A stretch of 64,000 nt of DNA from Paracoccaceae bacterium (GTDB taxonomy: Bacteria > Pseudomonadota > Alphaproteobacteria > Rhodobacterales > Rhodobacteraceae). The stretch covers positions 1 to 64,000 of the forward strand of contig WGNF01000002.1 of NCBI GenBank assembly GCA_016124615.1. The letters run 5' to 3'. The notes beneath the pieces are model-generated. The model was not told where the DNA came from. It made no database searches and was given only the letters and a program-made list of their open reading frames with translations. This document shows, piece after piece, positions 1 through 64,000 of this stretch. A program made the translations under genes and the position numbers. The first letter of the stretch is position 1, and every line of letters starts with the position of its first letter.

Positions 1-339
1 CCACAGCTGCCGACCGTTCGCAAAGCTCAGCTCTTCCGCGACCCAGCGCCCGTAGGTCGGCGAGCCCAGGCGCACATCCACCGCCACATCCAGCAGCCGC
101 CCCCGGCCGCAGCGCACCAGCTTGCCCTGCGCATGCGGCGGGCTCTGAAAATGCAGCCCGCGGATCGTGCCCGCCGTCGCCGACAGCGAGTGGTTGTCTT
201 GCACGAACTCCGGCAAATGCACCCCCGCCGCCTCCAGCGTCCGCCGGTTCCAGCTTTCCGAGAAGAACCCCCGTGCATCGCCGAAGCGACGGGGTTCGAG
301 CAGCAGAACACCGGAGATCGGGCTAAGCTCTGTGATCAT
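1..339 (-). CDS. rfbC: dTDP-4-dehydrorhamnose 3,5-epimerase, N-terminal part (runs off window edge)
   Basis: Minus-strand reading from ATG at 339: MITELSPISGVLLLEPRRFGDARGFFSESWNRRTLEAAGVHLPEFVQDNHSLSATAGTIRGLHFQSPPHAQGKLVRCGRGRLLDVAVDVR..., classic RfbC. This frame is not the listed 27..311 ORF. Confidence 0.93.
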   Translation of the reverse strand, partial: MITELSPISGVLLLEPRRFGDARGFFSESWNRRTLEAAGVHLPEFVQDNHSLSATAGTIRGLHFQSPPHAQGKLVRCGRGRLLDVAVDVRLGSPTYGRWVAEELSFANGRQLW

Positions 340-370
340 TTTGACAATCTATCCTATGTTGCAACGAAGA

Positions 371-410
371 GTTTCCGCAAGTGCAAACACGAAGTTTCTG
401 CAATTGCAAA
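371..410. promoter_or_regulatory. Tandem 17-bp direct repeats upstream of rfbC (gtttcCgcaaGtgcaaa / gtttcTgcaaTtgcaaa)
   Basis: 371..387 and 394..410 match at 15/17 positions with 23-bp periodicity; 32-71 bp upstream of the rfbC start. Confidence 0.5.
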
Positions 411-541
411 TGGCTCTAGCTGGCGTCTACGAACCTCGTTGCCATGTGAAATGGCCTATACAACTATCAACGCCGACAAACACCGCATGACGCAATACGG
501 CCTTGACGGTTGGCCTAAGTGACACAACTGCCGGAAAGACA

Positions 542-895
542 TCACTCGCGCCGGTAGGCGTCCTCATAGCGGATGATGTCATCCTCGCCCAGATAGCTGC
601 CGGTCTGCACCTCGATCAGGATCATTGGCACCTTCGCAGGGTTCTCCATCCGGTGGATGGCGCCCGGATCGATCCCAGCCTCCATAAGCTGTTCAGTCAC
701 GATGAAGCGGAAATCTGCGCCCGTAACGACCACCGGCCCGTCAAATTCCGGAGCCAGGAACCGACGGACAGAAGCCTGAAACAGGCTTTCACTGCCCACA
801 AGCGGCACAAACTGTTTGGGGTAACTTTTCCGCGATACCGGCCAAAGGCGCGTGCCTGACCCACCGGAGAGAATGACAGGAACTATCTTTGGCAT
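542..895 (-). pseudogene. manC: Internally deleted mannose-1-phosphate guanylyltransferase (N-terminal ~80 aa joined in frame to C-terminal ~37 aa)
   Basis: MPKIVPVILSGGSGTRLWPVSRKSYPKQF... (nucleotidyltransferase N-terminus) runs directly into GAIHRMENPAKVPMILIEVQTGSYLGEDDIIRYEDAYRRE (cupin C-terminus); the central region is missing. Confidence 0.85.
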
Positions 896-1964
896 ATTCG
901 GCTCTCTCAGAGGACGGCCCCTTATCGTTGCGGGGTTCGGGAGGGGCAAGCCTGATGATGCCGCCCGCGTCGCTGCATGGCAGCATTATGTGACCGCTGT
1001 GCAACCTTTGGCGGCAGTGATGCTGAAAATGCTTCCGTACGCAGCACGAGATGTTTCAGGTCGCCGACAAAGTTGTCGACAGTGAGTGCTCAGCCTGCCC
1101 CGACCACCTCGAACCGCGTACGCCATGCGGCGGGTCAGACGGTTGGGGGAGATGCAGCCGCGTTGGGGTTACTCATCGATGGTGTTGATCCCAAAGCTAA
1201 GGCAATGGGCCAGCAGTGACAACCGGCACGCGGAATCGAGCGCCGCGAAGTAGTCCCACTGTGCCGCACATCATCGTCAAGCGCAGATCGGCCTCCCGGG
1301 CCGCGTTACGCTCGTCCTCCGCCTTCGCCACCGCCTGCACTTTGAGGTCCGGCGCGTAAGTCACATGTAGGCGGAACACAGAGGGGACCTCGAGGAGGCT
1401 ACCCTCACGAGCCTGCGTGACGAAGACATCCGTCGGCGCGATCTCGACCGGATTGAAGATCAGCGGTCGCAGCTCGATGGTCTCCATCGCCGTCTCCGAC
1501 TCACCGAGCCGGTCGGCGATCCCCCAGGGTATTTGTCCTAGCCGAAATATCCTCCAGCGCCCGATACTCGACCAGTAGCTTCGTATGCGCCGCTCCTTCC
1601 TCCTCGGACATGGCGTGGGATCACCGGCCAGATGACACGGCTCGTGGCTGTAGCCGCAGGGCACATCGGTCGAGACCTCGAGATCCTCGAACACAACGGC
1701 ATCGTGACTTAGGTAGCTGCGCGCCTTAAGGATGCGCGTCGGCAGGAGGACGTCACGCATGACCTCACCTCGATGATCCGCATCTGCGTACCGCTTGCCG
1801 CGCATGCTTGGCGCGACCATGACGATATGGATGCAGTGCGCCACGACTCAGCGTTCTGGTCGGCAACCAGTTCAGCTGCGGATTGGCCCCAAATGTCGGA
1901 GCAGCTGTTGCCAACACCACAGTAGTGCCGAAGGGTCGAAAACTCCGCGAGATTGTGATGTTAT

Positions 1965-1995
1965 GAATATGCCGGGCTGAAAGCCCGGCATATTC
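1965..1995. terminator. Perfect 14-bp hairpin with GAA loop (gaatatgccgggct-gaa-agcccggcatattc)
   Basis: Direct reading of a perfect inverted repeat in a region without coherent coding. Confidence 0.5.
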
Positions 1996-2127
1996 TTCTG
2001 CTGAAGGTACGAGGGAATCGTGTTTGCAAATGCCGAGCTACGTTTGCCGAACGTTCGCCCTCTTACCCACAAAATTCAAAGCTCGATTGCCCTGGTTGAA
2101 AACAGCGGGATCAGCTCTGAGCCAAGG

Positions 2128-2562
2128 TCATGACCAGTCTTCGTGGGTTAATTCGCCGGCAGCATCCAACTCAGCCACAAGGGCCTCCAAGACATCCATG
2201 TCTACTCCCTCTCCCTCACAGTCGTCATCGTCGTCATACTCATCATCGTCATACTCGTCATCGTCATCACTGTAAAACTCAAGCGCGATGTCCCTGTATT
2301 TCTGTGCGTTTTCGGGATGGGTATCCTGAACGTCACTCGCGAGCATCCTGAGAACATCTCCGATGCTAATGATGTGGCCATCATAGCCAAATTTCTTTTT
2401 GATCTGAGGAGGGAAGATTATCTCGACATTTCTCACATAAAGCTCTCCGGTGAGCTCCATTGCCTCATAGCGTGCGGCAATTTCCTCCAACTGCTGCTTA
2501 GTTGATGCGCGCTCCTCCGTCTTGGCGTTGCCCTTGTCGTCGAGATCATTGGTATTGTGCAT
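2128..2562 (-). CDS. Hypothetical protein with Asp/Glu-rich acidic repeat tail
   Basis: MHNTNDLDDKGNAKTEERAS... with SD GGAG before this ATG; C-terminal DDDDEYDDDEYDDDDDCEGEG tract. AT-richer than flanks. Confidence 0.65.
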   Translation of the reverse strand: MHNTNDLDDKGNAKTEERASTKQQLEEIAARYEAMELTGELYVRNVEIIFPPQIKKKFGYDGHIISIGDVLRMLASDVQDTHPENAQKYRDIALEFYSDDDDEYDDDEYDDDDDCEGEGVDMDVLEALVAELDAAGELTHEDWS

Positions 2563-2771
2563 TTTGGACTCCAGTTTCATTTGTTTTATGGCGGTAGTTT
2601 ATATCATAGCATGCGGCTGCCAGATTTGCAGCGCGTTCGAAGATGATTCTATTCTCCTCTATTTATAATTTACCTTGACCATCTTTAGGCTCGTCGACGA
2701 CCTATTTACCGGTACCTCGCTGTTTGATGTATATTGCGTTGACACTGGCCGCAGCTCGCGTTCTTTTATTT

Positions 2772-3527
2772 CTATGCGTCCAGCGGCGAAACGTGGGCCA
2801 CTTCCGGCGTTGCCTTCGGGATCACCCGGACGAGCGCCTTCTTCGCCCGCCTGATCATGTCTTTTACTGCCCGTTCCGACCATGCGCGTCCGTGCGCCGT
2901 TCGTGATCCGCGCCGGTTGGCCTCTTCTGCAAGCTGCAGTGCAGATCGCGCGACGCCGTCTGCTTCCAATTCATCCTTCAGGCTGAGGATCATGTCTTCA
3001 CGGCAGCGAGCGCCGACTTGCCGTGCTACGATTGATGCGTCGCGCGCTATGAGCGTCTGCTCAGCACGGTCGGCGTCCGACATCCGAACTTTTCTTGCGC
3101 CGCGCGCCGACCAGTTCTGGATGAGCTCCGCATGGGAGATCAGGTTCGCTTTCATGTCGCCGGGCATCGTCGAGAGAGTCTTGCTATGGCGCAACGACCC
3201 TATATGCGCGCCGAAGGGCTCCAGTTCCGCCATGAGGTCGATCCGCCGGTCGAGCGCGCAAGCCCTGAAGATGCGAGCGAGATCGTCAACGAGAATGACG
3301 CCTTGGCCCGATGCATGAAGCCGTCTGAGAAATTTCGCCAGTCGAGGCAGGTCGTCAAGGCACTGGATTGCTCTCGCATAGTCCCAGTTGAACCGGTCCT
3401 CGCTCGTCGGAAATGTCGAGTATCTCGCAGCGATGTTCCGCATCTGACCGCGGGCGGCCACGTGCGTGATGACTTCGCCTCTGGTTTTCGGTTTCTTGCC
3501 GTGGGCGAGGAATATGTAGACGAGCAT
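2772..3527 (-). CDS. Resolvase/recombinase-like protein (divergent, probably plasmid- or island-borne)
   Basis: MLVYIFLAHGKK... GQGVILVDDLARIFRA...LMAELEPFGAHIGSLRHSKTL... and RSALQLAEEANRRGSRTAHGRAWSERAVKDMI (recombinase-domain-like); SD GGAGAG before ATG. Confidence 0.6.
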   Translation of the reverse strand: MLVYIFLAHGKKPKTRGEVITHVAARGQMRNIAARYSTFPTSEDRFNWDYARAIQCLDDLPRLAKFLRRLHASGQGVILVDDLARIFRACALDRRIDLMAELEPFGAHIGSLRHSKTLSTMPGDMKANLISHAELIQNWSARGARKVRMSDADRAEQTLIARDASIVARQVGARCREDMILSLKDELEADGVARSALQLAEEANRRGSRTAHGRAWSERAVKDMIRRAKKALVRVIPKATPEVAHVSPLDA

Positions 3528-3548
3528 TATCTCTCCAAACTTACATTC

Positions 3549-3564
3549 TGTGTAGCGCTACACA
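3549..3564. promoter_or_regulatory. Perfect 16-bp palindrome TGTGTAGCGCTACACA (putative operator)
   Basis: Direct reading; 22 bp upstream of the resolvase-like gene start. Confidence 0.6.
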
Positions 3565-3949
3565 AACACGTCATTTCTTACGCTGGGGCAGTCGGCCGAG
3601 ACCTGCGCGAGCTCCACGCGCCGGGTCATGCACCAGGCTTCATGGGGTGCGCACTGGCTGGCTCGGCGCAGTTTTGCGACACATGAGTGCTTCGGTCAGA
3701 GATGCCAGCCAGGCGAGCGCCCCTGTGATTAAGACAGTGAGGTTGCGACGCGGCTGGAACCCGAGGAACGGGGGAGCCGCATTCGAACCCGAACGCCCGG
3801 AACGGGTCATCACCGGATGTCACCCGAAGGCAGGAGCCTCTCGCAATACCGGAATAATGAGCCGACATCCCTTGTCTGTCCTGAAGGATGGTTCTTGCCA
3901 GCTTCTTTAAGTTTTCGCTAGCGCAGCCAACCCGGACGATATTGCGGTT

Positions 3950-4127
3950 GTAACGCTCCCCAAGCTTTCTTCTTCTTCCTCTTAAAAGATATAGATAAAC
4001 TAGGGGAGCGTTACATGTTTCGGCATTGAACCTGCTTCAGATTCCAAGATGAACCCTCCGGGATTATGTGTACGCTCCCCTATATTTTAGTATAATCTTT
4101 AAGTGTACCTGACTTGGGAGGCGTGAC
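3950..4127. repeat. Paired inverted-repeat array GTAACGCTCCCC ... GGGGAGCGTTAC with AT-/pyrimidine-rich spacers
   Basis: gtaacgctcccc 3950..3961; perfect complement ggggagcgttac 4003..4014; gtacgctcccc 4070..4080; gggaggcgtgac 4116..4127 (9/12 match). Non-coding interval. Confidence 0.7.
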
Positions 4128-4215
4128 ATTTCCTCGGCCGCGTCTTCCGGTTGCTTGACTTTCAAGTGCTTCCGGTCCTTCCGCGGCATGGCTTTGTTTC
4201 CGTCATGCCACAGAT

Positions 4216-5232
4216 CTACTCTTCCGGGATGATACCCGTGGACGACGCTGCTGCTAGCTTCGCGTTGGCGCGCGATTTTGCGGTTCTGTCTCGCCCCAGC
4301 TTTCTCTTCCGCTCGAGTATCGGGTCAGCCGATCCTGTTCTCTGCTCCACAAAGTCCAGGGATTTTGCTGCGAAAGCTCTGCATTTCGCGATGTCCGGGC
4401 AGGACGCACAAACGTCAGATGTGTCGTGATCAATACCGGTAGCGCCGAAGCACGACTGAAGACGTTGCAGCCGATGCGGCGCTTCATGATGATGGCGAGT
4501 GAGCTTGCCCGACGCGATGTCCTCTTCGGCGAATGCGACTTCGCGCGTGACGATTTCTTCACCAAACGCTCCCACGCATGCCGCGGGCGCCAACTGCGCC
4601 TTTGCGACGACCCAGTTGGCCAAAAAGGGAGAAAGGCGCGTCGAAGGATCCGAGCCGATTTCAAGCAGTTCGCGCTCAAAAGCCGTCTGTGCAGGAAGCC
4701 CCGTCACGTAGTCAACGGCATATTGTGCCATGGGCGCCATGCGCGAGAGTTCGAGTTTCTTGCGCTCAATCGTCCATTGCGCGTCGAGAATATCCGCCCA
4801 CACCGCCAACATCGGCCCCTCTTTTGGACAAAGCTGATTCGGGCGCGGTGACTCTTTCCGCTTCCGTCTCGAGTAAAATTCAAAACTGAAGCGCAGGAAG
4901 AAGTCATACGGCAACGCAGCCATGTCCGCAAACCTGCGGGCATTCCAGGCTTGAGTGAGCTGTGTGCTTTGCTTGGAAAAGCTGATCTTTCCAATCACGT
5001 TGGCAGTTTCAGCATAATTCCGATCCATATTTACCCGCGCATTGTCACGGTAAGCATTGTTGTATTCTGCCACAAAGAGGCGGGTCTTCTGCATCGGGGA
5101 AAGGAAGCGGTACGCCGGCCAGCTCGAGATCATCAACTTCTCCTCATCCATCGAATAGGTCTTCGGGATGATCTCCGCCATAGCGATCATGTCAGCGAAA
5201 CGGCACTTAGAATAGACGGCTGCGTCAAACAT
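4216..5232 (-). CDS. Hypothetical protein, ~338 aa, with C-terminal four-cysteine cluster
   Basis: ORF 4216..5280; best start MFDAAVYSKCRF at 5232 with SD AAAGGAG. C-terminal CFGATGIDHDTSDVCASCPDIAKCRAFA. Confidence 0.65.
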   Translation of the reverse strand: MFDAAVYSKCRFADMIAMAEIIPKTYSMDEEKLMISSWPAYRFLSPMQKTRLFVAEYNNAYRDNARVNMDRNYAETANVIGKISFSKQSTQLTQAWNARRFADMAALPYDFFLRFSFEFYSRRKRKESPRPNQLCPKEGPMLAVWADILDAQWTIERKKLELSRMAPMAQYAVDYVTGLPAQTAFERELLEIGSDPSTRLSPFLANWVVAKAQLAPAACVGAFGEEIVTREVAFAEEDIASGKLTRHHHEAPHRLQRLQSCFGATGIDHDTSDVCASCPDIAKCRAFAAKSLDFVEQRTGSADPILERKRKLGRDRTAKSRANAKLAAASSTGIIPEE

Positions 5233-5306
5233 GCGTTCTCCTTTGGATCGCCTGCGCGACCCTTTTCTTGATTTGTCCACATTTGGGTAGGTTTGGTCGG
5301 GAGAAC

Positions 5307-5591
5307 TTACCGCCCGAAGTCTTCTTCTTCTCCTTCATTCCACCTTCCATCTGTCCAGAAGCCCGTAAGGTGTGCGAGGTTCAGGAGACGACGGTATTTA
5401 CGACGAGCACAGGCCACGGCACTTGCCTTGGAGTGTCCACGGTGAGCGTAGTAGCCGGTGCGGATCCCCTCAATTTCCAAGAGAATTTCACGACCTCGGG
5501 TGTCGAGAAATTTCTCCTGCTCCCGGGGATTGAGCCGGAAGAAATTACGCTGACTAGGAAGCGCAGAAAGGCGAGGCAAATATCTCTTCAT
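5307..5591 (-). CDS. Small hypothetical protein
   Basis: ORF 5307..5636; likely start MKRYLPRLSALPSQRNFF at 5591 with SD GGAG; same strand as neighbours. Confidence 0.5.
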   Translation of the reverse strand: MKRYLPRLSALPSQRNFFRLNPREQEKFLDTRGREILLEIEGIRTGYYAHRGHSKASAVACARRKYRRLLNLAHLTGFWTDGRWNEGEEEDFGR

Positions 5592-5725
5592 GGTCTTGCT
5601 CCATTTTGGGTTATTCACGTGTTGCTCTCGAGGCATGCGACATCATTCCCCATTACTGAGGCTTTCTTCGAGTTTCATAGTCGAGGCTTAGAAATCAGTG
5701 CGCCGAAAGGCCTTTCGAAGACCGG

Positions 5726-6256
5726 TCAGATGCCCTTTAGTTCCCAGACGCTGAACCTCTCAGCCGTCATGCGATCGAGGTGGTCAAGCATTTTGCGCAA
5801 ATGGACGATGTCGTCGAAGGCTTTCTTTTTCGCCTGTTGATCGCCCAAATTTGACTGTTCTAACTCTTTGATCCGCGCATTAAGCTGCTCGCGCTTATAA
5901 CGATTGATGATTACGGCAATGTTTGCCGAGGCCGCTATCATGTGTTCGAGGTAGGCTTCAATACGCCCGATCGAGCCTGCGCGGCCCGTGTAGGGGCTGT
6001 AGCCGTCTGGCTCGTCGGCTTCCGGATACTCCTTCATCCAATCTGGCCCACTGTCATCGAGAAACTCGGGAGGCGTAATTCCGGCTGCATCGAGATGGAA
6101 AGTGGCGGAATCCCAGTCGCCGTTGCCTTCGGTGCGCTCGCGCCATGCAAAGAAGGGTTCGGTCAGGTAGGGGTAGCTACTGTCGGGCATTGACCTGCTT
6201 TCCCTTGCGCGACGCTCGCGCTCGGCTTTCTTTCTTTCTTTAGGGCTCATGACCAT
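5726..6256 (-). CDS. Hypothetical protein (176 aa)
   Basis: MVMSPKERKKAERERRARESRSMPDSSYPYLTEPFFAW...; SD AGAGGAG before ATG; palindromic operator just upstream. Confidence 0.65.
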   Translation of the reverse strand: MVMSPKERKKAERERRARESRSMPDSSYPYLTEPFFAWRERTEGNGDWDSATFHLDAAGITPPEFLDDSGPDWMKEYPEADEPDGYSPYTGRAGSIGRIEAYLEHMIAASANIAVIINRYKREQLNARIKELEQSNLGDQQAKKKAFDDIVHLRKMLDHLDRMTAERFSVWELKGI

Positions 6257-6270
6257 TTGCTTGCTCCTCT

Positions 6271-6306
6271 ATCGTGACCGTGACTGACATATGTCACGGT
6301 CACGAT
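6271..6306. promoter_or_regulatory. Nested palindromic operator: ATCGTGACCGTGA-(10)-TCACGGTCACGAT enclosing TGACATATGTCA
   Basis: 13-bp perfect arms 6271..6283 and 6294..6306; inner perfect 12-bp palindrome 6285..6296; 15 bp from the start of the 5726..6256 gene. Confidence 0.75.
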
Positions 6307-7431
6307 TTGAAGTCAAGCACGTTGAGTGCGAAATTTTTCCACCCCACCGAAACGACCCCAAAACTGCTGTGGCCGTAAGCATCCAGCATTTCTCCCCTGC
6401 CGGGTTTCGAAGCTGATCGACGTCACATTAGTCGATCGCCGGCTTCAGGATCGTGCGCCCGCGCAACTGGTCTTGGGTGCTCTTGCGCCAACGCTTCGCG
6501 CAAGACAGGCAGACTTGCGGCAGCCCGAAGATCACTTGTGGCAGCGGGATACCTGCGGTCGACGCCACGGTGGAGTCTTCGGGGTTCCCTCTCTCCTTGC
6601 ACGATAGCGGTCGCGGCAATGAGGATGACTCCCTCCCCGACATGTCGATTCCGGGTGCCGCCGACGCACTTCGTGCCGTCTCTGGCGCCAGCCTTCACCA
6701 GACTCACTGAGAGCGGCCTTGGGCGGCGATCTCGACTAGGTACGCCCAAGACCTGTGCCATGGCCGAGGTGCTCGCCAGTGACTCAGCCAGTGAGTCTGG
6801 CGATGCTCCAAAGAATTGGCAGCCGGTGCCGACGTTCAGGTCGTCTCGCCGGGTTTCGGTGGTGTGCTGCTGCCCCTTGACCACAAGCAGGCGTTCGACC
6901 TTTCATGCCCAGGGATTTCCGGCATGCAGGTGCCCATGATCACGCTGCCGCCCTCGAGCCCACCGACCGGACCTGCGGCACAGGCACCCGTCCGCATGTG
7001 ATGCATTCCGCCCGGCAACGCCGTACCGGAAGCGGCGCAGGTGCCGTTCGGTGTGGCGGGCCAATGACCCGCGCGTTCGGCTCCTCCACCCAACTATTCG
7101 CTGACCATCCCATCGCCCCGCAACGATTGTCCCGGCCGCTCCCCTTGCACCTGACGGATCATCCCGAGGCGTCGACGTTCGGTCTCGTTTGCGCAGCATC
7201 CCCGACGCCAGAACAGCACCAGGACTCGCTGGGGTGGCCGCTGAGCGCGATCCTCTCCATTCTGCGCATCGTTCGTGCTCGCGAACGGGGACGCGTCTGT
7301 AGCCCAAAACCCTGATGAAATACTTTCGCTGGTCTTGAAATGTGCCGCTGTCTGGTGCGGAACCATGGGCCCTGCCGACCCGGACGCCCAAGCGCAAATC
7401 GACGAAAAAGTCCAAAACGCCGATTTTCTGT

Positions 7432-7563
7432 CAACATAAGGTAAACTTTATGCAACATAAGGGAACGTTTGTGGTCCTGAAGTTGCCTGGAAGTGGCGCT
7501 TCGGTCTCATTTTAGGGGCCAGAATGTTACGTTTGGTTTCCTGAATGTTACCGTTGGCTGCAG
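7432..7563. repeat. Two tandem 21-bp repeat pairs in opposite orientation
   Basis: caacataaggtaaactttatg 7432..7452 and caacataagggaacgtttgtg 7453..7473; gaatgttacgtttggtttcct 7522..7542 and gaatgttaccgttggctgcag 7543..7563. The second pair read on the minus strand shares an AACAT...GG motif with the first. Confidence 0.6.
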
Positions 7564-8075
7564 GGGTGCAACATTATGCAACATCCTTTAGGTTGTAGAT
7601 GCATCGCTTGGGCCTGTGCCAACTAGCAATGCCCTTGCTGAGCGACGTCCAGAACGGCCAACTCGGTCCCCCGGCCCGGAGGTTTGGATGCCAGGAAGTC
7701 GGTGGCGCCAGAAGGCATCCCCATCGCGTCGACGCGAAAAACCTAGGACTTCGCTTGCCCCCTGGCACATGGGGTGAGGCTGTCGATTCCAGCGCCTATC
7801 GCCGACGACGTCGTGCGAGGCCCGGGATCCTCCGAGGCTCGCCGGAAACGTCAGCCGCACCTCGTTGCCGTTCCTGCGGGGGGCTGTCGCACCGCCCCGG
7901 CTCGCGTCAGCCTGACCGCATGCGGAGTTCGCCAGGTCAACTGGCCGCTCGAGACCTGGTCATCTCTCGGTGAACGGCCACTTTGTCATCGTGCCGTCAG
8001 CCGCGACGCCCTAGAAGGCAGGCGAATTCGCACCGGGTGCAGCCCCGGAGTGTGCAGATAACGGAACGATGCCAG

Positions 8076-9572
8076 ATGGTGAACGGATCAAGGGTTCTGG
8101 CGTGGACGTCGTCGGCGCGGCGGGTATCAGGGGTGCGCCGATCGCTCCGGAGCCGCCTTCTGCTTGCCCTGCCGTTCATCTGCCTTCTCCTCGGCGGATC
8201 GATCGCGGTGTATGATGCGTGGCTTGCCCCCACGCTCAATTTCCTGACGCTGGATCGCGTGGCCCTGCCCGCGACGGGTGTCAAAGGCGTCGTCTTCCTG
8301 TTTTCCGACGCACCCGGCTGGGGCCCGCGCGAGGCCGAGGTCAGCGCAAGGCTCAGGGAGGCGGGTCTGGCCGTGGTCGGGATCGACACGCCCACCTATC
8401 TCAGGGCGATGTCGCGCCACCCGGATCGGTGCGGCTACATGGTCTCGGACCTCGAAAGCGTCGCGCAAAGCCTGCAGCGGTCGGCAGGCTCGCAGACCTA
8501 CGCGGCCCCGATCGTGGCCGGGTTCGGCCTTGGCGGGGGCCTCGCCCTCGACATGGTCGACCAGACGCCGGAAGCGACGATCGGCGGCACCGTCGTCATG
8601 GACCCGGCCTCGGCTGTTCCGCTCAAGGTCGAGCTTTGCACCCCGTCCGGCTATCTCACGACGTCGGCGGGCGAGATCTATGCCCTGCATGGCGGCCACG
8701 AGCCGGACCCCGTTTCGGTGCTGCTCAGCCCCGGTGCAACGGATGACACTCGGGACAGGGTCGGGTCGATGTCCGCGGCCTCCGCGGACGTGAAGGTGAT
8801 CGCGCGCGACGCGCCGACGGCCGACAGCCTTTCCGAAGCCGTCATGACGATGTCGGCGGCAGCCACGGTTTCCCGCAAGGCGCTGCCGATCAAGGTGCTG
8901 AGCGCCGTGCCGCGGCGCGATGCGATGGCCGTGATCCTGTCGGGGGATGGCGGCTGGCGCGACATCGATTCCTCGATCGCCAGGCTCATGCAGGCCGATG
9001 GCGTTCCGGTCGTCGGTGTGGACTCGCTGCGCTATTTCTGGAGCCGCCGGACACCCGCGGAAACCGCCAGGGATCTGTCGGGCGTCATCGAGAAGTATCG
9101 CGCGGCGTGGAACGTGAAGAACGTCCTGCTGATCGGCTATTCCTTCGGGGCCGACGTCCTTCCCGCCACCTACGCCGCCCTGCCCGAGGCGACGCGTCGC
9201 CATATCCGCCTGGTGGGCCTGCTCGGGTTTTCGAAGTTGGCCGATTGGCAGATCACGGTCGCCGGCTGGTTCGGCTCGCACGGGTCCGCGGCGGCGGCGG
9301 CGCTTCCGATCCCCGCAGCCCTGCCGCCGGGAAAGATCCTGTGCGTGCTCGGCCGAGAAGAACCGGACTCGGCATGCCACGACATCGTGGCCCTGGGCGC
9401 CGAAACGCTGGTGACGAAGGGGGGGCACCACTTCGGCGGCGACTACCCGCAGATCGAACGCGCCCTGCTGGCAGCCTACGATGCGAGACGGGCGAAGCGG
9501 GACAGCGTCGCGGCCCTTACGCCGTCGCCCGGCGCGCCGAACACCGCAGCCGAGCAGCACATGACGCAGTGA
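8076..9572 (+). CDS. AcvB/VirJ-family two-lobed alpha/beta hydrolase, exported
   Basis: ORF 7983..9572, likely start MVNGSRVLAW. N-terminal signal/TM; GFGLGG in first lobe; GYSFGADVLP nucleophile elbow and GGHHFGGDY in second lobe, as in VirJ domains. Confidence 0.8.
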   Translation: MVNGSRVLAWTSSARRVSGVRRSLRSRLLLALPFICLLLGGSIAVYDAWLAPTLNFLTLDRVALPATGVKGVVFLFSDAPGWGPREAEVSARLREAGLAVVGIDTPTYLRAMSRHPDRCGYMVSDLESVAQSLQRSAGSQTYAAPIVAGFGLGGGLALDMVDQTPEATIGGTVVMDPASAVPLKVELCTPSGYLTTSAGEIYALHGGHEPDPVSVLLSPGATDDTRDRVGSMSAASADVKVIARDAPTADSLSEAVMTMSAAATVSRKALPIKVLSAVPRRDAMAVILSGDGGWRDIDSSIARLMQADGVPVVGVDSLRYFWSRRTPAETARDLSGVIEKYRAAWNVKNVLLIGYSFGADVLPATYAALPEATRRHIRLVGLLGFSKLADWQITVAGWFGSHGSAAAAALPIPAALPPGKILCVLGREEPDSACHDIVALGAETLVTKGGHHFGGDYPQIERALLAAYDARRAKRDSVAALTPSPGAPNTAAEQHMTQ

Positions 9573-9678
9573 CGCCGTGCCAATCCCATGGGGACACCGT
9601 GCTTGACGTCCGACGGCGCCAATGAGAGAGGCTTATTCGGAAACTCGCCGTGCCCGCATAGCACGTGCTAACGCTCGA

Positions 9679-9858
9679 TCACGTCGCCAACATTACCCGC
9701 AACGCCTGCACCCGCGCCAGCGTGGGCGGCGGGTCGCCCTCGCAGGTCACCAGCCGGATGAACCCGACCCAGGCGCGCTCGTTCTCGGTCAGGGGCCGGT
9801 CCGAGGGCAACCGGCAGCCCTCGATCACCTTGAAGTCGTTGAGCGGCGTGACGGTCAT
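9679..9858 (-). CDS. Small hypothetical protein (59 aa)
   Basis: MTVTPLNDFKVIEGCRLPSDRPLTENERAWVGFIRLVTCEGDPPPTLARVQALRVMLAT*, overlapping the end of the XRE gene (start inside its stop region). Confidence 0.55.
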   Translation of the reverse strand: MTVTPLNDFKVIEGCRLPSDRPLTENERAWVGFIRLVTCEGDPPPTLARVQALRVMLAT

Positions 9859-10256
9859 TTCCCGAACACTCCACGGATCGCGACGCGCCCCCTCACGGTC
9901 AGGCTGGGGTCGCTGTGCCCGGAGGCGTCGCGCAGTTCCTCGATCCAGGCGGCCTCGTTGCGCGTGACGATGACGCCGAAGATTTCCTCGATGGCATGGG
10001 CGGTGGTATCGCCGCCGAGCTGTTCCAGCGCCAGCTTGAACAAGAGCCGCGGATCGCAGTCCAGCGCCCGCGCCAGCGACGACACCCGGTCGAGCGGCAG
10101 CTTCGAGGCGCCGTTCTTCAGCATCGCCACCATGTTGGGGTTGTTGAAGCCCGCCTCGTTGGCGATCTCGATCTGCGATTTCTTCGGCCGCAGCTCCAGC
10201 ACGCGCTTCTGCAGGTAAGCAGCCAGCCGGGTGTCGGCGTGGGGTCTCTTGGTCAT
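9855..10256 (-). CDS. XRE/Cro-type helix-turn-helix regulator
   Basis: MTKRPHADTRLAAYLQKRVLELRPKKSQIEIANEAGFNNPNMVAMLKNGASKLPLDRVSSLARALDCDPRLLFKLALEQLGG...: HTH typical of short XRE proteins. Confidence 0.75.
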   Translation of the reverse strand: MTKRPHADTRLAAYLQKRVLELRPKKSQIEIANEAGFNNPNMVAMLKNGASKLPLDRVSSLARALDCDPRLLFKLALEQLGGDTTAHAIEEIFGVIVTRNEAAWIEELRDASGHSDPSLTVRGRVAIRGVFGK

Positions 10257-10277
10257 CGCTGTCGCTCCTAAGTCATT

Positions 10278-10296
10278 GCAGAACATCATGTTCTGC
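10278..10296. promoter_or_regulatory. Palindromic operator GCAGAACAT-C-ATGTTCTGC
   Basis: Perfect 9-bp arms with 1-bp centre, 22 bp upstream of the XRE start; flanks extend the dyad imperfectly (aagtcatt...ttgactt). Confidence 0.7.
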
Positions 10297-10606
10297 TTGA
10301 CTTCGTTATAGCGACGGCCTGATGGAGATGTGCCCGGGGGAGATGGGATCTGGGTGGTCTCACGCACGATCGGGGTCGGACCGCCCGGGTCACTCGGACC
10401 GTCTGATCCACGTGAGCAATCGGATTCGCACGCAAACCGACCATCTCCGTGGATGGCACTGCATCAGTGCGGGAGGTCGTGGCATTCTTTGCCAGCGGAC
10501 CGCGAGTCTTATGGAGGCGACTGGTCCGGATCATTGGTCCGAATAAGTGTTCCGGAGCCGCTCGCGTCGCGCCTTCAACTCTTTGATTTTACTTGATTTT
10601 TTTATT

Positions 10607-10683
10607 TGGTCGGAGTGAGAGGATTCGAACCTCCGACCCCCTGCTCCCGAAGCAGGTGCGCTACCAGACTGCGCTACACTCCG
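10607..10683 (-). tRNA. tRNA-Pro (anticodon CGG), CCA encoded
   Basis: Minus strand CGGAGTGTAGCGCAGTCTGGTAGCGCACCTGCTTCGGGAGCAGGGGGTCGGAGGTTCGAATCCTCTCACTCCGACCA: cloverleaf arms, TTCGAATC T-loop, anticodon loop TTCGGGA. Confidence 0.95.
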
Positions 10684-10728
10684 ACCGATGCGCGGGAGTT
10701 ACCGACTCGCCACGGGATTTGCAAGGGG

Positions 10729-11688
10729 TCACTCCTGCACACGGTTGCGGTTCAGCAACGCGCCCAGCCGCGAGCCCGGACCGGCATCGGGGCGCGACCG
10801 GGTGTTGGACACCGGGCGGTTGCCCGACACGCTCGCCCGGCTTTCGCGGAACAGGATGTAAAGACCGCTTCCGATGATCACAGCGATGCCCAGCGCGGTA
10901 TAGCCGTCGATCCCCTCGTGAAAGAACAGCCAGCCGTAGAGGATCGCCCAGAGGATCTGTGAATACTGCATCGGCGCGACGATCACGGCCTCGGCGTTGC
11001 GGTAGGCGGTGATGGTGCACAGGCCCGCCACGATGGCGAAGGCCGCGACCAGCGTCATGCCGCCCAGATCGGCGACCGGCATCGGCACATAGACGAAGGG
11101 CATCAAGGCCCCCATCACGAGGAAGTTCGCCATCATCGGATAAAGCAGGATCACCGCGCTGCGCTCGTCCTGCCCGATCTTCCGGGCGATGATCGAAGAA
11201 GTGGCACCCCCCACCGCCGAGGCCATCGCCGCGAGGTGGCCAAGGCTGATCGGCACCGCGCCGGGGCGCAGCACGATCAGCACGCCGACCAGCCCCGCCA
11301 ACACCGCCAGCCCGCGCCGCAGCCGCACCTTTTCGCCCAGGATCGGGATCGCGAGCAGGGTGATCAGCAGCGGCGAGGCGAACAGCATTGCATAGACCTG
11401 CGCCAGCGGCAGCACCGAGAACGCGTAGAAGGCCCCGGCCCCGGCCAGCATGTCGGACGCCATCCGCAGGCTGATCCACCACGGGTGGTTCGGCCGCAAA
11501 TGGCCCGCTGACTTGTCCTGCATCAGCATGACGGTGATCAGCGGAAAGCTCATCACGGTGCGGAAGAAGATGATCTGGAACGCGGTGTATTCGCTGCCAA
11601 GATGCTTGATGATAGCGTCGTGCGTCGAGAACAGCCCAAAACCCAGCAGCGCAATCAATGCGCCCCGCATGTTGCTTGTCATCCGCAT
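10729..11688 (-). CDS. DMT-family (EamA/RhaT) transporter
   Basis: ~10 hydrophobic segments; FGLFSTHDAIIKHLG, FFRTVMSFPLI, duplicated EamA architecture. Confidence 0.88.
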   Translation of the reverse strand: MRMTSNMRGALIALLGFGLFSTHDAIIKHLGSEYTAFQIIFFRTVMSFPLITVMLMQDKSAGHLRPNHPWWISLRMASDMLAGAGAFYAFSVLPLAQVYAMLFASPLLITLLAIPILGEKVRLRRGLAVLAGLVGVLIVLRPGAVPISLGHLAAMASAVGGATSSIIARKIGQDERSAVILLYPMMANFLVMGALMPFVYVPMPVADLGGMTLVAAFAIVAGLCTITAYRNAEAVIVAPMQYSQILWAILYGWLFFHEGIDGYTALGIAVIIGSGLYILFRESRASVSGNRPVSNTRSRPDAGPGSRLGALLNRNRVQE

Positions 11689-12067
11689 GGTCTTGGGGGC
11701 CTTCAGATCGGTCGAATACCGTCAAGGTTAGCGCCAACAATCGGGAATGCCCAGAGCGGGCGGGCATCTTCGCCACCGCGGTTGCGCGTTTCCGCCGCGG
11801 GTGTGATCCTGCGCGCATCATGGGGCGCGAAGGATTGCAGACATCCTGACCGTGCTGGGGGGGGCCATCAGCTTCACCCAGGGCGCGACGCCGTGCTGGC
11901 GGAGGGCGCCACCCACCCCGGATCGGCGGAGCAGATATTCGCGCTGACGGATTCGATGCGCTGGCTCAGCCGGACCGTCGCCCACCTGCGCAGCATCGGC
12001 CACTACCAGATCATCGCGAGCCCGATGGTCCGGCCGCAAAGCCGAACCCATCGGGCCGCTGAACGCC

Positions 12068-13174
12068 TTACAAGCTGGCGTCAAGCGCCGCGAGGATCGC
12101 GTCGCCCATGCCGGTGGTGCTGACGGGCGCGCCGCCCTCGGGGCCCATCAGGTCGGCGGTGCGGGCGCCATCGGCCAGCACCTTTTCCACCGCCGCCTCA
12201 AGTCGCGCGGCCTCGTCGCCCAGCCCGAAGGAATAGCGCAGCGCCATCGCGAACGACAGGATGCAGGCGATCGGGTTGGCCTTGCCCTGCCCGGCGATAT
12301 CGGGGGCCGAGCCATGCACCGGCTCATAAAGCGCCTTGGGCCGACCGTTTGCCATCGGCGCGCCGAGGCTGGCCGAGGGCAACATGCCAAGGCTGCCGGT
12401 CAGCATCGCGGCGCAATCCGACAGAATGTCGCCGAACAGGTTGTCGGTCACGATCACGTCGAACTGCTTGGGCCAGCGCACCAACTGCATCGCGCCGTTG
12501 TCGGCATACATGTGGCTGAGCGCGACATCGGGGTATTCCTCGTCGCGCACCTTCTGCACGACCTCGCGCCAGAGCACGCCCGATTCCATCACGTTGGCCT
12601 TCTCCATCGAGCAGACCTTGTTGTGCCGCTTGCGCGCCAGTTCGAAGGCCGAGCGCGCCACGCGGGCAATCTCGGATTCGGTGTAGCGCTGGGTGTTGAT
12701 GCCGACCCGTTCGTTGCCTTCGGTGAAGATGCCGCGCGGCTCGCCGAAATAGACGCCCGAGGTCAGTTCCCGCACGATCATGATGTCGAGCCCGGCCACC
12801 ACGTCCTTCTTCAGCGACGAGAAGTCCGCCAGCGCGTCGAAGCACTGCGCCGGGCGCAGGTTGGCGAACAGGTCCATTTCCTTGCGCAGCCGCAGCAGCC
12901 CGCGTTCGGGCTTCAGCGCGAACGGCAGGTTGTCGTATTTCGGCCCGCCAACGGCGCCCAGCAGCACCGCATCGACCTCTTGCGCCTTGGCCATGGTGTC
13001 GTCGCTCAGCGGGGTGCCATAGGCGTCGTAGGCGCAGCCGCCCACCAGCCCCTCGGACACGTCAAAGACGATCCCCCGCTTCGCACCCAGCCAGTCGATG
13101 ATGCGGCGCACCTCGGCCATGACTTCGGGGCCGATGCCGTCGCCGGGAAGGATCAGAAGGGAAGGATTGCTCAT
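12068..13174 (-). CDS. leuB: 3-isopropylmalate dehydrogenase
   Basis: [104 protein letters not shown]. Confidence 0.97.
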
Positions 13175-13226
13175 GAGGCCGCTCCGTAATTTGACGTGGT
13201 TGGCCTAGCCCTTCGCCGGAACGGAA

Positions 13227-14123
13227 TCAAGCAGCGACGACAGGCGCCAGCCCTTCCGCCAGCGCATCCCAGACGCGGCGCAGCCGGGGGGTGTGCCGCA
13301 GCGCCTGCGCGGCCGTCAGCCAGATCGGCAGCGTCGGCAACGGCAGCGCGGGAACCACCTGCACCATCCCCCGTACCGCCCGCGCCACCGCAAGCTGGGT
13401 GATGCCCAGCCCCGCGCCCGCCCGCACCAGGGCCCAGTTCGCGGCCTGATCGTCACACCGCACCTTGAAGAAGTGCTTGTCGACCTGCCAGCCAAGCGCC
13501 GCGAAGCCGCGCATCAGCAGGTCGGACCGGTCGAGGCCGACCCAGTCGTGATCGGCCAGATCGGCCACCGTGCCCGGCGTGCCATTGCGTTCAAGGTAGC
13601 TGAGCGCCCCGAACACGCCCAACCGGCTTTCGCCCAGATGCCGGGCGATCAGGTCGGGCTGTTCGGGGCGGTACATGCGCACTGCGATATCGGTCTCGCG
13701 CCACAGCAGGTTGTCGGTGGCGTCAGAGGCATGCAGCTCGATCTCGATCTCGGGCTCGTCGGCGCGCAGGCGGGCAAGGATCGGCGGCAGGATGTGATGC
13801 GCCACGACCATGCTGGCACTGATCCGCACCGTGCCGGAAAGCTGGGTTTCGCGGCCCGCCGCGATCAGCGACAGCCGCGCCGCCGCCGCCTGCATCTCTC
13901 GCGCGGGGGCGACCATCGCGGCGCCAGCCTCGGTCAGCGCCAGCCCGCGGGCATGGCGGCGGAACAGCGCCACCCCCAGCGCCTCTTCCGCGGCCTGCAC
14001 CTGACGGCCCAGCGTCGGCTGGCTTAGCCCCAACACGCGGGCCGCGGCCGACAGCGATCCCGCCTCGGCCACGGCGAGAACGGATCGGATCAGCGACCAG
14101 TCGAGAGCGTCAGAGCTATTCAT
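13227..14123 (-). CDS. LysR-family transcriptional regulator
   Basis: DWSLIRSVLAVAEAGSLSAAARVLGLSQPTLGRQVQAAEEALGVALFRRHARG; divergent from the adjacent SDR gene. Confidence 0.9.
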   Translation of the reverse strand: MNSSDALDWSLIRSVLAVAEAGSLSAAARVLGLSQPTLGRQVQAAEEALGVALFRRHARGLALTEAGAAMVAPAREMQAAAARLSLIAAGRETQLSGTVRISASMVVAHHILPPILARLRADEPEIEIELHASDATDNLLWRETDIAVRMYRPEQPDLIARHLGESRLGVFGALSYLERNGTPGTVADLADHDWVGLDRSDLLMRGFAALGWQVDKHFFKVRCDDQAANWALVRAGAGLGITQLAVARAVRGMVQVVPALPLPTLPIWLTAAQALRHTPRLRRVWDALAEGLAPVVAA

Positions 14124-14213
14124 GGATGAATGGCTAACATGCGAGTTACCCCAATTTCAATGCGATCCAGCCTAGCCTACCTTCCTTTCGAAGCAGAAAG
14201 ACAGGAGCTAGCC

Positions 14214-15134
14214 ATGACCGGAACCGTCCTCATCCTTGGCGCCTCGGGCGTCTTTGGCGCCGCCGCCGCCCATGCCTTTGCTGCCGCCGGGTGGCAGGTG
14301 CGTCGTTTCGACCGCAAGACCGGCGACATGATCCGCGACGCGACGGGCGCCGATGTGATCGTCAACGCGATGAACCCGCCCGCCTATCACGACTGGAAAA
14401 CGCTGTTGCCGCAGATCACCGCGCAGGTGATCGCCGCCGCCAAGGCCACCGGCGCCACGGTGATCCTGCCGGGCAACGTCTATGTCTCCGGCGATCAGGT
14501 CGGCCCGTGGGACGAAAACACGCCGCACCGCCCGGTGGCCCGCAAAGGCCGCATCCGGGCCGAGCTGGAGGCGGCGTATCGTAACGCCGCCGCAGAAGGC
14601 CTGCGCACGATCGTGCTGCGCGGCGGCGACTTCATCGACCCCGGCAACATGAAAACCATTCTGGACATGGTGACGCTGAAGGGGCTGGCGAAGGGCCGCA
14701 TCACCGCCATGGGCCGCCCCGACGTGCGCCGCGCCTATGCCTATATCCCCGACATGACGCGGGCCGCCGTGGCACTGGCCGAGATGCGCGACCGGCTGCC
14801 GCCCTTCGCCGATGTGGCGTTTCCCGGTGTGACCTTCAGCCTGAACGAGTTGAAGCAGGCGCTGGAAATGGCAACCGGCAAGACGCTGCGCATCGGCAAC
14901 TTTCCGTGGTGGATGATGCGCCTTGCCTCGCCGGTCTGGGAACTGGCCCGCGAACTGTCCGAGATGCGCTACCTTTACAACACGCCCCATACGCTGTCCG
15001 GGGCGACGTTCCACCGCCTGCTGCCGGATTTCCGGCTGACCGCGCTGGACCGGATCGCAGCGGAAGAGGCCGTGGCTATGGGTGCGGTGCCGTCAGGGCA
15101 GGTCAAGATCCACCCAGACCAGACGGTGGCGTGA
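14214..15134 (+). CDS. NAD-dependent epimerase/dehydratase-like SDR protein
   Basis: MTGTVLILGASGVFGAAAAHAFAAAGWQVRRFDR; extended-SDR pattern. Confidence 0.8.
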   Translation: MTGTVLILGASGVFGAAAAHAFAAAGWQVRRFDRKTGDMIRDATGADVIVNAMNPPAYHDWKTLLPQITAQVIAAAKATGATVILPGNVYVSGDQVGPWDENTPHRPVARKGRIRAELEAAYRNAAAEGLRTIVLRGGDFIDPGNMKTILDMVTLKGLAKGRITAMGRPDVRRAYAYIPDMTRAAVALAEMRDRLPPFADVAFPGVTFSLNELKQALEMATGKTLRIGNFPWWMMRLASPVWELARELSEMRYLYNTPHTLSGATFHRLLPDFRLTALDRIAAEEAVAMGAVPSGQVKIHPDQTVA

Positions 15135-16280
15135 CGCGGTGGTGGCATCGGCCGCCCCTGCCTCGCCCTGCGCGGGCCAGAACACGCCCGCGCCCGTCAC
15201 CGTCAGGTCGGCCGAGGGCAGCACGTAATCGACACGCAGGCTGCCCGGCTGGCCCGGCCTGTCCCACAGCACGGTGGGGCGGCCGGGGTCGCCGACATGG
15301 CCCGCGTTCAGGGGCAGCAGCGCCGCCTCATAGGCGCCCGTGCTGGTTGGCGCGGGGTCGGTCAGGCGCGGATCGGCAAGCAACGCGCGGATGGCTTCAT
15401 GCCGACCTTCGCCATCGTCGGGGTCGAGGTTGGCATCGCCCAGCAGCACGAAGGGCCCGATCGGCGGCGGCATCGGCAGGCGGCCCGCCAGCAGCACCTG
15501 CCAGAATGCGATCTGGTCGTGGTTGCGTTGGCCGTTGCGGTCTTCCGGCCCGTCGAACAGCGGCGGGCTGGCAGCGAAGGCCAGCAGGTGCAGGGGCCTG
15601 CCGTTCGGGCGGGTCAGCACCACATCCCAGGCGCCCGTCTCGGCCAGCCGCAGGATGTCCCTGGCGCCCGGCGGCGGCATCGCCGCATCAAACCCCGCCC
15701 CCGGCAGATCGCGCCACAGGACGGCCGACAGATCGCGTGAGGCCGCCGCATCGACCGGCAGCCGCGACAGGATCGCCATCCCGCCCTGCCCGGCGAAGGC
15801 GCCGAACCCCTGCGCATCGCCGGGGCCGCCCAGCCGCCCGTCGCCGTCCAGATCAAGGCCCGTCGGCATCCCGGTATTGGGCCGGGGTGCATATCTGTAC
15901 GGATAGACCGCCCCCGCCTGCGCCAGCCGGTCGGCATAGGCCGACAGCGCGGCCTGCCCGTAATCCCAGTCGAAGCCGGTCAGCAGAATCACATCGGGGT
16001 TCACCCGCGCGATCACCGCGATGGAGGCCGCGACCTGTGCATCCTTGCCAGCGGTGATGGCCTGCAACAGCAGCGCCGGGCCCTTGCGCGACAGCTCGAC
16101 CGTGTAGGTCGCGATCCGCAGCGGCGCCGCAAAAGCGGCCCCGGCCAGCAGCCAGATCAGACCGGCTGCAACGATCCGGCCCCGGCGGCGCGGTTCTGAC
16201 GGCGCTTTTCGCGGATCATGTCGGCGATGCGGCCCATCGCGATGCCGCGCATGAAAAGAGAGGCGGGAAGGAAAGCCCAT
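15093..16280 (-). CDS. Endonuclease/exonuclease/phosphatase family protein (start uncertain)
   Basis: LRIATYTVELSRKGPALLLQ..., NPDVILLTGFDWDYG, RNGQRNHDQIAFWQVLLAG, LLGDANLDPDDGEGR, LRVDYVLPS. Long overlap with upstream gene suggests an internal start. Confidence 0.8.
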   Translation of the reverse strand: MGFPSRLSFHARHRDGPHRRHDPRKAPSEPRRRGRIVAAGLIWLLAGAAFAAPLRIATYTVELSRKGPALLLQAITAGKDAQVAASIAVIARVNPDVILLTGFDWDYGQAALSAYADRLAQAGAVYPYRYAPRPNTGMPTGLDLDGDGRLGGPGDAQGFGAFAGQGGMAILSRLPVDAAASRDLSAVLWRDLPGAGFDAAMPPPGARDILRLAETGAWDVVLTRPNGRPLHLLAFAASPPLFDGPEDRNGQRNHDQIAFWQVLLAGRLPMPPPIGPFVLLGDANLDPDDGEGRHEAIRALLADPRLTDPAPTSTGAYEAALLPLNAGHVGDPGRPTVLWDRPGQPGSLRVDYVLPSADLTVTGAGVFWPAQGEAGAADATTASRHRLVWVDLDLP

Positions 16281-17092
16281 GCCGAGATTGTCCAGATCAG
16301 CGTCTGCGGCGACTCAAGCGTGATCGGCTGAAGCGACGTCGCAGCCGCCTGCACCACGGCCGGAACCAGAAATGGCAGCAGAAACCCTAACGCAATGTTA
16401 AAGCGGGCATCGCGTTCGAGCCGCGCGACAACATCGCCACCCACCGTCGGATCGAACGTGGGCAGGTTGACCCAGACGTTGAAGGCGCCGTGGTTGGCGG
16501 GCCAGCGGAACACCTTCAGCACGACGACAAAGATCGACAGCATCAACAGCGAGATCAGATAGGCCATGCCGGCCGCGGTGCGCACCAGATCGACATGCGC
16601 GGCGGGCGTGTCGACGGGCAGCATCAGCGTGATCAGCCGCACCGGGCTATAGGGAATGTCGATCGCGTGGCCGATCACGGCCCCGATGGCCTGCACGAAA
16701 GCGGCGAAGGGCGTCGGGTCGTCATGGCCGCGGCAGATCACCGTCAGCAGAAAGACGGTGAGAAAGAGCGAGATGAAGCGGATGCGGTTGAACGGCGGGG
16801 CATAGCGGAACTCGATCAGCCCCGGATAGGCCGAGGCATATTCGGAAAACGTCAGCGCGCCCGCAAAGATGGCAATGAAAGCAACGGCTTGTGTTACATC
16901 CGTGCTGTCGCCGGGCAACAGCAGGGCTGGCGTGGCCAGCAAGACAACAATCAACAGGGCGCGAACAATCGCACCGGGAACCCTTTGGACCACCGCTCTT
17001 TTTCCCTCAACCCGGACGGGGGAGGTGCGATGCCACCCCCTTGTTCCTAGTCGGTCGCGCCAATTGTGGCGCATCGCCTCAAACGTGCCCAA
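16157..17092 (-). CDS. Conserved membrane protein of unknown function
   Basis: Multiple TM segments; in line with neighbouring minus-strand genes. Confidence 0.7.
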   Translation of the reverse strand: MGTFEAMRHNWRDRLGTRGWHRTSPVRVEGKRAVVQRVPGAIVRALLIVVLLATPALLLPGDSTDVTQAVAFIAIFAGALTFSEYASAYPGLIEFRYAPPFNRIRFISLFLTVFLLTVICRGHDDPTPFAAFVQAIGAVIGHAIDIPYSPVRLITLMLPVDTPAAHVDLVRTAAGMAYLISLLMLSIFVVVLKVFRWPANHGAFNVWVNLPTFDPTVGGDVVARLERDARFNIALGFLLPFLVPAVVQAAATSLQPITLESPQTLIWTISAWAFLPASLFMRGIAMGRIADMIREKRRQNRAAGAGSLQPV

Positions 17093-17246
17093 GTTTTGCC
17101 TTCTTTCACGCAGTCGATCAATGCCTTGTTAAGAACGTTCTTTCGCTACGGCGTTTTGAGGGAGAATCTGTCGCTACTTTGCATCAATTTGGTGTCGAAA
17201 AAGGGGCCGCCCGCCGGGCGACCCCTTCCAGCACGGCGCGCCGGGC

Positions 17247-17855
17247 TTAGACCCAGGGCCGCTGCAACTCGGCCTTGGCCTCGTAACTGTCGATGGACTT
17301 GGCCTTTTCCAGCGTCAGGCCGATGTCGTCCAACCCGTTCAGAAGGCAATGCTTCTTGAATTGGTCGACATCGAAGGCAAAGCTTTGCCCGTCCGATGTC
17401 GTAACCGTCTGGCCTTCAAGATCCACCGTGATCCGCGCATTGGCGCCCTTGCGGGCGTCCTCCATCAGCACATCCACCGCCTCTTTCGGCAAGGCGATCG
17501 GCAGGATGCCGTTCTTGAAGCAGTTGTTGAAGAAGATGTCGGCAAAGCTGGTGGAAATCACGCAGCGGATGCCGAAATCCAGCAGCGCCCAGGGCGCATG
17601 TTCGCGCGACGAGCCGCAGCCGAAGTTTTCGCCCGCCACGATGATCTCGGCGTGGCGATACGCGGGCTGGTTCAGCACGAAGCCGGGAATCTCGGCCCCG
17701 TCCAGCGTATAGCGCATCTCATCGAACAGGTTCTTGCCAAGGCCGGTGCGGGCGATGGTCTTCAGGAACTGCTTGGGGATGATCATGTCGGTGTCGATGT
17801 TGACCAGCGGCATGGGGGCCGCAACGCCGGTCACTTTGGTGAACTTTTCCATCAC
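17247..17855 (-). CDS. leuD: 3-isopropylmalate dehydratase small subunit
   Basis: [77 protein letters not shown]. Confidence 0.97.
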
Positions 17856-19270
17856 GCATCCTCCCCCATCATTTCCCGCACATCGGTCAGATGCCCGGTG
17901 ATCGCCGCCGCCGCCGCCATCGCGGGGCTGAGCAGGTGCGTGCGACCGCCACGACCCTGACGGCCCTCGAAGTTGCGGTTGCTGGTCGCCGCGCAGCGTT
18001 CACCCGGCGAGAGCTGGTCGGGGTTCATGGCGAGGCACATGGAGCAGCCCGCCAGCCGCCATTCCATCCCGGCGTCGATGAAGATCTGGGCCAGCCCCTC
18101 TTCTTCCGCCTGCGCGCGCACGAGGCCCGAACCGGGCACCACCATCGCCCGCACCCCCGGCGCGATGTGCTTGCCCTTCAAGACCGCCGCCGCCGCCCGC
18201 AGATCCTCGATGCGGCCGTTGGTGCAGGACCCGATGAACACCGTGTCGATCTTGATGTCGGTCAGCTTGGTGCCCGGCTTCAGGCCCATGTAGTCGAGCG
18301 AGCGCTGCGCCGCCTCGACCTTGCCGCCGTGGAAGTCTTCCGCGGCAGGCACCACACCGGTGATCGGCAGCACATCCTCGGGGCTGGTGCCCCAGGTCAC
18401 GACGGGGGCGATATCCTCGCCCCGCAGCGTCACCACCTTGTCGAAATGGGCGCCGTCGTCGGTGAAGAGGGTTTTCCAGTAGGCCAGCGCGGCCTCCCAG
18501 GTCGCACCCTTCGGCGCATGGGGGCGGCCCATGACGTAGGCAAAGGTCTTTTCGTCCGGCGCGATCAGGCCGGCGCGGGCGCCGCCCTCGATCGCCATGT
18601 TGCAGACGGTCATGCGGCCTTCCATCGACAGCTCGCGGATCGCCTGGCCACAGTATTCGATGACATGGCCGGTGCCGCCCGCGGTGCCGGTGGCGCCGAT
18701 CACCGACAGGGTGATGTCCTTGGCGGTGACGCCGGGGCGGAGGCTCCCGGTGATTTCCACCTTCATGTTCTTCGACTTCTTCTGGATCAGCGTCTGGGTG
18801 GCCAGAACATGTTCGACCTCGGAGGTGCCGATGCCATGCGCCAGCGCGCCAAAGGCGCCGTGGGTGGCGGTGTGCGAATCGCCGCAGACCACCGTCATGC
18901 CGGGCAACGTCCAGCCCTGTTCCGGGCCGACGATATGCACTATGCCCTGCCGCACATCGGACACCGGGTAGTAGACCACCCCGAAGTCCTTGGCGTTCTT
19001 GTCGAGCGCCTCGACCTGAATGCGGCTTTCCTCGTTGTCGATGTGGGTGTCGCGCCCGGCGGTGGTGGGCACGTTATGGTCGGGCACGGCGATGGTCTTT
19101 TCCGGCGCGCGCACCTTGCGGTGGGTCATGCGCAGGCCCTCGAAGGCCTGGGGCGACGTGACCTCGTGCACGAGGTGACGGTCGATATACAGCAGGCAGG
19201 TGCCGTCTTCGGACTGGTCGACGACGTGGTCGTCCCAGATCTTGTCATAGAGGGTACGGGGAGCGGACAT
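17852..19270 (-). CDS. leuC: 3-isopropylmalate dehydratase large subunit
   Basis: [99 protein letters not shown]. Confidence 0.98.
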
Positions 19271-19517
19271 GGCTCAATCTCTCGCGGAATGGGGAAATTC
19301 GGGTCAGGCGACGTGGCGCGCAGACGCGCGCGGGCACCCGATCAGAGTCGGGCGAGAACGGAGCAGGTCGCCCCGTAAAAGCGCCAAGGCAGGCGGGCGC
19401 GGTCGCCGATGTCGAAAAAGCGCAGCATGGCACCGTGAATACAGCGCCGGAGCCTTGCCCGCAAGGCCGCTGGCATGCCCTCGCGGAATGGTGCAGGCTT
19501 GCAGGAAAGGGAGGGGC

Positions 19518-20828
19518 ATGGACCAGCTGCAACCGATCAGCCAGACCGCCGCGGGTCTGGCGTCGCAGATCATCGCGATTCTGCACGGTCTGGTGCTGCC
19601 CGCACGGCTTGACCAGCTGCTGCTGCTGGCTGCACTCGTCGCGGCAGCGCATCTCATCGGGCGCTATGGCGGGCGGCGGCTATACCGCTGGATGAAGACG
19701 CTGGCGGGCCATCCGAAATGGCAGCTTCGGGCGCTTCTGGTCATCCGGCAGCGGCTGACCGGGCTGGCCTTCGTGGTGCTGGCCTGGGTCAGCGTTGGCG
19801 TCGTTGCAGAGATTACCCCCTTCCCGTCGCGCCGCTATGTGCTGACGGTCGCCGCCACCCTGGCCACCGGCTGGCTGGTGGTGGCCTTTGCCGGCCCGGT
19901 GATCCGTAACCGCTTCCTGCGGCGGCTGGTGACATGGGGCGCATGGACCTATGTGACGCTGCATATCCTCGGGCTGGTCGCATCGACCTCGGCCTTTCTT
20001 GACGAGTTCGCGATCGACCTTGGCGGCTTTCACCTGTCGGCACTGGCGATCCTGAAGGCGCTGGTGGTGACTGGCATCCTGATCGCGGGCGCGCGCTTTC
20101 TGTCGCAGACGGCCACGGCCAACCTGAGCAAGAACGAAGACCTGTCACCCTCGATGCGGGTGTTGTCGGTGAAGCTGTTGCAGGTCGTGCTGTACGGATC
20201 GGCCTTCTTCATCGGGTTGAAGGCGGTGGGCTTCGATCTGACCGGGCTGGCGGTGCTGTCGGGCGCGATCGGCGTGGGGCTTGGCTTTGGCTTGCAAAAG
20301 GTGGTGTCGAACCTCGTCTCGGGGGTCATCATCCTGCTGGACAAGTCGGTAAAGCCCGGCGACGTCATCAGCCTGGGCGAAACCTTCGGCTGGATCGAGG
20401 CGCTGGGGGCCCGCTATGTCTCGGTCGTCACACGCGACGGCAAGGAATACCTGATCCCGAACGAAGACCTGATCACCGGGCAGGTGGTAAACTGGTCGCA
20501 TTCCAACGATTTCGTCCGGCTCGACATCTTCTTTGGCGCCGCCTACGGCGACGATCCCCATGTGGTGCGCAAGATTGCGGTGGATGCCTGCCGCAGCGTG
20601 CGGCGGGTGCTCAAGACCCGCTCGCCGGTGTGCCACATCGTCGGCTTCGGCGACAGTTCGGTGAACTACATCCTGCGGTTCTGGATCAGGGACCCGACCG
20701 AGGGGCTGACCAACGTGCGCGGCGACGTTTATCTGGCGCTGTGGGACGCGTTCAAGGAAAACGGCGTCAGCATCCCCTTCCCGCAGCGCGAGGTGCGGGT
20801 TCTGGGCGACACCCCGCTGCACGATTGA
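19518..20828 (+). CDS. MscS-family mechanosensitive ion channel
   Basis: GAIGVGLGFGLQKVVSNLVSGVIILLDKSVKPGDVISLGETFGWIEALGARYVSVVTRDGKEYLIPNEDLI; SD gagggg before ATG. Confidence 0.93.
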   Translation: MDQLQPISQTAAGLASQIIAILHGLVLPARLDQLLLLAALVAAAHLIGRYGGRRLYRWMKTLAGHPKWQLRALLVIRQRLTGLAFVVLAWVSVGVVAEITPFPSRRYVLTVAATLATGWLVVAFAGPVIRNRFLRRLVTWGAWTYVTLHILGLVASTSAFLDEFAIDLGGFHLSALAILKALVVTGILIAGARFLSQTATANLSKNEDLSPSMRVLSVKLLQVVLYGSAFFIGLKAVGFDLTGLAVLSGAIGVGLGFGLQKVVSNLVSGVIILLDKSVKPGDVISLGETFGWIEALGARYVSVVTRDGKEYLIPNEDLITGQVVNWSHSNDFVRLDIFFGAAYGDDPHVVRKIAVDACRSVRRVLKTRSPVCHIVGFGDSSVNYILRFWIRDPTEGLTNVRGDVYLALWDAFKENGVSIPFPQREVRVLGDTPLHD

Positions 20829-21007
20829 TCCGGGGCGCTGAGTCCTCCGCGCCACTGATTTGAACCGAGTCAAGCCGAAGCCCCCAGCACGCTTGCGCTT
20901 TGTGAAGCTTTCATGGAGAAATGCGCGACTTTCCGCGCATGGGGCGCGGGGCCGGGGCTGCCGCCACACAGCGGCCCGGACCGACCAAGACAGGACGCCC
21001 GCCGCCG

Positions 21008-21538
21008 ATGATCCCGCTTCCCGCCCTGCGCGCTGCCGTTGTCGCCCTTGCCGTGGCGGCCGCGTCGTCTGGCACCGCCGGGACCTTTGCCGATCCGCTG
21101 GCCGCCGACCCGGCCGCGGTGCGCGTCGCGCTGACGCTGCCGCCCGGCTTTGCCGTGCTGCCCGGATCGGCCGAACTGCGGATGAGCGCCACCAACAACA
21201 AGACCGGCGAAACCGCCACCGCCGCCGATGCGCTTGCGGCGACCGAGACGCCGACGCAAGGCGTGACGTTGGCACTGGCCACGCCCGCAACGGCGCAACT
21301 TTCGGCGCTGGAGGCTACGGTGGCCAGCTGGCGCGCGGCCCATGCCAACCCGCAGGCACAGATCACGGTGACCTTCACCCCCTGCCGCACCAGCCCGATG
21401 GCCGATCCGGCGGGGCCCATCAGCCTGACGCTGACGCTTTCGCCGGGCGGCACCCGGTTCGCGCTGGTGCAGCCCGGCACGACGCTGGCGGGCTACCTGC
21501 CGGGCGGCGCCGCCACGATCGAGGCTTGCCCCGGCTAA
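21008..21538 (+). CDS. Hypothetical secreted protein
   Basis: MIPLPALRAAVVALAVAAASSGTAGTFADP signal peptide; no recognised family. Confidence 0.6.
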   Translation: MIPLPALRAAVVALAVAAASSGTAGTFADPLAADPAAVRVALTLPPGFAVLPGSAELRMSATNNKTGETATAADALAATETPTQGVTLALATPATAQLSALEATVASWRAAHANPQAQITVTFTPCRTSPMADPAGPISLTLTLSPGGTRFALVQPGTTLAGYLPGGAATIEACPG

Positions 21539-22155
21539 CGCACCCCGTAGCGGGCCAGAAACATCTCGACGGCACCATTGATGGTGCGATCCAGATCGCG
21601 CGGCGCACAGGCGGCCTTGTTGCCAAAGATCATCCGGGCATGAATGTCGGCCTTGCAGAGTTCGGCGAACTGGTCGGCGGCAAGGTCGATGTCGTCGATC
21701 TTCAGCTCACCGCGCGTCGTTGCGGCGCGCAGATAGGCCGACAGACGTTCCCGCACCAGAAGCGGGCCGGATTCGTAGAAGGCACGGCCCAGTTCCGGAA
21801 ACCGGTCGCTTTCGGCCACGCAGATGCGGAACATGCGCTGACCGAAATCCGAGGTGACGAAGGCCGCCAACCGGCGCGCGGCGGCCGTCAGCACCTCGCG
21901 CGGCGTGGCGGTCATGTCGGTCAACTGGATCGCGGCGGCGGCCTGCCGCAGGCACTCCGATCGCGCCACTTCCAGAAACAGCAGCCGCTTGTCGGGCACA
22001 TAGCTGTAAAGCGTGGCCTTCGACACGCCCGCCTCACGCGCGATGTCATCGACGCTGGCGCCTTCGAAACCGTCGCGCAGAAACACCGTTCGGGCGCCTT
22101 CCAGCACCTGATCGTACTTCCGACCGCGCTTCACGCCTGCCACTGCAATGGCCAT
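21535..22155 (-). CDS. TetR/AcrR-family transcriptional regulator
   Basis: RKYDQVLEGARTVFLRDGFEGASVDDIAREAGVSKATLYSYVPDKRLLFLEV. Confidence 0.92.
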   Translation of the reverse strand: MAIAVAGVKRGRKYDQVLEGARTVFLRDGFEGASVDDIAREAGVSKATLYSYVPDKRLLFLEVARSECLRQAAAAIQLTDMTATPREVLTAAARRLAAFVTSDFGQRMFRICVAESDRFPELGRAFYESGPLLVRERLSAYLRAATTRGELKIDDIDLAADQFAELCKADIHARMIFGNKAACAPRDLDRTINGAVEMFLARYGVR

Positions 22156-22262
22156 CCGGTTTAGTCCCCCCGGTCGGGAGCATAAACCGTTCAGTTCAGT
22201 CGGGGCAAGCATGACGCTTGCCGCATGTTGTCACGTCTTGCAGTTTGCCGTGTGACTGCTAG

Positions 22263-22278
22263 TTTAGAAACATTCTAA
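22263..22278. promoter_or_regulatory. Irr/ICE-like box TTTAGAA-ACA-TTCTAA
   Basis: Inverted TTTAGAA/TTCTAA(G) with 3-bp spacer, directly upstream of mbfA; matches the known alphaproteobacterial Irr box form TTTAGAA-N3-TTCTAAA except for the last base. Confidence 0.75.
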
Positions 22279-22292
22279 GCATGGAGCCCCGC

Positions 22293-23270
22293 ATGATCCC
22301 CGGTGTATCGAGCCGCCGCCGTTTCTCCGACCTGACCGAACAGGAGATTCTCGCGCTCGCCATCTCGTCCGAAGAGGATGACGCGCAGATCTATCGCAGC
22401 TATGCGCAGCGGTTGCGGGCAGAGTTTCCGGCTTCGGCCGCGATCTTCGACGGCATGGCGACAGAAGAAGACGGCCACCGCCGCCGCCTGATCGAACTGC
22501 ATCAGGCCCGGTTCGGCGAGGTCATTCCGCTGGTCCGGCGCGAACATGTGGCAGGCTTCTACGCGCGCCGCCCGGTCTGGCTGGTCAAGAACCTTTCGCT
22601 CGACACGATCCGCGACGAAGCCGCCGCGATGGAACGGCAGGCCGAGGCGTTCTACACCCGCGCCGCCGCCAACACGCAGGACGCCCCCACCCGCAAGCTG
22701 CTGGGCGATCTGGCCGCCGCCGAGGCGGGCCATACCCACAAGGCCGAGGAACTGACCGGCCAGCACCTTGACGCCGACACCCGCGAAGAGGAAAACCGCG
22801 CCGCCAAGCGGCAGTTCATCCTGACCTGGGTGCAACCGGGGTTGGCCGGGCTGATGGACGGGTCGGTTTCCACCCTCGCGCCGATCTTCGCCACCGCCTT
22901 CGCCACCCACAACTCCCACACCACGCTGCTGGTCGGCTTGGCGGCCGCCGTCGGCGCCGGCATCTCGATGGGCTTCACCGAAGCCGCGCATGACGATGGC
23001 GTGCTGTCCGGGCGCGGCTCGCCGATCAAGCGCGGCCTCGCCTCGGGCGTCATGACCGCTGTCGGGGGCCTTGGCCACGCGCTGCCCTATCTGCTGCCGG
23101 AATTCTGGACGGCGACCATCATCGCCATGATCGTGGTGTTCTTCGAACTTTGGGCAATCGCCTGGATCCAGAACAAGTTCATGGAAACGCCATTCTTCCG
23201 CGCCGCCTTGCAAGTCGTCGTCGGCGGTGCTCTCGTCTTCGCGGCGGGGGCGCTGATTGGCGCGGGCTGA
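22293..23270 (+). CDS. mbfA: Membrane-bound ferritin MbfA (erythrin/ferritin-like domain + VIT1/CCC1 transporter)
   Basis: FSDLTEQEILALAISSEEDDAQIYRSYAQRL... EEDGHRRRLIELHQARFGEVIPLVRREHV, then VIT-type membrane domain QPGLAGLMDGSVSTLAPIFATAFATHNSHTTLLVGLAAAVGAGISMGFTEAAHDDG. Start at 22293 favoured by GGAG. Confidence 0.92.
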   Translation: MIPGVSSRRRFSDLTEQEILALAISSEEDDAQIYRSYAQRLRAEFPASAAIFDGMATEEDGHRRRLIELHQARFGEVIPLVRREHVAGFYARRPVWLVKNLSLDTIRDEAAAMERQAEAFYTRAAANTQDAPTRKLLGDLAAAEAGHTHKAEELTGQHLDADTREEENRAAKRQFILTWVQPGLAGLMDGSVSTLAPIFATAFATHNSHTTLLVGLAAAVGAGISMGFTEAAHDDGVLSGRGSPIKRGLASGVMTAVGGLGHALPYLLPEFWTATIIAMIVVFFELWAIAWIQNKFMETPFFRAALQVVVGGALVFAAGALIGAG

Positions 23271-23296
23271 TCCGCTCGCGTCGCGCGGGAGGGCGC

Positions 23297-23995
23297 ATGT
23301 ATCACAAGGACGATCTGGGCTATCGCCCGCTGCCGCTGCCCGACCGGGTGCATATGAACGACGCCGACTCGCTCGCCGCCGCCGAGCGGTTTCGCGACCA
23401 TATGCGGCGGCGCCATTCGGTGCGCGATTTCGCCCCGACGCCGGTCGCCGAGGCGGTCATCGCCGCCTGCATCGCCGCGGCCGGGTCGGCCCCCTCGGGC
23501 GCCAACCACCAGCCCTGGCATTTCGTGGCGATCGCGGATCCGGCGATCAAGGCCCGCATCCGTGCCGCCGCCGAAGAGGAAGAGCGGGTGTTTTACGCTG
23601 GCGGCGCGGGCGACGAATGGCTGCGCGCGCTGGAACCGATCGGCACCGGCACCGCCAAGCCGCATCTGGATATCGCGCCCTGGCTGATCGTGGTCTTCGC
23701 GCAGCGCTGGGGCGCCACGAAGGACGGAACCCGCTACAAGAACTACTACGTTCCCGAAAGCGTCGGGATCGCCACCGGCTTTCTGATTGCCGCGATCCAC
23801 CATGCCGGGCTGGTCTGTCTGGAACACACACCGAACCCGATGAAGTTCCTGCCGGAGCTTTGCGGCCGCCCGGCGTCGGAAAAGCCGGTGATGATCCTGC
23901 CCGTCGGCTACCCGGCCGAGGCTGCCACCGTGCCCGCCGCCGCCAAGATCAAGAAGCCGCTGACCGAGATCATGACGGTGATGCGCGCGCCCTGA
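23297..23995 (+). CDS. Nitroreductase family protein
   Basis: MRRRHSVRDFAPTPVAEAVIAACIAAAGSAPSGANHQPWHFVAIADPAIK; NYYVPESVGIATGFLIAAIHHAGLVCLEHTPNPM. Confidence 0.92.
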   Translation: MYHKDDLGYRPLPLPDRVHMNDADSLAAAERFRDHMRRRHSVRDFAPTPVAEAVIAACIAAAGSAPSGANHQPWHFVAIADPAIKARIRAAAEEEERVFYAGGAGDEWLRALEPIGTGTAKPHLDIAPWLIVVFAQRWGATKDGTRYKNYYVPESVGIATGFLIAAIHHAGLVCLEHTPNPMKFLPELCGRPASEKPVMILPVGYPAEAATVPAAAKIKKPLTEIMTVMRAP

Positions 23996-24026
23996 CGCGC
24001 GGGCCCTTGCCCTTTCTGGCGGGGGC

Positions 24027-24093
24027 AAATATCCCCAGCGGAGGTTTGAAGTTTCTTCCGCGAAAGAGATTCTTGCCTCCGGCGGGGATATTT
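24027..24093. repeat. Imperfect long inverted repeat (intergenic, terminator/REP-like)
   Basis: aaatatccccagcggagg 24027..24044 pairs with cctccggcggggatattt 24076..24093 (16/18). Confidence 0.6.
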
Positions 24094-24128
24094 TCGCCAA
24101 GATGAATGCCAAGAGGGGGCGCGTAGCG

Positions 24129-25058
24129 ATGATCGAGGTTCTGATCCGCGTGCTGCCGTTCTTCGCGCTGATCGGCGTGGGCTACCTTGCCGGGCGCACC
24201 CAGTTCCTGAGCGAGCAGGGCACCGCTGCCATCACCAAGTTCGTGTTCTATTTCGCGCTGTCGGCGATGCTGTTCAAATTCGCCTCGAACCTGTCGCTGG
24301 CCGAGATCTACTCGACCCCCTTCGTGCTGGCCTACCTGTCGGGCTGCACGCTGATCTATCTGCTGGCCTTCGGCGTCGCGCTGATCCGCCGCGTGACGCT
24401 GGCCGAGGCGGCGGTCGAGGCGCAATGCGCCGTCTGTGGCAATACCGGCTTTCTGGGCGTGCCGTTGCTGATCGCGCTGCTGGGCCCGCAAGCGGCCGGG
24501 CCAGAACTGATGGTGCTGACCATCGACATGATCGTGTTTTCCAGCCTCATCACCCTGATGATCACCGCCGCGCGTGAGGGGCGGATTTCGCTGGGCGTGG
24601 CGAAGGTGCTGGGCGTCAGCGTGCTGAAGAACCCGATGATCGTTTCGATGGCGCTGGGGCTGGCATGGTCGGCGACCGGCGTGGCGGTGCCCGGCCCGAT
24701 CAACGACTTCATGGGCCTTCTTGGCGGCGCGGCAACGCCGGGGGCGCTGTTCGCCATCGGCGCCTCGCTGGCCGCGCGGTCGGCCGAGCGGATCGAGGTG
24801 GCGGCCTGGCTGTCGTTCTGCAAGCTGGCGCTGCATCCGGCGGCGGTGGCGGTGGCGGCGCTGGTACTGTTCCCGGTGGAACGTTTCGCCGCGCATGTGA
24901 TGATCGCCGCGGCCTCGCTGCCGGTGGCGGGAAACACCTATATTCTGGCGCAGCATTACGGGGTCGCGCCGCAGCGCGTTTCGGCCTCGATCCTGATTTC
25001 GACGGCGGTCAGCGTGCTGACCGTCTCGGCGGTGATTGCCTGGATCGCCGTATCCTGA
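24129..25058 (+). CDS. AEC (auxin efflux carrier) family transporter
   Basis: IGVGYLAGRTQFLSEQGTAAITKFVFYFALSAMLFKF, VEAQCAVCGNTGFLGVPLLIALLGPQA; ~10 TM. Confidence 0.88.
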   Translation: MIEVLIRVLPFFALIGVGYLAGRTQFLSEQGTAAITKFVFYFALSAMLFKFASNLSLAEIYSTPFVLAYLSGCTLIYLLAFGVALIRRVTLAEAAVEAQCAVCGNTGFLGVPLLIALLGPQAAGPELMVLTIDMIVFSSLITLMITAAREGRISLGVAKVLGVSVLKNPMIVSMALGLAWSATGVAVPGPINDFMGLLGGAATPGALFAIGASLAARSAERIEVAAWLSFCKLALHPAAVAVAALVLFPVERFAAHVMIAAASLPVAGNTYILAQHYGVAPQRVSASILISTAVSVLTVSAVIAWIAVS

Positions 25059-25071
25059 CGGAGGACCCAAG

Positions 25072-25902
25072 ATGAAGACGATATCCGAAAGCCGCGCCTT
25101 TGGTGGCGTGCAAGGCGTCTATTCCCACGCCTCCGAGGCCTGTGACGGCGAGATGACCTTTGGCCTCTTCCTGCCCGAAGAGGCGCAAGAGGGGCCGGTG
25201 CCGGTATTGTGGTTCCTGTCGGGGCTGACCTGCACGCATGAGAACGCGATGGCCAAGGCCGGGGCGCAGGGCTGGGCGGCCGAGCAGGGCATCGCGCTGG
25301 TCTTTCCCGACACCTCGCCCCGCGGCGCGGGCGTGGCAGACGATCCGGCCTACGACCTTGGCCAAGGTGCGGGCTTTTACGTCAACGCGACCGAGGCGCC
25401 GTGGAGCCCGCATTTCCGCATGTGGGACTATCTGGCCGAAGAACTGCCGCGCCTGCTGTTCAACGCCTTCCCGGTGGTCGAAGAGGCGCAGGCGATCACT
25501 GGCCACTCGATGGGGGGCCACGGCGCGCTGACGCTGGCGATGGCGTTTCCGGGCCGCTTCCGCTCGGTTTCGGCCTTCGCGCCGATCGCGCATCCCACCG
25601 CCTCGGACTGGGGCCGCAAGCAGTTCACCGCCTACCTTGGTGCCGACGAGGCGAAATGGGCGCCGCATGACGCCACGCTGATGATGAAAAAGCGCGGCTT
25701 CGACGGCCCGCTGCTGATCGACCAGGGCGCCAGCGACCAGTTCATCGACCTTCTGATGCCCGAGGCGCTGATCGAGGCGATCGCGCGCCGCCGCCAGCCT
25801 GCCACCTTCCGCATCCAGAAGGGCTACGACCACAGCTACTTCTTCGTCTCGTCCTTCATGGAGGCGCATGTCAGCTTCCACGCCGAGGCGCTGTTCGGGT
25901 GA
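25072..25902 (+). CDS. fghA: S-formylglutathione hydrolase
   Basis: VPVLWFLSGLTCTHENAMAKAGAQGWAAEQGIALVFPDTSPRG, GHSMGGHGALTLAM, FHAEAL. Confidence 0.95.
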   Translation: MKTISESRAFGGVQGVYSHASEACDGEMTFGLFLPEEAQEGPVPVLWFLSGLTCTHENAMAKAGAQGWAAEQGIALVFPDTSPRGAGVADDPAYDLGQGAGFYVNATEAPWSPHFRMWDYLAEELPRLLFNAFPVVEEAQAITGHSMGGHGALTLAMAFPGRFRSVSAFAPIAHPTASDWGRKQFTAYLGADEAKWAPHDATLMMKKRGFDGPLLIDQGASDQFIDLLMPEALIEAIARRRQPATFRIQKGYDHSYFFVSSFMEAHVSFHAEALFG

Positions 25903-26429
25903 GCGCGGCCGCCGTCACGATCCGCCGCGCGACGGCGGGTGACGCCGAAGAGCTGACACGCCTTCATGTACGGGTCTGGCGCGCCACCTATGCCGGGATT
26001 GCCCCGGCGTCGGCGGTCGCGGCGCTGGATGAGGCGCACCGACTGCCGGGCTGGCGCGCCGCGCTGGCGACACCAGAAGCGGAAGGCGCCACACTGGTTG
26101 CGGCGGCGGGCGGCGCGATCGTCGGCTTTGTCCGCTACGGCCCCGCCTCGCAAGCGGAACTCGGGCCGGGCGGAGAGGTGAAGTACCTCTACGTCGACCC
26201 CGATCACGCCCGGCAGGGCATCGGGCGCCGGTTGATGGGCGCGGCTTTCGCCGCGCTGAAGGCCGCCGGATTTTCTGGCGCCACACTTGCCGTCGTGCGG
26301 GAAAACGCCCCGGCGCTGCGGTTTTATCGTGCATTGGGCGGGGTCCAGACCGGCCGGTTCACCGACGCGGGGCCGGTCTGGCAATCCGACAACCTTGTGC
26401 TTCACTGGCCGTTCGGGGGTGCTGAATGA
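25899..26429 (+). CDS. GNAT family N-acetyltransferase (GTG start)
   Basis: [29 protein letters not shown]..., [19 protein letters not shown]; overlaps fghA stop. Confidence 0.88.
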
Positions 26430-26881
26430 TCTACGTCGATGCCGATGCCTGCCCGGTCAAGGATGAGGCCGAACGGGTCGCCACCCGGCATGGCGTGCGG
26501 ATGTTCGTCGTCTCGAACGGCGGGTTGCGCCCCTCGGCCAATCCGCTGGTCGAGATGGTCTATGTGCCCGACGGCCCCGACGTCGCCGACATGTGGATCG
26601 CCGACCGCGCGGGCCGGGGCGATGTGGTGGTGACGGGCGACATTCCCCTGGCGGCAAAGTGCATCGCGGCGGGTGCGCGCGTCGTGCGCCACAACGGCGA
26701 AATCTTCACCCCGGCCAACATCGGCACCATCCTGGCGACGCGCGACCTGATGGCCGATCTGCGCGCCGCCGATCCGTTCCGTCAGGGTGGCGGCAAGCCC
26801 TTTACAAAGGCCGACCGCTCGCGTTTTCTGGATTCATTGGACCGCGAATTGACCGCGGCCCGGAAAGAGGCATCGGCATGA
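26426..26881 (+). CDS. YaiI/YqxD family (DUF188) protein
   Basis: [73 protein letters not shown]. Confidence 0.93.
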
Positions 26882-27501
26882 CCCGGCCCGCGGCGGTGGT
26901 TTTCGACATCGGCAACGTGCTGATCGAGTGGCAGCCGGAACGCTACTACGACCGGGTGATCGGTGAAACGCGTCGGCGCGCGCTGTTCGACACGGTCGAC
27001 CTGCACAAGATGAACGACCGCATCGACATGGGCGCCGATTTCGCGGCCACGGTGGCAGAGACGGCGGCGGAATATCCCGACCAGGCCGATGCGATCCGGA
27101 TGTGGCACGACAACTGGCTGGACATGGCGCAGCCGGTGATTCCGCAATCGGTGGCGCTGTTGCGACGGCTGCGGGCGAAGGGCGTGCCGGTGTTCGCGCT
27201 GACCAATTTCGGCATCGGCACCTTCGACCTGGCGCGGACGCGGTATGATTTTCTCGACGAGTTCGACCGCGCCTATGTCTCGGGCCACATGGCGGTGACA
27301 AAACCCGCGCCGCGCATCTACGAGATGGTGGAACAAGACAGCGGCCTGCCGCCCGGCGCCTTGCTTTTCGCCGACGATCGCCCGGAAAACATCGCCGCCG
27401 CCGCTGCGCGGGGCTGGCAGACGCATCTGTTCGACGGCCCCGAAGGCTGGGCAAAACGGCTGGTGGCCGAAGGACTACTGACGGAGGGAGAGGCGGCATG
27501 A
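26878..27501 (+). CDS. HAD family hydrolase
   Basis: [54 protein letters not shown]. Confidence 0.9.
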
Positions 27502-28415
27502 ACATCCAGATCATCGGACCCGACATAGAGCCGCGGTTGCGCTGGGAAGGCCTGACCGACGCGCTGGAGGCAGGGCACCGGCGGCCCGTCGCCCAGATCG
27601 GCGATACGCTGCTGGTGCAGGGGTCGAACTCGTTGCTGTCACGCTCGGCCTGGATTCCGGGCATGGGGGCGCTGGTCAAATCGGCGCTGATCTATCCGGG
27701 CAATCCGGCGAACGGAAAACCCTCCATCAACGGCGCCGTCACGCTGTTCTCGGAAGAAACGGGCGAGCTGGAGGCGCTGGTCGATTTCGGCCTCGTCACC
27801 AAATGGAAGACCGCGGGCGACAGCCTGCTGGCGGCCAAGCGGCTGGCGCGGCCCGATGCGCGGGTGATCCTGCTGGTCGGCGCAGGGGCCGTGGCGCGGT
27901 CGATGGTCCAGGCATACGGGTCGGCCTTTCCGGGCGCGCAGTTCATCGTCTGGAACCGCACGGCCGAAGGCGCAAGCCGTTTTGCCGCGCAGGTGCCGGG
28001 GATGACGATCACCCACGACCTGCCCGGCGCGGTCGCTGCGGCCGATATCATCTGCACCGCCACCATGTCGACCGACCCGGTGATTCAGGGCGCCTGGCTG
28101 AGCCCTGGCACGCATCTTGACCTGATCGGCGCCTATCGGCCCGACATGCGCGAGGTGGATGACAAGGCGCTGCAACGGGCGCGGATCTTCGTCGATTCCC
28201 GCGCCACCACGCTGGATCACATCGGCGAGTTGACGGTGCCGCTGGCCAAGGGGGTCATCACCCGCGACCATATCCTGGCGGATTTCTACGATCTGGCCGA
28301 TGGCAGCTTTGTGCGGCAGTCGGCCTCGGACATCACCATCGCCAAGAACGGCGGTGGCGCGCATCTGGACCTGATGACGGCCCGCTATATCCTGGCGGCG
28401 GCGCGCGGCAGATGA
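27498..28415 (+). CDS. Ornithine cyclodeaminase / mu-crystallin family protein
   Basis: GSNSLLSRSAWIPGMGALVKSALIYPGNPANGKPSINGAVTLFSEETGELEALVDFGLVTKWKTAGDSLLAAKRL; Rossmann motif. Confidence 0.9.
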   Translation: MNIQIIGPDIEPRLRWEGLTDALEAGHRRPVAQIGDTLLVQGSNSLLSRSAWIPGMGALVKSALIYPGNPANGKPSINGAVTLFSEETGELEALVDFGLVTKWKTAGDSLLAAKRLARPDARVILLVGAGAVARSMVQAYGSAFPGAQFIVWNRTAEGASRFAAQVPGMTITHDLPGAVAAADIICTATMSTDPVIQGAWLSPGTHLDLIGAYRPDMREVDDKALQRARIFVDSRATTLDHIGELTVPLAKGVITRDHILADFYDLADGSFVRQSASDITIAKNGGGAHLDLMTARYILAAARGR

Positions 28416-29338
28416 TCTGGGCCCTCGCCGCAGCTCTGGCCATTCTGGTCGCGGCGCCGCTGCTGATGGAACGCTTGCGCCGACCGATGGATGCGCGCGG
28501 GCGCCGCATGGCGGCGGGGGATTTCGTCGAACTGTCGCGCGGGCTGACCTATTACGAATGGCGCGGCCCCGCGCGGGGCCCGGTGGTGGTCTGCATCCAC
28601 GGGCTGACCACGCCCAGCTATGTCTGGGCCCCGGTCGCCGTGGCGCTGACGGCGCTGGGGGTGCGGGTTCTGACCTACGACCTTTACGGCCGGGGCCTGT
28701 CGGACCGGCCCGCCGGGCGGCAAGACAGGGCATTCTTCGTCACCCAGCTTGACGAGCTGCTGACCGCGCTGGAGATCACGCGCGCGGTCACGCTGTTGGG
28801 CTATTCGATGGGCGGCGCCATCGCCACCGCCTTCGCGCAGGACAAACCCGCGCGGGTCGACCGGCTGGTGCTGGTCGCCCCGGTCGGGCTTGGCCACCGC
28901 CTCAGCCGCTTCCTGACCTTCTGCGCGGCGGTGCCGGTGATCGGCGACGGGCTGGTCCGCGTCTTCGGCGACATCCTGTACCGCCGCGGCATCGACTACA
29001 GCCTGCCCGACAACCCCGAGGTGCCCGACATGGTGGCCCGGATGGCGGGCGAGATGGGCACCCGCGGCACCCTGCCCGCGGTGCTGTCCAGCCTGCGCGG
29101 CATGGTGGCCGAGGATATGGCCCCGGTGCATCGGGCCCTGGCCGAAACCAGCCTGCCGGTGCTGGCGATCTGGGGCGAGGCGGACAAGGTGATCCCGCTG
29201 GCGGCGATGGGGCGGCTGGCCCAGATCAACCGCCGCGCCCGTCAGGTCGAGCTTTCCGGCGCGACCCACGCGCTGCCCTACACCCACCCCGATGACATTC
29301 TGGGCGCGCTGACCGACCTGCTGCGCGAGCCGGTCTAG
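28412..29338 (+). CDS. Alpha/beta fold hydrolase
   Basis: VVVCIHGLTTPSYVWAPVAVAL, LLGYSMGGAIATAFA, catalytic H near GATHALPYTHPDD. Confidence 0.9.
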   Translation: MIWALAAALAILVAAPLLMERLRRPMDARGRRMAAGDFVELSRGLTYYEWRGPARGPVVVCIHGLTTPSYVWAPVAVALTALGVRVLTYDLYGRGLSDRPAGRQDRAFFVTQLDELLTALEITRAVTLLGYSMGGAIATAFAQDKPARVDRLVLVAPVGLGHRLSRFLTFCAAVPVIGDGLVRVFGDILYRRGIDYSLPDNPEVPDMVARMAGEMGTRGTLPAVLSSLRGMVAEDMAPVHRALAETSLPVLAIWGEADKVIPLAAMGRLAQINRRARQVELSGATHALPYTHPDDILGALTDLLREPV

Positions 29339-30579
29339 GCCGGACGCAGCTCCAGCGGCCGTTCGCGCACCGGCAGGTGGACCAGCGCCGAAAAGGCGCC
29401 GATGCCGATGCCGACCCACCAGACCAGCGTGTAGTTGCCATACAGGTCATAAAGCCGCCCGCCCAGCCAGACCCCCATGAAGCTGCCCAGCTGGTGCGAG
29501 AAGAACACGATGCCATAAAGCGTGCCCATGTAGCGCACCCCGTAGATCTGCGCGACCAGCCCCGAGGTCAACGGCACGGTGGCCAGCCACAGCGCACCCA
29601 TCGCCAGCGAGAACAGGATCACCGTCGCGGGCGTCACCGGGTTCAGGATGAACGCCGAGGCAACCAGTGTGCGCAGCAGATAGATGCCCGCCAGCAGATA
29701 CTTTTTTGAATAGCGCTTGCCCAGCCAGCCCGCCGTGATGGTGCCGCAGATGTTGGCCACGCCGATGAAGGCGATGGAAGCCGCGCCCAGCGCGGAGGTC
29801 GTCGAAATGCCCAGCGCCGCCAGCGGACCGCTGGGGTCGATGGCGCCGCAGACCTCGGTGACCAGCGCCGGGAAGTGCGCAGTGATGAAGCCAAGCTGAT
29901 AGCCGCAGGAGAAGAAGCCCAGAAAGATCAGCGTGAAGCTCGGGTCGCGGAAGGCCCGCGCGACGACGGTGGTCAGCGGCTCGGCCGGGGCGGCGGCGGC
30001 ATGCGGATGCATCGGCGCGTGCAGGAACGGCAGCAGCACCAGCGCCAACAGGATGGTGGCCGCGAAGATCATGAAGACCGTCGACACCGGCATCCGCGCA
30101 ATCAGCCCTGCGGCAGCTAGCGGCCCGATGACCTGCCCCAGCGAACCGGCGGCGGTGGCAAGGCCCAGCGACAGGCTGCGATGCTCGGGCGCCGCGCTTC
30201 GGCCGATCAGCGCGAGGATCGTGCCGAAGCCGATACCGGCGATGCCAAACCCCACCATGATTTCCAGCAGTTGATAGGCGCCCGGCGTGGTCGCGAAGGC
30301 CGACAGCACCAGCCCGCCCGCGTACAGCAGCGCGCCCAGCGTCAGCGCCTTGCGGTCGCCGATCCGCTCTGCCAGCGCGCCAAAGATCGGCTGGCCAAAG
30401 CCCCAGGCAAGATTCTGGATCGCGATGGCGAAGGAAAACGCCCCCCGATCCCAGCCATGCGCCTGCGCGATGGGGATCTGGAACACGCCAAAGCTTGACC
30501 GGATGGCAAAGCTGAGGATCAGGATCGCACTGCCCGCCAGCAGCACAGGGGTCAGGATCGGGCTGCGGCTGTCGGTCAT
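29335..30579 (-). CDS. MFS transporter
   Basis: ~12 TM; FGQPIFGALAERIGDRKALTLGALLYAGGL. Confidence 0.9.
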   Translation of the reverse strand: MTDSRSPILTPVLLAGSAILILSFAIRSSFGVFQIPIAQAHGWDRGAFSFAIAIQNLAWGFGQPIFGALAERIGDRKALTLGALLYAGGLVLSAFATTPGAYQLLEIMVGFGIAGIGFGTILALIGRSAAPEHRSLSLGLATAAGSLGQVIGPLAAAGLIARMPVSTVFMIFAATILLALVLLPFLHAPMHPHAAAAPAEPLTTVVARAFRDPSFTLIFLGFFSCGYQLGFITAHFPALVTEVCGAIDPSGPLAALGISTTSALGAASIAFIGVANICGTITAGWLGKRYSKKYLLAGIYLLRTLVASAFILNPVTPATVILFSLAMGALWLATVPLTSGLVAQIYGVRYMGTLYGIVFFSHQLGSFMGVWLGGRLYDLYGNYTLVWWVGIGIGAFSALVHLPVRERPLELRPA

Positions 30580-30693
30580 TGTCGGCTCCTTCTGCGCAGG
30601 GCAAGGTGGTGCGGCGGGGTGCCGTCGTCAATTCTCATTTCGTGCGGGGCCGCATCATCTTTCCTGATCGGTCCCGCCCCGGTATACAGCGGT

Positions 30694-31773
30694 ATGCGCC
30701 AGACTCTGTCCGAGATCTACGATGCCCGCGTCGCCGAGAAACGGCTGCGCCCCGATGCCGCCCAGCGCGGTGTGCTGCCGCATCTGGAATCGCTGCGCGC
30801 CTGGCTGGAGGAATCCTCGGCCAAGCGGCGCAGCCTTCTTGGCGCCTTCTTCGCCAAGCCGTCGCAGCCGCCGCGCGGGCTTTACCTCTGGGGCGGGGTC
30901 GGGCGTGGCAAGTCGATGCTGATGGACCTGTTCATGGAGGCGACCGACATCGCCCGCAAACGGCGAGTGCATTTTCACGCCTTCATGCAGGAGGTGCAGC
31001 ACGGGCTGGAGGCGGCGCGCAAGACGCATGTCGAGGATGCGCTGCAGCCGGTGGCCGACCGGATCATCGCCGAAACGCGGCTGTTGTGCTTTGACGAGAT
31101 GCAGATCACCGACATTGCCGATGCGATGATCGTGGGGCGGCTGTTTCTCAAGCTGTTCGAGGCCGGGGTGGTGGTGGTGACCACCTCGAACCGGGTACCG
31201 GACGATCTTTACAAGAACGGGCTGAACCGGGCGCTGTTCCTGCCGTTCATCGCGCTCTTGAAAGAGCGGATGGCAGTGATCGAGCTGGAAAGCGAAACCG
31301 ACTACCGCCAGCACCGGCTGGCCGGGGCGCAGGTCTGGTTCGCACCGGCCAGTGGCCCGGCAAAGACTGCGATTTCAAGGATTTGGGTGGAGCTGACCGG
31401 CGGCGATACCGGCCATCCGCTGCGCCTGCCGGTGAACGGGCGCGAGCTGGTGCTGGAGCATGTGCACAACGGCGTCGCCCGCGCCAGCTTCTGGGAGCTT
31501 TGCGCCCGCCCGCTGGGCCCGGCGGATTTCCTGGCGCTGGCGGGCGCGGTGCGGGTGCTGGTGCTGGAGGATATTCCGCACCTGTCGGCCTCGAACTACA
31601 ACGAGGCCAAACGCTTCGTGACGCTGATCGACACGCTTTACGAGGCGCGGGTACGGCTGATCTGCTCGGCCGCCGACGAACCGGAACGGCTGTATGTCGA
31701 GGGCGAAGGCTCGTTCGAATTCGCCCGCACGGCCAGCCGACTGCGGGAAATGCAGGCGGCGGATTGGGGCTGA
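30694..31773 (+). CDS. zapE: Cell division protein ZapE (AFG1-family ATPase)
   Basis: MRQTLSEIYDARVAEKRLRPDAAQRGVLPHL, GLYLWGGVGRGKSMLMDLFMEA, LLCFDEMQITDIADAMIVGRLF, TTSNRVPDDLYKNGLNR. Confidence 0.94.
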   Translation: MRQTLSEIYDARVAEKRLRPDAAQRGVLPHLESLRAWLEESSAKRRSLLGAFFAKPSQPPRGLYLWGGVGRGKSMLMDLFMEATDIARKRRVHFHAFMQEVQHGLEAARKTHVEDALQPVADRIIAETRLLCFDEMQITDIADAMIVGRLFLKLFEAGVVVVTTSNRVPDDLYKNGLNRALFLPFIALLKERMAVIELESETDYRQHRLAGAQVWFAPASGPAKTAISRIWVELTGGDTGHPLRLPVNGRELVLEHVHNGVARASFWELCARPLGPADFLALAGAVRVLVLEDIPHLSASNYNEAKRFVTLIDTLYEARVRLICSAADEPERLYVEGEGSFEFARTASRLREMQAADWG

Positions 31774-31820
31774 ACCGGGATACCGATTTCGCACCGATTT
31801 CGCACCGAAAAAGCACCGAC
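31651..31820. repeat. Left copy of zapE 3'-end direct repeat (last ~40 codons plus downstream segment)
   Basis: gtacggctgatctgc...gcggcggattggggctgaaccgggataccgatttcgcaccgatttcgcaccgaaaaagcaccgac; aligns to 32941..33108. Confidence 0.9.
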
Positions 31821-32001
31821 ATTTTACCGGCCCTGCCGCTCGAAACGGAAAAGGTCACCCCGGCCCGCACAAGGGGTCTGCCAGTGGCAGGCCGCCCGGG
31901 ACGACTACCCGGGGACAGCAAGGGGGGCAGCAATCTCCAGTAGCTGGAAAATCGGCGGACGACCGGTGCGCATTCATTGCACTCCTGATGGAAGCCGTCA
32001 C

Positions 32002-32163
32002 ATGGATGGTAATAGAATAAATACGGAGATTGATGAACTTGGTCACCGCAGAAAGGCTGAAGGTTTGACCGACGCTCAGGTTGCAGATAGTCTCAAAGGG
32101 ATTTCAGACCACGAGCGGTCGAATATCCAGGATAAGTGGGGTGGACATGTTGAAAACGAATGA
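32002..32163 (+). CDS. Small ORF in zapE-end cassette (53 aa)
   Basis: MDGNRINTEIDELGHRRKAEGLTDAQVADSLKGISDHERSNIQDKWGGHVENE; overlaps the next ORF by 17 nt. Confidence 0.35.
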   Translation: MDGNRINTEIDELGHRRKAEGLTDAQVADSLKGISDHERSNIQDKWGGHVENE

Positions 32164-32935
32164 GGTCGCAGAAAGCAGTAATGTGTTCCTGATCGGGGGG
32201 AGGTGGGACGGGGTAATCGGGTACGATGGCCTTGGCGCCATCGAGATTGATCAGGTCGTCGGTAGAAGTGAATTAGCGAGCAAAGATTGGACACCATTTG
32301 AATTGGTTGAAGCGCGACCCGGGACACATCTTGACCCTGAGGCGCGCCTCGCGGGCGATGTCCACGATGTGAGCTTAAATATGCGACGTGGGGTTCGACC
32401 GTTTGATATGCTGTACCGTGATACTTTGAACTACCTTCTCCTGAGTGAGAAGATTGATCCGAAGATAAAGGATAATGTCCTTGAGTGTCTGGATCGGGCG
32501 GCATCGGTGCTTTGCAGATTCGGGAAGACGAGAGAGGGTCGCTACATTTTTGGGAACTTGCGTTGGTTCGATGTAATTGGGGCGCACGTCAACTGGGCGC
32601 GCTCGGAGTTCTGCCTCGTCGACGCATCTGATTTCCACATGTATCAGACCAGAGTGGAGCGAGGTAAAATAGACTTCTCGGTTGAACCGGCATATGTGCA
32701 ATCGGGGTTGCGTTTTGAGGATTATGGCGCATTTAGAAAGCTGACATCAGATTCGTGGCCTTGCCGGCTGATCCCGAGCAAGCTGTCTGTAAGCGGGATA
32801 CCCGAGGTGGCCATTCTCAACCTGAATTTCAGAACGACATTGTTCAGAGAAGACATTGTGGCGTATTTGAAGAACTCGAAGCGGCCCGGCGTGATTTTTT
32901 CCTTGCCCCGCGTCATTGTTGAGTTCTTGGCCTGA
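32147..32935 (+). CDS. Hypothetical protein in zapE-end cassette (possible Imm11/DUF1629-like immunity fold, unverified)
   Basis: MLKTNEVAESSNVFLIGGRWDGVIGYDG...; RYIFGNLRWFDVIGAHVNWARSEFC... and ...EDIVAYLKNSKRPGVIF pattern; markedly AT-richer than neighbours. Confidence 0.65.
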   Translation: MLKTNEVAESSNVFLIGGRWDGVIGYDGLGAIEIDQVVGRSELASKDWTPFELVEARPGTHLDPEARLAGDVHDVSLNMRRGVRPFDMLYRDTLNYLLLSEKIDPKIKDNVLECLDRAASVLCRFGKTREGRYIFGNLRWFDVIGAHVNWARSEFCLVDASDFHMYQTRVERGKIDFSVEPAYVQSGLRFEDYGAFRKLTSDSWPCRLIPSKLSVSGIPEVAILNLNFRTTLFREDIVAYLKNSKRPGVIFSLPRVIVEFLA

Positions 32936-32940
32936 AACGG

Positions 32941-33108
32941 GTGCGGCTGATCTGCACGGCCGCAGATGCACCGGAACGGCTTTACGTCGAGGTCGAGGGG
33001 TCGTTCAAGTTCGCCCGCACGGCCGACCGACTGCGCGAGATGCAGGCGGCGGATTGGGGCTGAATCGGGATACCGATTTTGCACCGATTTCGCACCGAAA
33101 AGACACCG
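32941..33108. repeat. Right copy of zapE 3' end (truncated gene fragment)
   Basis: Encodes VRLICTAADAPERLYVEVEGSFKFARTADRLREMQAADWG*, versus zapE C-terminus VRLICSAADEPERLYVEGEGSFEFARTASRLREMQAADWG*. Confidence 0.92.
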
Positions 33109-33491
33109 ATGTGGGGCGGGTTTGGCGCGCAACGAAAGCGCGCCCTGCGGGGCGTCGAAACCACACCGGTTTGTTCCGAGAGTGACGCAGGTAGCAATGT
33201 GCGGAAGTAGCCTTTGGCTACACAGAACACAAATGTCTGCTCTGAAGCGCAAACCGGGCCATCGGCGTTCTGAAAAGACACCATTCGTCTGGCCGCATGG
33301 CGATGGTGTTCCAGCGAATGCTGCCAGGATTGCTGCACCCTTCACACCGGGCAGCAATCGTGGGAACCTACCCCAATCGATGATACTGCCCCATAGTGCG
33401 TTGCCGCTCAAGGAGCCTCTGACTTGTGCCGCCGCGCGTGACACCGACCTGTTGCATGTCTTCGGCTATGCCGTATTGGACTGGAGCCCGG

Positions 33492-34082
33492 ATGGCCAGT
33501 GAAACCCACCAAGCGCCGAGCACCGCGCGGATCGAAGCCTTCAGCGACGGCGTGATCGCCATTATCATCACCATCATGGTGATAGACCTTCGCCCGCCCG
33601 TCGACGCCATCGACGCAGGGCTGGTTACGGGCGTTCTCGGGCCGATGGCACCGAAGCTGGCGAGTTACGCATTGAGCTTCGTGATCGTCGCGGTGATGTG
33701 GGTGAACCACCATGAACTGCTGCGGCTTGCCCCGGGGGCCTCCCGCCGACTGATGTGGTGGAACGTCAATTTGTTGTTCTGGATGTCGCTCATCCCGATG
33801 ACTACCGCCATTCTCGGCGAGCGTGTCTTCCTGCCGGCAGCGCAAATTCTCTATGCGGCCGTCGGCTTCGCCTGCGCGACCTCGTTCACGCTGCTGCGCA
33901 TCCATATCTTGAGGCAGTCCGGCAGCCTTGGAAATCGCGCGGCTTACCTTTCAATCGCTCGTAGCCTGGTCGGCCCGCTGTTCTATCTGGCTGCGATTGC
34001 AGGGACCTTCGCGGGTCCTTACGTCGCGCTGGTCATGTTTTGCAGTGTCATGGTCTATTTTCTATTTCCCCTGTTTCGGTAG
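33492..34082 (+). CDS. TMEM175-family (DUF1211) membrane protein
   Basis: TARIEAFSDGVIAIIITIMVIDLRPP (FSDGVxAI..T signature), MWVNHHELLR, TM helices. Confidence 0.9.
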   Translation: MASETHQAPSTARIEAFSDGVIAIIITIMVIDLRPPVDAIDAGLVTGVLGPMAPKLASYALSFVIVAVMWVNHHELLRLAPGASRRLMWWNVNLLFWMSLIPMTTAILGERVFLPAAQILYAAVGFACATSFTLLRIHILRQSGSLGNRAAYLSIARSLVGPLFYLAAIAGTFAGPYVALVMFCSVMVYFLFPLFR

Positions 34083-34326
34083 GCGAAGCTTGCACTCTGC
34101 CAACTCGAAACCTTTTGGCGCCACAGTCTGACGGATCGGAGCGCGATGGCAGGAATGCCGCTCGTCAGCTATCTGCGCGCCCGACCTCGACCATGTACCG
34201 CCGTCCTGAGGGCGCATGGCAACCCTGCGACCCTCGGGAAGCTCCTCCCGCGGTGGCGACGCCGGACGTTGGGCGAGAAGGGTCGCGTGCGGGCCGATGC
34301 GTGGGGCCCAGCCTTGACCCCGCCCC

Positions 34327-34710
34327 CTACCCCGCCGTCTCCACGCAGTGCCGCCGGAACGCCCGCTTCAGCATGTCCAGCTCGGCCCGCAGCAGGTCCA
34401 CCTCGGCGCGGATGTCGTCTTCCAGCGGGGCGCCGGTGAGGATGGCGAAGCTGCCAAGCCGGGTGCCGGTGCGGCGGTCGCGGATCAGGATGGTCTGCAC
34501 CCCCTCGCTCAGCGCCGCCGACGGGATCGGGATGCGCAGGCTCCAGGTCAGCCGACGGCCGGGCACTTGCGCCACGGCGACGCCCGCCACCGGGGTTTCG
34601 AGGTGGGTCACCTCGATGTCGGGCTGGTAGTTGCCATCGGCGACGGCGGTCAGCTCGCCGGTCCAGATACCATCCTGGATGCGCGCGGTCACAAGGGTCA
34701 GCTCGGCCAT
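34327..34710 (-). CDS. Hypothetical protein
   Basis: MAELTLVTARIQDGIWTGELTAVADGNYQPDIEVTHLETPVAGV...; co-oriented with DUF6478 gene. Confidence 0.65.
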   Translation of the reverse strand: MAELTLVTARIQDGIWTGELTAVADGNYQPDIEVTHLETPVAGVAVAQVPGRRLTWSLRIPIPSAALSEGVQTILIRDRRTGTRLGSFAILTGAPLEDDIRAEVDLLRAELDMLKRAFRRHCVETAG

Positions 34711-34719
34711 CGGGCCCTC

Positions 34720-35493
34720 CTAGAGTTCGGCGCGCGGGCGGCGGCAGAAAGTGACATCGCGCAGGGTGATCTGGTTCATCTGCGGCCCCTCGAAGATCAG
34801 ATCGACCCACATCCGCTCCACCCGCTTTTCGTTCATACGGGTGTAGGCAAGGTCGAATTCAACCATCACCTCGGCCTCGCCCAGCGGCAGTTCGCGCACG
34901 ATCTGTTCAACGTTGGGGCCATGCTTGACGTTGAGCCGGGCAAAGATTTCCAGCGGCTTTTCGGTTTCCACGATGGTGTCGAGGCGGATGAGGTGCTTCA
35001 GCTTCAGCCCCTCGACCGCCTGAATCGGCAGGTCGACGGCCAGCGACAGGAAGCTGCCGTCAAAGCGGAACACGTCCATCCTGAGGCCGAAGGGGGCAAG
35101 ATCGGCCTCGCGCTGGTTGCGAACCTGACGGAAGGTCAGTTCGCTGACCTTGCAATCGTGAAAGACGGTGGTGCCGGGCCCGATCTCTGTCTTGTTCTCG
35201 ACCGAGGCCATGCCGGGCACCGGCAGCGGCCCGCGCCAGACATCGGGGCGCCAGGACCAGTCGGCGGTGGCGGGCTTGCGCATGGCGTTGGAGCCGACCA
35301 TCGGCAGCGCCAGACGCCCCTCGGCCACATGCAGCACGCGGTCGATCTGCCGCTTCAGCGCCCGCGCACGGCCGCGCAACTGGCGCAACGCGGCCGGGTC
35401 GGATGCCTCGGCGCTTTCGGCGAACTGGGTCCAGCGCCGCAGCGACCGGCGCTGCAGCAGTTGATCCATCACAGCATCGACCCTTCGGCTCAT
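34720..35493 (-). CDS. DUF6478-type conserved protein
   Basis: MSRRVDAVMDQLLQRRSLRRWTQFAESAEASDPAALRQLRGRARALKRQIDRVLHVAEGRLALP... Confidence 0.7.
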   Translation of the reverse strand: MSRRVDAVMDQLLQRRSLRRWTQFAESAEASDPAALRQLRGRARALKRQIDRVLHVAEGRLALPMVGSNAMRKPATADWSWRPDVWRGPLPVPGMASVENKTEIGPGTTVFHDCKVSELTFRQVRNQREADLAPFGLRMDVFRFDGSFLSLAVDLPIQAVEGLKLKHLIRLDTIVETEKPLEIFARLNVKHGPNVEQIVRELPLGEAEVMVEFDLAYTRMNEKRVERMWVDLIFEGPQMNQITLRDVTFCRRPRAEL

Positions 35494-35600
35494 GACACCC
35501 CTGACATCGTCGCCACATTGGAAACAATACGCGCGGATCACGCGGATCCGCCACGCGTTATTGCGGCAAATTCGTAAAGAAGCCAACCCCGGCGGCGGTA

Positions 35601-36257
35601 TCAGCCCAACGGTGCGGGTGTTGTGGCTGGGGCCGGGCTGGCGGCACGCACCTGCCCCACGAAGCGTTCCAGCGCGCGCAGGCCCGAGGCGTCGGTGAAG
35701 GGCGCCTGCGGCACCGAAATCACGCTGAGCGTGACGATATGGCCGTTCAGGTCGAACAACGCGCGCCAGTAATCGGGCGACACCGCCTGACCAGGGAAGG
35801 CGCTGGTATCGCGCGCATGCAGGATCAGCACACCGTCGCTGTGGGTGATGCCCAGCACCTTCACCGTTTCGGCTTTGCCCGACCGGCTGAGCGCACGGCG
35901 CCCCTCGGGCGAGCGAAAGAAAGCGCCCAGCTGCTTTTCGGAACCCTCGATGGATCCGCCGCTGGTGCCGACCGACACCGCCGCCGTCAGCACGGCGCGC
36001 AGATCCGGATGTTGCCCGTCGAGCGCGCCCGAGATCGAGGCGCAACTGCCCAGCAGCACGAAAGCCCCGGTATCACCGGCATGGCTGGCTTCGGGGTCGA
36101 TGCAGAATCCGGGCGGACCGGCCACCACCACCGCGCCATCCGCCGTCGCCATCGACGTGGGGGCGGACCCTGGAAACCCGTCGCAGCCGACAAGCACCAG
36201 CACCGTAGCCAAACCCGCCAGCTGGCGCGCGAAACGTCTGAAGGTCGATGATGTCAT
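35601..36257 (-). CDS. Putative lipoprotein
   Basis: Signal with lipobox: QLAGLATVLVLVGCDGFPGSAP. Confidence 0.7.
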   Translation of the reverse strand: MTSSTFRRFARQLAGLATVLVLVGCDGFPGSAPTSMATADGAVVVAGPPGFCIDPEASHAGDTGAFVLLGSCASISGALDGQHPDLRAVLTAAVSVGTSGGSIEGSEKQLGAFFRSPEGRRALSRSGKAETVKVLGITHSDGVLILHARDTSAFPGQAVSPDYWRALFDLNGHIVTLSVISVPQAPFTDASGLRALERFVGQVRAASPAPATTPAPLG

Positions 36258-36409
36258 GTCATGCGGCCCGCGCGGCGCGGGAGGGAGACAGTGTCGATGC
36301 CTCGAAACGGCTGGTCATCGTGGGACATCCTCGCGAAACCTCGGCGCATTCCGAAATAGCGGTGGACCGGGCACCGCACAAGACTTTCGCGCCCACGCGA
36401 CATCACGGC

Positions 36410-36961
36410 TCAGGCAGCGCGCCGCCGCGCGACAAGGCCAAGGCCCGCCAGCGCCGCGAGAAGCGCCATGATTCCGGCCGGAAGCGGCACCGGTGCCGGG
36501 GTCAGCGTCAGGTTCGCGGTAACGGTCGAGCCCGCCGCGTAGACGTTCGATCCCGCGAAGTTGAACAGGATGGTCTGACCGACCTGCGAGACGATGCCAG
36601 AGAAGGTGGCGGTCTGGGTCAGCCCGTAGATATGCTGCGTGATGCCGGTGATGCCGATTCCGTCGAACGGCGAGGGCGGCCCGAAGACCGTGTTTTGCAG
36701 GAAGGTGACGACGATCGACGTAGGCTCCATGTTGACGGTGAAGTAGGGGCCGCCCGGAAAGGCATCCTGCACCACATCCGAGGTGCCCGGCGCCACCGTC
36801 ACGTTGACCGGAAAGCCGTAGCCGGTCAGTTCGGTCGCGGCATCGGGGTTCAGGTATTTGATCGTGACGTTGTCGCCGGTCATCGTCACCGTCGCGGCGC
36901 CGGCCGATCCCGCCAGTGTCACAGCCATCAGGGCCGCTGCCGCCCAGTGTTTCGTGTTCAT
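36410..36961 (-). CDS. VPLPA-CTERM sorting-signal protein
   Basis: N-terminal signal peptide; C-terminus APVPLPAGIMALLAALAGLGLVARRRAA matches VPLPA + TM + RRR pattern. Confidence 0.8.
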   Translation of the reverse strand: MNTKHWAAAALMAVTLAGSAGAATVTMTGDNVTIKYLNPDAATELTGYGFPVNVTVAPGTSDVVQDAFPGGPYFTVNMEPTSIVVTFLQNTVFGPPSPFDGIGITGITQHIYGLTQTATFSGIVSQVGQTILFNFAGSNVYAAGSTVTANLTLTPAPVPLPAGIMALLAALAGLGLVARRRAA

Positions 36962-37217
36962 GCTCGCCTGCTCCGGTACGAGGCTGATCCTCGCGGTTCC
37001 GTGAACCCTGGCAGGTGAGAGCGGCGAAACAATGATCCGATTGAAGCGGGATCGGGGCGGATTGTGGCACGGTCAGGATGCGGGCCCAGCGCCGCGGCGG
37101 GCCTTGCCCAACCCCGCAAGCCGGGCGAGGATGGTGGCCACACACCCATCGCGATTGCATTTCCCGCCCCCCCGGCTTATCTCAACCGGGCAAAAACACC
37201 CGAGGACGGCAGAGTCG

Positions 37218-38192
37218 ATGAACTGGATCTCCAACTACGTCCGGCCCAAGATCAACTCGCTGTTCTCGCGCCGCGAGGTGCCAGAGAACCTGTGGACCAA
37301 GTGCCCCGAGTGCGGCACCATGCTGTTTCACCGCGAACTGGCCGACAATCTGAACGTCTGCAGCTCCTGCGACCACCACATGGCGATCACCCCGCGCGAG
37401 CGGTTCGCGGCGCTCTTCGACGGCGGCATCTTCGTCGAGGTGAAGGTGCCGGAACCGCTGGCCGACCCGCTGCACTTCCGTGACCAGAAACGCTACCCCG
37501 ACCGCATGAAGACCGCCCAGAAGGCGACCGGCGAGAAAGAGGCGATGCTGGTGGCCGAAGGCGAGATCGGGCGCACCCCGGTGATCGCCGTCGGGCAGGA
37601 TTTCAGCTTCATGGGCGGGTCCATGGGCATGTATGTCGGCAACGCCATCGTTGCCGCCGCCGAGGCAGCGGTAAAGCGCAAGGCGCCGCTGATCCTGTTT
37701 TCCGCCGCCGGGGGTGCGCGGATGCAGGAGGGGATCCTGTCGCTGATGCAGATGCCGCGCACCACGGTTGCGGTGCAGATGCTGAAAGAGGCCGGGCTGC
37801 CCTACATCGTCGTGCTGACCCACCCGACCACCGGCGGCGTCACCGCCTCCTATGCGATGCTGGGCGACGTGCAGATTGCCGAGCCGAACGCGCTGATCTG
37901 CTTCGCCGGCCCGCGGGTGATCGAGCAGACGATCCGCGAGAAGCTGCCCGAAGGCTTCCAGCGCGCGGAATACCTGCTGGATCACGGCATGCTGGACCGG
38001 GTGACCCACCGCAAGCGCCTGCGCGATGAACTGATCGCGCTGGTCCGTCTGCTGACCGGCAAGCCCCCGGCGGTGCGCGGCGACCTGCCGCCGCCGAAAC
38101 CGGCGGAACCGGTCGAACCGGCCCCCGAGGCCGCCGCACCCCCACCGGCCGCCGCGCCCGACGCCCGGCCGAACGGAGCCGCCAAAGCGTGA
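37218..38192 (+). CDS. accD: Acetyl-CoA carboxylase carboxyltransferase subunit beta
   Basis: MNWISNYVRPKINSLFSRREVPENLWTKCPECGTMLFHRELADNLNVCSSCDHHMAITPRERF; Pro/Ala-rich C-terminal tail. Confidence 0.97.
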   Translation: MNWISNYVRPKINSLFSRREVPENLWTKCPECGTMLFHRELADNLNVCSSCDHHMAITPRERFAALFDGGIFVEVKVPEPLADPLHFRDQKRYPDRMKTAQKATGEKEAMLVAEGEIGRTPVIAVGQDFSFMGGSMGMYVGNAIVAAAEAAVKRKAPLILFSAAGGARMQEGILSLMQMPRTTVAVQMLKEAGLPYIVVLTHPTTGGVTASYAMLGDVQIAEPNALICFAGPRVIEQTIREKLPEGFQRAEYLLDHGMLDRVTHRKRLRDELIALVRLLTGKPPAVRGDLPPPKPAEPVEPAPEAAAPPPAAAPDARPNGAAKA

Positions 38193-39484
38193 TCGACTCC
38201 CCAGTCGCGGCCCCGGTGGCCGTGTCCGATGTCATCCTTGAACGGCTGATGTCGCTGCATCCGAAGATCATCGACCTGACGCTCGACCGGGTCTGGCGCC
38301 TGCTGGCGGCGCTTGACCATCCCGAACGCAGGTTGCCGCCGGTGATCCATGTCGCGGGCACCAACGGCAAGGGCTCGACCCAGGCCATGATCCGCGCCGG
38401 GCTGGAGGCTGCGGGGCAGCGTGTGCATGCCTATACCTCGCCCCACCTCGCCCGGTTTCACGAACGCATCCGGGTGGCGGGCGAGCTGATTTCCGAATCC
38501 GACCTGTCGGCGCTGCTGGCGGAATGCGAGGCGGCGAATGGCGGTGACAGCATCACCTTCTTCGAAATCACCACCTGCGCCGCCTTTCTCGCCTTCGCAC
38601 GCACCCCGGCCGACACCCTGCTGCTGGAGGTCGGGCTGGGCGGCCGCCTTGACGCCACCAACGTGATCGACCGCCCGCAGATGACCATCATCACGCCGGT
38701 CTCGCTTGACCATCAGCAATACCTTGGCGAGACGGTGGCCGAGATCGCGGGCGAGAAGGCGGGCATCCTGAAACGCGGCGTGCCCTGTGTCGTCGGCCCG
38801 CAGACCGACGAGGGGCTGGCCGTGATCGAGCGGCAGGCCGCCCGCCTTGGCGCGCCGCTGCTGGTCCACGGCCAGAACTGGCACGCGCGCGAGGAAAACG
38901 GCCGCCTGATCTTTCAGGATGAACACGGCCTGCTGGACCTGCCGCGACCGATCCTGCCGGGGCCGCACCAGATCGACAATGCGGGCGCCGCGATCATGGC
39001 GCTGCGCTACCTTGGCCATTCCGAGGCCGCCTGCGAGGCCGCCGTCACCCGCGCCTTCTGGCCCGCCCGGATGCAGCGGCTGCGTCAGGGCCCCTTGCCC
39101 GAAAGCGCGCCAGAGGTCGAGCTTTGGCTTGACGGCGGCCACAACCCCGCGGGCGGTGAGGCGGTCGCCGCCACGCTGGCCGCGATGCCCGCGCGCCCGA
39201 CCTGGCTGATCTGCGGCATGCTTTCGACCAAGGACATCGGCGGCTACCTGCGCCCGCTCGCCCCGCACATCCGCCGCCTGCACGCCGTCACCATCCCCGG
39301 CGAACACGCCACGCTGACCGCCGAACAGACCCAAGCTGCCGCCACCGCCGAAGGCATCGACGCCGTCACCGCGCCTTCGGTCGCCGCCGCGCTTGCCGCC
39401 ATCGCCGCCGACGCGCCTGGCGCCCGCGTGCTGATCTGCGGCTCGCTCTATCTGGCCGGAACGGTCTTGCAGGAAAACGGCTGA
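38189..39484 (+). CDS. folC: Bifunctional folylpolyglutamate synthase/dihydrofolate synthase
   Basis: VIHVAGTNGKGSTQAMIRAGLEAAGQRVHAYTSPHLARFHERIRV, LEVGLGGRLDATNVI, LDGGHNPAGGEAVA. Confidence 0.96.
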   Translation: MIDSPVAAPVAVSDVILERLMSLHPKIIDLTLDRVWRLLAALDHPERRLPPVIHVAGTNGKGSTQAMIRAGLEAAGQRVHAYTSPHLARFHERIRVAGELISESDLSALLAECEAANGGDSITFFEITTCAAFLAFARTPADTLLLEVGLGGRLDATNVIDRPQMTIITPVSLDHQQYLGETVAEIAGEKAGILKRGVPCVVGPQTDEGLAVIERQAARLGAPLLVHGQNWHAREENGRLIFQDEHGLLDLPRPILPGPHQIDNAGAAIMALRYLGHSEAACEAAVTRAFWPARMQRLRQGPLPESAPEVELWLDGGHNPAGGEAVAATLAAMPARPTWLICGMLSTKDIGGYLRPLAPHIRRLHAVTIPGEHATLTAEQTQAAATAEGIDAVTAPSVAAALAAIAADAPGARVLICGSLYLAGTVLQENG

Positions 39485-39520
39485 CTGCGATTTCTTTCTG
39501 GCACAAATACTCCACGGGGG

Positions 39521-39541
39521 TGCGGGGGTGTGAAACCCCCG
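39521..39541. terminator. Hairpin gcgggggt-gtgaa-acccccgc downstream of folC
   Basis: Perfect 8-bp stem, 5-nt loop. Confidence 0.55.
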
Positions 39542-39637
39542 CCTGCCCGGCTTCGGCCAAACACCCGCTGTGCATCCCTGCACCTTCCCCCGCCCGTCCG
39601 CCATCGCTACATCTGAACCCGGCAGCGGAGCGACCCC

Positions 39638-40666
39638 ATGACCCAGACCCTCGAACTCGGCCTCGACACCTTCGGCGACGTGACTCAGGGCCCGGATGGC
39701 ACGCTGTTGCCGCAGGATCAGGTGCTGCGCGATGTGGTCGATCAGGCCGTGCTGGCCGATCAGACCGGCATCGACTTCATCGGCCTTGGCGAACATCACC
39801 GGTCGGATTTCGCGATCTCGTCGCCCGAGGTGGTGCTGGCCGCAATTGCCGCCCGCACCAGCCGCATCCACCTCGGCTCGGCGGTCACGGTGCTGTCGTC
39901 CGATGATCCGGTGCGGGTGTTCCAGCGGTTTTCGACGCTGAACGCGCTATCGAACGGCCGTGCCGAGGTGATTCTGGGCCGGGGATCATTCACCGAAAGC
40001 TTTCCGCTGTTCGGCTTCGCGCTGGACGACTACGAAAAGCTGTTCGAGGAAAAGCTCGACCTGTTCATGAAGCTCACCCGTGAAACGCAGTTGACCTGGG
40101 ACGGCGAGACCCGCGCCGCGCTGAAGGGGCAGCGCGTCTACCCGGTGTTGTCGCAGCCACTTGGCGTCTGGGTCGGGGTCGGCGGCAGCCCGGAATCGGT
40201 GGTGCGCTGCGTGGTGCAGGACGTGTCGATGATGCTGGCGATCATCGGCGGCGACCCGCGCCGATTCCGCCCGCATGTCGACCTTTACCTGCGCGCCTGC
40301 GCCCAGATCGGCAACCCGGCGCGGCCCTTGGGCGTGCATTCGCCCGGCCATGTGGCGGATACCGACGAGGCCGCGCGCGAACAGCTGTGGCCACATTACA
40401 AGAAGCTGCACGACCGCATCGGCGGCGAACGCGGCTGGTCGCCGATGGCAAAGAGCCAGTTCGAGGCCGAGGTGACGCAGGGCTCGCTCTATGTCGGCTC
40501 GCCCGAGACGGTGGCGCAAAAGATCGCCGCCACCGCGAAGGTGCTGGGGCTGGCGCGGTTCGACATGAAGTATTCCTCGGGCCCGATGCCTCATGCGCAG
40601 CTGATGCGCTCGGTCGAGCTTTACGGCACCAGGGTGATCCCCCGCGTGCGCGAATTGCTGGCCTGA
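39638..40666 (+). CDS. LLM class flavin-dependent oxidoreductase
   Basis: GIDFIGLGEHHRSDFAISSPEVVLAAIAARTSRIHLGSAVTVLSSDDPVRVFQRFSTLNALSNGRAEVILGRGSFTESFPLFG. Confidence 0.93.
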   Translation: MTQTLELGLDTFGDVTQGPDGTLLPQDQVLRDVVDQAVLADQTGIDFIGLGEHHRSDFAISSPEVVLAAIAARTSRIHLGSAVTVLSSDDPVRVFQRFSTLNALSNGRAEVILGRGSFTESFPLFGFALDDYEKLFEEKLDLFMKLTRETQLTWDGETRAALKGQRVYPVLSQPLGVWVGVGGSPESVVRCVVQDVSMMLAIIGGDPRRFRPHVDLYLRACAQIGNPARPLGVHSPGHVADTDEAAREQLWPHYKKLHDRIGGERGWSPMAKSQFEAEVTQGSLYVGSPETVAQKIAATAKVLGLARFDMKYSSGPMPHAQLMRSVELYGTRVIPRVRELLA

Positions 40667-40669
40667 GCC

Positions 40670-42259
40670 TCAGCCTTCGCGGATCAGCGCCGCCGCCCGT
40701 TCGGCGATCATGATGGTGGGGGAATTGGTGTTGCCGCTGGTGATCGCGGGCATCACGCTGGCATCGACCACGCGCAGCCCCCCGATCCCGTTCACCCGCA
40801 GCGACGGATCCACCACCGCGCCCGCGTCGGTGCCCATCCGGGCGGTGCCGACCGGGTGAAAGATCGTCGTGCCGATCCGGCCTGCCGCCTCGGCCAGTTC
40901 ATGGTCGGTCTGCGCGTCGGTGCCGGGGCGAAACTCTTCGGGCGCGTAGCGCGCCATCGGCGCCTGCGCCATGATCGCCCGTGTCAGCTTGATCGCCCGC
41001 GCCGCCGTCAGCCGGTCACCGGGGGTGGAAAGGTAGTTGGGCTGGATCACCGGCGCCTGCCCCGCATCGGGCGAGGCCAGCCGCACTGTGCCCCGGCTTT
41101 CGGGGCGCAGATGACAGACCGAGGCGGTGATCGCCGGGAACGGATGCAGGTCTTCGCCGAAGGCGTCGAGGCTGAGGGGTTGCACGTGGTATTCCAGATC
41201 CGGCGTCGCGATATCGGGGGTTGACCGCGCGAAGGCGCCCAACTGGCTGGGCGACATCGACATCGGGCCGGATCGCGTCAGCGCATATTCCAGCCCGATC
41301 CGCGCCTTGCCGATCAGCGTGGCGGCCATCGTGTTCAGCGTCTTCGCCCCGGTCACTTTCCACGCGCAGCGCAGTTGCAGATGGTCCTGCAGGTTGCCGC
41401 CAACCCCCACCGCATCGTGAACGACCGGCAGGCCCATGTCTTGCAGATGCGCGCCCGGCCCGATGCCGGACAGTTGCAACAGCTGCGGCGAGCCGATCGC
41501 GCCAGCCGACAGGATCACCTCGCCCACCGCCCGTTCCTCGCGCAGCGCGCCGTTCTGGCGGAACATCACCCCCACCGCGCGGCGACCGTCGAGAATCAGC
41601 CGCTCTGCCTGCGCATGGGTTTCCACCCGCAGGTTGGGGCGCCCGGCGGCGGGGCGCAGGAACGCTTTCGACGTGTTCCAGCGCCAGCCCCGGCGCTGGT
41701 TCACCTTGAAGTAACCAACGCCCTCATTGTCACCCCGGTTGAAATCGTCGGTTTCGGGGATGCCCGCCGCGACCGCAGCCGCCATCCAGTCGTCAAGAAT
41801 GTCCCAGCGCAGCCGCTGTTCTTCCACCCGCCACTCGCCGCCCGCGCCATGCAGCGCCGAGGCGCCGCCGAAATAATCTTCGGACTTCAGGAAATAGGGC
41901 AGCACATCATCCCAGCCCCAGCCGGTATTGCCCATCTGCCGCCAGCCGTCATAGTCAGCCGCCTGACCCCGCAGATAGAGCATCCCGTTGATCGAGGAAC
42001 AGCCGCCCAGCACCCGCCCGCGCGGGTAAAGCAGGGTGCGCCCGCCCAAGTGCGGCTCTGCCGCGGTGCGAAACATCCAGTCGGTGCGCGGGTTGCCGAT
42101 GCAGTAGAGGTAGCCGATGGGAATATGGATCCAGGGGTAGTTGTCCTTCCCCCCTGCCTCCAGCAGCAGCACCCTTATCTTGGGGTCCTCGCTCAGCCGG
42201 TTCGCCAGCACGCAGCCGGCCGAACCCGCGCCGACGATGATGTAATCCCAGTCTGCCAT
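40670..42259 (-). CDS. GMC-family oxidoreductase (choline/alcohol dehydrogenase-like)
   Basis: [81 protein letters not shown]. Confidence 0.95.
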
Positions 42260-42383
42260 CTTGCGTTCCCCCCAAGCCGGACGTTAGGGGCGCGCGCGGA
42301 CGGCAACAAGGGGCTGACGCGGCGTTTGGCGTGACAAGCGGCCGATGCCGACGCAGGATCGCGCCAACCGCTGGGAGGCTTCG

Positions 42384-44408
42384 ATGACCCTTTATCCGCA
42401 CCTGCTTGCACCGCTGGACCTTGGCCATGTGGTGCTGCCCAACCGCGTGTTGATGGGCTCGATGCATACCAACCTGGAGGAAACCCGCGACTGGAACCGG
42501 GTGGCCGAGTTCTATGCCACCCGCGCCCGCGGCGGCGTGGCGCTGATGGTAACCGGTGGTATGGCCCCGAACCGCGAGGGTGGGGTGTTTCCGGGCGCGG
42601 CCGGGCTGTTCACGCCGCAGGACATCGCCAACCACCGCATCGTGACCGACCGGACCCACGCGGCAGGCGGACGCATCGCGATGCAGATTCTGCACGCCGG
42701 TCGCTACGCCTATGGCCCGGAATGCGTGTCGGCCAGCGCGATCAAATCGCCGATCTCACCTTTCGCGCCGAAGGAACTGGACGAGGCGGGGATCGAAAAG
42801 CAGATCGCCGACATCGCCACCGCCGCCGCCCGCGCCCGCGAGGCCGGTTATGATGGCGTCGAGGTGATGGGGTCGGAAGGCTATTTCCTGAACCAGTTCC
42901 TTGTCACCCACACCAACAAGCGCACGGATCGTTGGGGCGGGCCTTATGAGAACCGGATGCGGCTACCGGTCGAGGTGGTCAAACGCGTGCGCGCCGCCGT
43001 GGGCGCGGATTTCATCGTCATCTACCGGATCTCGCTGATCGACCTCATTCCTGACGGCTCGACCTTCGACGAGGTGGTGACGCTGGCGAAGGCGATCGAG
43101 GCGGCAGGGGCCAGTATCCTGAACACCGGCATCGGCTGGCACGAGGCGCGGGTGCCGACCATCGCCACATCGGTGCCACGCGCGGCCTTCGCTTGGGTCA
43201 CGAAGAAGCTGATGGGGCAGGTCGCGATCCCGATCATCACCTCGAACCGGATCAACACGCCCGAGGTGGCCGAGGATGTGCTGGCCGAAGGCTGCGCCGA
43301 CATGGTCAGCATGGCGCGCCCCTTCCTTGCCGATCCCGATTTCGTGCGAAAGGCGGCCGAGGGGCGCGGCGCCGAAATCGCGCCCTGCATCGCCTGCAAT
43401 CAGGCCTGCCTTGACCATACGTTCAGCGGCAAGATCTCGACCTGTCTGGTCAACCCGCAGGCCTGCCATGAAACCGAGTTGCGCTATGAACCGACGACCT
43501 CGCCCAAGCGCATCGCCGTAGTCGGCGCCGGGCCCGCGGGCCTGTCGGCCGCGCTGACCGCCGCCGGGCGCGGGCACAGCGTGACGCTGTTCGACCGTGC
43601 CACCGAAATCGGCGGCCAGTTGAACATGGCCAAGGTCATCCCCGGCAAGGAAGAGTTTCACGGGCTGGTCGGCTGGTTCGCGACGATGGTCGCCAAGGCC
43701 GGGATCGAGATGCGGCTGGGGCAAGAGGCCGGGGTGGACGATCTGCGTGGCTTCGACGCGGTCATCGTCGCCACCGGCGTGGCCCCGCGCGACCCCGGCA
43801 TTCCGGGGCAGGACGGGCCGAACGTGGTCAGCTACATCGACGTGCTGCGCGGCAATGCGCCGGTCGGCAAGACGGTCGCCATCGTCGGCGCGGGCGGGAT
43901 CGGCTTCGACGTGGCCGAGTTCCTCGCCGAGGCGCATCACCCCACCACCGATCCCGACCTCTGGCGGCGCGAATGGGGCGTGGCCGATCCCGCCACCCGG
44001 CGCGGCGGTCTGGCGCCCGAGGGCCCCAACCCCGAGGCCCCGGCGCGGGTGGTGACGCTGCTTCAGCGCAAGCCGGAAAAGCCGGGCCGCAAGCTGGGCA
44101 AGACCACGGGCTGGATTCACCGCGCGACGCTGCAAATGAAGGGCGTCAAGATGATCGGCGGGGCGAATTACGAACGCATCGACGCCGCAGGCCTGCATGT
44201 CAGCTTTGGCCCGGCGCGCGAGACGCCACAGCTGATCGCGGCGGAAACCGTGGTGCTGTGCGCCGGGCAGGAACCGGCCCGCGGGCTGGCCGACCGGCTG
44301 GCGGCGGCGGGCATCGCGGCCCATGTCATCGGCGGCGCCGACGTGGCCGCCGAGCTTGATGCAAAGCGCGCGATTGATCAGGGCGCCCGGCTTGCCGCGA
44401 CGCTCTGA
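42384..44408 (+). CDS. FAD/FMN-dependent oxidoreductase, 2,4-dienoyl-CoA reductase (FadH)-like
   Basis: MTLYPHLLAPLDLGHVVLPNRVLMGSMHTNLEE, CIACNQACLDHTFSGKISTCLVNPQA (4Fe-4S), IAVVGAGPAGLSAALTAAGRGHSVTLFDR. Confidence 0.94.
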   Translation: MTLYPHLLAPLDLGHVVLPNRVLMGSMHTNLEETRDWNRVAEFYATRARGGVALMVTGGMAPNREGGVFPGAAGLFTPQDIANHRIVTDRTHAAGGRIAMQILHAGRYAYGPECVSASAIKSPISPFAPKELDEAGIEKQIADIATAAARAREAGYDGVEVMGSEGYFLNQFLVTHTNKRTDRWGGPYENRMRLPVEVVKRVRAAVGADFIVIYRISLIDLIPDGSTFDEVVTLAKAIEAAGASILNTGIGWHEARVPTIATSVPRAAFAWVTKKLMGQVAIPIITSNRINTPEVAEDVLAEGCADMVSMARPFLADPDFVRKAAEGRGAEIAPCIACNQACLDHTFSGKISTCLVNPQACHETELRYEPTTSPKRIAVVGAGPAGLSAALTAAGRGHSVTLFDRATEIGGQLNMAKVIPGKEEFHGLVGWFATMVAKAGIEMRLGQEAGVDDLRGFDAVIVATGVAPRDPGIPGQDGPNVVSYIDVLRGNAPVGKTVAIVGAGGIGFDVAEFLAEAHHPTTDPDLWRREWGVADPATRRGGLAPEGPNPEAPARVVTLLQRKPEKPGRKLGKTTGWIHRATLQMKGVKMIGGANYERIDAAGLHVSFGPARETPQLIAAETVVLCAGQEPARGLADRLAAAGIAAHVIGGADVAAELDAKRAIDQGARLAATL

Positions 44409-44540
44409 GCCGCCGCCTCGCGTTTACCCCGCCTTCACCAATCCCTCGAATACCGCAGTATTGTCGGGTCAACTCCGCATTCTTGCCTGAATTGGGCTCA
44501 ATAAGCACTCCTAAGGTGCAGAGTTCGCATAGGGTAGACA

Positions 44541-45446
44541 ATGGACAGATTGACCGAAATGGAAGCCTTTGCCACGGTCGTAGACCAAGGCGGCTTCACC
44601 GATGCCGCGAAAAAGATGGGCATTTCGAAGTCGGCCGTGTCCAAGCATGTCTCGGCCCTCGAAGCGCGGCTTGGCGCCCGGCTTCTGAACCGCACTACCC
44701 GCCGCGTCAGCCCGACCGAAATCGGACTGGCCTACTACGATCGTGCCCGCCGGGTACTGAATGACGCGGGGGAAGCCGATGCCTTGGTGACCTCGATGCA
44801 GACGGCGCCCTCGGGCCTGCTGCGGATCTCTGTCGCGACGGATTTCGGCGTGAATCTGCTGTCGCCGGTGCTGGGCGACTTCCTGCTGGAATACCCCGAC
44901 ATCACGGTGAACATGGTCCTGAACAACCGCTTTGTCGAACTGATCTCGGAAGGGTTCGACATGGCGATTCGCATCGGCGAGCTGGAAGACAGCACGCTGC
45001 GCGCCCGCAAGCTGACCGACACCACGAAACGCATGATCGCCTCGCCGCGCTATTTCCAGAAATACGGGCGGCCCGAGAAGATCGACGACCTGAACGAACA
45101 CAAGCTGCTGCACTATTCCAATCAGGCCAACGGCAACGTCTGGAAGATCACCGCGCCCTCGGGCGAAAAGCGGCAGGTCCGCTCGGCCGGGTGGCTGACG
45201 GTGAACGACGGCCAGTCGCTGCTGCACGCGGCAATTTCGGGCCTCGGGATCGCCTACCTGCCCAGCTTCCTTTACCACGGCGCGATGAAAGAGGGTCTGG
45301 TCGAAGAGGCCATGCCGAGCCTGCCGATGGAGCTGATGGGCATCTACGCGGTTTATCCGCCCGGCCGCTTCACCCAGCCCAAGGTGCGCGCCTTCATCGA
45401 CTTTCTGGCCCGTCAGTTCACCGACAAGGGCCCCGACGTCTGGTAA
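44541..45446 (+). CDS. LysR-family transcriptional regulator
   Basis: MDRLTEMEAFATVVDQGGFTDAAKKMGISKSAVSKHVSALEARLGARLLNRTTRRVSPTE. Confidence 0.94.
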   Translation: MDRLTEMEAFATVVDQGGFTDAAKKMGISKSAVSKHVSALEARLGARLLNRTTRRVSPTEIGLAYYDRARRVLNDAGEADALVTSMQTAPSGLLRISVATDFGVNLLSPVLGDFLLEYPDITVNMVLNNRFVELISEGFDMAIRIGELEDSTLRARKLTDTTKRMIASPRYFQKYGRPEKIDDLNEHKLLHYSNQANGNVWKITAPSGEKRQVRSAGWLTVNDGQSLLHAAISGLGIAYLPSFLYHGAMKEGLVEEAMPSLPMELMGIYAVYPPGRFTQPKVRAFIDFLARQFTDKGPDVW

Positions 45447-45467
45447 GATTTCCCCGCAGCGAAGGTG

Positions 45468-46418
45468 CTACTGGGTCGAGGTGATCATCACCTCGACCCT
45501 TCTGTTCAGCGTCCGCCCCGCGTCGGTCAGGTTCGTGGCGCGCGGCGCGAGATAGCCCACGCCTTCGGGGTCAAGCTGCGTGCGTTTGACGCCATAGCTC
45601 TGCACCAGCCTGTCGGCGACCGAGGCCGCGCGCTTCTTCGACAAGGCGATGTTGGTGTCGAGCGGGCCAGAGAAATCGGTGTGGCCCACCAACGCGACGC
45701 TGCGCGACGGGTCGGCCTTCAACCACGCCGCCAGCGCGGCAAGCGAGGCATAGTCGCCGGGGGCAAGATCGGCAGAGCCGCTGTCGAATTGCAGATCGTC
45801 CAGCGCGACCGACCCACCGACGGTCAGCTGTGTGATCAGATCGCCCGCGGGCACGGTGGGCGCAGGCGGGGGGGCAGCGGCGGCAGGCGCCGGTTCCGGC
45901 GGCGGCGGGGCAGCCTCTTCCGGATCGCCGCCGACCTGCGTGACCTGAACAAAGCCCGCGTCGGAACTGCGGCTGACCAGCAGCGACACATATTCCGGCC
46001 CGCCCTGCCCCGCCCGCCGAGCCGACAGAAAACGAAAATCGCCAAGGTCCACGTGCATCTCAGGCTCCGGCAGCACGGCGGTGCCATAGCGGAAGTCGAA
46101 GCCGCCGCAGGCGTCAGCGAGGCAGTCGAACAGCATCTGAAACCCATCCGCCGCAAGCTGATCGCGCAGCGGCGCCAGGATTTGCAGCGTGGTCAGCGTG
46201 CCGTTGCCCAGCCGCCAGGCGGTGCGGTGCAGCGGCCCCTCGACCGCCAGCGTCGGGATGTGGCCATCGGTCCAGGGGCCGACCGGCAAGGCATAACTGC
46301 CCAGCGCCTCGTCATGCCGCGCCGCCGCCACGGCGGGGGCGGGAAAGGTCAGCGAAATCGCCTGCGCGCCGACCGGGGTCAGGGCCAGCGCCAGTGCAAG
46401 ACCGGCGGCAAAGGTCAC
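45468..46418 (-). CDS. OmpA-family protein
   Basis: Signal peptide; LQFDSGSADLAPGDYASLAALAAWLKADPSRSVALVGHTDFSGPLDTNIALSKKRAASVADRLV. Confidence 0.9.
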   Translation of the reverse strand: MTFAAGLALALALTPVGAQAISLTFPAPAVAAARHDEALGSYALPVGPWTDGHIPTLAVEGPLHRTAWRLGNGTLTTLQILAPLRDQLAADGFQMLFDCLADACGGFDFRYGTAVLPEPEMHVDLGDFRFLSARRAGQGGPEYVSLLVSRSSDAGFVQVTQVGGDPEEAAPPPPEPAPAAAAPPPAPTVPAGDLITQLTVGGSVALDDLQFDSGSADLAPGDYASLAALAAWLKADPSRSVALVGHTDFSGPLDTNIALSKKRAASVADRLVQSYGVKRTQLDPEGVGYLAPRATNLTDAGRTLNRRVEVMITSTQ

Positions 46419-47011
46419 CGGGCCTGCCCGTGATAGGCGTCGTTGGGCTGCATGTCGGTGGCCGAGGCCAGCCGGTTGGTCATGTTGTAGAACCCCGCCA
46501 CGGCGCCGATATCCCAGATGTCGCGGTCGCTGAACCCGGCGGCGCGCAGGGCGGCGCGGTCGGGTTCGTCCATCCGGGCGGGCGTCTCGGTCAGCTTGGC
46601 GGCGAAATCCAGCATCGCACGCTGACGCGGCGACAGCGGCGCGGCGCGGTAGTTCATCACCATCGCTTCGCCCAGCTTCGCATCGCCCGACAGCGCGCGC
46701 ACCGCCGCGCCGTGCGCAACCTGACAGTACCAGCAGCGGTTGATCGACGACACCACCACCGCGATCATCTCGCGTTCCAGCTTGCTCAGGCCCGACTCCG
46801 CCAGCATCAGATCGTTGTACATTGCGGTGAAGGCGTTCAGCTTGGCGATGTCGAAGGCATAGGCACGCAGCACGTTCGGCACCATGCCCAGCTTGTCCTC
46901 GCAGATCGCGAAATACTTCGCGGTCGCTTCGGGCAGCGGATCGACCATCGGCAGGTTCAGCGCGGTCGGAAGGGGGTCTTTGGTCAACGGCGCCAACCTC
47001 TTGCGGTTCAC
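46415..47011 (-). CDS. Peroxidase-related / AhpD-like (carboxymuconolactone decarboxylase) protein
   Basis: REMIAVVVSSINRCWYCQVAHGAAVRALSGD (CxxC...H). Confidence 0.88.
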   Translation of the reverse strand: MNRKRLAPLTKDPLPTALNLPMVDPLPEATAKYFAICEDKLGMVPNVLRAYAFDIAKLNAFTAMYNDLMLAESGLSKLEREMIAVVVSSINRCWYCQVAHGAAVRALSGDAKLGEAMVMNYRAAPLSPRQRAMLDFAAKLTETPARMDEPDRAALRAAGFSDRDIWDIGAVAGFYNMTNRLASATDMQPNDAYHGQAR

Positions 47012-47709
47012 TTCATGCGGTAGTGATAGTGTCCCACAACCGTCATCCCGAGGGAAGCATAGAGCGCGCGCGCCCCGGCGTTGGCTTCGGTCACGACCAG
47101 TGAAAATGTCGTGGCCCCGGCGGCCTGCGCCCAGTTTGCGGCGGCGCGCAGCATGTGGGCGGCAGCTTTCTGCCGACGCAGGTCCGGTGCCACCTCCAGC
47201 GCATGGGCCATCACGGTATCGCCGTGGATCGCCACGAACCCGGCCCCGGCCGGGCGATCCGCGGCGCGGGCAAGGATCGAGGTTTTCGGCCCCGCCACGC
47301 GATCCATCACCGCCAGCCGCCCCGGCCCGATGCGGCCCGCCGCCCAGATCTCGCGCTGGATCGCCAGCGGCGGCCAGATCGTGAAGGCGGCAAGGTAGGG
47401 CAGCGCGCCGGTCATCGCCGCCACCGGTGCCGCATAGGCCACCACCGGATCAATGACCCGGTAGCCTTGCGCCGCCAGCATCGCGTCAAGCGCCTCTTCG
47501 CCGTCGCGGATCATCACCAGCGGCGCCTGGCCCAGCGACATCTGCATCGCCTCCATGCCCGCAATGTCGGCTTCGGTCGCCGCCGCCTCGGCCGTCGCGG
47601 CCGAAACGCGCTTGCCGCCGCCCCGCCCCTCGCGGATCAGCCAGGGGCCCACGCGGTGCAGCGCGGCGGCGGGCCAGGTTGCCTCCAGCGCGTCGAAAAG
47701 GGCGGTCAT
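47008..47709 (-). CDS. GNAT family N-acetyltransferase
   Basis: ALEVAPDLRRQKAAAHMLRAAANWAQAAGATTFSLVVTEANAGARALYASLGM. Confidence 0.85.
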   Translation of the reverse strand: MTALFDALEATWPAAALHRVGPWLIREGRGGGKRVSAATAEAAATEADIAGMEAMQMSLGQAPLVMIRDGEEALDAMLAAQGYRVIDPVVAYAAPVAAMTGALPYLAAFTIWPPLAIQREIWAAGRIGPGRLAVMDRVAGPKTSILARAADRPAGAGFVAIHGDTVMAHALEVAPDLRRQKAAAHMLRAAANWAQAAGATTFSLVVTEANAGARALYASLGMTVVGHYHYRMK

Positions 47710-48431
47710 GCCGGGGTCACCACGGCGGCCAGCCGGATCATTGCCGCATCCAGCCGCGCCGCGTCGGTGCCGCGCACCACAAGGTTGGTGCCATAGGCGC
47801 CATCCCTGACGAAGGGGTAAGAGCCGAACGTGAGATCGGCGAATTCCAGCGCCAGATCGGCCAGCGGTTTGGCAATCTCGCCCTCGCCGCGCATCACCCG
47901 CAGGCTTTGCGACAAAAGCGGATCGCCCCCCGTCAGTGTCGGCAGCACCGAGGCCAGCATCGCTTCGAAAATGTTGGGCACACCCGCCATCACATGCACG
48001 TTGCCCAGCGAAAACCCCGGTGCCCGGCTGATCGGGTTGTCGATCAGGCGCGCGCCATCGGGAATGCGTGCCATCCGCAGCCGTGCCGCGTTAAGCTCGG
48101 TTCCGCTGCGGGCATAATGCGCTTCAAGGATCGCGCGGGCGTCGTCGCGCACCCCGATCGGCACACCGAAGGCGGCGGCGATCGCCTCGGCGGTGATGTC
48201 GTCATGCGTCGGGCCGATCCCGCCCGAGGTGAACACCTCGTCATAAGCCGCCCTGAGCGCGTTCACCGCCGCGATGATGGCGGCCTGATCGTCAGCCACC
48301 ACGCGCGCCTCTTTCAGCACGATGCCGTGCCGGGTCAACTCCCCGGCCAGATGGTACATGTTCGAGTCGCGCGTGCGCCCCGACAGGATTTCATCGCCGA
48401 TGACCAGCATCGCGGCGGTGGGGTTCGGCAT
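47706..48431 (-). CDS. CinA-like competence/damage-inducible protein A (MoCF-binding domain)
   Basis: AAMLVIGDEILSGRTRDSNMYHLAGELTRHGI, EVFTSGGIGPTHDDITAEAIAAAFGVP. Confidence 0.92.
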   Translation of the reverse strand: MPNPTAAMLVIGDEILSGRTRDSNMYHLAGELTRHGIVLKEARVVADDQAAIIAAVNALRAAYDEVFTSGGIGPTHDDITAEAIAAAFGVPIGVRDDARAILEAHYARSGTELNAARLRMARIPDGARLIDNPISRAPGFSLGNVHVMAGVPNIFEAMLASVLPTLTGGDPLLSQSLRVMRGEGEIAKPLADLALEFADLTFGSYPFVRDGAYGTNLVVRGTDAARLDAAMIRLAAVVTPA

Positions 48432-48569
48432 GGCGGCTCTCCGATACGGCTACTGCCGGGGTATAGGCCCCGGCACGGGCGCTTTCAAACCCCCTGCCCT
48501 GCGGGTCTGGCCAATCCGGTGCAGTTTGACTATCTAGAAGCCGGAACAAGGACAAGCGAGAGACCCGAG

Positions 48570-49379
48570 GTGGACGAAACGCGGGGCCGCATCACGCGGG
48601 ACGGCATACGGATTTACGAGGCGGAGGATTTCGCCGGAATGCGCGCAGCCGGACGGGTTGCGGCACAGATCCTTGATGAGGTTGCGCCACTGGTGCAGGT
48701 CGGCGCCACCACCGAGGCGCTGGATGCGTTCATCGAGCAGCGCGTGGGCGAACTGGGCGCGGTTTCGGCGACCATCGGTTACAAGGGCTACAAGCACGCC
48801 TCGTGCATCTCGGTGAACCATGTCGTCTGCCACGGGATTCCGGGGCCGAAGGTGCTGAAGGACGGCGACATCCTGAACATCGACGTGACGGTGATCCTCG
48901 ATGGCTGGTTCGGCGATACCAGCCGGATGTATGTGGCCGGTGCGCTGGCGCGGAAATCGGAACGGCTGATTCAGGTCACGCATGACGCGCTGTTCAAGGG
49001 CATCGCGGCGGTGGCGCCCGGCAACACCTTCGGCGACATCGGTCATGCTATCCAGAGCTTCGTCGAAGCCAACCGGATGAGCGTGGTGCGCGATTTCTGT
49101 GGCCACGGGCTGGGGCGCGTTTTCCACGCGCCGCCGAACGTGCTGCACTACGGCCGCGCGGGCACTGGCCCGGTGCTGGAAGAGGGCATGATCTTCACCA
49201 TCGAACCGATGGTGAACCTCGGCCGCCCCGAAACCAAGGTGCTCGCCGACGACTGGACCGCCGTGACGCGCGACAAATCGCTGTCGGCACAGTTCGAGCA
49301 TTCGGTGGGTGTCACGGCAACGGGCTGCGAGATCTTCACGCTGTCGCCCGCGGGCAAGTTCCACCCGACCTGGGGCTGA
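48570..49379 (+). CDS. map: Type I methionine aminopeptidase (GTG start)
   Basis: IRIYEAEDFAGMRAAGRVAAQILDEVAPLV, GYKHASCISVNHVVCHGIPGPKVLKDGDILNIDVTVILDGWFGDTSRMY, FCGHGLGRVFHAPPNVLHYG. Confidence 0.96.
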   Translation: MDETRGRITRDGIRIYEAEDFAGMRAAGRVAAQILDEVAPLVQVGATTEALDAFIEQRVGELGAVSATIGYKGYKHASCISVNHVVCHGIPGPKVLKDGDILNIDVTVILDGWFGDTSRMYVAGALARKSERLIQVTHDALFKGIAAVAPGNTFGDIGHAIQSFVEANRMSVVRDFCGHGLGRVFHAPPNVLHYGRAGTGPVLEEGMIFTIEPMVNLGRPETKVLADDWTAVTRDKSLSAQFEHSVGVTATGCEIFTLSPAGKFHPTWG

Positions 49380-49382
49380 TCC

Positions 49383-49730
49383 TCAGTCTACCGGCCGGAT
49401 CAGCTTGCGTTCCAGCACGCGCAGCACCTGCGCCAGATCGTGGCCGCGGCGCAGCACCTGACCATCCTGTGCGATGACGGCATAAAGGCCCTGCTTCGCG
49501 CGCAGCTTCGGCCGCTTCTCGATCCGGTACAGCGGCACCTCGGCGGTGCGGCGGAAGACCGAGAACACCGCCACCTCGCGCAGGCAGGAAATGCCGTAGT
49601 CGCGCCATTCACCGGCGGCGACCATGCGGCCATAGACCGTCAGAATCGCACCAAGCTCGCGCCGGTCAAACGCGACCTGTTCGGGCACGGGGGCGTGCAG
49701 GGGCAGAAACGTCGGCGTCTGGACCGTCAT
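49383..49730 (-). CDS. DUF2794-type conserved protein
   Basis: VAFDRRELGAILTVYGRMVAAGEWRDYGISCLREVAVFSVFRRTAEVPLYRIEKRPKLRAKQGLYAVI. Confidence 0.85.
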   Translation of the reverse strand: MTVQTPTFLPLHAPVPEQVAFDRRELGAILTVYGRMVAAGEWRDYGISCLREVAVFSVFRRTAEVPLYRIEKRPKLRAKQGLYAVIAQDGQVLRRGHDLAQVLRVLERKLIRPVD

Positions 49731-49925
49731 TGTGACAGAGTGCCCGTGCCGTTGTCACAAATCAAGCCGCGCCGAGGTCTTGCCATGATCTGCCTTGAAA
49801 GTGCCCCGCCACCCCCGCAATTCCGCCCGGTTTGGCCGCCATACAGAAGGGATAGCGGGAAACGCTAACCCGGTGCCACAGTCAACAGCCCCCACCCAGT
49901 TGCGACACCGGGGCTTGAACGAGGG

Positions 49926-49953
49926 AACCTCCGTCCTCCGGGACGGAGGTTTT
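49926..49953. terminator. Rho-independent-type hairpin AACCTCCGTCC-TCCG-GGACGGAGGTTTT
   Basis: Strong GC stem with flanking A/T tract. Confidence 0.75.
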
Positions 49954-50101
49954 CGCGTTTGATCGGGACAATTCAACCTGTCAGAACCGGTCCCGCGCAA
50001 TGACATTCGCGTGACCCTTTCCGCCTGCGACGGTGGCGACCCTTTCGGCGTGCCCGCCCGTGGGTATAGTCCCGCCAGCGAAACCGCCCGGAGGCAGCCC
50101 G

Positions 50102-50536
50102 TTGAAACCGATCGCAAACACCCTTGCCCTGAGTCTGATGCTCGTCGCGGGGATCGCGCTTGCCAAGGAGGGCGTGAAGGATCCCGGCGTGAAGCTGCGC
50201 ATGGAAACGATGGATGCGATGGCGCTGAACCTGAAGCTTCTGGCCAACATGGCGGCGGGCAAGATGGACTTCAACGCGGGCGATGCCGACACCGCCAAGG
50301 CCGCCGTTCTGGCGGCGACAAAGAAGATCCCCGACGTCTTCAAGGGCCATGACGTCGACCCGGCCAGCGACGCGCTGCCGGTGGTCTGGACCCAGTGGGA
50401 CGACTTCACCAAGAAGGCCGACGCCACGCACATGGCGGTGGCGCTGATCGACACGGACACGCAGGATCAGCTCAAGACCAGCCTCGGGCAGGTGGCGCAG
50501 GCCTGCAAGACCTGCCACACCACCTACCGCAACTGA
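50102..50536 (+). CDS. c-type cytochrome (cytochrome c'-like), TTG start
   Basis: Signal peptide LALSLMLVAGIALA; C-terminal CKTCHTTYRN haem motif; SD cggagg upstream. Confidence 0.85.
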   Translation: MKPIANTLALSLMLVAGIALAKEGVKDPGVKLRMETMDAMALNLKLLANMAAGKMDFNAGDADTAKAAVLAATKKIPDVFKGHDVDPASDALPVVWTQWDDFTKKADATHMAVALIDTDTQDQLKTSLGQVAQACKTCHTTYRN

Positions 50537-50812
50537 TCAGCCACAGATCAGCTTGGTGATACGGTCGTATTGGTCGACCTGAACCAGCGTGCGCAGCGGG
50601 TTGCTGTCTGTCGGCATCGCATCGCCGGGGTGCATGATCCGGATCGGACCGTTCACAGCCATCGGGTCGATCCCGCCGAATGGCTGACCGGTCAGCTTGG
50701 TCAACGACGACATCCCGCAGGTGTCGGCGGCCGGGGTCTGGGTGGTGTCGGCAACGGCGACCTGCGCCGCAAAAGTCAGCGCGAAGGCGATGGCAAGGCG
50801 GGCGGGTTTCAT
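50537..50812 (-). CDS. I78-family peptidase-inhibitor-like small secreted protein
   Basis: Signal peptide; DTCGMSSLTKLTGQPF...PIRIMHPGDAMPTDSNPLRTLVQVDQYDRITKLICG. Confidence 0.8.
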   Translation of the reverse strand: MKPARLAIAFALTFAAQVAVADTTQTPAADTCGMSSLTKLTGQPFGGIDPMAVNGPIRIMHPGDAMPTDSNPLRTLVQVDQYDRITKLICG

Positions 50813-50994
50813 TGGTCGTCTCCCAAAATCCGCCCGCATTTACCGCCGCCTCTGTCGTCGCCGCAAGCCCCCTGCAAGCCGCACCCCCGGCAGCACCGCA
50901 CCGAATTCCATCACGTCGCAGAGAGCAGCCCCGGCGGTTGCATCGCCGACCGGTTTGCCGCAGTCTGCCGACGCAAAACTGGGGGAGGATGAAC

Positions 50995-52125
<1,131 letters not shown>

Positions 52126-52129
52126 GGTC

Positions 52130-52211
52130 CTAAGATCTGCTGCATCCATCAAGTCCAATTGGCTTGACCCATAGAGATCTTAGTGGTCTTATAAAGAAAA
52201 TACTAAGATCT
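52130..52211. promoter_or_regulatory. Three CTAAGATCT-type repeats (+,-,+) in promoter region of the AAA ATPase gene
   Basis: ctaagatct 52130..52138, agatcttag 52175..52183, ctaagatct 52203..52211; TTGACC near 52164 could be a -35. Confidence 0.6.
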
Positions 52212-52222
52212 GAAAGGCTTCT

Positions 52223-53416
52223 ATGGACCGCCTCCGCAACCCGTTTTCGCCAGGAGCCGGGACACCGCCTCCCAAGCTTGCTGGCCGCGAGGAACTCCTG
52301 ACGCGAACCGAAGTGACGCTCGGTCGTGTAAAGGCAGGTAGGCCTGCAAAATCCTTCATCGTGGTCGGCCTGCGCGGCGTCGGAAAGACTGTACTCCTAA
52401 ATGAGGTTTACCAAAAGGCGACAAGACTCGGCTACCAAGCAGTTCAAATCGAAGCGCATGAGAACAAAAGACTTCCGGCACTCTTGCTTCCGAAGCTTAG
52501 GCAAGTCCTTCTGAGTTTAGATAGGATTGCTAGGGCAAAAGAGTCCGGGAAACGAGCTCTAGGAGTATTGGCTGCTTTCGCTTCTGCATTGACTGCAAAG
52601 ATTGGGGACCTTGAGTTTTCGCTCTCGATAGAACCAGAGAGCGGAACCGCAGATAGTGGCGACCTTGAAAACGATCTCGCCGATCTCTTCGAAGCCATCG
52701 GCCGCGCTGCGAGTGACAAGGAAACGGCGGTCGCTTTGATCATAGACGAGTTACAATATCTCTCTGAAGATGAAATGAGCGCGTTGATCATGGCAATGCA
52801 TCGCGTCCAGCAACGACAACTGCCGCTTGTCCTCATTGGTGGCGGATTACCACAGATACTTGCGCTAGCTGGGAGATCAAAATCGTATGCGGAACGGCTT
52901 TTCGACTACCCGCGCGTCGATTCTCTGTCGGAGGTGGACGCCAGAGAAGCGCTCGTAGTGCCACTCGAAGAGGAAGAAGTCAAAATTGCAGAGGATGCTG
53001 TAGAGGAAATCATCAGACGCACAAAAGGTTACCCTTACTTCCTTCAGACATGGGGCCATTTCGCATGGAATACAGCACAAGAGGATAGAATTTCTGTTGA
53101 GGACGTTGCAGTTGCAACGCAACAGGCGCTTTCTAGTCTCGATGAAAGCTTCTTCCGCGTTCGATTTGATCGCCTGAGTGGTGCCGAGAAGGACTACCTT
53201 TTCGCAATGGCAGACCTTGGAGGCGGCCCGCACCGTTCGGGCGATATTGCATCAAAACTTGGGCGAAAGGTCGAAAGTGTGGCTCCAATCCGAAACTCTC
53301 TGATCAAGAAGGGGATGCTGTTCAGCCCCTCTCACGGCGACACCGCATTCACGGTACCAATGTTCGACGAATATTTGAAGCGCGTCGGCAACCCCTCACG
53401 AAAGTCCCCCCTCTGA
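52223..53416 (+). CDS. AAA-type ATP-binding protein (ORC/AAA_16-like)
   Basis: KSFIVVGLRGVGKTVLLNEVY (Walker A), VALIIDELQYLSEDE (Walker B), C-terminal winged-helix-like region; AT-richer than flanks. Confidence 0.85.
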   Translation: MDRLRNPFSPGAGTPPPKLAGREELLTRTEVTLGRVKAGRPAKSFIVVGLRGVGKTVLLNEVYQKATRLGYQAVQIEAHENKRLPALLLPKLRQVLLSLDRIARAKESGKRALGVLAAFASALTAKIGDLEFSLSIEPESGTADSGDLENDLADLFEAIGRAASDKETAVALIIDELQYLSEDEMSALIMAMHRVQQRQLPLVLIGGGLPQILALAGRSKSYAERLFDYPRVDSLSEVDAREALVVPLEEEEVKIAEDAVEEIIRRTKGYPYFLQTWGHFAWNTAQEDRISVEDVAVATQQALSSLDESFFRVRFDRLSGAEKDYLFAMADLGGGPHRSGDIASKLGRKVESVAPIRNSLIKKGMLFSPSHGDTAFTVPMFDEYLKRVGNPSRKSPL

Positions 53417-54150
53417 TGGCCCGCGCCGGCATTCCCCTTCTCGCCGTCTTGATCGACGCCGACAACTCCAGCCCGCAGTGGGCCGAGGCGATCTTTGAAG
53501 AGATCGCCAGCCTGGGCGAGGCGTCGGTGCGGCGCATCTATGGCGACTTCTCGCGGACCGCGCTGAAGGGCTGGTCGGACAAGCTGGCCAACCTTGGCCT
53601 TGTGCCGCACCACTCGCCGATGAACACGGTGGGCAAGAACGCGAGTGACATCGCGCTGGTGATCGACGCGATGGACCTGTTGCACTCGGGCCGATTCGAC
53701 GGCTTCGTGCTGGTGTCGTCCGACAGCGATTTCACCCGGCTGGCCAGCCGTGTCCGCGAGCAGGGGCTGGACGTCTACGGCATCGGCCAGCACAAGACGC
53801 CCGAGGCGTTCCGCAAGGCCTGCAAGCGGTTCATTTTCGTCGAAAACCTGATGGCCCCACCGGAGTCGGAAGAGCCCGAGGCGAAGGACCAGCACAAGGC
53901 CGAACCGGCCCCGAAGAAAGAGCCGCCGCACAAGGCGATTCCGCTGATTATCGGGGCGATGCGGGCGATTGGCGGCGACGACGAGTGGTATTCGCTGGGC
54001 CAGCTGGGCCAGTACATCACGCAGGCCAACCCCGAGTTCGACGCCCGCACCTACGGCAGCGCCAAGCTCAGCGACCTGATCCGCAAGACCGGCCGGTTCG
54101 AGGTGAAACAGGGCAGCGGCAATCACCTTCTGGTGCGCGACAAGGCGTAA
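53416..54150 (+). CDS. NYN-domain RNase-like protein with OST-HTH/LOTUS domain
   Basis: LLAVLIDADNSSPQWAEAIFEEIASLGEASVRRIYGDF, KNASDIALVIDAMDLLHSGRFDGFVLVSSDSDFTRLASRVREQG; C-terminal LOTUS-like segment. Confidence 0.92.
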   Translation: MARAGIPLLAVLIDADNSSPQWAEAIFEEIASLGEASVRRIYGDFSRTALKGWSDKLANLGLVPHHSPMNTVGKNASDIALVIDAMDLLHSGRFDGFVLVSSDSDFTRLASRVREQGLDVYGIGQHKTPEAFRKACKRFIFVENLMAPPESEEPEAKDQHKAEPAPKKEPPHKAIPLIIGAMRAIGGDDEWYSLGQLGQYITQANPEFDARTYGSAKLSDLIRKTGRFEVKQGSGNHLLVRDKA

Positions 54151-54309
54151 GCTTGACCTGACGTCGCGGCGCATTGAGATTTCAGGGGTCGAGTGCTACA
54201 TTGAAGATTACCCAGCGCCGGGGTTCAGACGGCGCGCGTGACGGAGGACGATGTCCTGTCTCAGACAATGCCCGCAGCAGGCACAAATGTTGCACCGAGG
54301 GCGCCAGTG

Positions 54310-54669
54310 ATGGCGCAAAGCGAATCCCCCTCCAGTCAGGAGCTCTTGGATCGCATCCTCGCCTCTCTCGACGATGACAAGGCGGAAGACGTAGTCACGA
54401 TCGACCTTCGCGGTCGCTCGGATGTCGCCGATTACATGGTCGTCTGCTCCGGGCGGTCCACCCGTCAGGTCAGCGCTATCGCTGACAAGCTCGTCGACCG
54501 GCTGAAGACCGAGGCGGGCTGCGCCTCGAAGATCGAGGGCAAGGAAACCGGCGACTGGGTGCTGATCGACACGGGCGATGTCATCGTCCACGTCTTCCGC
54601 CCCGAAGTGCGCGAATTCTACCAGCTCGAAAAGATGTGGATGCCCAGCCCGCGAGCCACGCAGGCCTGA
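54310..54669 (+). CDS. rsfS: Ribosome silencing factor
   Basis: LLDRILASLDDDKAEDVVTIDLRGRSDVADYMVVCSGRSTRQVSAIADKLVDRLK...; a GTG start at 54238 is also possible. Confidence 0.93.
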   Translation: MAQSESPSSQELLDRILASLDDDKAEDVVTIDLRGRSDVADYMVVCSGRSTRQVSAIADKLVDRLKTEAGCASKIEGKETGDWVLIDTGDVIVHVFRPEVREFYQLEKMWMPSPRATQA

Positions 54670-55140
54670 ATGCGGGTGCATATCTGCGCCGTGGGGCGGC
54701 TGCGCGCCGGCCCCGAGCGCGAGTTGATCGACGACTATCTGACACGGTTCGACCGGACCGGGCGGCCCTTGGGGCTTGGCCCGGCGGCCGTCGTCGAGGT
54801 CGAAGACCGCAAGGGCGGCGGCATGGCGGCCGAGGCCGAGTTGCTGGAACGCGCGGTGCCGGGCGGCGCGATGGTGGCCGTGCTGGACGAACGCGGCAAG
54901 CTGATGACCTCGCCCGAATTCGCGGCGGAACTGGCGCGCTGGCGCGATGCAGGGCGGCAGGACGTTGCCTTTGTCATCGGCGGCGCCGACGGCATCGCGC
55001 CCACGTTGCGTGAAAAGGCCGGGTTTGCACTGTCGTTCGGCCGCATGGTCTGGCCGCACATGCTGGCCCGCGCGATGCTGGCCGAACAGCTTTACCGCGC
55101 CGCCTCGATCCTGTCGGGCAGCCCCTATCACCGGGTCTGA
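54670..55140 (+). CDS. rlmH: 23S rRNA (pseudouridine1915-N3)-methyltransferase
   Basis: VAVLDERGKLMTSPEFAAELARWRDAGRQDVAFVIGGADGI, ALSFGRMVWPHMLARAMLAEQLYRAASILSGSPYHRV. Confidence 0.96.
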   Translation: MRVHICAVGRLRAGPERELIDDYLTRFDRTGRPLGLGPAAVVEVEDRKGGGMAAEAELLERAVPGGAMVAVLDERGKLMTSPEFAAELARWRDAGRQDVAFVIGGADGIAPTLREKAGFALSFGRMVWPHMLARAMLAEQLYRAASILSGSPYHRV

Positions 55141-55148
55141 GGCCCGCG

Positions 55149-55865
55149 ATGAAGGAAAGCGACCTTTACCCGCCGCTGAAGACCTATCTTGAAGCGCAGG
55201 GCTATGAGGTGAAGGCCGAAATCGGCGCCTGCGACCTGATGGCCCGGCGGGGCGACGAGCCGCCGGTGATCGTCGAGATGAAGCTGACGTTTTCGCTGGC
55301 GCTGGTGATGCAGGGCGTCGCGCGGCAGGCGATGTTCGACCATGTCTATCTCGCCGTGCCGGTCTCGGCCGAACGGGGCTGGAAACTGCGCTATCGGGAT
55401 ATCATCAGGCTCTGTCGCCGCCTTGGCCTTGGCCTGCTGGCGGTGCGCACCGGCGAGGGTGCGGGGGTGGAGGCGCATCTGGACCCCGGCCCCTATGCGC
55501 CGCGCAAGAACCTGGCGCAGGCCGGGCGGCTGTTGCGAGAGTTCGATCGTCGGGTGGGCGATCCCAACCTTGGCGGCGTCACTGGCGTGACGCGGATGAC
55601 GGCCTACCGGCAGGATGCGCTGCGCTGCGCGATGATCCTTGAAACGGCGGGGCCCGCGCGGGCGGCGGTGGTCGCGAAGGCCAGCGGCGTAGCGCGGGCC
55701 GGAACGCTCATGCGCGACGACCACTATGGCTGGTTCGAACGGGTGGCACGCGGCACCTATGCGCTGACCCCGAAGGGCGTGACGGCGCTGATCGGGGCCC
55801 ACCGCGCGACGCTGGGCGCCCTGATCGCGACACCGTCGGTTGCCCTGCCGCCCGACCCGGCGTAG
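55149..55865 (+). CDS. DUF2161-type putative phosphodiesterase
   Basis: MKESDLYPPLKTYLEAQGYEVKAEIGACDLMARRGDEPPVIVEMKLTFSLALVMQGVARQAMFDHVYLAVP. Confidence 0.85.
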   Translation: MKESDLYPPLKTYLEAQGYEVKAEIGACDLMARRGDEPPVIVEMKLTFSLALVMQGVARQAMFDHVYLAVPVSAERGWKLRYRDIIRLCRRLGLGLLAVRTGEGAGVEAHLDPGPYAPRKNLAQAGRLLREFDRRVGDPNLGGVTGVTRMTAYRQDALRCAMILETAGPARAAVVAKASGVARAGTLMRDDHYGWFERVARGTYALTPKGVTALIGAHRATLGALIATPSVALPPDPA

Positions 55866-55895
55866 AAACGCGGCACCGCAGCGCAGGAGCGACCG

Positions 55896-57416
55896 ATGCC
55901 CCATCCCAAGCCCGTCGTTCTTTGCATCCTCGACGGCTGGGGGATCAACCCCGACACCAGCGCCAACGCGCCGGTGCTGGCCGATACGCCCACCTTCGAC
56001 CGGCTGATGGCGACCTGCCCGAATGCGACGCTGATCACCTGCGGCCCCGATGTGGGGCTGCCGACCGGGCAGATGGGCAACTCGGAAGTCGGCCACATGA
56101 ACATCGGCGCCGGCCGCGTGGTGGCGATGGATCTGGGCCAGATCGACCTTGCCATCGAGGATGGATCGTTCGTCAAGAACGCGGCGCTGCTCGCCTTCAT
56201 CGATGCGTTGAAGAAAACCGGTGGCACCGCGCATCTGATGGGCGTGGTATCGAACGGCGGGGTGCATGGCCACATCACCCACCTGCTGGCGGCGGTGAAT
56301 GCCATCGTAGGCGCCGACGTGCCGGTGGTGGTGCATGCGATCACCGACGGGCGCGACGTGCCGCCAACCTCGGGCGCCGGGTTCGTGGCGGACCTCGTGG
56401 CGAAGCTGCCCAAGGGCGCGCGCGTCGGCACCGTCATCGGCCGCTACTACGCGATGGACCGCGACAACCGCTGGGACCGGGTCGGCCGCGCCTACAACGC
56501 CATGATCCGCGCCGAGGGTGACACCGCCCCCGACGCCAGCGCCGCCGTGCAAGCCGCCTACGGGCGGGGCGAGACCGACGAGTTCATCGCCCCCACCGTG
56601 ATCGCGGGCTACGGCGGCGCGAAGGACGGCGACGGCTTCTTCTGCCTGAACTTCCGTGCCGACCGGGCGCGGGAAATCCTGCTGGCAATCGGCCGGCCCG
56701 GCTTTGACCGCTTCGATACCGGGCCGCGGCCGAACTGGGCCAAACTGCTGGGCATGGTCGATTACTCGACGATTCACGACACCTTCATGACTGCGGCCTA
56801 TCCCAAGCAAGTGGTGGTGAATACCTTGGCGGAATGGGTTGCGGGTCATGGTCTGAAGCAGTTCCACATCGCCGAGACCGAGAAATATCCCCATGTCACC
56901 TTCTTCCTGAACGGCGGCAAAGAGACCCCCGAGGAAGGCGAGGTCCGCTACATGGCGCCCTCGCCCAAGGTCGCGACCTACGACCTGCAACCCGAGATGT
57001 CGTCGGTCGAGGTGACCGATCACCTCGTCGAGGCGATCCACGGCGGCTATGACCTGATCGTGGTGAACTACGCCAACCCCGACATGGTGGGCCACACCGG
57101 CAGCTTGCCCGCCGCCATCAAGGCCTGCGAGGCGGTCGATCGCGGCCTGACCCGCGTGGTCGAGGCGCTGACGCAGGAAGGCGGCGCGATGATCGTGACC
57201 GCCGACCACGGCAATTGCGAAACGATGGTGGATCCGGTGACGGGCGGGCCGCACACCTCGCACACCACCAACCCGGTGCCGGTGATCCTTGTCGGCGGGC
57301 CTCAGGGCGCGCGGCTGCACAAGGGGCGGCTCGCCGACCTTGCGCCGACGCTGCTGGACCTGATGCAGATCACCCCGCCGCCCGAGATGACCGGGAAGAG
57401 CCTGATCGACAGATGA
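55896..57416 (+). CDS. gpmI: 2,3-bisphosphoglycerate-independent phosphoglycerate mutase
   Basis: PVVLCILDGWGINPDTSANAPVLADTPTFDRL, GQMGNSEVGHMNIGAGRVV, HAITDGRDVPPTSG, VTADHGNCETMVDP. Confidence 0.97.
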   Translation: MPHPKPVVLCILDGWGINPDTSANAPVLADTPTFDRLMATCPNATLITCGPDVGLPTGQMGNSEVGHMNIGAGRVVAMDLGQIDLAIEDGSFVKNAALLAFIDALKKTGGTAHLMGVVSNGGVHGHITHLLAAVNAIVGADVPVVVHAITDGRDVPPTSGAGFVADLVAKLPKGARVGTVIGRYYAMDRDNRWDRVGRAYNAMIRAEGDTAPDASAAVQAAYGRGETDEFIAPTVIAGYGGAKDGDGFFCLNFRADRAREILLAIGRPGFDRFDTGPRPNWAKLLGMVDYSTIHDTFMTAAYPKQVVVNTLAEWVAGHGLKQFHIAETEKYPHVTFFLNGGKETPEEGEVRYMAPSPKVATYDLQPEMSSVEVTDHLVEAIHGGYDLIVVNYANPDMVGHTGSLPAAIKACEAVDRGLTRVVEALTQEGGAMIVTADHGNCETMVDPVTGGPHTSHTTNPVPVILVGGPQGARLHKGRLADLAPTLLDLMQITPPPEMTGKSLIDR

Positions 57417-58558
57417 TCCGTCGCCTCGGCCCGATCCTTGCGCTGCTGGTGCTGGCGGCGGCGCCGCTGCACGCGGCCGACGATGCCGCGGCGCAGGCGC
57501 GGGCGGCGGCGGCGGCGCTGAAGACGGCAATCGCCGGACTCGACGCTGCCAAGGGCGCGAAAGACCGCGTGGCGGCGCTGACCACGACCATCGAGGCCTA
57601 TGAGGCCGGGCTGTCGGCGCTACGCGACGGGCTGCGCCGCGTCACCTTCCGCGAAGACGCGCTGAAGACGCAGCTGAACGCCAAGCGCGACCGGATCTCG
57701 CGCCTGCTGGGGGTGCTGTCGTCGATCGGGCGCACGCCGGGGCCGCTGATCCTGTTGAACCCCGACGGGCCGCTGGGCACGGTGCGGTCTGGTATGATCG
57801 TGTCCGACGTCACCCCGGCGCTGCAGGCCGAGGCCGAGGCGTTGCGGGTGAAGCTGCAGGAAATCGCCGACCTGCGCGCCTCGCAACAGGCGGCGGCCGA
57901 TACGCTGCGGATCGGCCTGAAATCGGTCGAGGCGGCGCGGATCGAGCTCAGCCAGGCCATCTCTGACCGCACCGATCTGCCGAAGCATTTCACCGAAAGC
58001 CCGGCGGAGCTGGCGCAGGTGGCGCAAAGCATCAAGACGCTGGGCGATTTCGCCGATGTCCTGTCGGACCGGCGGATGGCGCAGGGCGACCTCACGCGCG
58101 ATTTCGCCAGCGCCAAGGGCAACCTGCCCTGGCCGGTGCAGGGCACCATCCTGCACCACGCGGGCGAAGCCGACGCCGCCGGCATCGCCCGGCCGGGTCT
58201 GGTGATCGCGACCCGGCCGCGCGCGCTGGTGACAACGCCCTGGGCGGCCACGATCCGCTACCGCGGCCCGCTGCTCGACTACGGAAATGTGATGATTCTG
58301 GAGCCGGGCGGGGGCTATCTGATCATCCTTGCCGGGCTGGATGTCGTATACGGAACCGTCGGCGATGTGATTGCGGCGGGAACGCCGGTCGGGTTGATGG
58401 GTGGGAACGATGCCAATCCGGCCGAGTTCCTGGCCAGCGTCGAAGATGGCGGTGGCGCAGGTGCCACGGAAACGCTTTATATGGAACTCAGACAGGGAGC
58501 CAAGCCCATCGACCCCGAAGGTTGGTTCGCAAAGGCAAAGGATAGGACGACGCCATGA
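57413..58558 (+). CDS. EnvC-like murein hydrolase activator (M23 family)
   Basis: Signal peptide, coiled coil; NLPWPVQGTILHHAGEAD..., YGNVMILEPGGGYLIILAGLDVVYGTVGDVIAAGTPVGLMG. Confidence 0.9.
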   Translation: MIRRLGPILALLVLAAAPLHAADDAAAQARAAAAALKTAIAGLDAAKGAKDRVAALTTTIEAYEAGLSALRDGLRRVTFREDALKTQLNAKRDRISRLLGVLSSIGRTPGPLILLNPDGPLGTVRSGMIVSDVTPALQAEAEALRVKLQEIADLRASQQAAADTLRIGLKSVEAARIELSQAISDRTDLPKHFTESPAELAQVAQSIKTLGDFADVLSDRRMAQGDLTRDFASAKGNLPWPVQGTILHHAGEADAAGIARPGLVIATRPRALVTTPWAATIRYRGPLLDYGNVMILEPGGGYLIILAGLDVVYGTVGDVIAAGTPVGLMGGNDANPAEFLASVEDGGGAGATETLYMELRQGAKPIDPEGWFAKAKDRTTP

Positions 58559-59937
58559 GGAAATTCGTGATGGCCGCCGTTGGCGGAACGCTGGCCGGGC
58601 TGCTGGTGACGACGCAGATCGCCGGGCCGCTGCTGGCGGAAACCACCAAGCAGGACGCATCCATCTATCAACAGCTTGACCTGTTCGGCACCGTGTTCGA
58701 ACGGATCCGGTCGCAATATGTCGAACCCGTCGATGCCTCCAAGCTGATCGAGGCGGCGATCAACGGGATGCTGACCTCGCTCGACCCGCATTCCAGCTAC
58801 ATGAACGCCAAGGACTACGCCGCGATGCAGGTGCAGACCAAAGGCGAGTTCGGCGGCCTCGGCATCGAGGTGACGATGGATCAGGGCTACATCAAGGTCG
58901 TCTCGCCGATCGACGGCACACCGGCGGCGGCGGCAGGCATCCAGCCCGGCGACTACATCATCAAGGTCAACGACAGTTCCGTGATGGGCATGACGCTGGA
59001 TCAGGCGGTCGATGCGATGCGCGGCCCGGTCGGATCCGAGATCAAGATCCAGATCCTGCGCAAGGACGTGAAGGATCCCTTCGATGTCACGCTGGTGCGC
59101 GACACCATCAAGCTGACCGCCGCCAAGGGCTATCTGGAAGGCAACACGGTCGTGCTGCGCCTGACCACCTTCAACGACCAGACCTATGACGACATGGCCG
59201 ACGGGCTGAAGAAATCGCTCGAACAGGCGGGCGGGCTCGACAAGATCAACGGCGTGGTGATCGACCTGCGCAACAACCCCGGCGGGCTTCTGACCCAGGC
59301 GATCAAGGTGGCCGACGCCTTCATCGACCAGGGCGAGATCGTCTCGACCCGGGGCCGCAATCCCGGCGACGGCGAACGCTTCAACGCGACGCCCGGCGAT
59401 CTGGTCAACGGCAAGCCAGTCGTGGTGCTGATCAACGGCGGTTCGGCCTCGGCCTCGGAAATCGTCACCGGCGCCTTGCAGGACCATCACCGCGCCATCG
59501 TCATCGGCACCAAGAGCTTCGGCAAGGGCTCGGTGCAGACGATCATCCCGATCAAGGGCGACGGCGCGATGCGGCTGACCACGGCGCGCTACTACACGCC
59601 CTCGGGCCGCTCGATCCAGGCGCTGGGGATCTCGCCCGATATCGTCGTGCCGCAGGAAACCGCCAAGCCGCTGGATGCCGCCCAGCAAAGCAACCAGTCG
59701 ACCTCGGAAGCCGATCTGAAGGGCATCCTGTCGAACGACTCGATGACCGACGCCGAGAAGAAGCAATACGAGGCCGAACAGAAGGCCGCCGCCGATGCCG
59801 CCAAGCTGCGCGACAGCGACTTCCAGCTGGCCTATGCGGTCGACCTGCTGCACGGCCTGTCGGTGGTGAACACGGCCGCGGCTGCCCCGGCACCGGCGGC
59901 ACCGGCCCCCGCGGCTGCGGCGCCGGCCGGCAACTGA
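58555..59937 (+). CDS. ctpA: S41-family carboxyl-terminal processing peptidase
   Basis: [89 protein letters not shown]. Confidence 0.95.
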
Positions 59938-59943
59938 TGGAAA

Positions 59944-59965
59944 GGGGCCGGGTTCGCCCGGCCCC
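59944..59965. terminator. Stem-loop GGGGCCGGG-TTCG-CCCGGCCCC between ctpA and rppH
   Basis: Perfect 9-bp stem with UUCG tetraloop; ends 9 bp before the rppH ATG; no strong U tail. Confidence 0.6.
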
Positions 59966-59974
59966 GTTGATCCG

Positions 59975-60460
59975 ATGACCCCGGAAACCGCCGCCACGCT
60001 GCCCTATCGCCCCTGCGCGGGCGTCATGCTGATCAACCCGGTCGGCCTGATCTTTGCCGGTCGGCGGATCGACAGCGACGCGCCCGCCTGGCAGATGCCG
60101 CAAGGCGGCATCGACCCCGGCGAAGACCCCGCCACCGCCGCCGCGCGCGAGTTGTGGGAGGAAACCGGGGTGACCGCCGATCTGATCACGCAACTGGCCG
60201 AAGCGCCCGAGTGGATCACCTACGACCTGCCGCCGCATCTGCTGGGCAAGGTCTGGAAAGGCAAATATCGCGGCCAGCGCCAGCGCTGGTTCCTGTACCG
60301 CTTTCTGGGCGACGATGCCCAGATCGACATCGCGACCGAGCATCCCGAGTTTTCGGAATGGCGCTGGATCGGCCCCGATGAAATGCTCGCGGCGATCGTA
60401 CCCTTCAAGCGCGCCGTCTACGCCGAGGTGATCGACACGTTCCGCACCTGGCTCGGTTAG
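59975..60460 (+). CDS. rppH: RNA pyrophosphohydrolase (Nudix)
   Basis: [60 protein letters not shown]. Confidence 0.95.
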
Positions 60461-61425
60461 GCAACGACCGCCTGCCGTGCCTCCAGCCGGGGGCCGATGC
60501 TGAACTGGCGCAGTTCCGGCCCGTCGCGCAGCACGAAAAGCGCGTCAAGGCCGTTCCGCCGCGCCAGATCCGGCGCCGCATCCTCGCCCGCGACCAGAAG
60601 CGCGGTGGCCCAGGCGTCAGCCGCCATGCAAGCCGGGTGCAACACCGTGACCGAGGCCAGACGGTTGCGCGCGGGGCCGCCCAGCCGCGGGTCCATCGTA
60701 TGCGACAGCCGCATCTTGCCCACCGTCACCCAGTGCCGGTAGTCGCCCGAGGTCGCCACCGCCATGTCGCCAAGGTCGATCACCCCCATCGGCGCGCGGC
60801 GGTCATGGTCCGGCCGCTCCACCGCCACCGCCCAGGGCGTGCCATCGGGCCGGGTGCCGCGCGCCGCCAATTCGCCGTCCAGCGCGGCAAGGGCATCGGT
60901 CACGCCGTAGTCGGCCAGCACGCGCATCATCTGATCCACCGCGAAGCCCTTGGCGATGCCCGACAGGTCGAACGACAGCGGCGCCATGCGGCGCACCCGC
61001 GCGCCGTTCACATCCAGCTCCAGCACCTCATGCGCCGCTGGGCGGCGGCGGCCCAACTGTGCGCCGATCAGCCCGGTATCGGGCGCCGACCCGCGCGCGC
61101 CAAAGCCCCAGGCGCTGACCAGATCGCCAACGCCGATGTCGAACAGCCCATCCGAGCACTCGCCGATCCGCAGGGCCGTGCGCAGCACCGCCATCAACTC
61201 GGGCGGCACCGCCTGCCAGATGCGCACCGCCGCGCGGTTCAGCCGCATCAGATCCGACCCCGGCTTCCACGTCGACATCTGCGCATCGACCCGGTCGACC
61301 GCCTGCTGCAGGGCGGTTGTCAGCGCCACGGTATCGGCGGGCCCGGCCAGTGTGACCGACCACCGCGTGCCCATCGTCGGCCCGTGCAGCACGGTGCGGT
61401 TCTCGTCAGTAGACATCTTCGACAT
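60457..61425 (-). CDS. apbE: FAD:protein FMN transferase (ApbE family)
   Basis: [107 protein letters not shown]. Confidence 0.93.
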
Positions 61426-63637
61426 AACGCCCCTCTGCCTTCAGCGCGACGGTAGTCAGGCCCAGCGGCGCCAGCACGAGTTCCAGCGACTCCATCACGC
61501 CCTCGGCCATGTCGCGCCCGCCGCACACCATGATCTGCGCCCCGCGCTGGACCATCTTGCGCAACTGCTGCGCATCCTGGGCAATACGGTCCTGCACATA
61601 GGCGCGGTCGCGGATGCGCGAAAACGCCGTGGTCAGCGAGGTCAGGCGGCGTTCGCCCAACCATGTCTCGATCTCGTCGGCATAAAGGAAATCCGACTGC
61701 GGATCGCGCCCGCCGAAATAGAGGTGCATCGCCCGCCCCCGCGCATTGCCACGGATGAACCCCGCCAGCGGCCCGATGCCGGTGCCCGCACCGATCAGGA
61801 TCACCGGATGGCGACCGCGGGCGGGGCGGAAATCGGGGTTGGGCTTGATGAAGCCTTCGACCATCTCGCCCGGCTCCAGCGTATGCAGGAAGCCCGAGCA
61901 TGCGCCGCCCGGATGCTTGCGCACGCAAATCTCCAGAAACCCGTCGCGCCCCGACGAGGCCAGCGAGTAGAACCGCGGCAAGTCGCTGCCCGGCGGCAGG
62001 ATGCCGACCAGATCCCCGGCATCGAAGCGCGGCAGGCCGGTTTGCCCGGTCAGGCGCTGCCACAGCGTCCGCGGCCCCTCGGGGGCGGCGAAGCGCAGGA
62101 CCGAGGTCGGGGCTTGCACCTCGTGGCCGTAATCGACCCGCTCGACCAGTTGCAGCATCCGGGTGCGCGGGCGTTCCGGCTGGTGGTTCAGCACCAGTTC
62201 ATGGCCCAGCGCTTCGCCGACCGACCGGCCCCAGCGCGCGAATTCCTGCGCCGATTGCCGGTCGATCGTGTCGTAGGGCAGCATCGCGTACCAACGCCGC
62301 GCATCCAGTGCCTCGGCCACATCAAGGCCGAACTGGCTGAACTTGGGGAACTGCCGGTCGCCGAAGCCCAGCAGCGCCACGGGGAACGTCGGCGCATGCT
62401 TCAGACCCGCCAGCCGCGCCATGAACTGCGCGGCCGAGGCCGGGGCCGCCCCGTCGCCGTGGGTCGAGGTCAGGATGAACATCCGCTGGGCATGGGCATA
62501 ATGCTTGCCCAGCGTGTTCATGGCCCCGGTGTGGACGCGGTATCCCGCCTCGGTCAGCGCGTCGTGCAGGGTGCGGGCAAAGCCCCAGGTGGCATTGCCA
62601 TCGCTGCCGACAAGGATGATCGTATCCGCCGAATGGGCCATGTGGTTGTGTTTCAGCCGTGGCAGCGACCGGCGACGGCGCCACCAGATCAGCGCGCCCG
62701 ACCCCGCCATCACCGGCGCGCAAAGCGCCGTCAGCCCCAGCAACAGGCCCAGCGACCACAGCCCCTGCCCGGTGTGCAGCATGTAGATCGTCTCATAGAT
62801 CCGACGCATCGGGCCATGCGGCAGCCAGCTGAGAATCTGGCCGGTGGCCTGATCGACATAACCCTGCCCCTGCGAGGTGGTCACGGTGAACACATCGCTC
62901 GGGTCGGTCGGGAAGGTCAGGTTGCGCAGGTCGGCCAGCGGAATCGCCCGCAGCGCTGCCAGTTGGGCCAGCGGCTTTGGCGTGCCGCCGTCAACCGCGA
63001 CCGGGAACGCCGCGGTGGCGTCCAGCCCGTTCGACACGATCTGGAAATTCGCCAACGACATCCACAGCCCGGTGCTGGCCGACAGCAGCAGCCCCAGAAT
63101 GGCGAAGCGACCGATTTCCACATGCAGCCGCTGCGGCAGCGTGCCCCGCGCGCGGGTGAAGAGGCGGGCCCAGCCGCCCATCCGGCGGGCCAGCAGGAAC
63201 GCGCCCGACAGGCACAGGATCACCATCGCAAAAGCGGCGAAGCCGGTCGCCATCCGCCCGCTGTCACGCAGGAACAGCGAGCGGTGCAGGTCGGTCATCC
63301 AGCGGACGAAGCCCGAGGGCGCATAGGGCGCAATCACCGCCCCTGTCGCCGGGTCGATGATGTCGCTGCCTGCGGTGGTATCGGTCGCATAATCCGCGAT
63401 GATCCGGCCCGAGGGCTGGCGGCTGATCTGGCTGATCCCCGGCACATGGCGGGCAACGTTTGCGGCGAGGTCCGCCACCGTCACCTGCGCCGCGGGCGCA
63501 TCGACGGCGGAAAAGTTCTGCAGCGCGGGCACCACCGACAGGATTGCCCCGGACAAGGCCAGCGCGACGATGAGAACGGCGGCCAGCAGGCCCGGCAGCT
63601 TGTGAAACGTGCGAAGCATCGGCAGACCCCCGCTCAC
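61406..63637 (-). CDS. PepSY-TM / flavodoxin / ferredoxin-NADP reductase-like fusion protein
   Basis: PepSY-type TM N-terminus (FHKLPGLLAAVLIVALALSGAIL), flavodoxin domain (DTIILVGSDGNATWGFARTLHDALTEAGYRV), FNR domain (RFYSLASSGRDGFLEICVRKHPGGACSGFLH, ILIGAGTGIGPLAGFIRG). Confidence 0.9.
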   Translation of the reverse strand: MSGGLPMLRTFHKLPGLLAAVLIVALALSGAILSVVPALQNFSAVDAPAAQVTVADLAANVARHVPGISQISRQPSGRIIADYATDTTAGSDIIDPATGAVIAPYAPSGFVRWMTDLHRSLFLRDSGRMATGFAAFAMVILCLSGAFLLARRMGGWARLFTRARGTLPQRLHVEIGRFAILGLLLSASTGLWMSLANFQIVSNGLDATAAFPVAVDGGTPKPLAQLAALRAIPLADLRNLTFPTDPSDVFTVTTSQGQGYVDQATGQILSWLPHGPMRRIYETIYMLHTGQGLWSLGLLLGLTALCAPVMAGSGALIWWRRRRSLPRLKHNHMAHSADTIILVGSDGNATWGFARTLHDALTEAGYRVHTGAMNTLGKHYAHAQRMFILTSTHGDGAAPASAAQFMARLAGLKHAPTFPVALLGFGDRQFPKFSQFGLDVAEALDARRWYAMLPYDTIDRQSAQEFARWGRSVGEALGHELVLNHQPERPRTRMLQLVERVDYGHEVQAPTSVLRFAAPEGPRTLWQRLTGQTGLPRFDAGDLVGILPPGSDLPRFYSLASSGRDGFLEICVRKHPGGACSGFLHTLEPGEMVEGFIKPNPDFRPARGRHPVILIGAGTGIGPLAGFIRGNARGRAMHLYFGGRDPQSDFLYADEIETWLGERRLTSLTTAFSRIRDRAYVQDRIAQDAQQLRKMVQRGAQIMVCGGRDMAEGVMESLELVLAPLGLTTVALKAEGRYVEDVY

Positions 63638-64000
63638 ATCGTGTAGGAGAATCGGGCGATGTAGGCGCGGCCATGCTCGACCTTGCCTGCGTCGGCGGCC
63701 TTCAGCGGCATCCGGATTTCGGCGGGGCTTTCCATCATCCCCTCCGACGCCGCATCGACATGGATCGAATAGCCCGCGTCGATCAATGCGTCCGCGATGT
63801 CGGTGTGAACGGTCAGCGTGCGCCCCTCGCCCACGCTGGCCCCGGTGATGCCGTCCAGCCCGTTCAGGTCGCCCCGGCTGGCGCGCAGCCAGCCGCCAAG
63901 GTGGCGATAGTAGTAAGGCCGCCCGCCCGCCATCCAGAGCGTGCGAACGTACTGGCCCTGCGGGTCCATCAGGTAGAGCACGACATAGGCGCTGTAGCCG
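63634..64000 (-). CDS. DUF2271-type periplasmic protein (C-terminal part; runs off window)
   Basis: YSAYVVLYLMDPQGQYVRTLWMAGGRPYYYRHLGGWLRASRGDLNGLDGITGASVGEGRTLTV...; reading frame open to the window end. Confidence 0.75.
   Translation of the reverse strand, partial: GYSAYVVLYLMDPQGQYVRTLWMAGGRPYYYRHLGGWLRASRGDLNGLDGITGASVGEGRTLTVHTDIADALIDAGYSIHVDAASEGMMESPAEIRMPLKAADAGKVEHGRAYIARFSYTM

Follow-up and report, generated by a model that had tools for sequence, protein, structure and literature searches.

A likely three-gene operon with a conserved repeat array in Rhodobacterales: a probable replication-initiation cassette of integrative mobile elements

Introduction

Initiation of the lambda O/P type combines an iteron-binding initiator with a helicase loader. 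It is the O protein of lambda that binds the iterons (PMC7466680). In a review of SCC modules, Cch is described as containing DUF927 and as related to the Rep helicase of SaPIbov1, and SaPI origins are described as iterons located just downstream of rep (PMC7581432). Closest by homology to the locus reported here is phrog_2500, a protein family of unknown function represented, e.g., by SSU5_038 of Salmonella phage SSU5 and B1VFA_116 of Rhizobium phage B1VFA; a literature search found no paper naming this family.

We analysed a 64-kb window at the start of a contig of 438 kb from a Rhodobacterales genome. Here, a sequence-only reading had pointed out three co-oriented genes of 176, ~ 94 and ~ 338 aa (hereafter P1, P2 and P3) behind a nested palindrome, and proposed them as a candidate undescribed system. 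The proteins are indeed conserved, co-inherited and unrecognised, but the system is best read as replication initiation and not as defence or maintenance. We consider it reasonably probable that the operon and a repeat array 3' of P3 together serve an integrative mobile element as its replication-initiation cassette. The grounds are the homology of P3 to a phage family encoded next to DnaB, the conserved origin-like array that accompanies P3, and the position of P1 at other loci ahead of genes for DUF927 helicases.

The locus resembles SaPI Rep and SCC Cch in its arrangement, i.e., small genes, a putative initiator, short repeats directly downstream and an integrative element, and in six loci a gene of the P1 family is followed by a DUF927 gene as the next replication gene. 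However, SaPI Rep and SCC Cch are DUF927 or Primase_Cterm helicases, whereas P3 has neither DUF927 nor another helicase domain; its repeats are 14-mers in inverted pairs instead of the short direct repeats of the SaPI type, and those P3 loci that have a helicase encode it as an SF1 protein of its own. Lambda O/P would be alike only in the way of working, with four candidate binding sites, an AT-rich stretch and a dedicated helicase-recruiting protein. No sequence relation to lambda O/P was found, P3 would join both roles in one protein, and the P3 array lies outside coding sequence.

Results and discussion

P1 (5726–6256; 176 aa) is the first gene and belongs to a family of alphaproteobacterial mobile elements. 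P2 (5307–5591) encodes 94 aa from the ATG at 5591, with GGAG upstream, or 109 aa if it starts at 5636, and P3 (4216–5232) encodes 338 aa from the ATG at 5232, with AGGAG upstream, or 354 aa if the GTG at 5280 is used. All are intact ORFs on the minus strand, each with a plausible Shine-Dalgarno site, which confirms the genes and starts first proposed. The palindrome upstream of P1 is likewise real and contains the offset 12-bp palindrome that had been noticed (TGACATATGTCA, 6285–6296), but its arms, given earlier as 13 bp, are 14 bp long (ATCGTGACCGTGAC N8 GTCACGGTCACGAT; 6271–6284 and 6293–6306, 100% complementary with an 8-bp spacer). It scores 14, a value that 0 of 200 dinucleotide shuffles reached, their mean being 5.6. 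This strandless operator (6271–6306) overlaps a promoter-like element of P1 read from the sequence (6288–6316, minus strand), with TTGACT at 6311–6316, a 17-bp spacer and CATATG at 6288–6293, and P1, P2 and P3 are likely to form an operon behind this palindrome-overlapped promoter.

Profile searches of P1–P3 gave no Pfam or NCBIfam family match, including none to Rep domains (Rep_3 and others), DUF927 or Primase_Cterm/D5-type helicases, and no Rep, HTH or ATPase domain could be recognised in P3. The initial impression that no product belongs to a recognised family therefore holds for Pfam and NCBIfam, but P3 matches two PHROGs, both of unknown function. A match to well-known plasmid replication families had been named as evidence that would speak against a new system; no named Rep family matches. 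P2 is predicted to be a helical-hairpin protein with a conserved WTDGRW motif (AlphaFold pLDDT 73), and none of the 69 PDB matches of its model was significant. The P3 model was poor (pLDDT 58), too weak for a fold search, and gave no meaningful PDB match.

P3 is rare: it was found in 1 of 298 genomes of a family sample, the window's own, and in 2 of 296 genomes of a second sample, of the order, and a pattern search of the GTDB collection returned four loci; protein patterns detected no P3 relative in viral contigs. The orthologues are 30–35% identical to the window copy. In Rhodobacteraceae bacterium 63075 (L019/L029), P1, P2 and P3 occur in the same order as in the window, followed by the array, an SF1 helicase gene and then a tyrosine integrase gene on the opposite strand. 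Ruegeria conchae and Ruegeria sp. HKCCD7303 carry an integrase gene (opposite strand), P2, P3, array and SF1 helicase, Phaeobacter sp. QD34_24 carries P2, P3 and array up to the contig end, and Puniceibacterium confluentis carries P3, array and SF1 helicase, with P2 not found. P2 lies directly 5' of P3 in four loci, and the Ruegeria P2 is 192 aa long. Since the three genes co-occur in other genomes, a check that the sequence-only reading had called for, they constitute a heritable set, in which P2-P3 is the tight pair and P1 is shared with other operons.

The array lies at 3949–4128, just outside the region first described as the operon (4216–6306). It is composed of 14-mers (consensus TGTAAYGCYCCCCT) in inverted copies with AT-rich cores, and such copies are found just 3' of P3 in five of five loci. 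In the window, site F1 (4116–4128, minus strand; TGTCACGCCTCCC in P3 orientation) is the most diverged copy, R1 (4067–4081, plus strand; TGTGTACGCTCCCCT) is one base shorter than the consensus, F2 (4002–4015, minus strand; TGTAACGCTCCCCT) is a perfect consensus and R2 (3949–3961, plus strand) reads TGTAACGCTCCCC. The strandless core between F2 and R2 (3963–4001; 39 bp, 28% GC) is a candidate DNA-unwinding element. The site order is forward-reverse-forward-reverse in the window, L029 and L030; L031 has the first three sites and then its contig ends, and L032 has three sites. Forward-reverse cores span 39–51 bp where measured (23–43% GC), and the reverse-forward gap is short, GC-richer and contains TCCGGA in L029–L032. 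The first site of L030, like that of L031, shares bases with the stop codon of P3.

Of 395 Rhodobacterales genomes, 3 contain the exact dyad, in each case at a P3 locus, with 0 occurrences of a reversed-pattern control; a search of viral contigs for the exact dyad found none. Sites are more alike within a locus than between loci (TGTCAC in three of three sites in L032, TGTAAT in most L030 sites), a behaviour seen in iterons and one that would be expected of binding sites evolving with their protein. As L032 has array and P3 with no P2, and the window has array and P3 with no helicase, P3 is the sole protein common to all arrays. The array thus goes with P3, and by elimination P3 is its likeliest binder. 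A reading of the array as RNA was set aside: each site individually keeps the DNA consensus, even where the arms pair poorly (F1/R1 of L030), which suits protein binding sites.

P3 itself consists of a phrog_2500-like N-terminal domain (residues ~ 18–194) and a C-terminal Cys4 domain. Residues 16–138 match phrog_2500 (hmmscan, E 2.8e-19), all five of the orthologues match as well, and profile-profile alignment of residues 18–194 with five phage or phage-plasmid members (hhalign) gave 99.5% with E 3.7e-22; on this profile evidence the P3 N-terminus is homologous to the family. By tblastn, relatives were found in 859 plasmid and 14 phage records, many of them phage-plasmids of ~ 105–120 kb. The phrog_2500 gene is directly followed by that of a DnaB_C protein and then by a primase gene in SSU5, pJN2-26, B1VFA and pLM21S1, and the order on the Acinetobacter plasmid pV_JAB144 is repM, phrog_2500 gene, a 143-aa gene and DnaB_C. 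That the gene is kept beside DnaB across these lineages suggests a helicase-associated role. The P3 gene is alike in lying just upstream of a helicase gene, which encodes DnaB in the phages and an SF1 protein in the P3 relatives. The phages, however, have DnaB and primase as neighbours, whereas an SF1 helicase stands beside P3 in three relatives and none does in the window; P3 is also ~ 100 residues longer and has the Cys4 domain. Since the phage relatives lack that domain, and their loci lack the array, origin binding would not be a property of the wider phrog_2500 family.

The C-x13-C-x2-C-x5-C cluster pointed out earlier is present as C261, C275, C278 and C284 (338-aa numbering), and all four residues are invariant in five orthologues, a count that rests on few sequences, namely the five P3 loci. 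As had been suggested, it could be a Zn or Fe-S site. Residues 260–336 of the window copy, and of no other, match phrog_3616 (E 2.5e-4), and a phage search with the C-terminal part of the L031 P3, an approximate query with a few extra leading letters, found no match.

An SF1 helicase gene follows P3 in the three relatives with enough flank. The closest PDB entries to its product are RecD2 (E 1.9e-20) and T4 Dda (E 7.4e-10); these SF1B proteins resemble the helicase 3' of the array in the relatives, but no such helicase is encoded in the window. To our knowledge, RecD2- and Dda-like SF1B proteins do not usually serve as replicative helicases. In L029, L030 and L032, P3 and the start of the helicase gene flank the array, whose position would also suit a regulatory region through which P3, as a transcription regulator with its Cys4 domain acting in DNA binding or as a redox switch, controls the downstream helicase via four operator sites. 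The cysteine spacing, C-x2-C-x5-C with a further upstream Cys, resembles that of WhiB-like Fe-S proteins, and WhiB1 is the third PDB match of the P3 C-terminal profile, but with E 5.6 this match is not significant and the Pfam WhiB profile does not match P3. Moreover, the array is retained in the window where no helicase follows within the region, the AT-rich cores between inverted sites are origin-like, and the phage relatives of P3 adjoin DnaB and primase. We regard such a regulatory role as improbable.

Relatives of P1, with 27–40% identity, were detected in 9 of the 298 genomes of the family sample, the window's own included, and also on Cereibacter and Sinorhizobium plasmids. The palindrome upstream of P1 beats 97% of dinucleotide shuffles in 11 of 14 loci. 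Most of these palindromes have the form GTGA-N-GTGA and overlie a TTGAC promoter, with TTGAC at the equivalent position upstream of most P1 relatives. Because palindromes precede most P1 relatives, the operator, judged by these comparisons, travels with the P1 family; although real, it is not part of the three-gene system to which it had been assigned, nor of P2-P3. This fits autoregulation, and P1 is a probable autoregulator. In three loci P1 is near ORFs that resemble, as judged by eye, tail tape-measure genes.

Just downstream of four of the five P1-linked DUF927 genes checked there are 9-bp direct repeats (L003, 14407–14500; L020, 12335–12470; L021, 9279–9350; L028, ~ 13000–13160), which are candidate origins of alphaproteobacterial elements. 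These iterons occupy the same place as the P3 array and as the iterons of SaPIs (PMC7581432), i.e., downstream of the gene. P1-DUF927-iterons and P1-P2-P3-array are therefore parallel cassettes, and this parallel is the best argument that P2-P3 replace a replication initiator.

As uncharacterised genes within a genomic island, P1–P3 might instead constitute an undescribed three-gene anti-phage defence or toxin-antitoxin system, given that helicases occur in defence systems and that P1 relatives stand beside VapBC on Cereibacter plasmids. PADLOC models gave a single weak match among P1–P3, of the helical part of P1 to PglX (E 0.0055), and a PglX identity was discounted as this is a weak coiled-coil match. 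No toxin, nuclease or NTPase domain is present, the conserved array is origin-like and the phrog_2500 relatives are genes of phage replication neighbourhoods, which leaves a defence or toxin-antitoxin role very unlikely.

The module is linked to mobile elements, as its appearance had suggested, with integrases adjoining it in relatives. The Ruegeria module lies at the 3' end of tRNA-Pro(CGG); the 25 other Ruegeria genomes searched keep the flanking gene, and in nearly all of them the aligned flank breaks off close to the end of the tRNA. The Ruegeria element is therefore integrated there, the 3' end of tRNA-Pro being where homology to these sister genomes is lost. The window has the same isoacceptor, tRNA-Pro(CGG), at 10607–10683 on the minus strand, its 3' end pointing towards the module across 4.3 kb, and a search of the window found no duplicated tRNA-Pro end and no integrase; integration of the window element at this site is no more than a possibility.

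Integrases adjoining the module in L029 and Ruegeria, the tRNA-Pro integration in Ruegeria and the resolvase-like gene after the array in the window would all accord with the array being a recombination or excision site (arm-type or resolution), with P2 and P3 as directionality or accessory factors for the recombinase of the element. However, the integrases of L029 and Ruegeria are different proteins (339 and 442 aa) that did not match one another, the ORFs seen in the 10 kb to each side of the Puniceibacterium module include no integrase, and it is P3, not the recombinases, that the array accompanies, for the loci of the resolvase-like relatives (L026, L057 and L058) have no array. We think a recombination site quite unlikely.

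The resolvase-like protein (2772–3527, minus strand) has no PF00239 match and reads YIFLAHG where active relatives have Y-x-R-V-S-T. Its relatives in three other genomes (L026, L057 and L058) adjoin active serine or tyrosine recombinase genes, which suggests that it is a recombinase paralogue conserved in an inactive form, with an accessory role. A search of plasmids for this protein gave no match. The sequence-only reading had joined this gene and the array to the operon in one module; the array is conserved with P3, but the resolvase-like gene was not found with P2-P3 at other loci, and a relative is near P1 in one locus (L026). A perfect 16-bp palindrome (TGTGTAGCGCTACACA, 3550–3565) just upstream is probably its operator.

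The replication-initiation reading draws on gene order, conservation and P3-specificity of the array, phrog_2500 homology, helicase synteny and the P1 operator, from which we infer all binding and replication. In the proposed mechanism, P1 would be made first and repress its own promoter through the palindrome, keeping the operon low, and relief of this repression would allow P2 and P3 to be made. P3 would then bind the paired inverted 14-mers just 3' of its own gene with part of the protein and bend or open the AT-rich cores, its phrog_2500-like N-terminal domain would assist in positioning a helicase on this AT-rich DNA once it is open, and P2 would be a partner protein. The helicase would be the SF1 protein encoded right after the array in the relatives; for the window copy it would have to be encoded elsewhere and supplied in trans, or the element has decayed.

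No helicase, primase or integrase gene is adjacent to the module in the window, where it sits at the contig end amid gene remnants, and window positions 1–8000 have little match in six same-genus genomes. With no adjacent helicase, one array site diverged and another one base short, the window copy may be incomplete, perhaps dead. A decayed remnant with no present function in this strain would account for the missing helicase and integrase, the diverged F1 and the location at a contig end, where the neighbours are a truncated NTP_transferase/MannoseP_isomerase fusion and a second rfbC copy, but none of the three ORFs is disrupted, each has a plausible Shine-Dalgarno site, and the four cysteines and the operator are kept; we judge decay rather unlikely, if less so than the other alternatives.

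If the replication-initiation reading is right, small Rhodobacterales integrative elements swap whole initiation systems behind the same P1 regulator, the alternatives being a DUF927 helicase plus 9-bp iterons and P2-P3 plus 14-mer dyads. It would also provide a function for a family matching 859 plasmid and 14 phage records, many of them 105–120 kb phage-plasmids. A bolder proposal, which we put forward tentatively and with more doubt than confidence, is that P3 is the first recognised of a new initiator class, in which a phrog_2500 domain recruits the helicase and a metal-binding Cys4 domain joined to it recognises 14-mers arranged as inverted pairs with AT-rich cores, and, by extension, that phrog_2500 is an unrecognised helicase-loader family in most 105–120 kb phage-plasmids of enterobacteria and Acinetobacter.

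Several other features of the window were recorded. At the contig start, an rfbC-like gene (1–314) is 98% identical to a second copy in the genome (C2:33240–33553), and it is followed by an NTP_transferase/MannoseP_isomerase ORF (542–949) with its middle deleted, leaving a truncated fusion. A 150-aa protein of no clear family (2128–2580, minus strand) has a C-terminal acidic run from a GAT/GAC-type microsatellite (2216–2269). Between the module and tRNA-Pro, a VirJ/AcvB-like protein (PF06057, E 1.6e-74) is encoded on the plus strand at 7983–9572.
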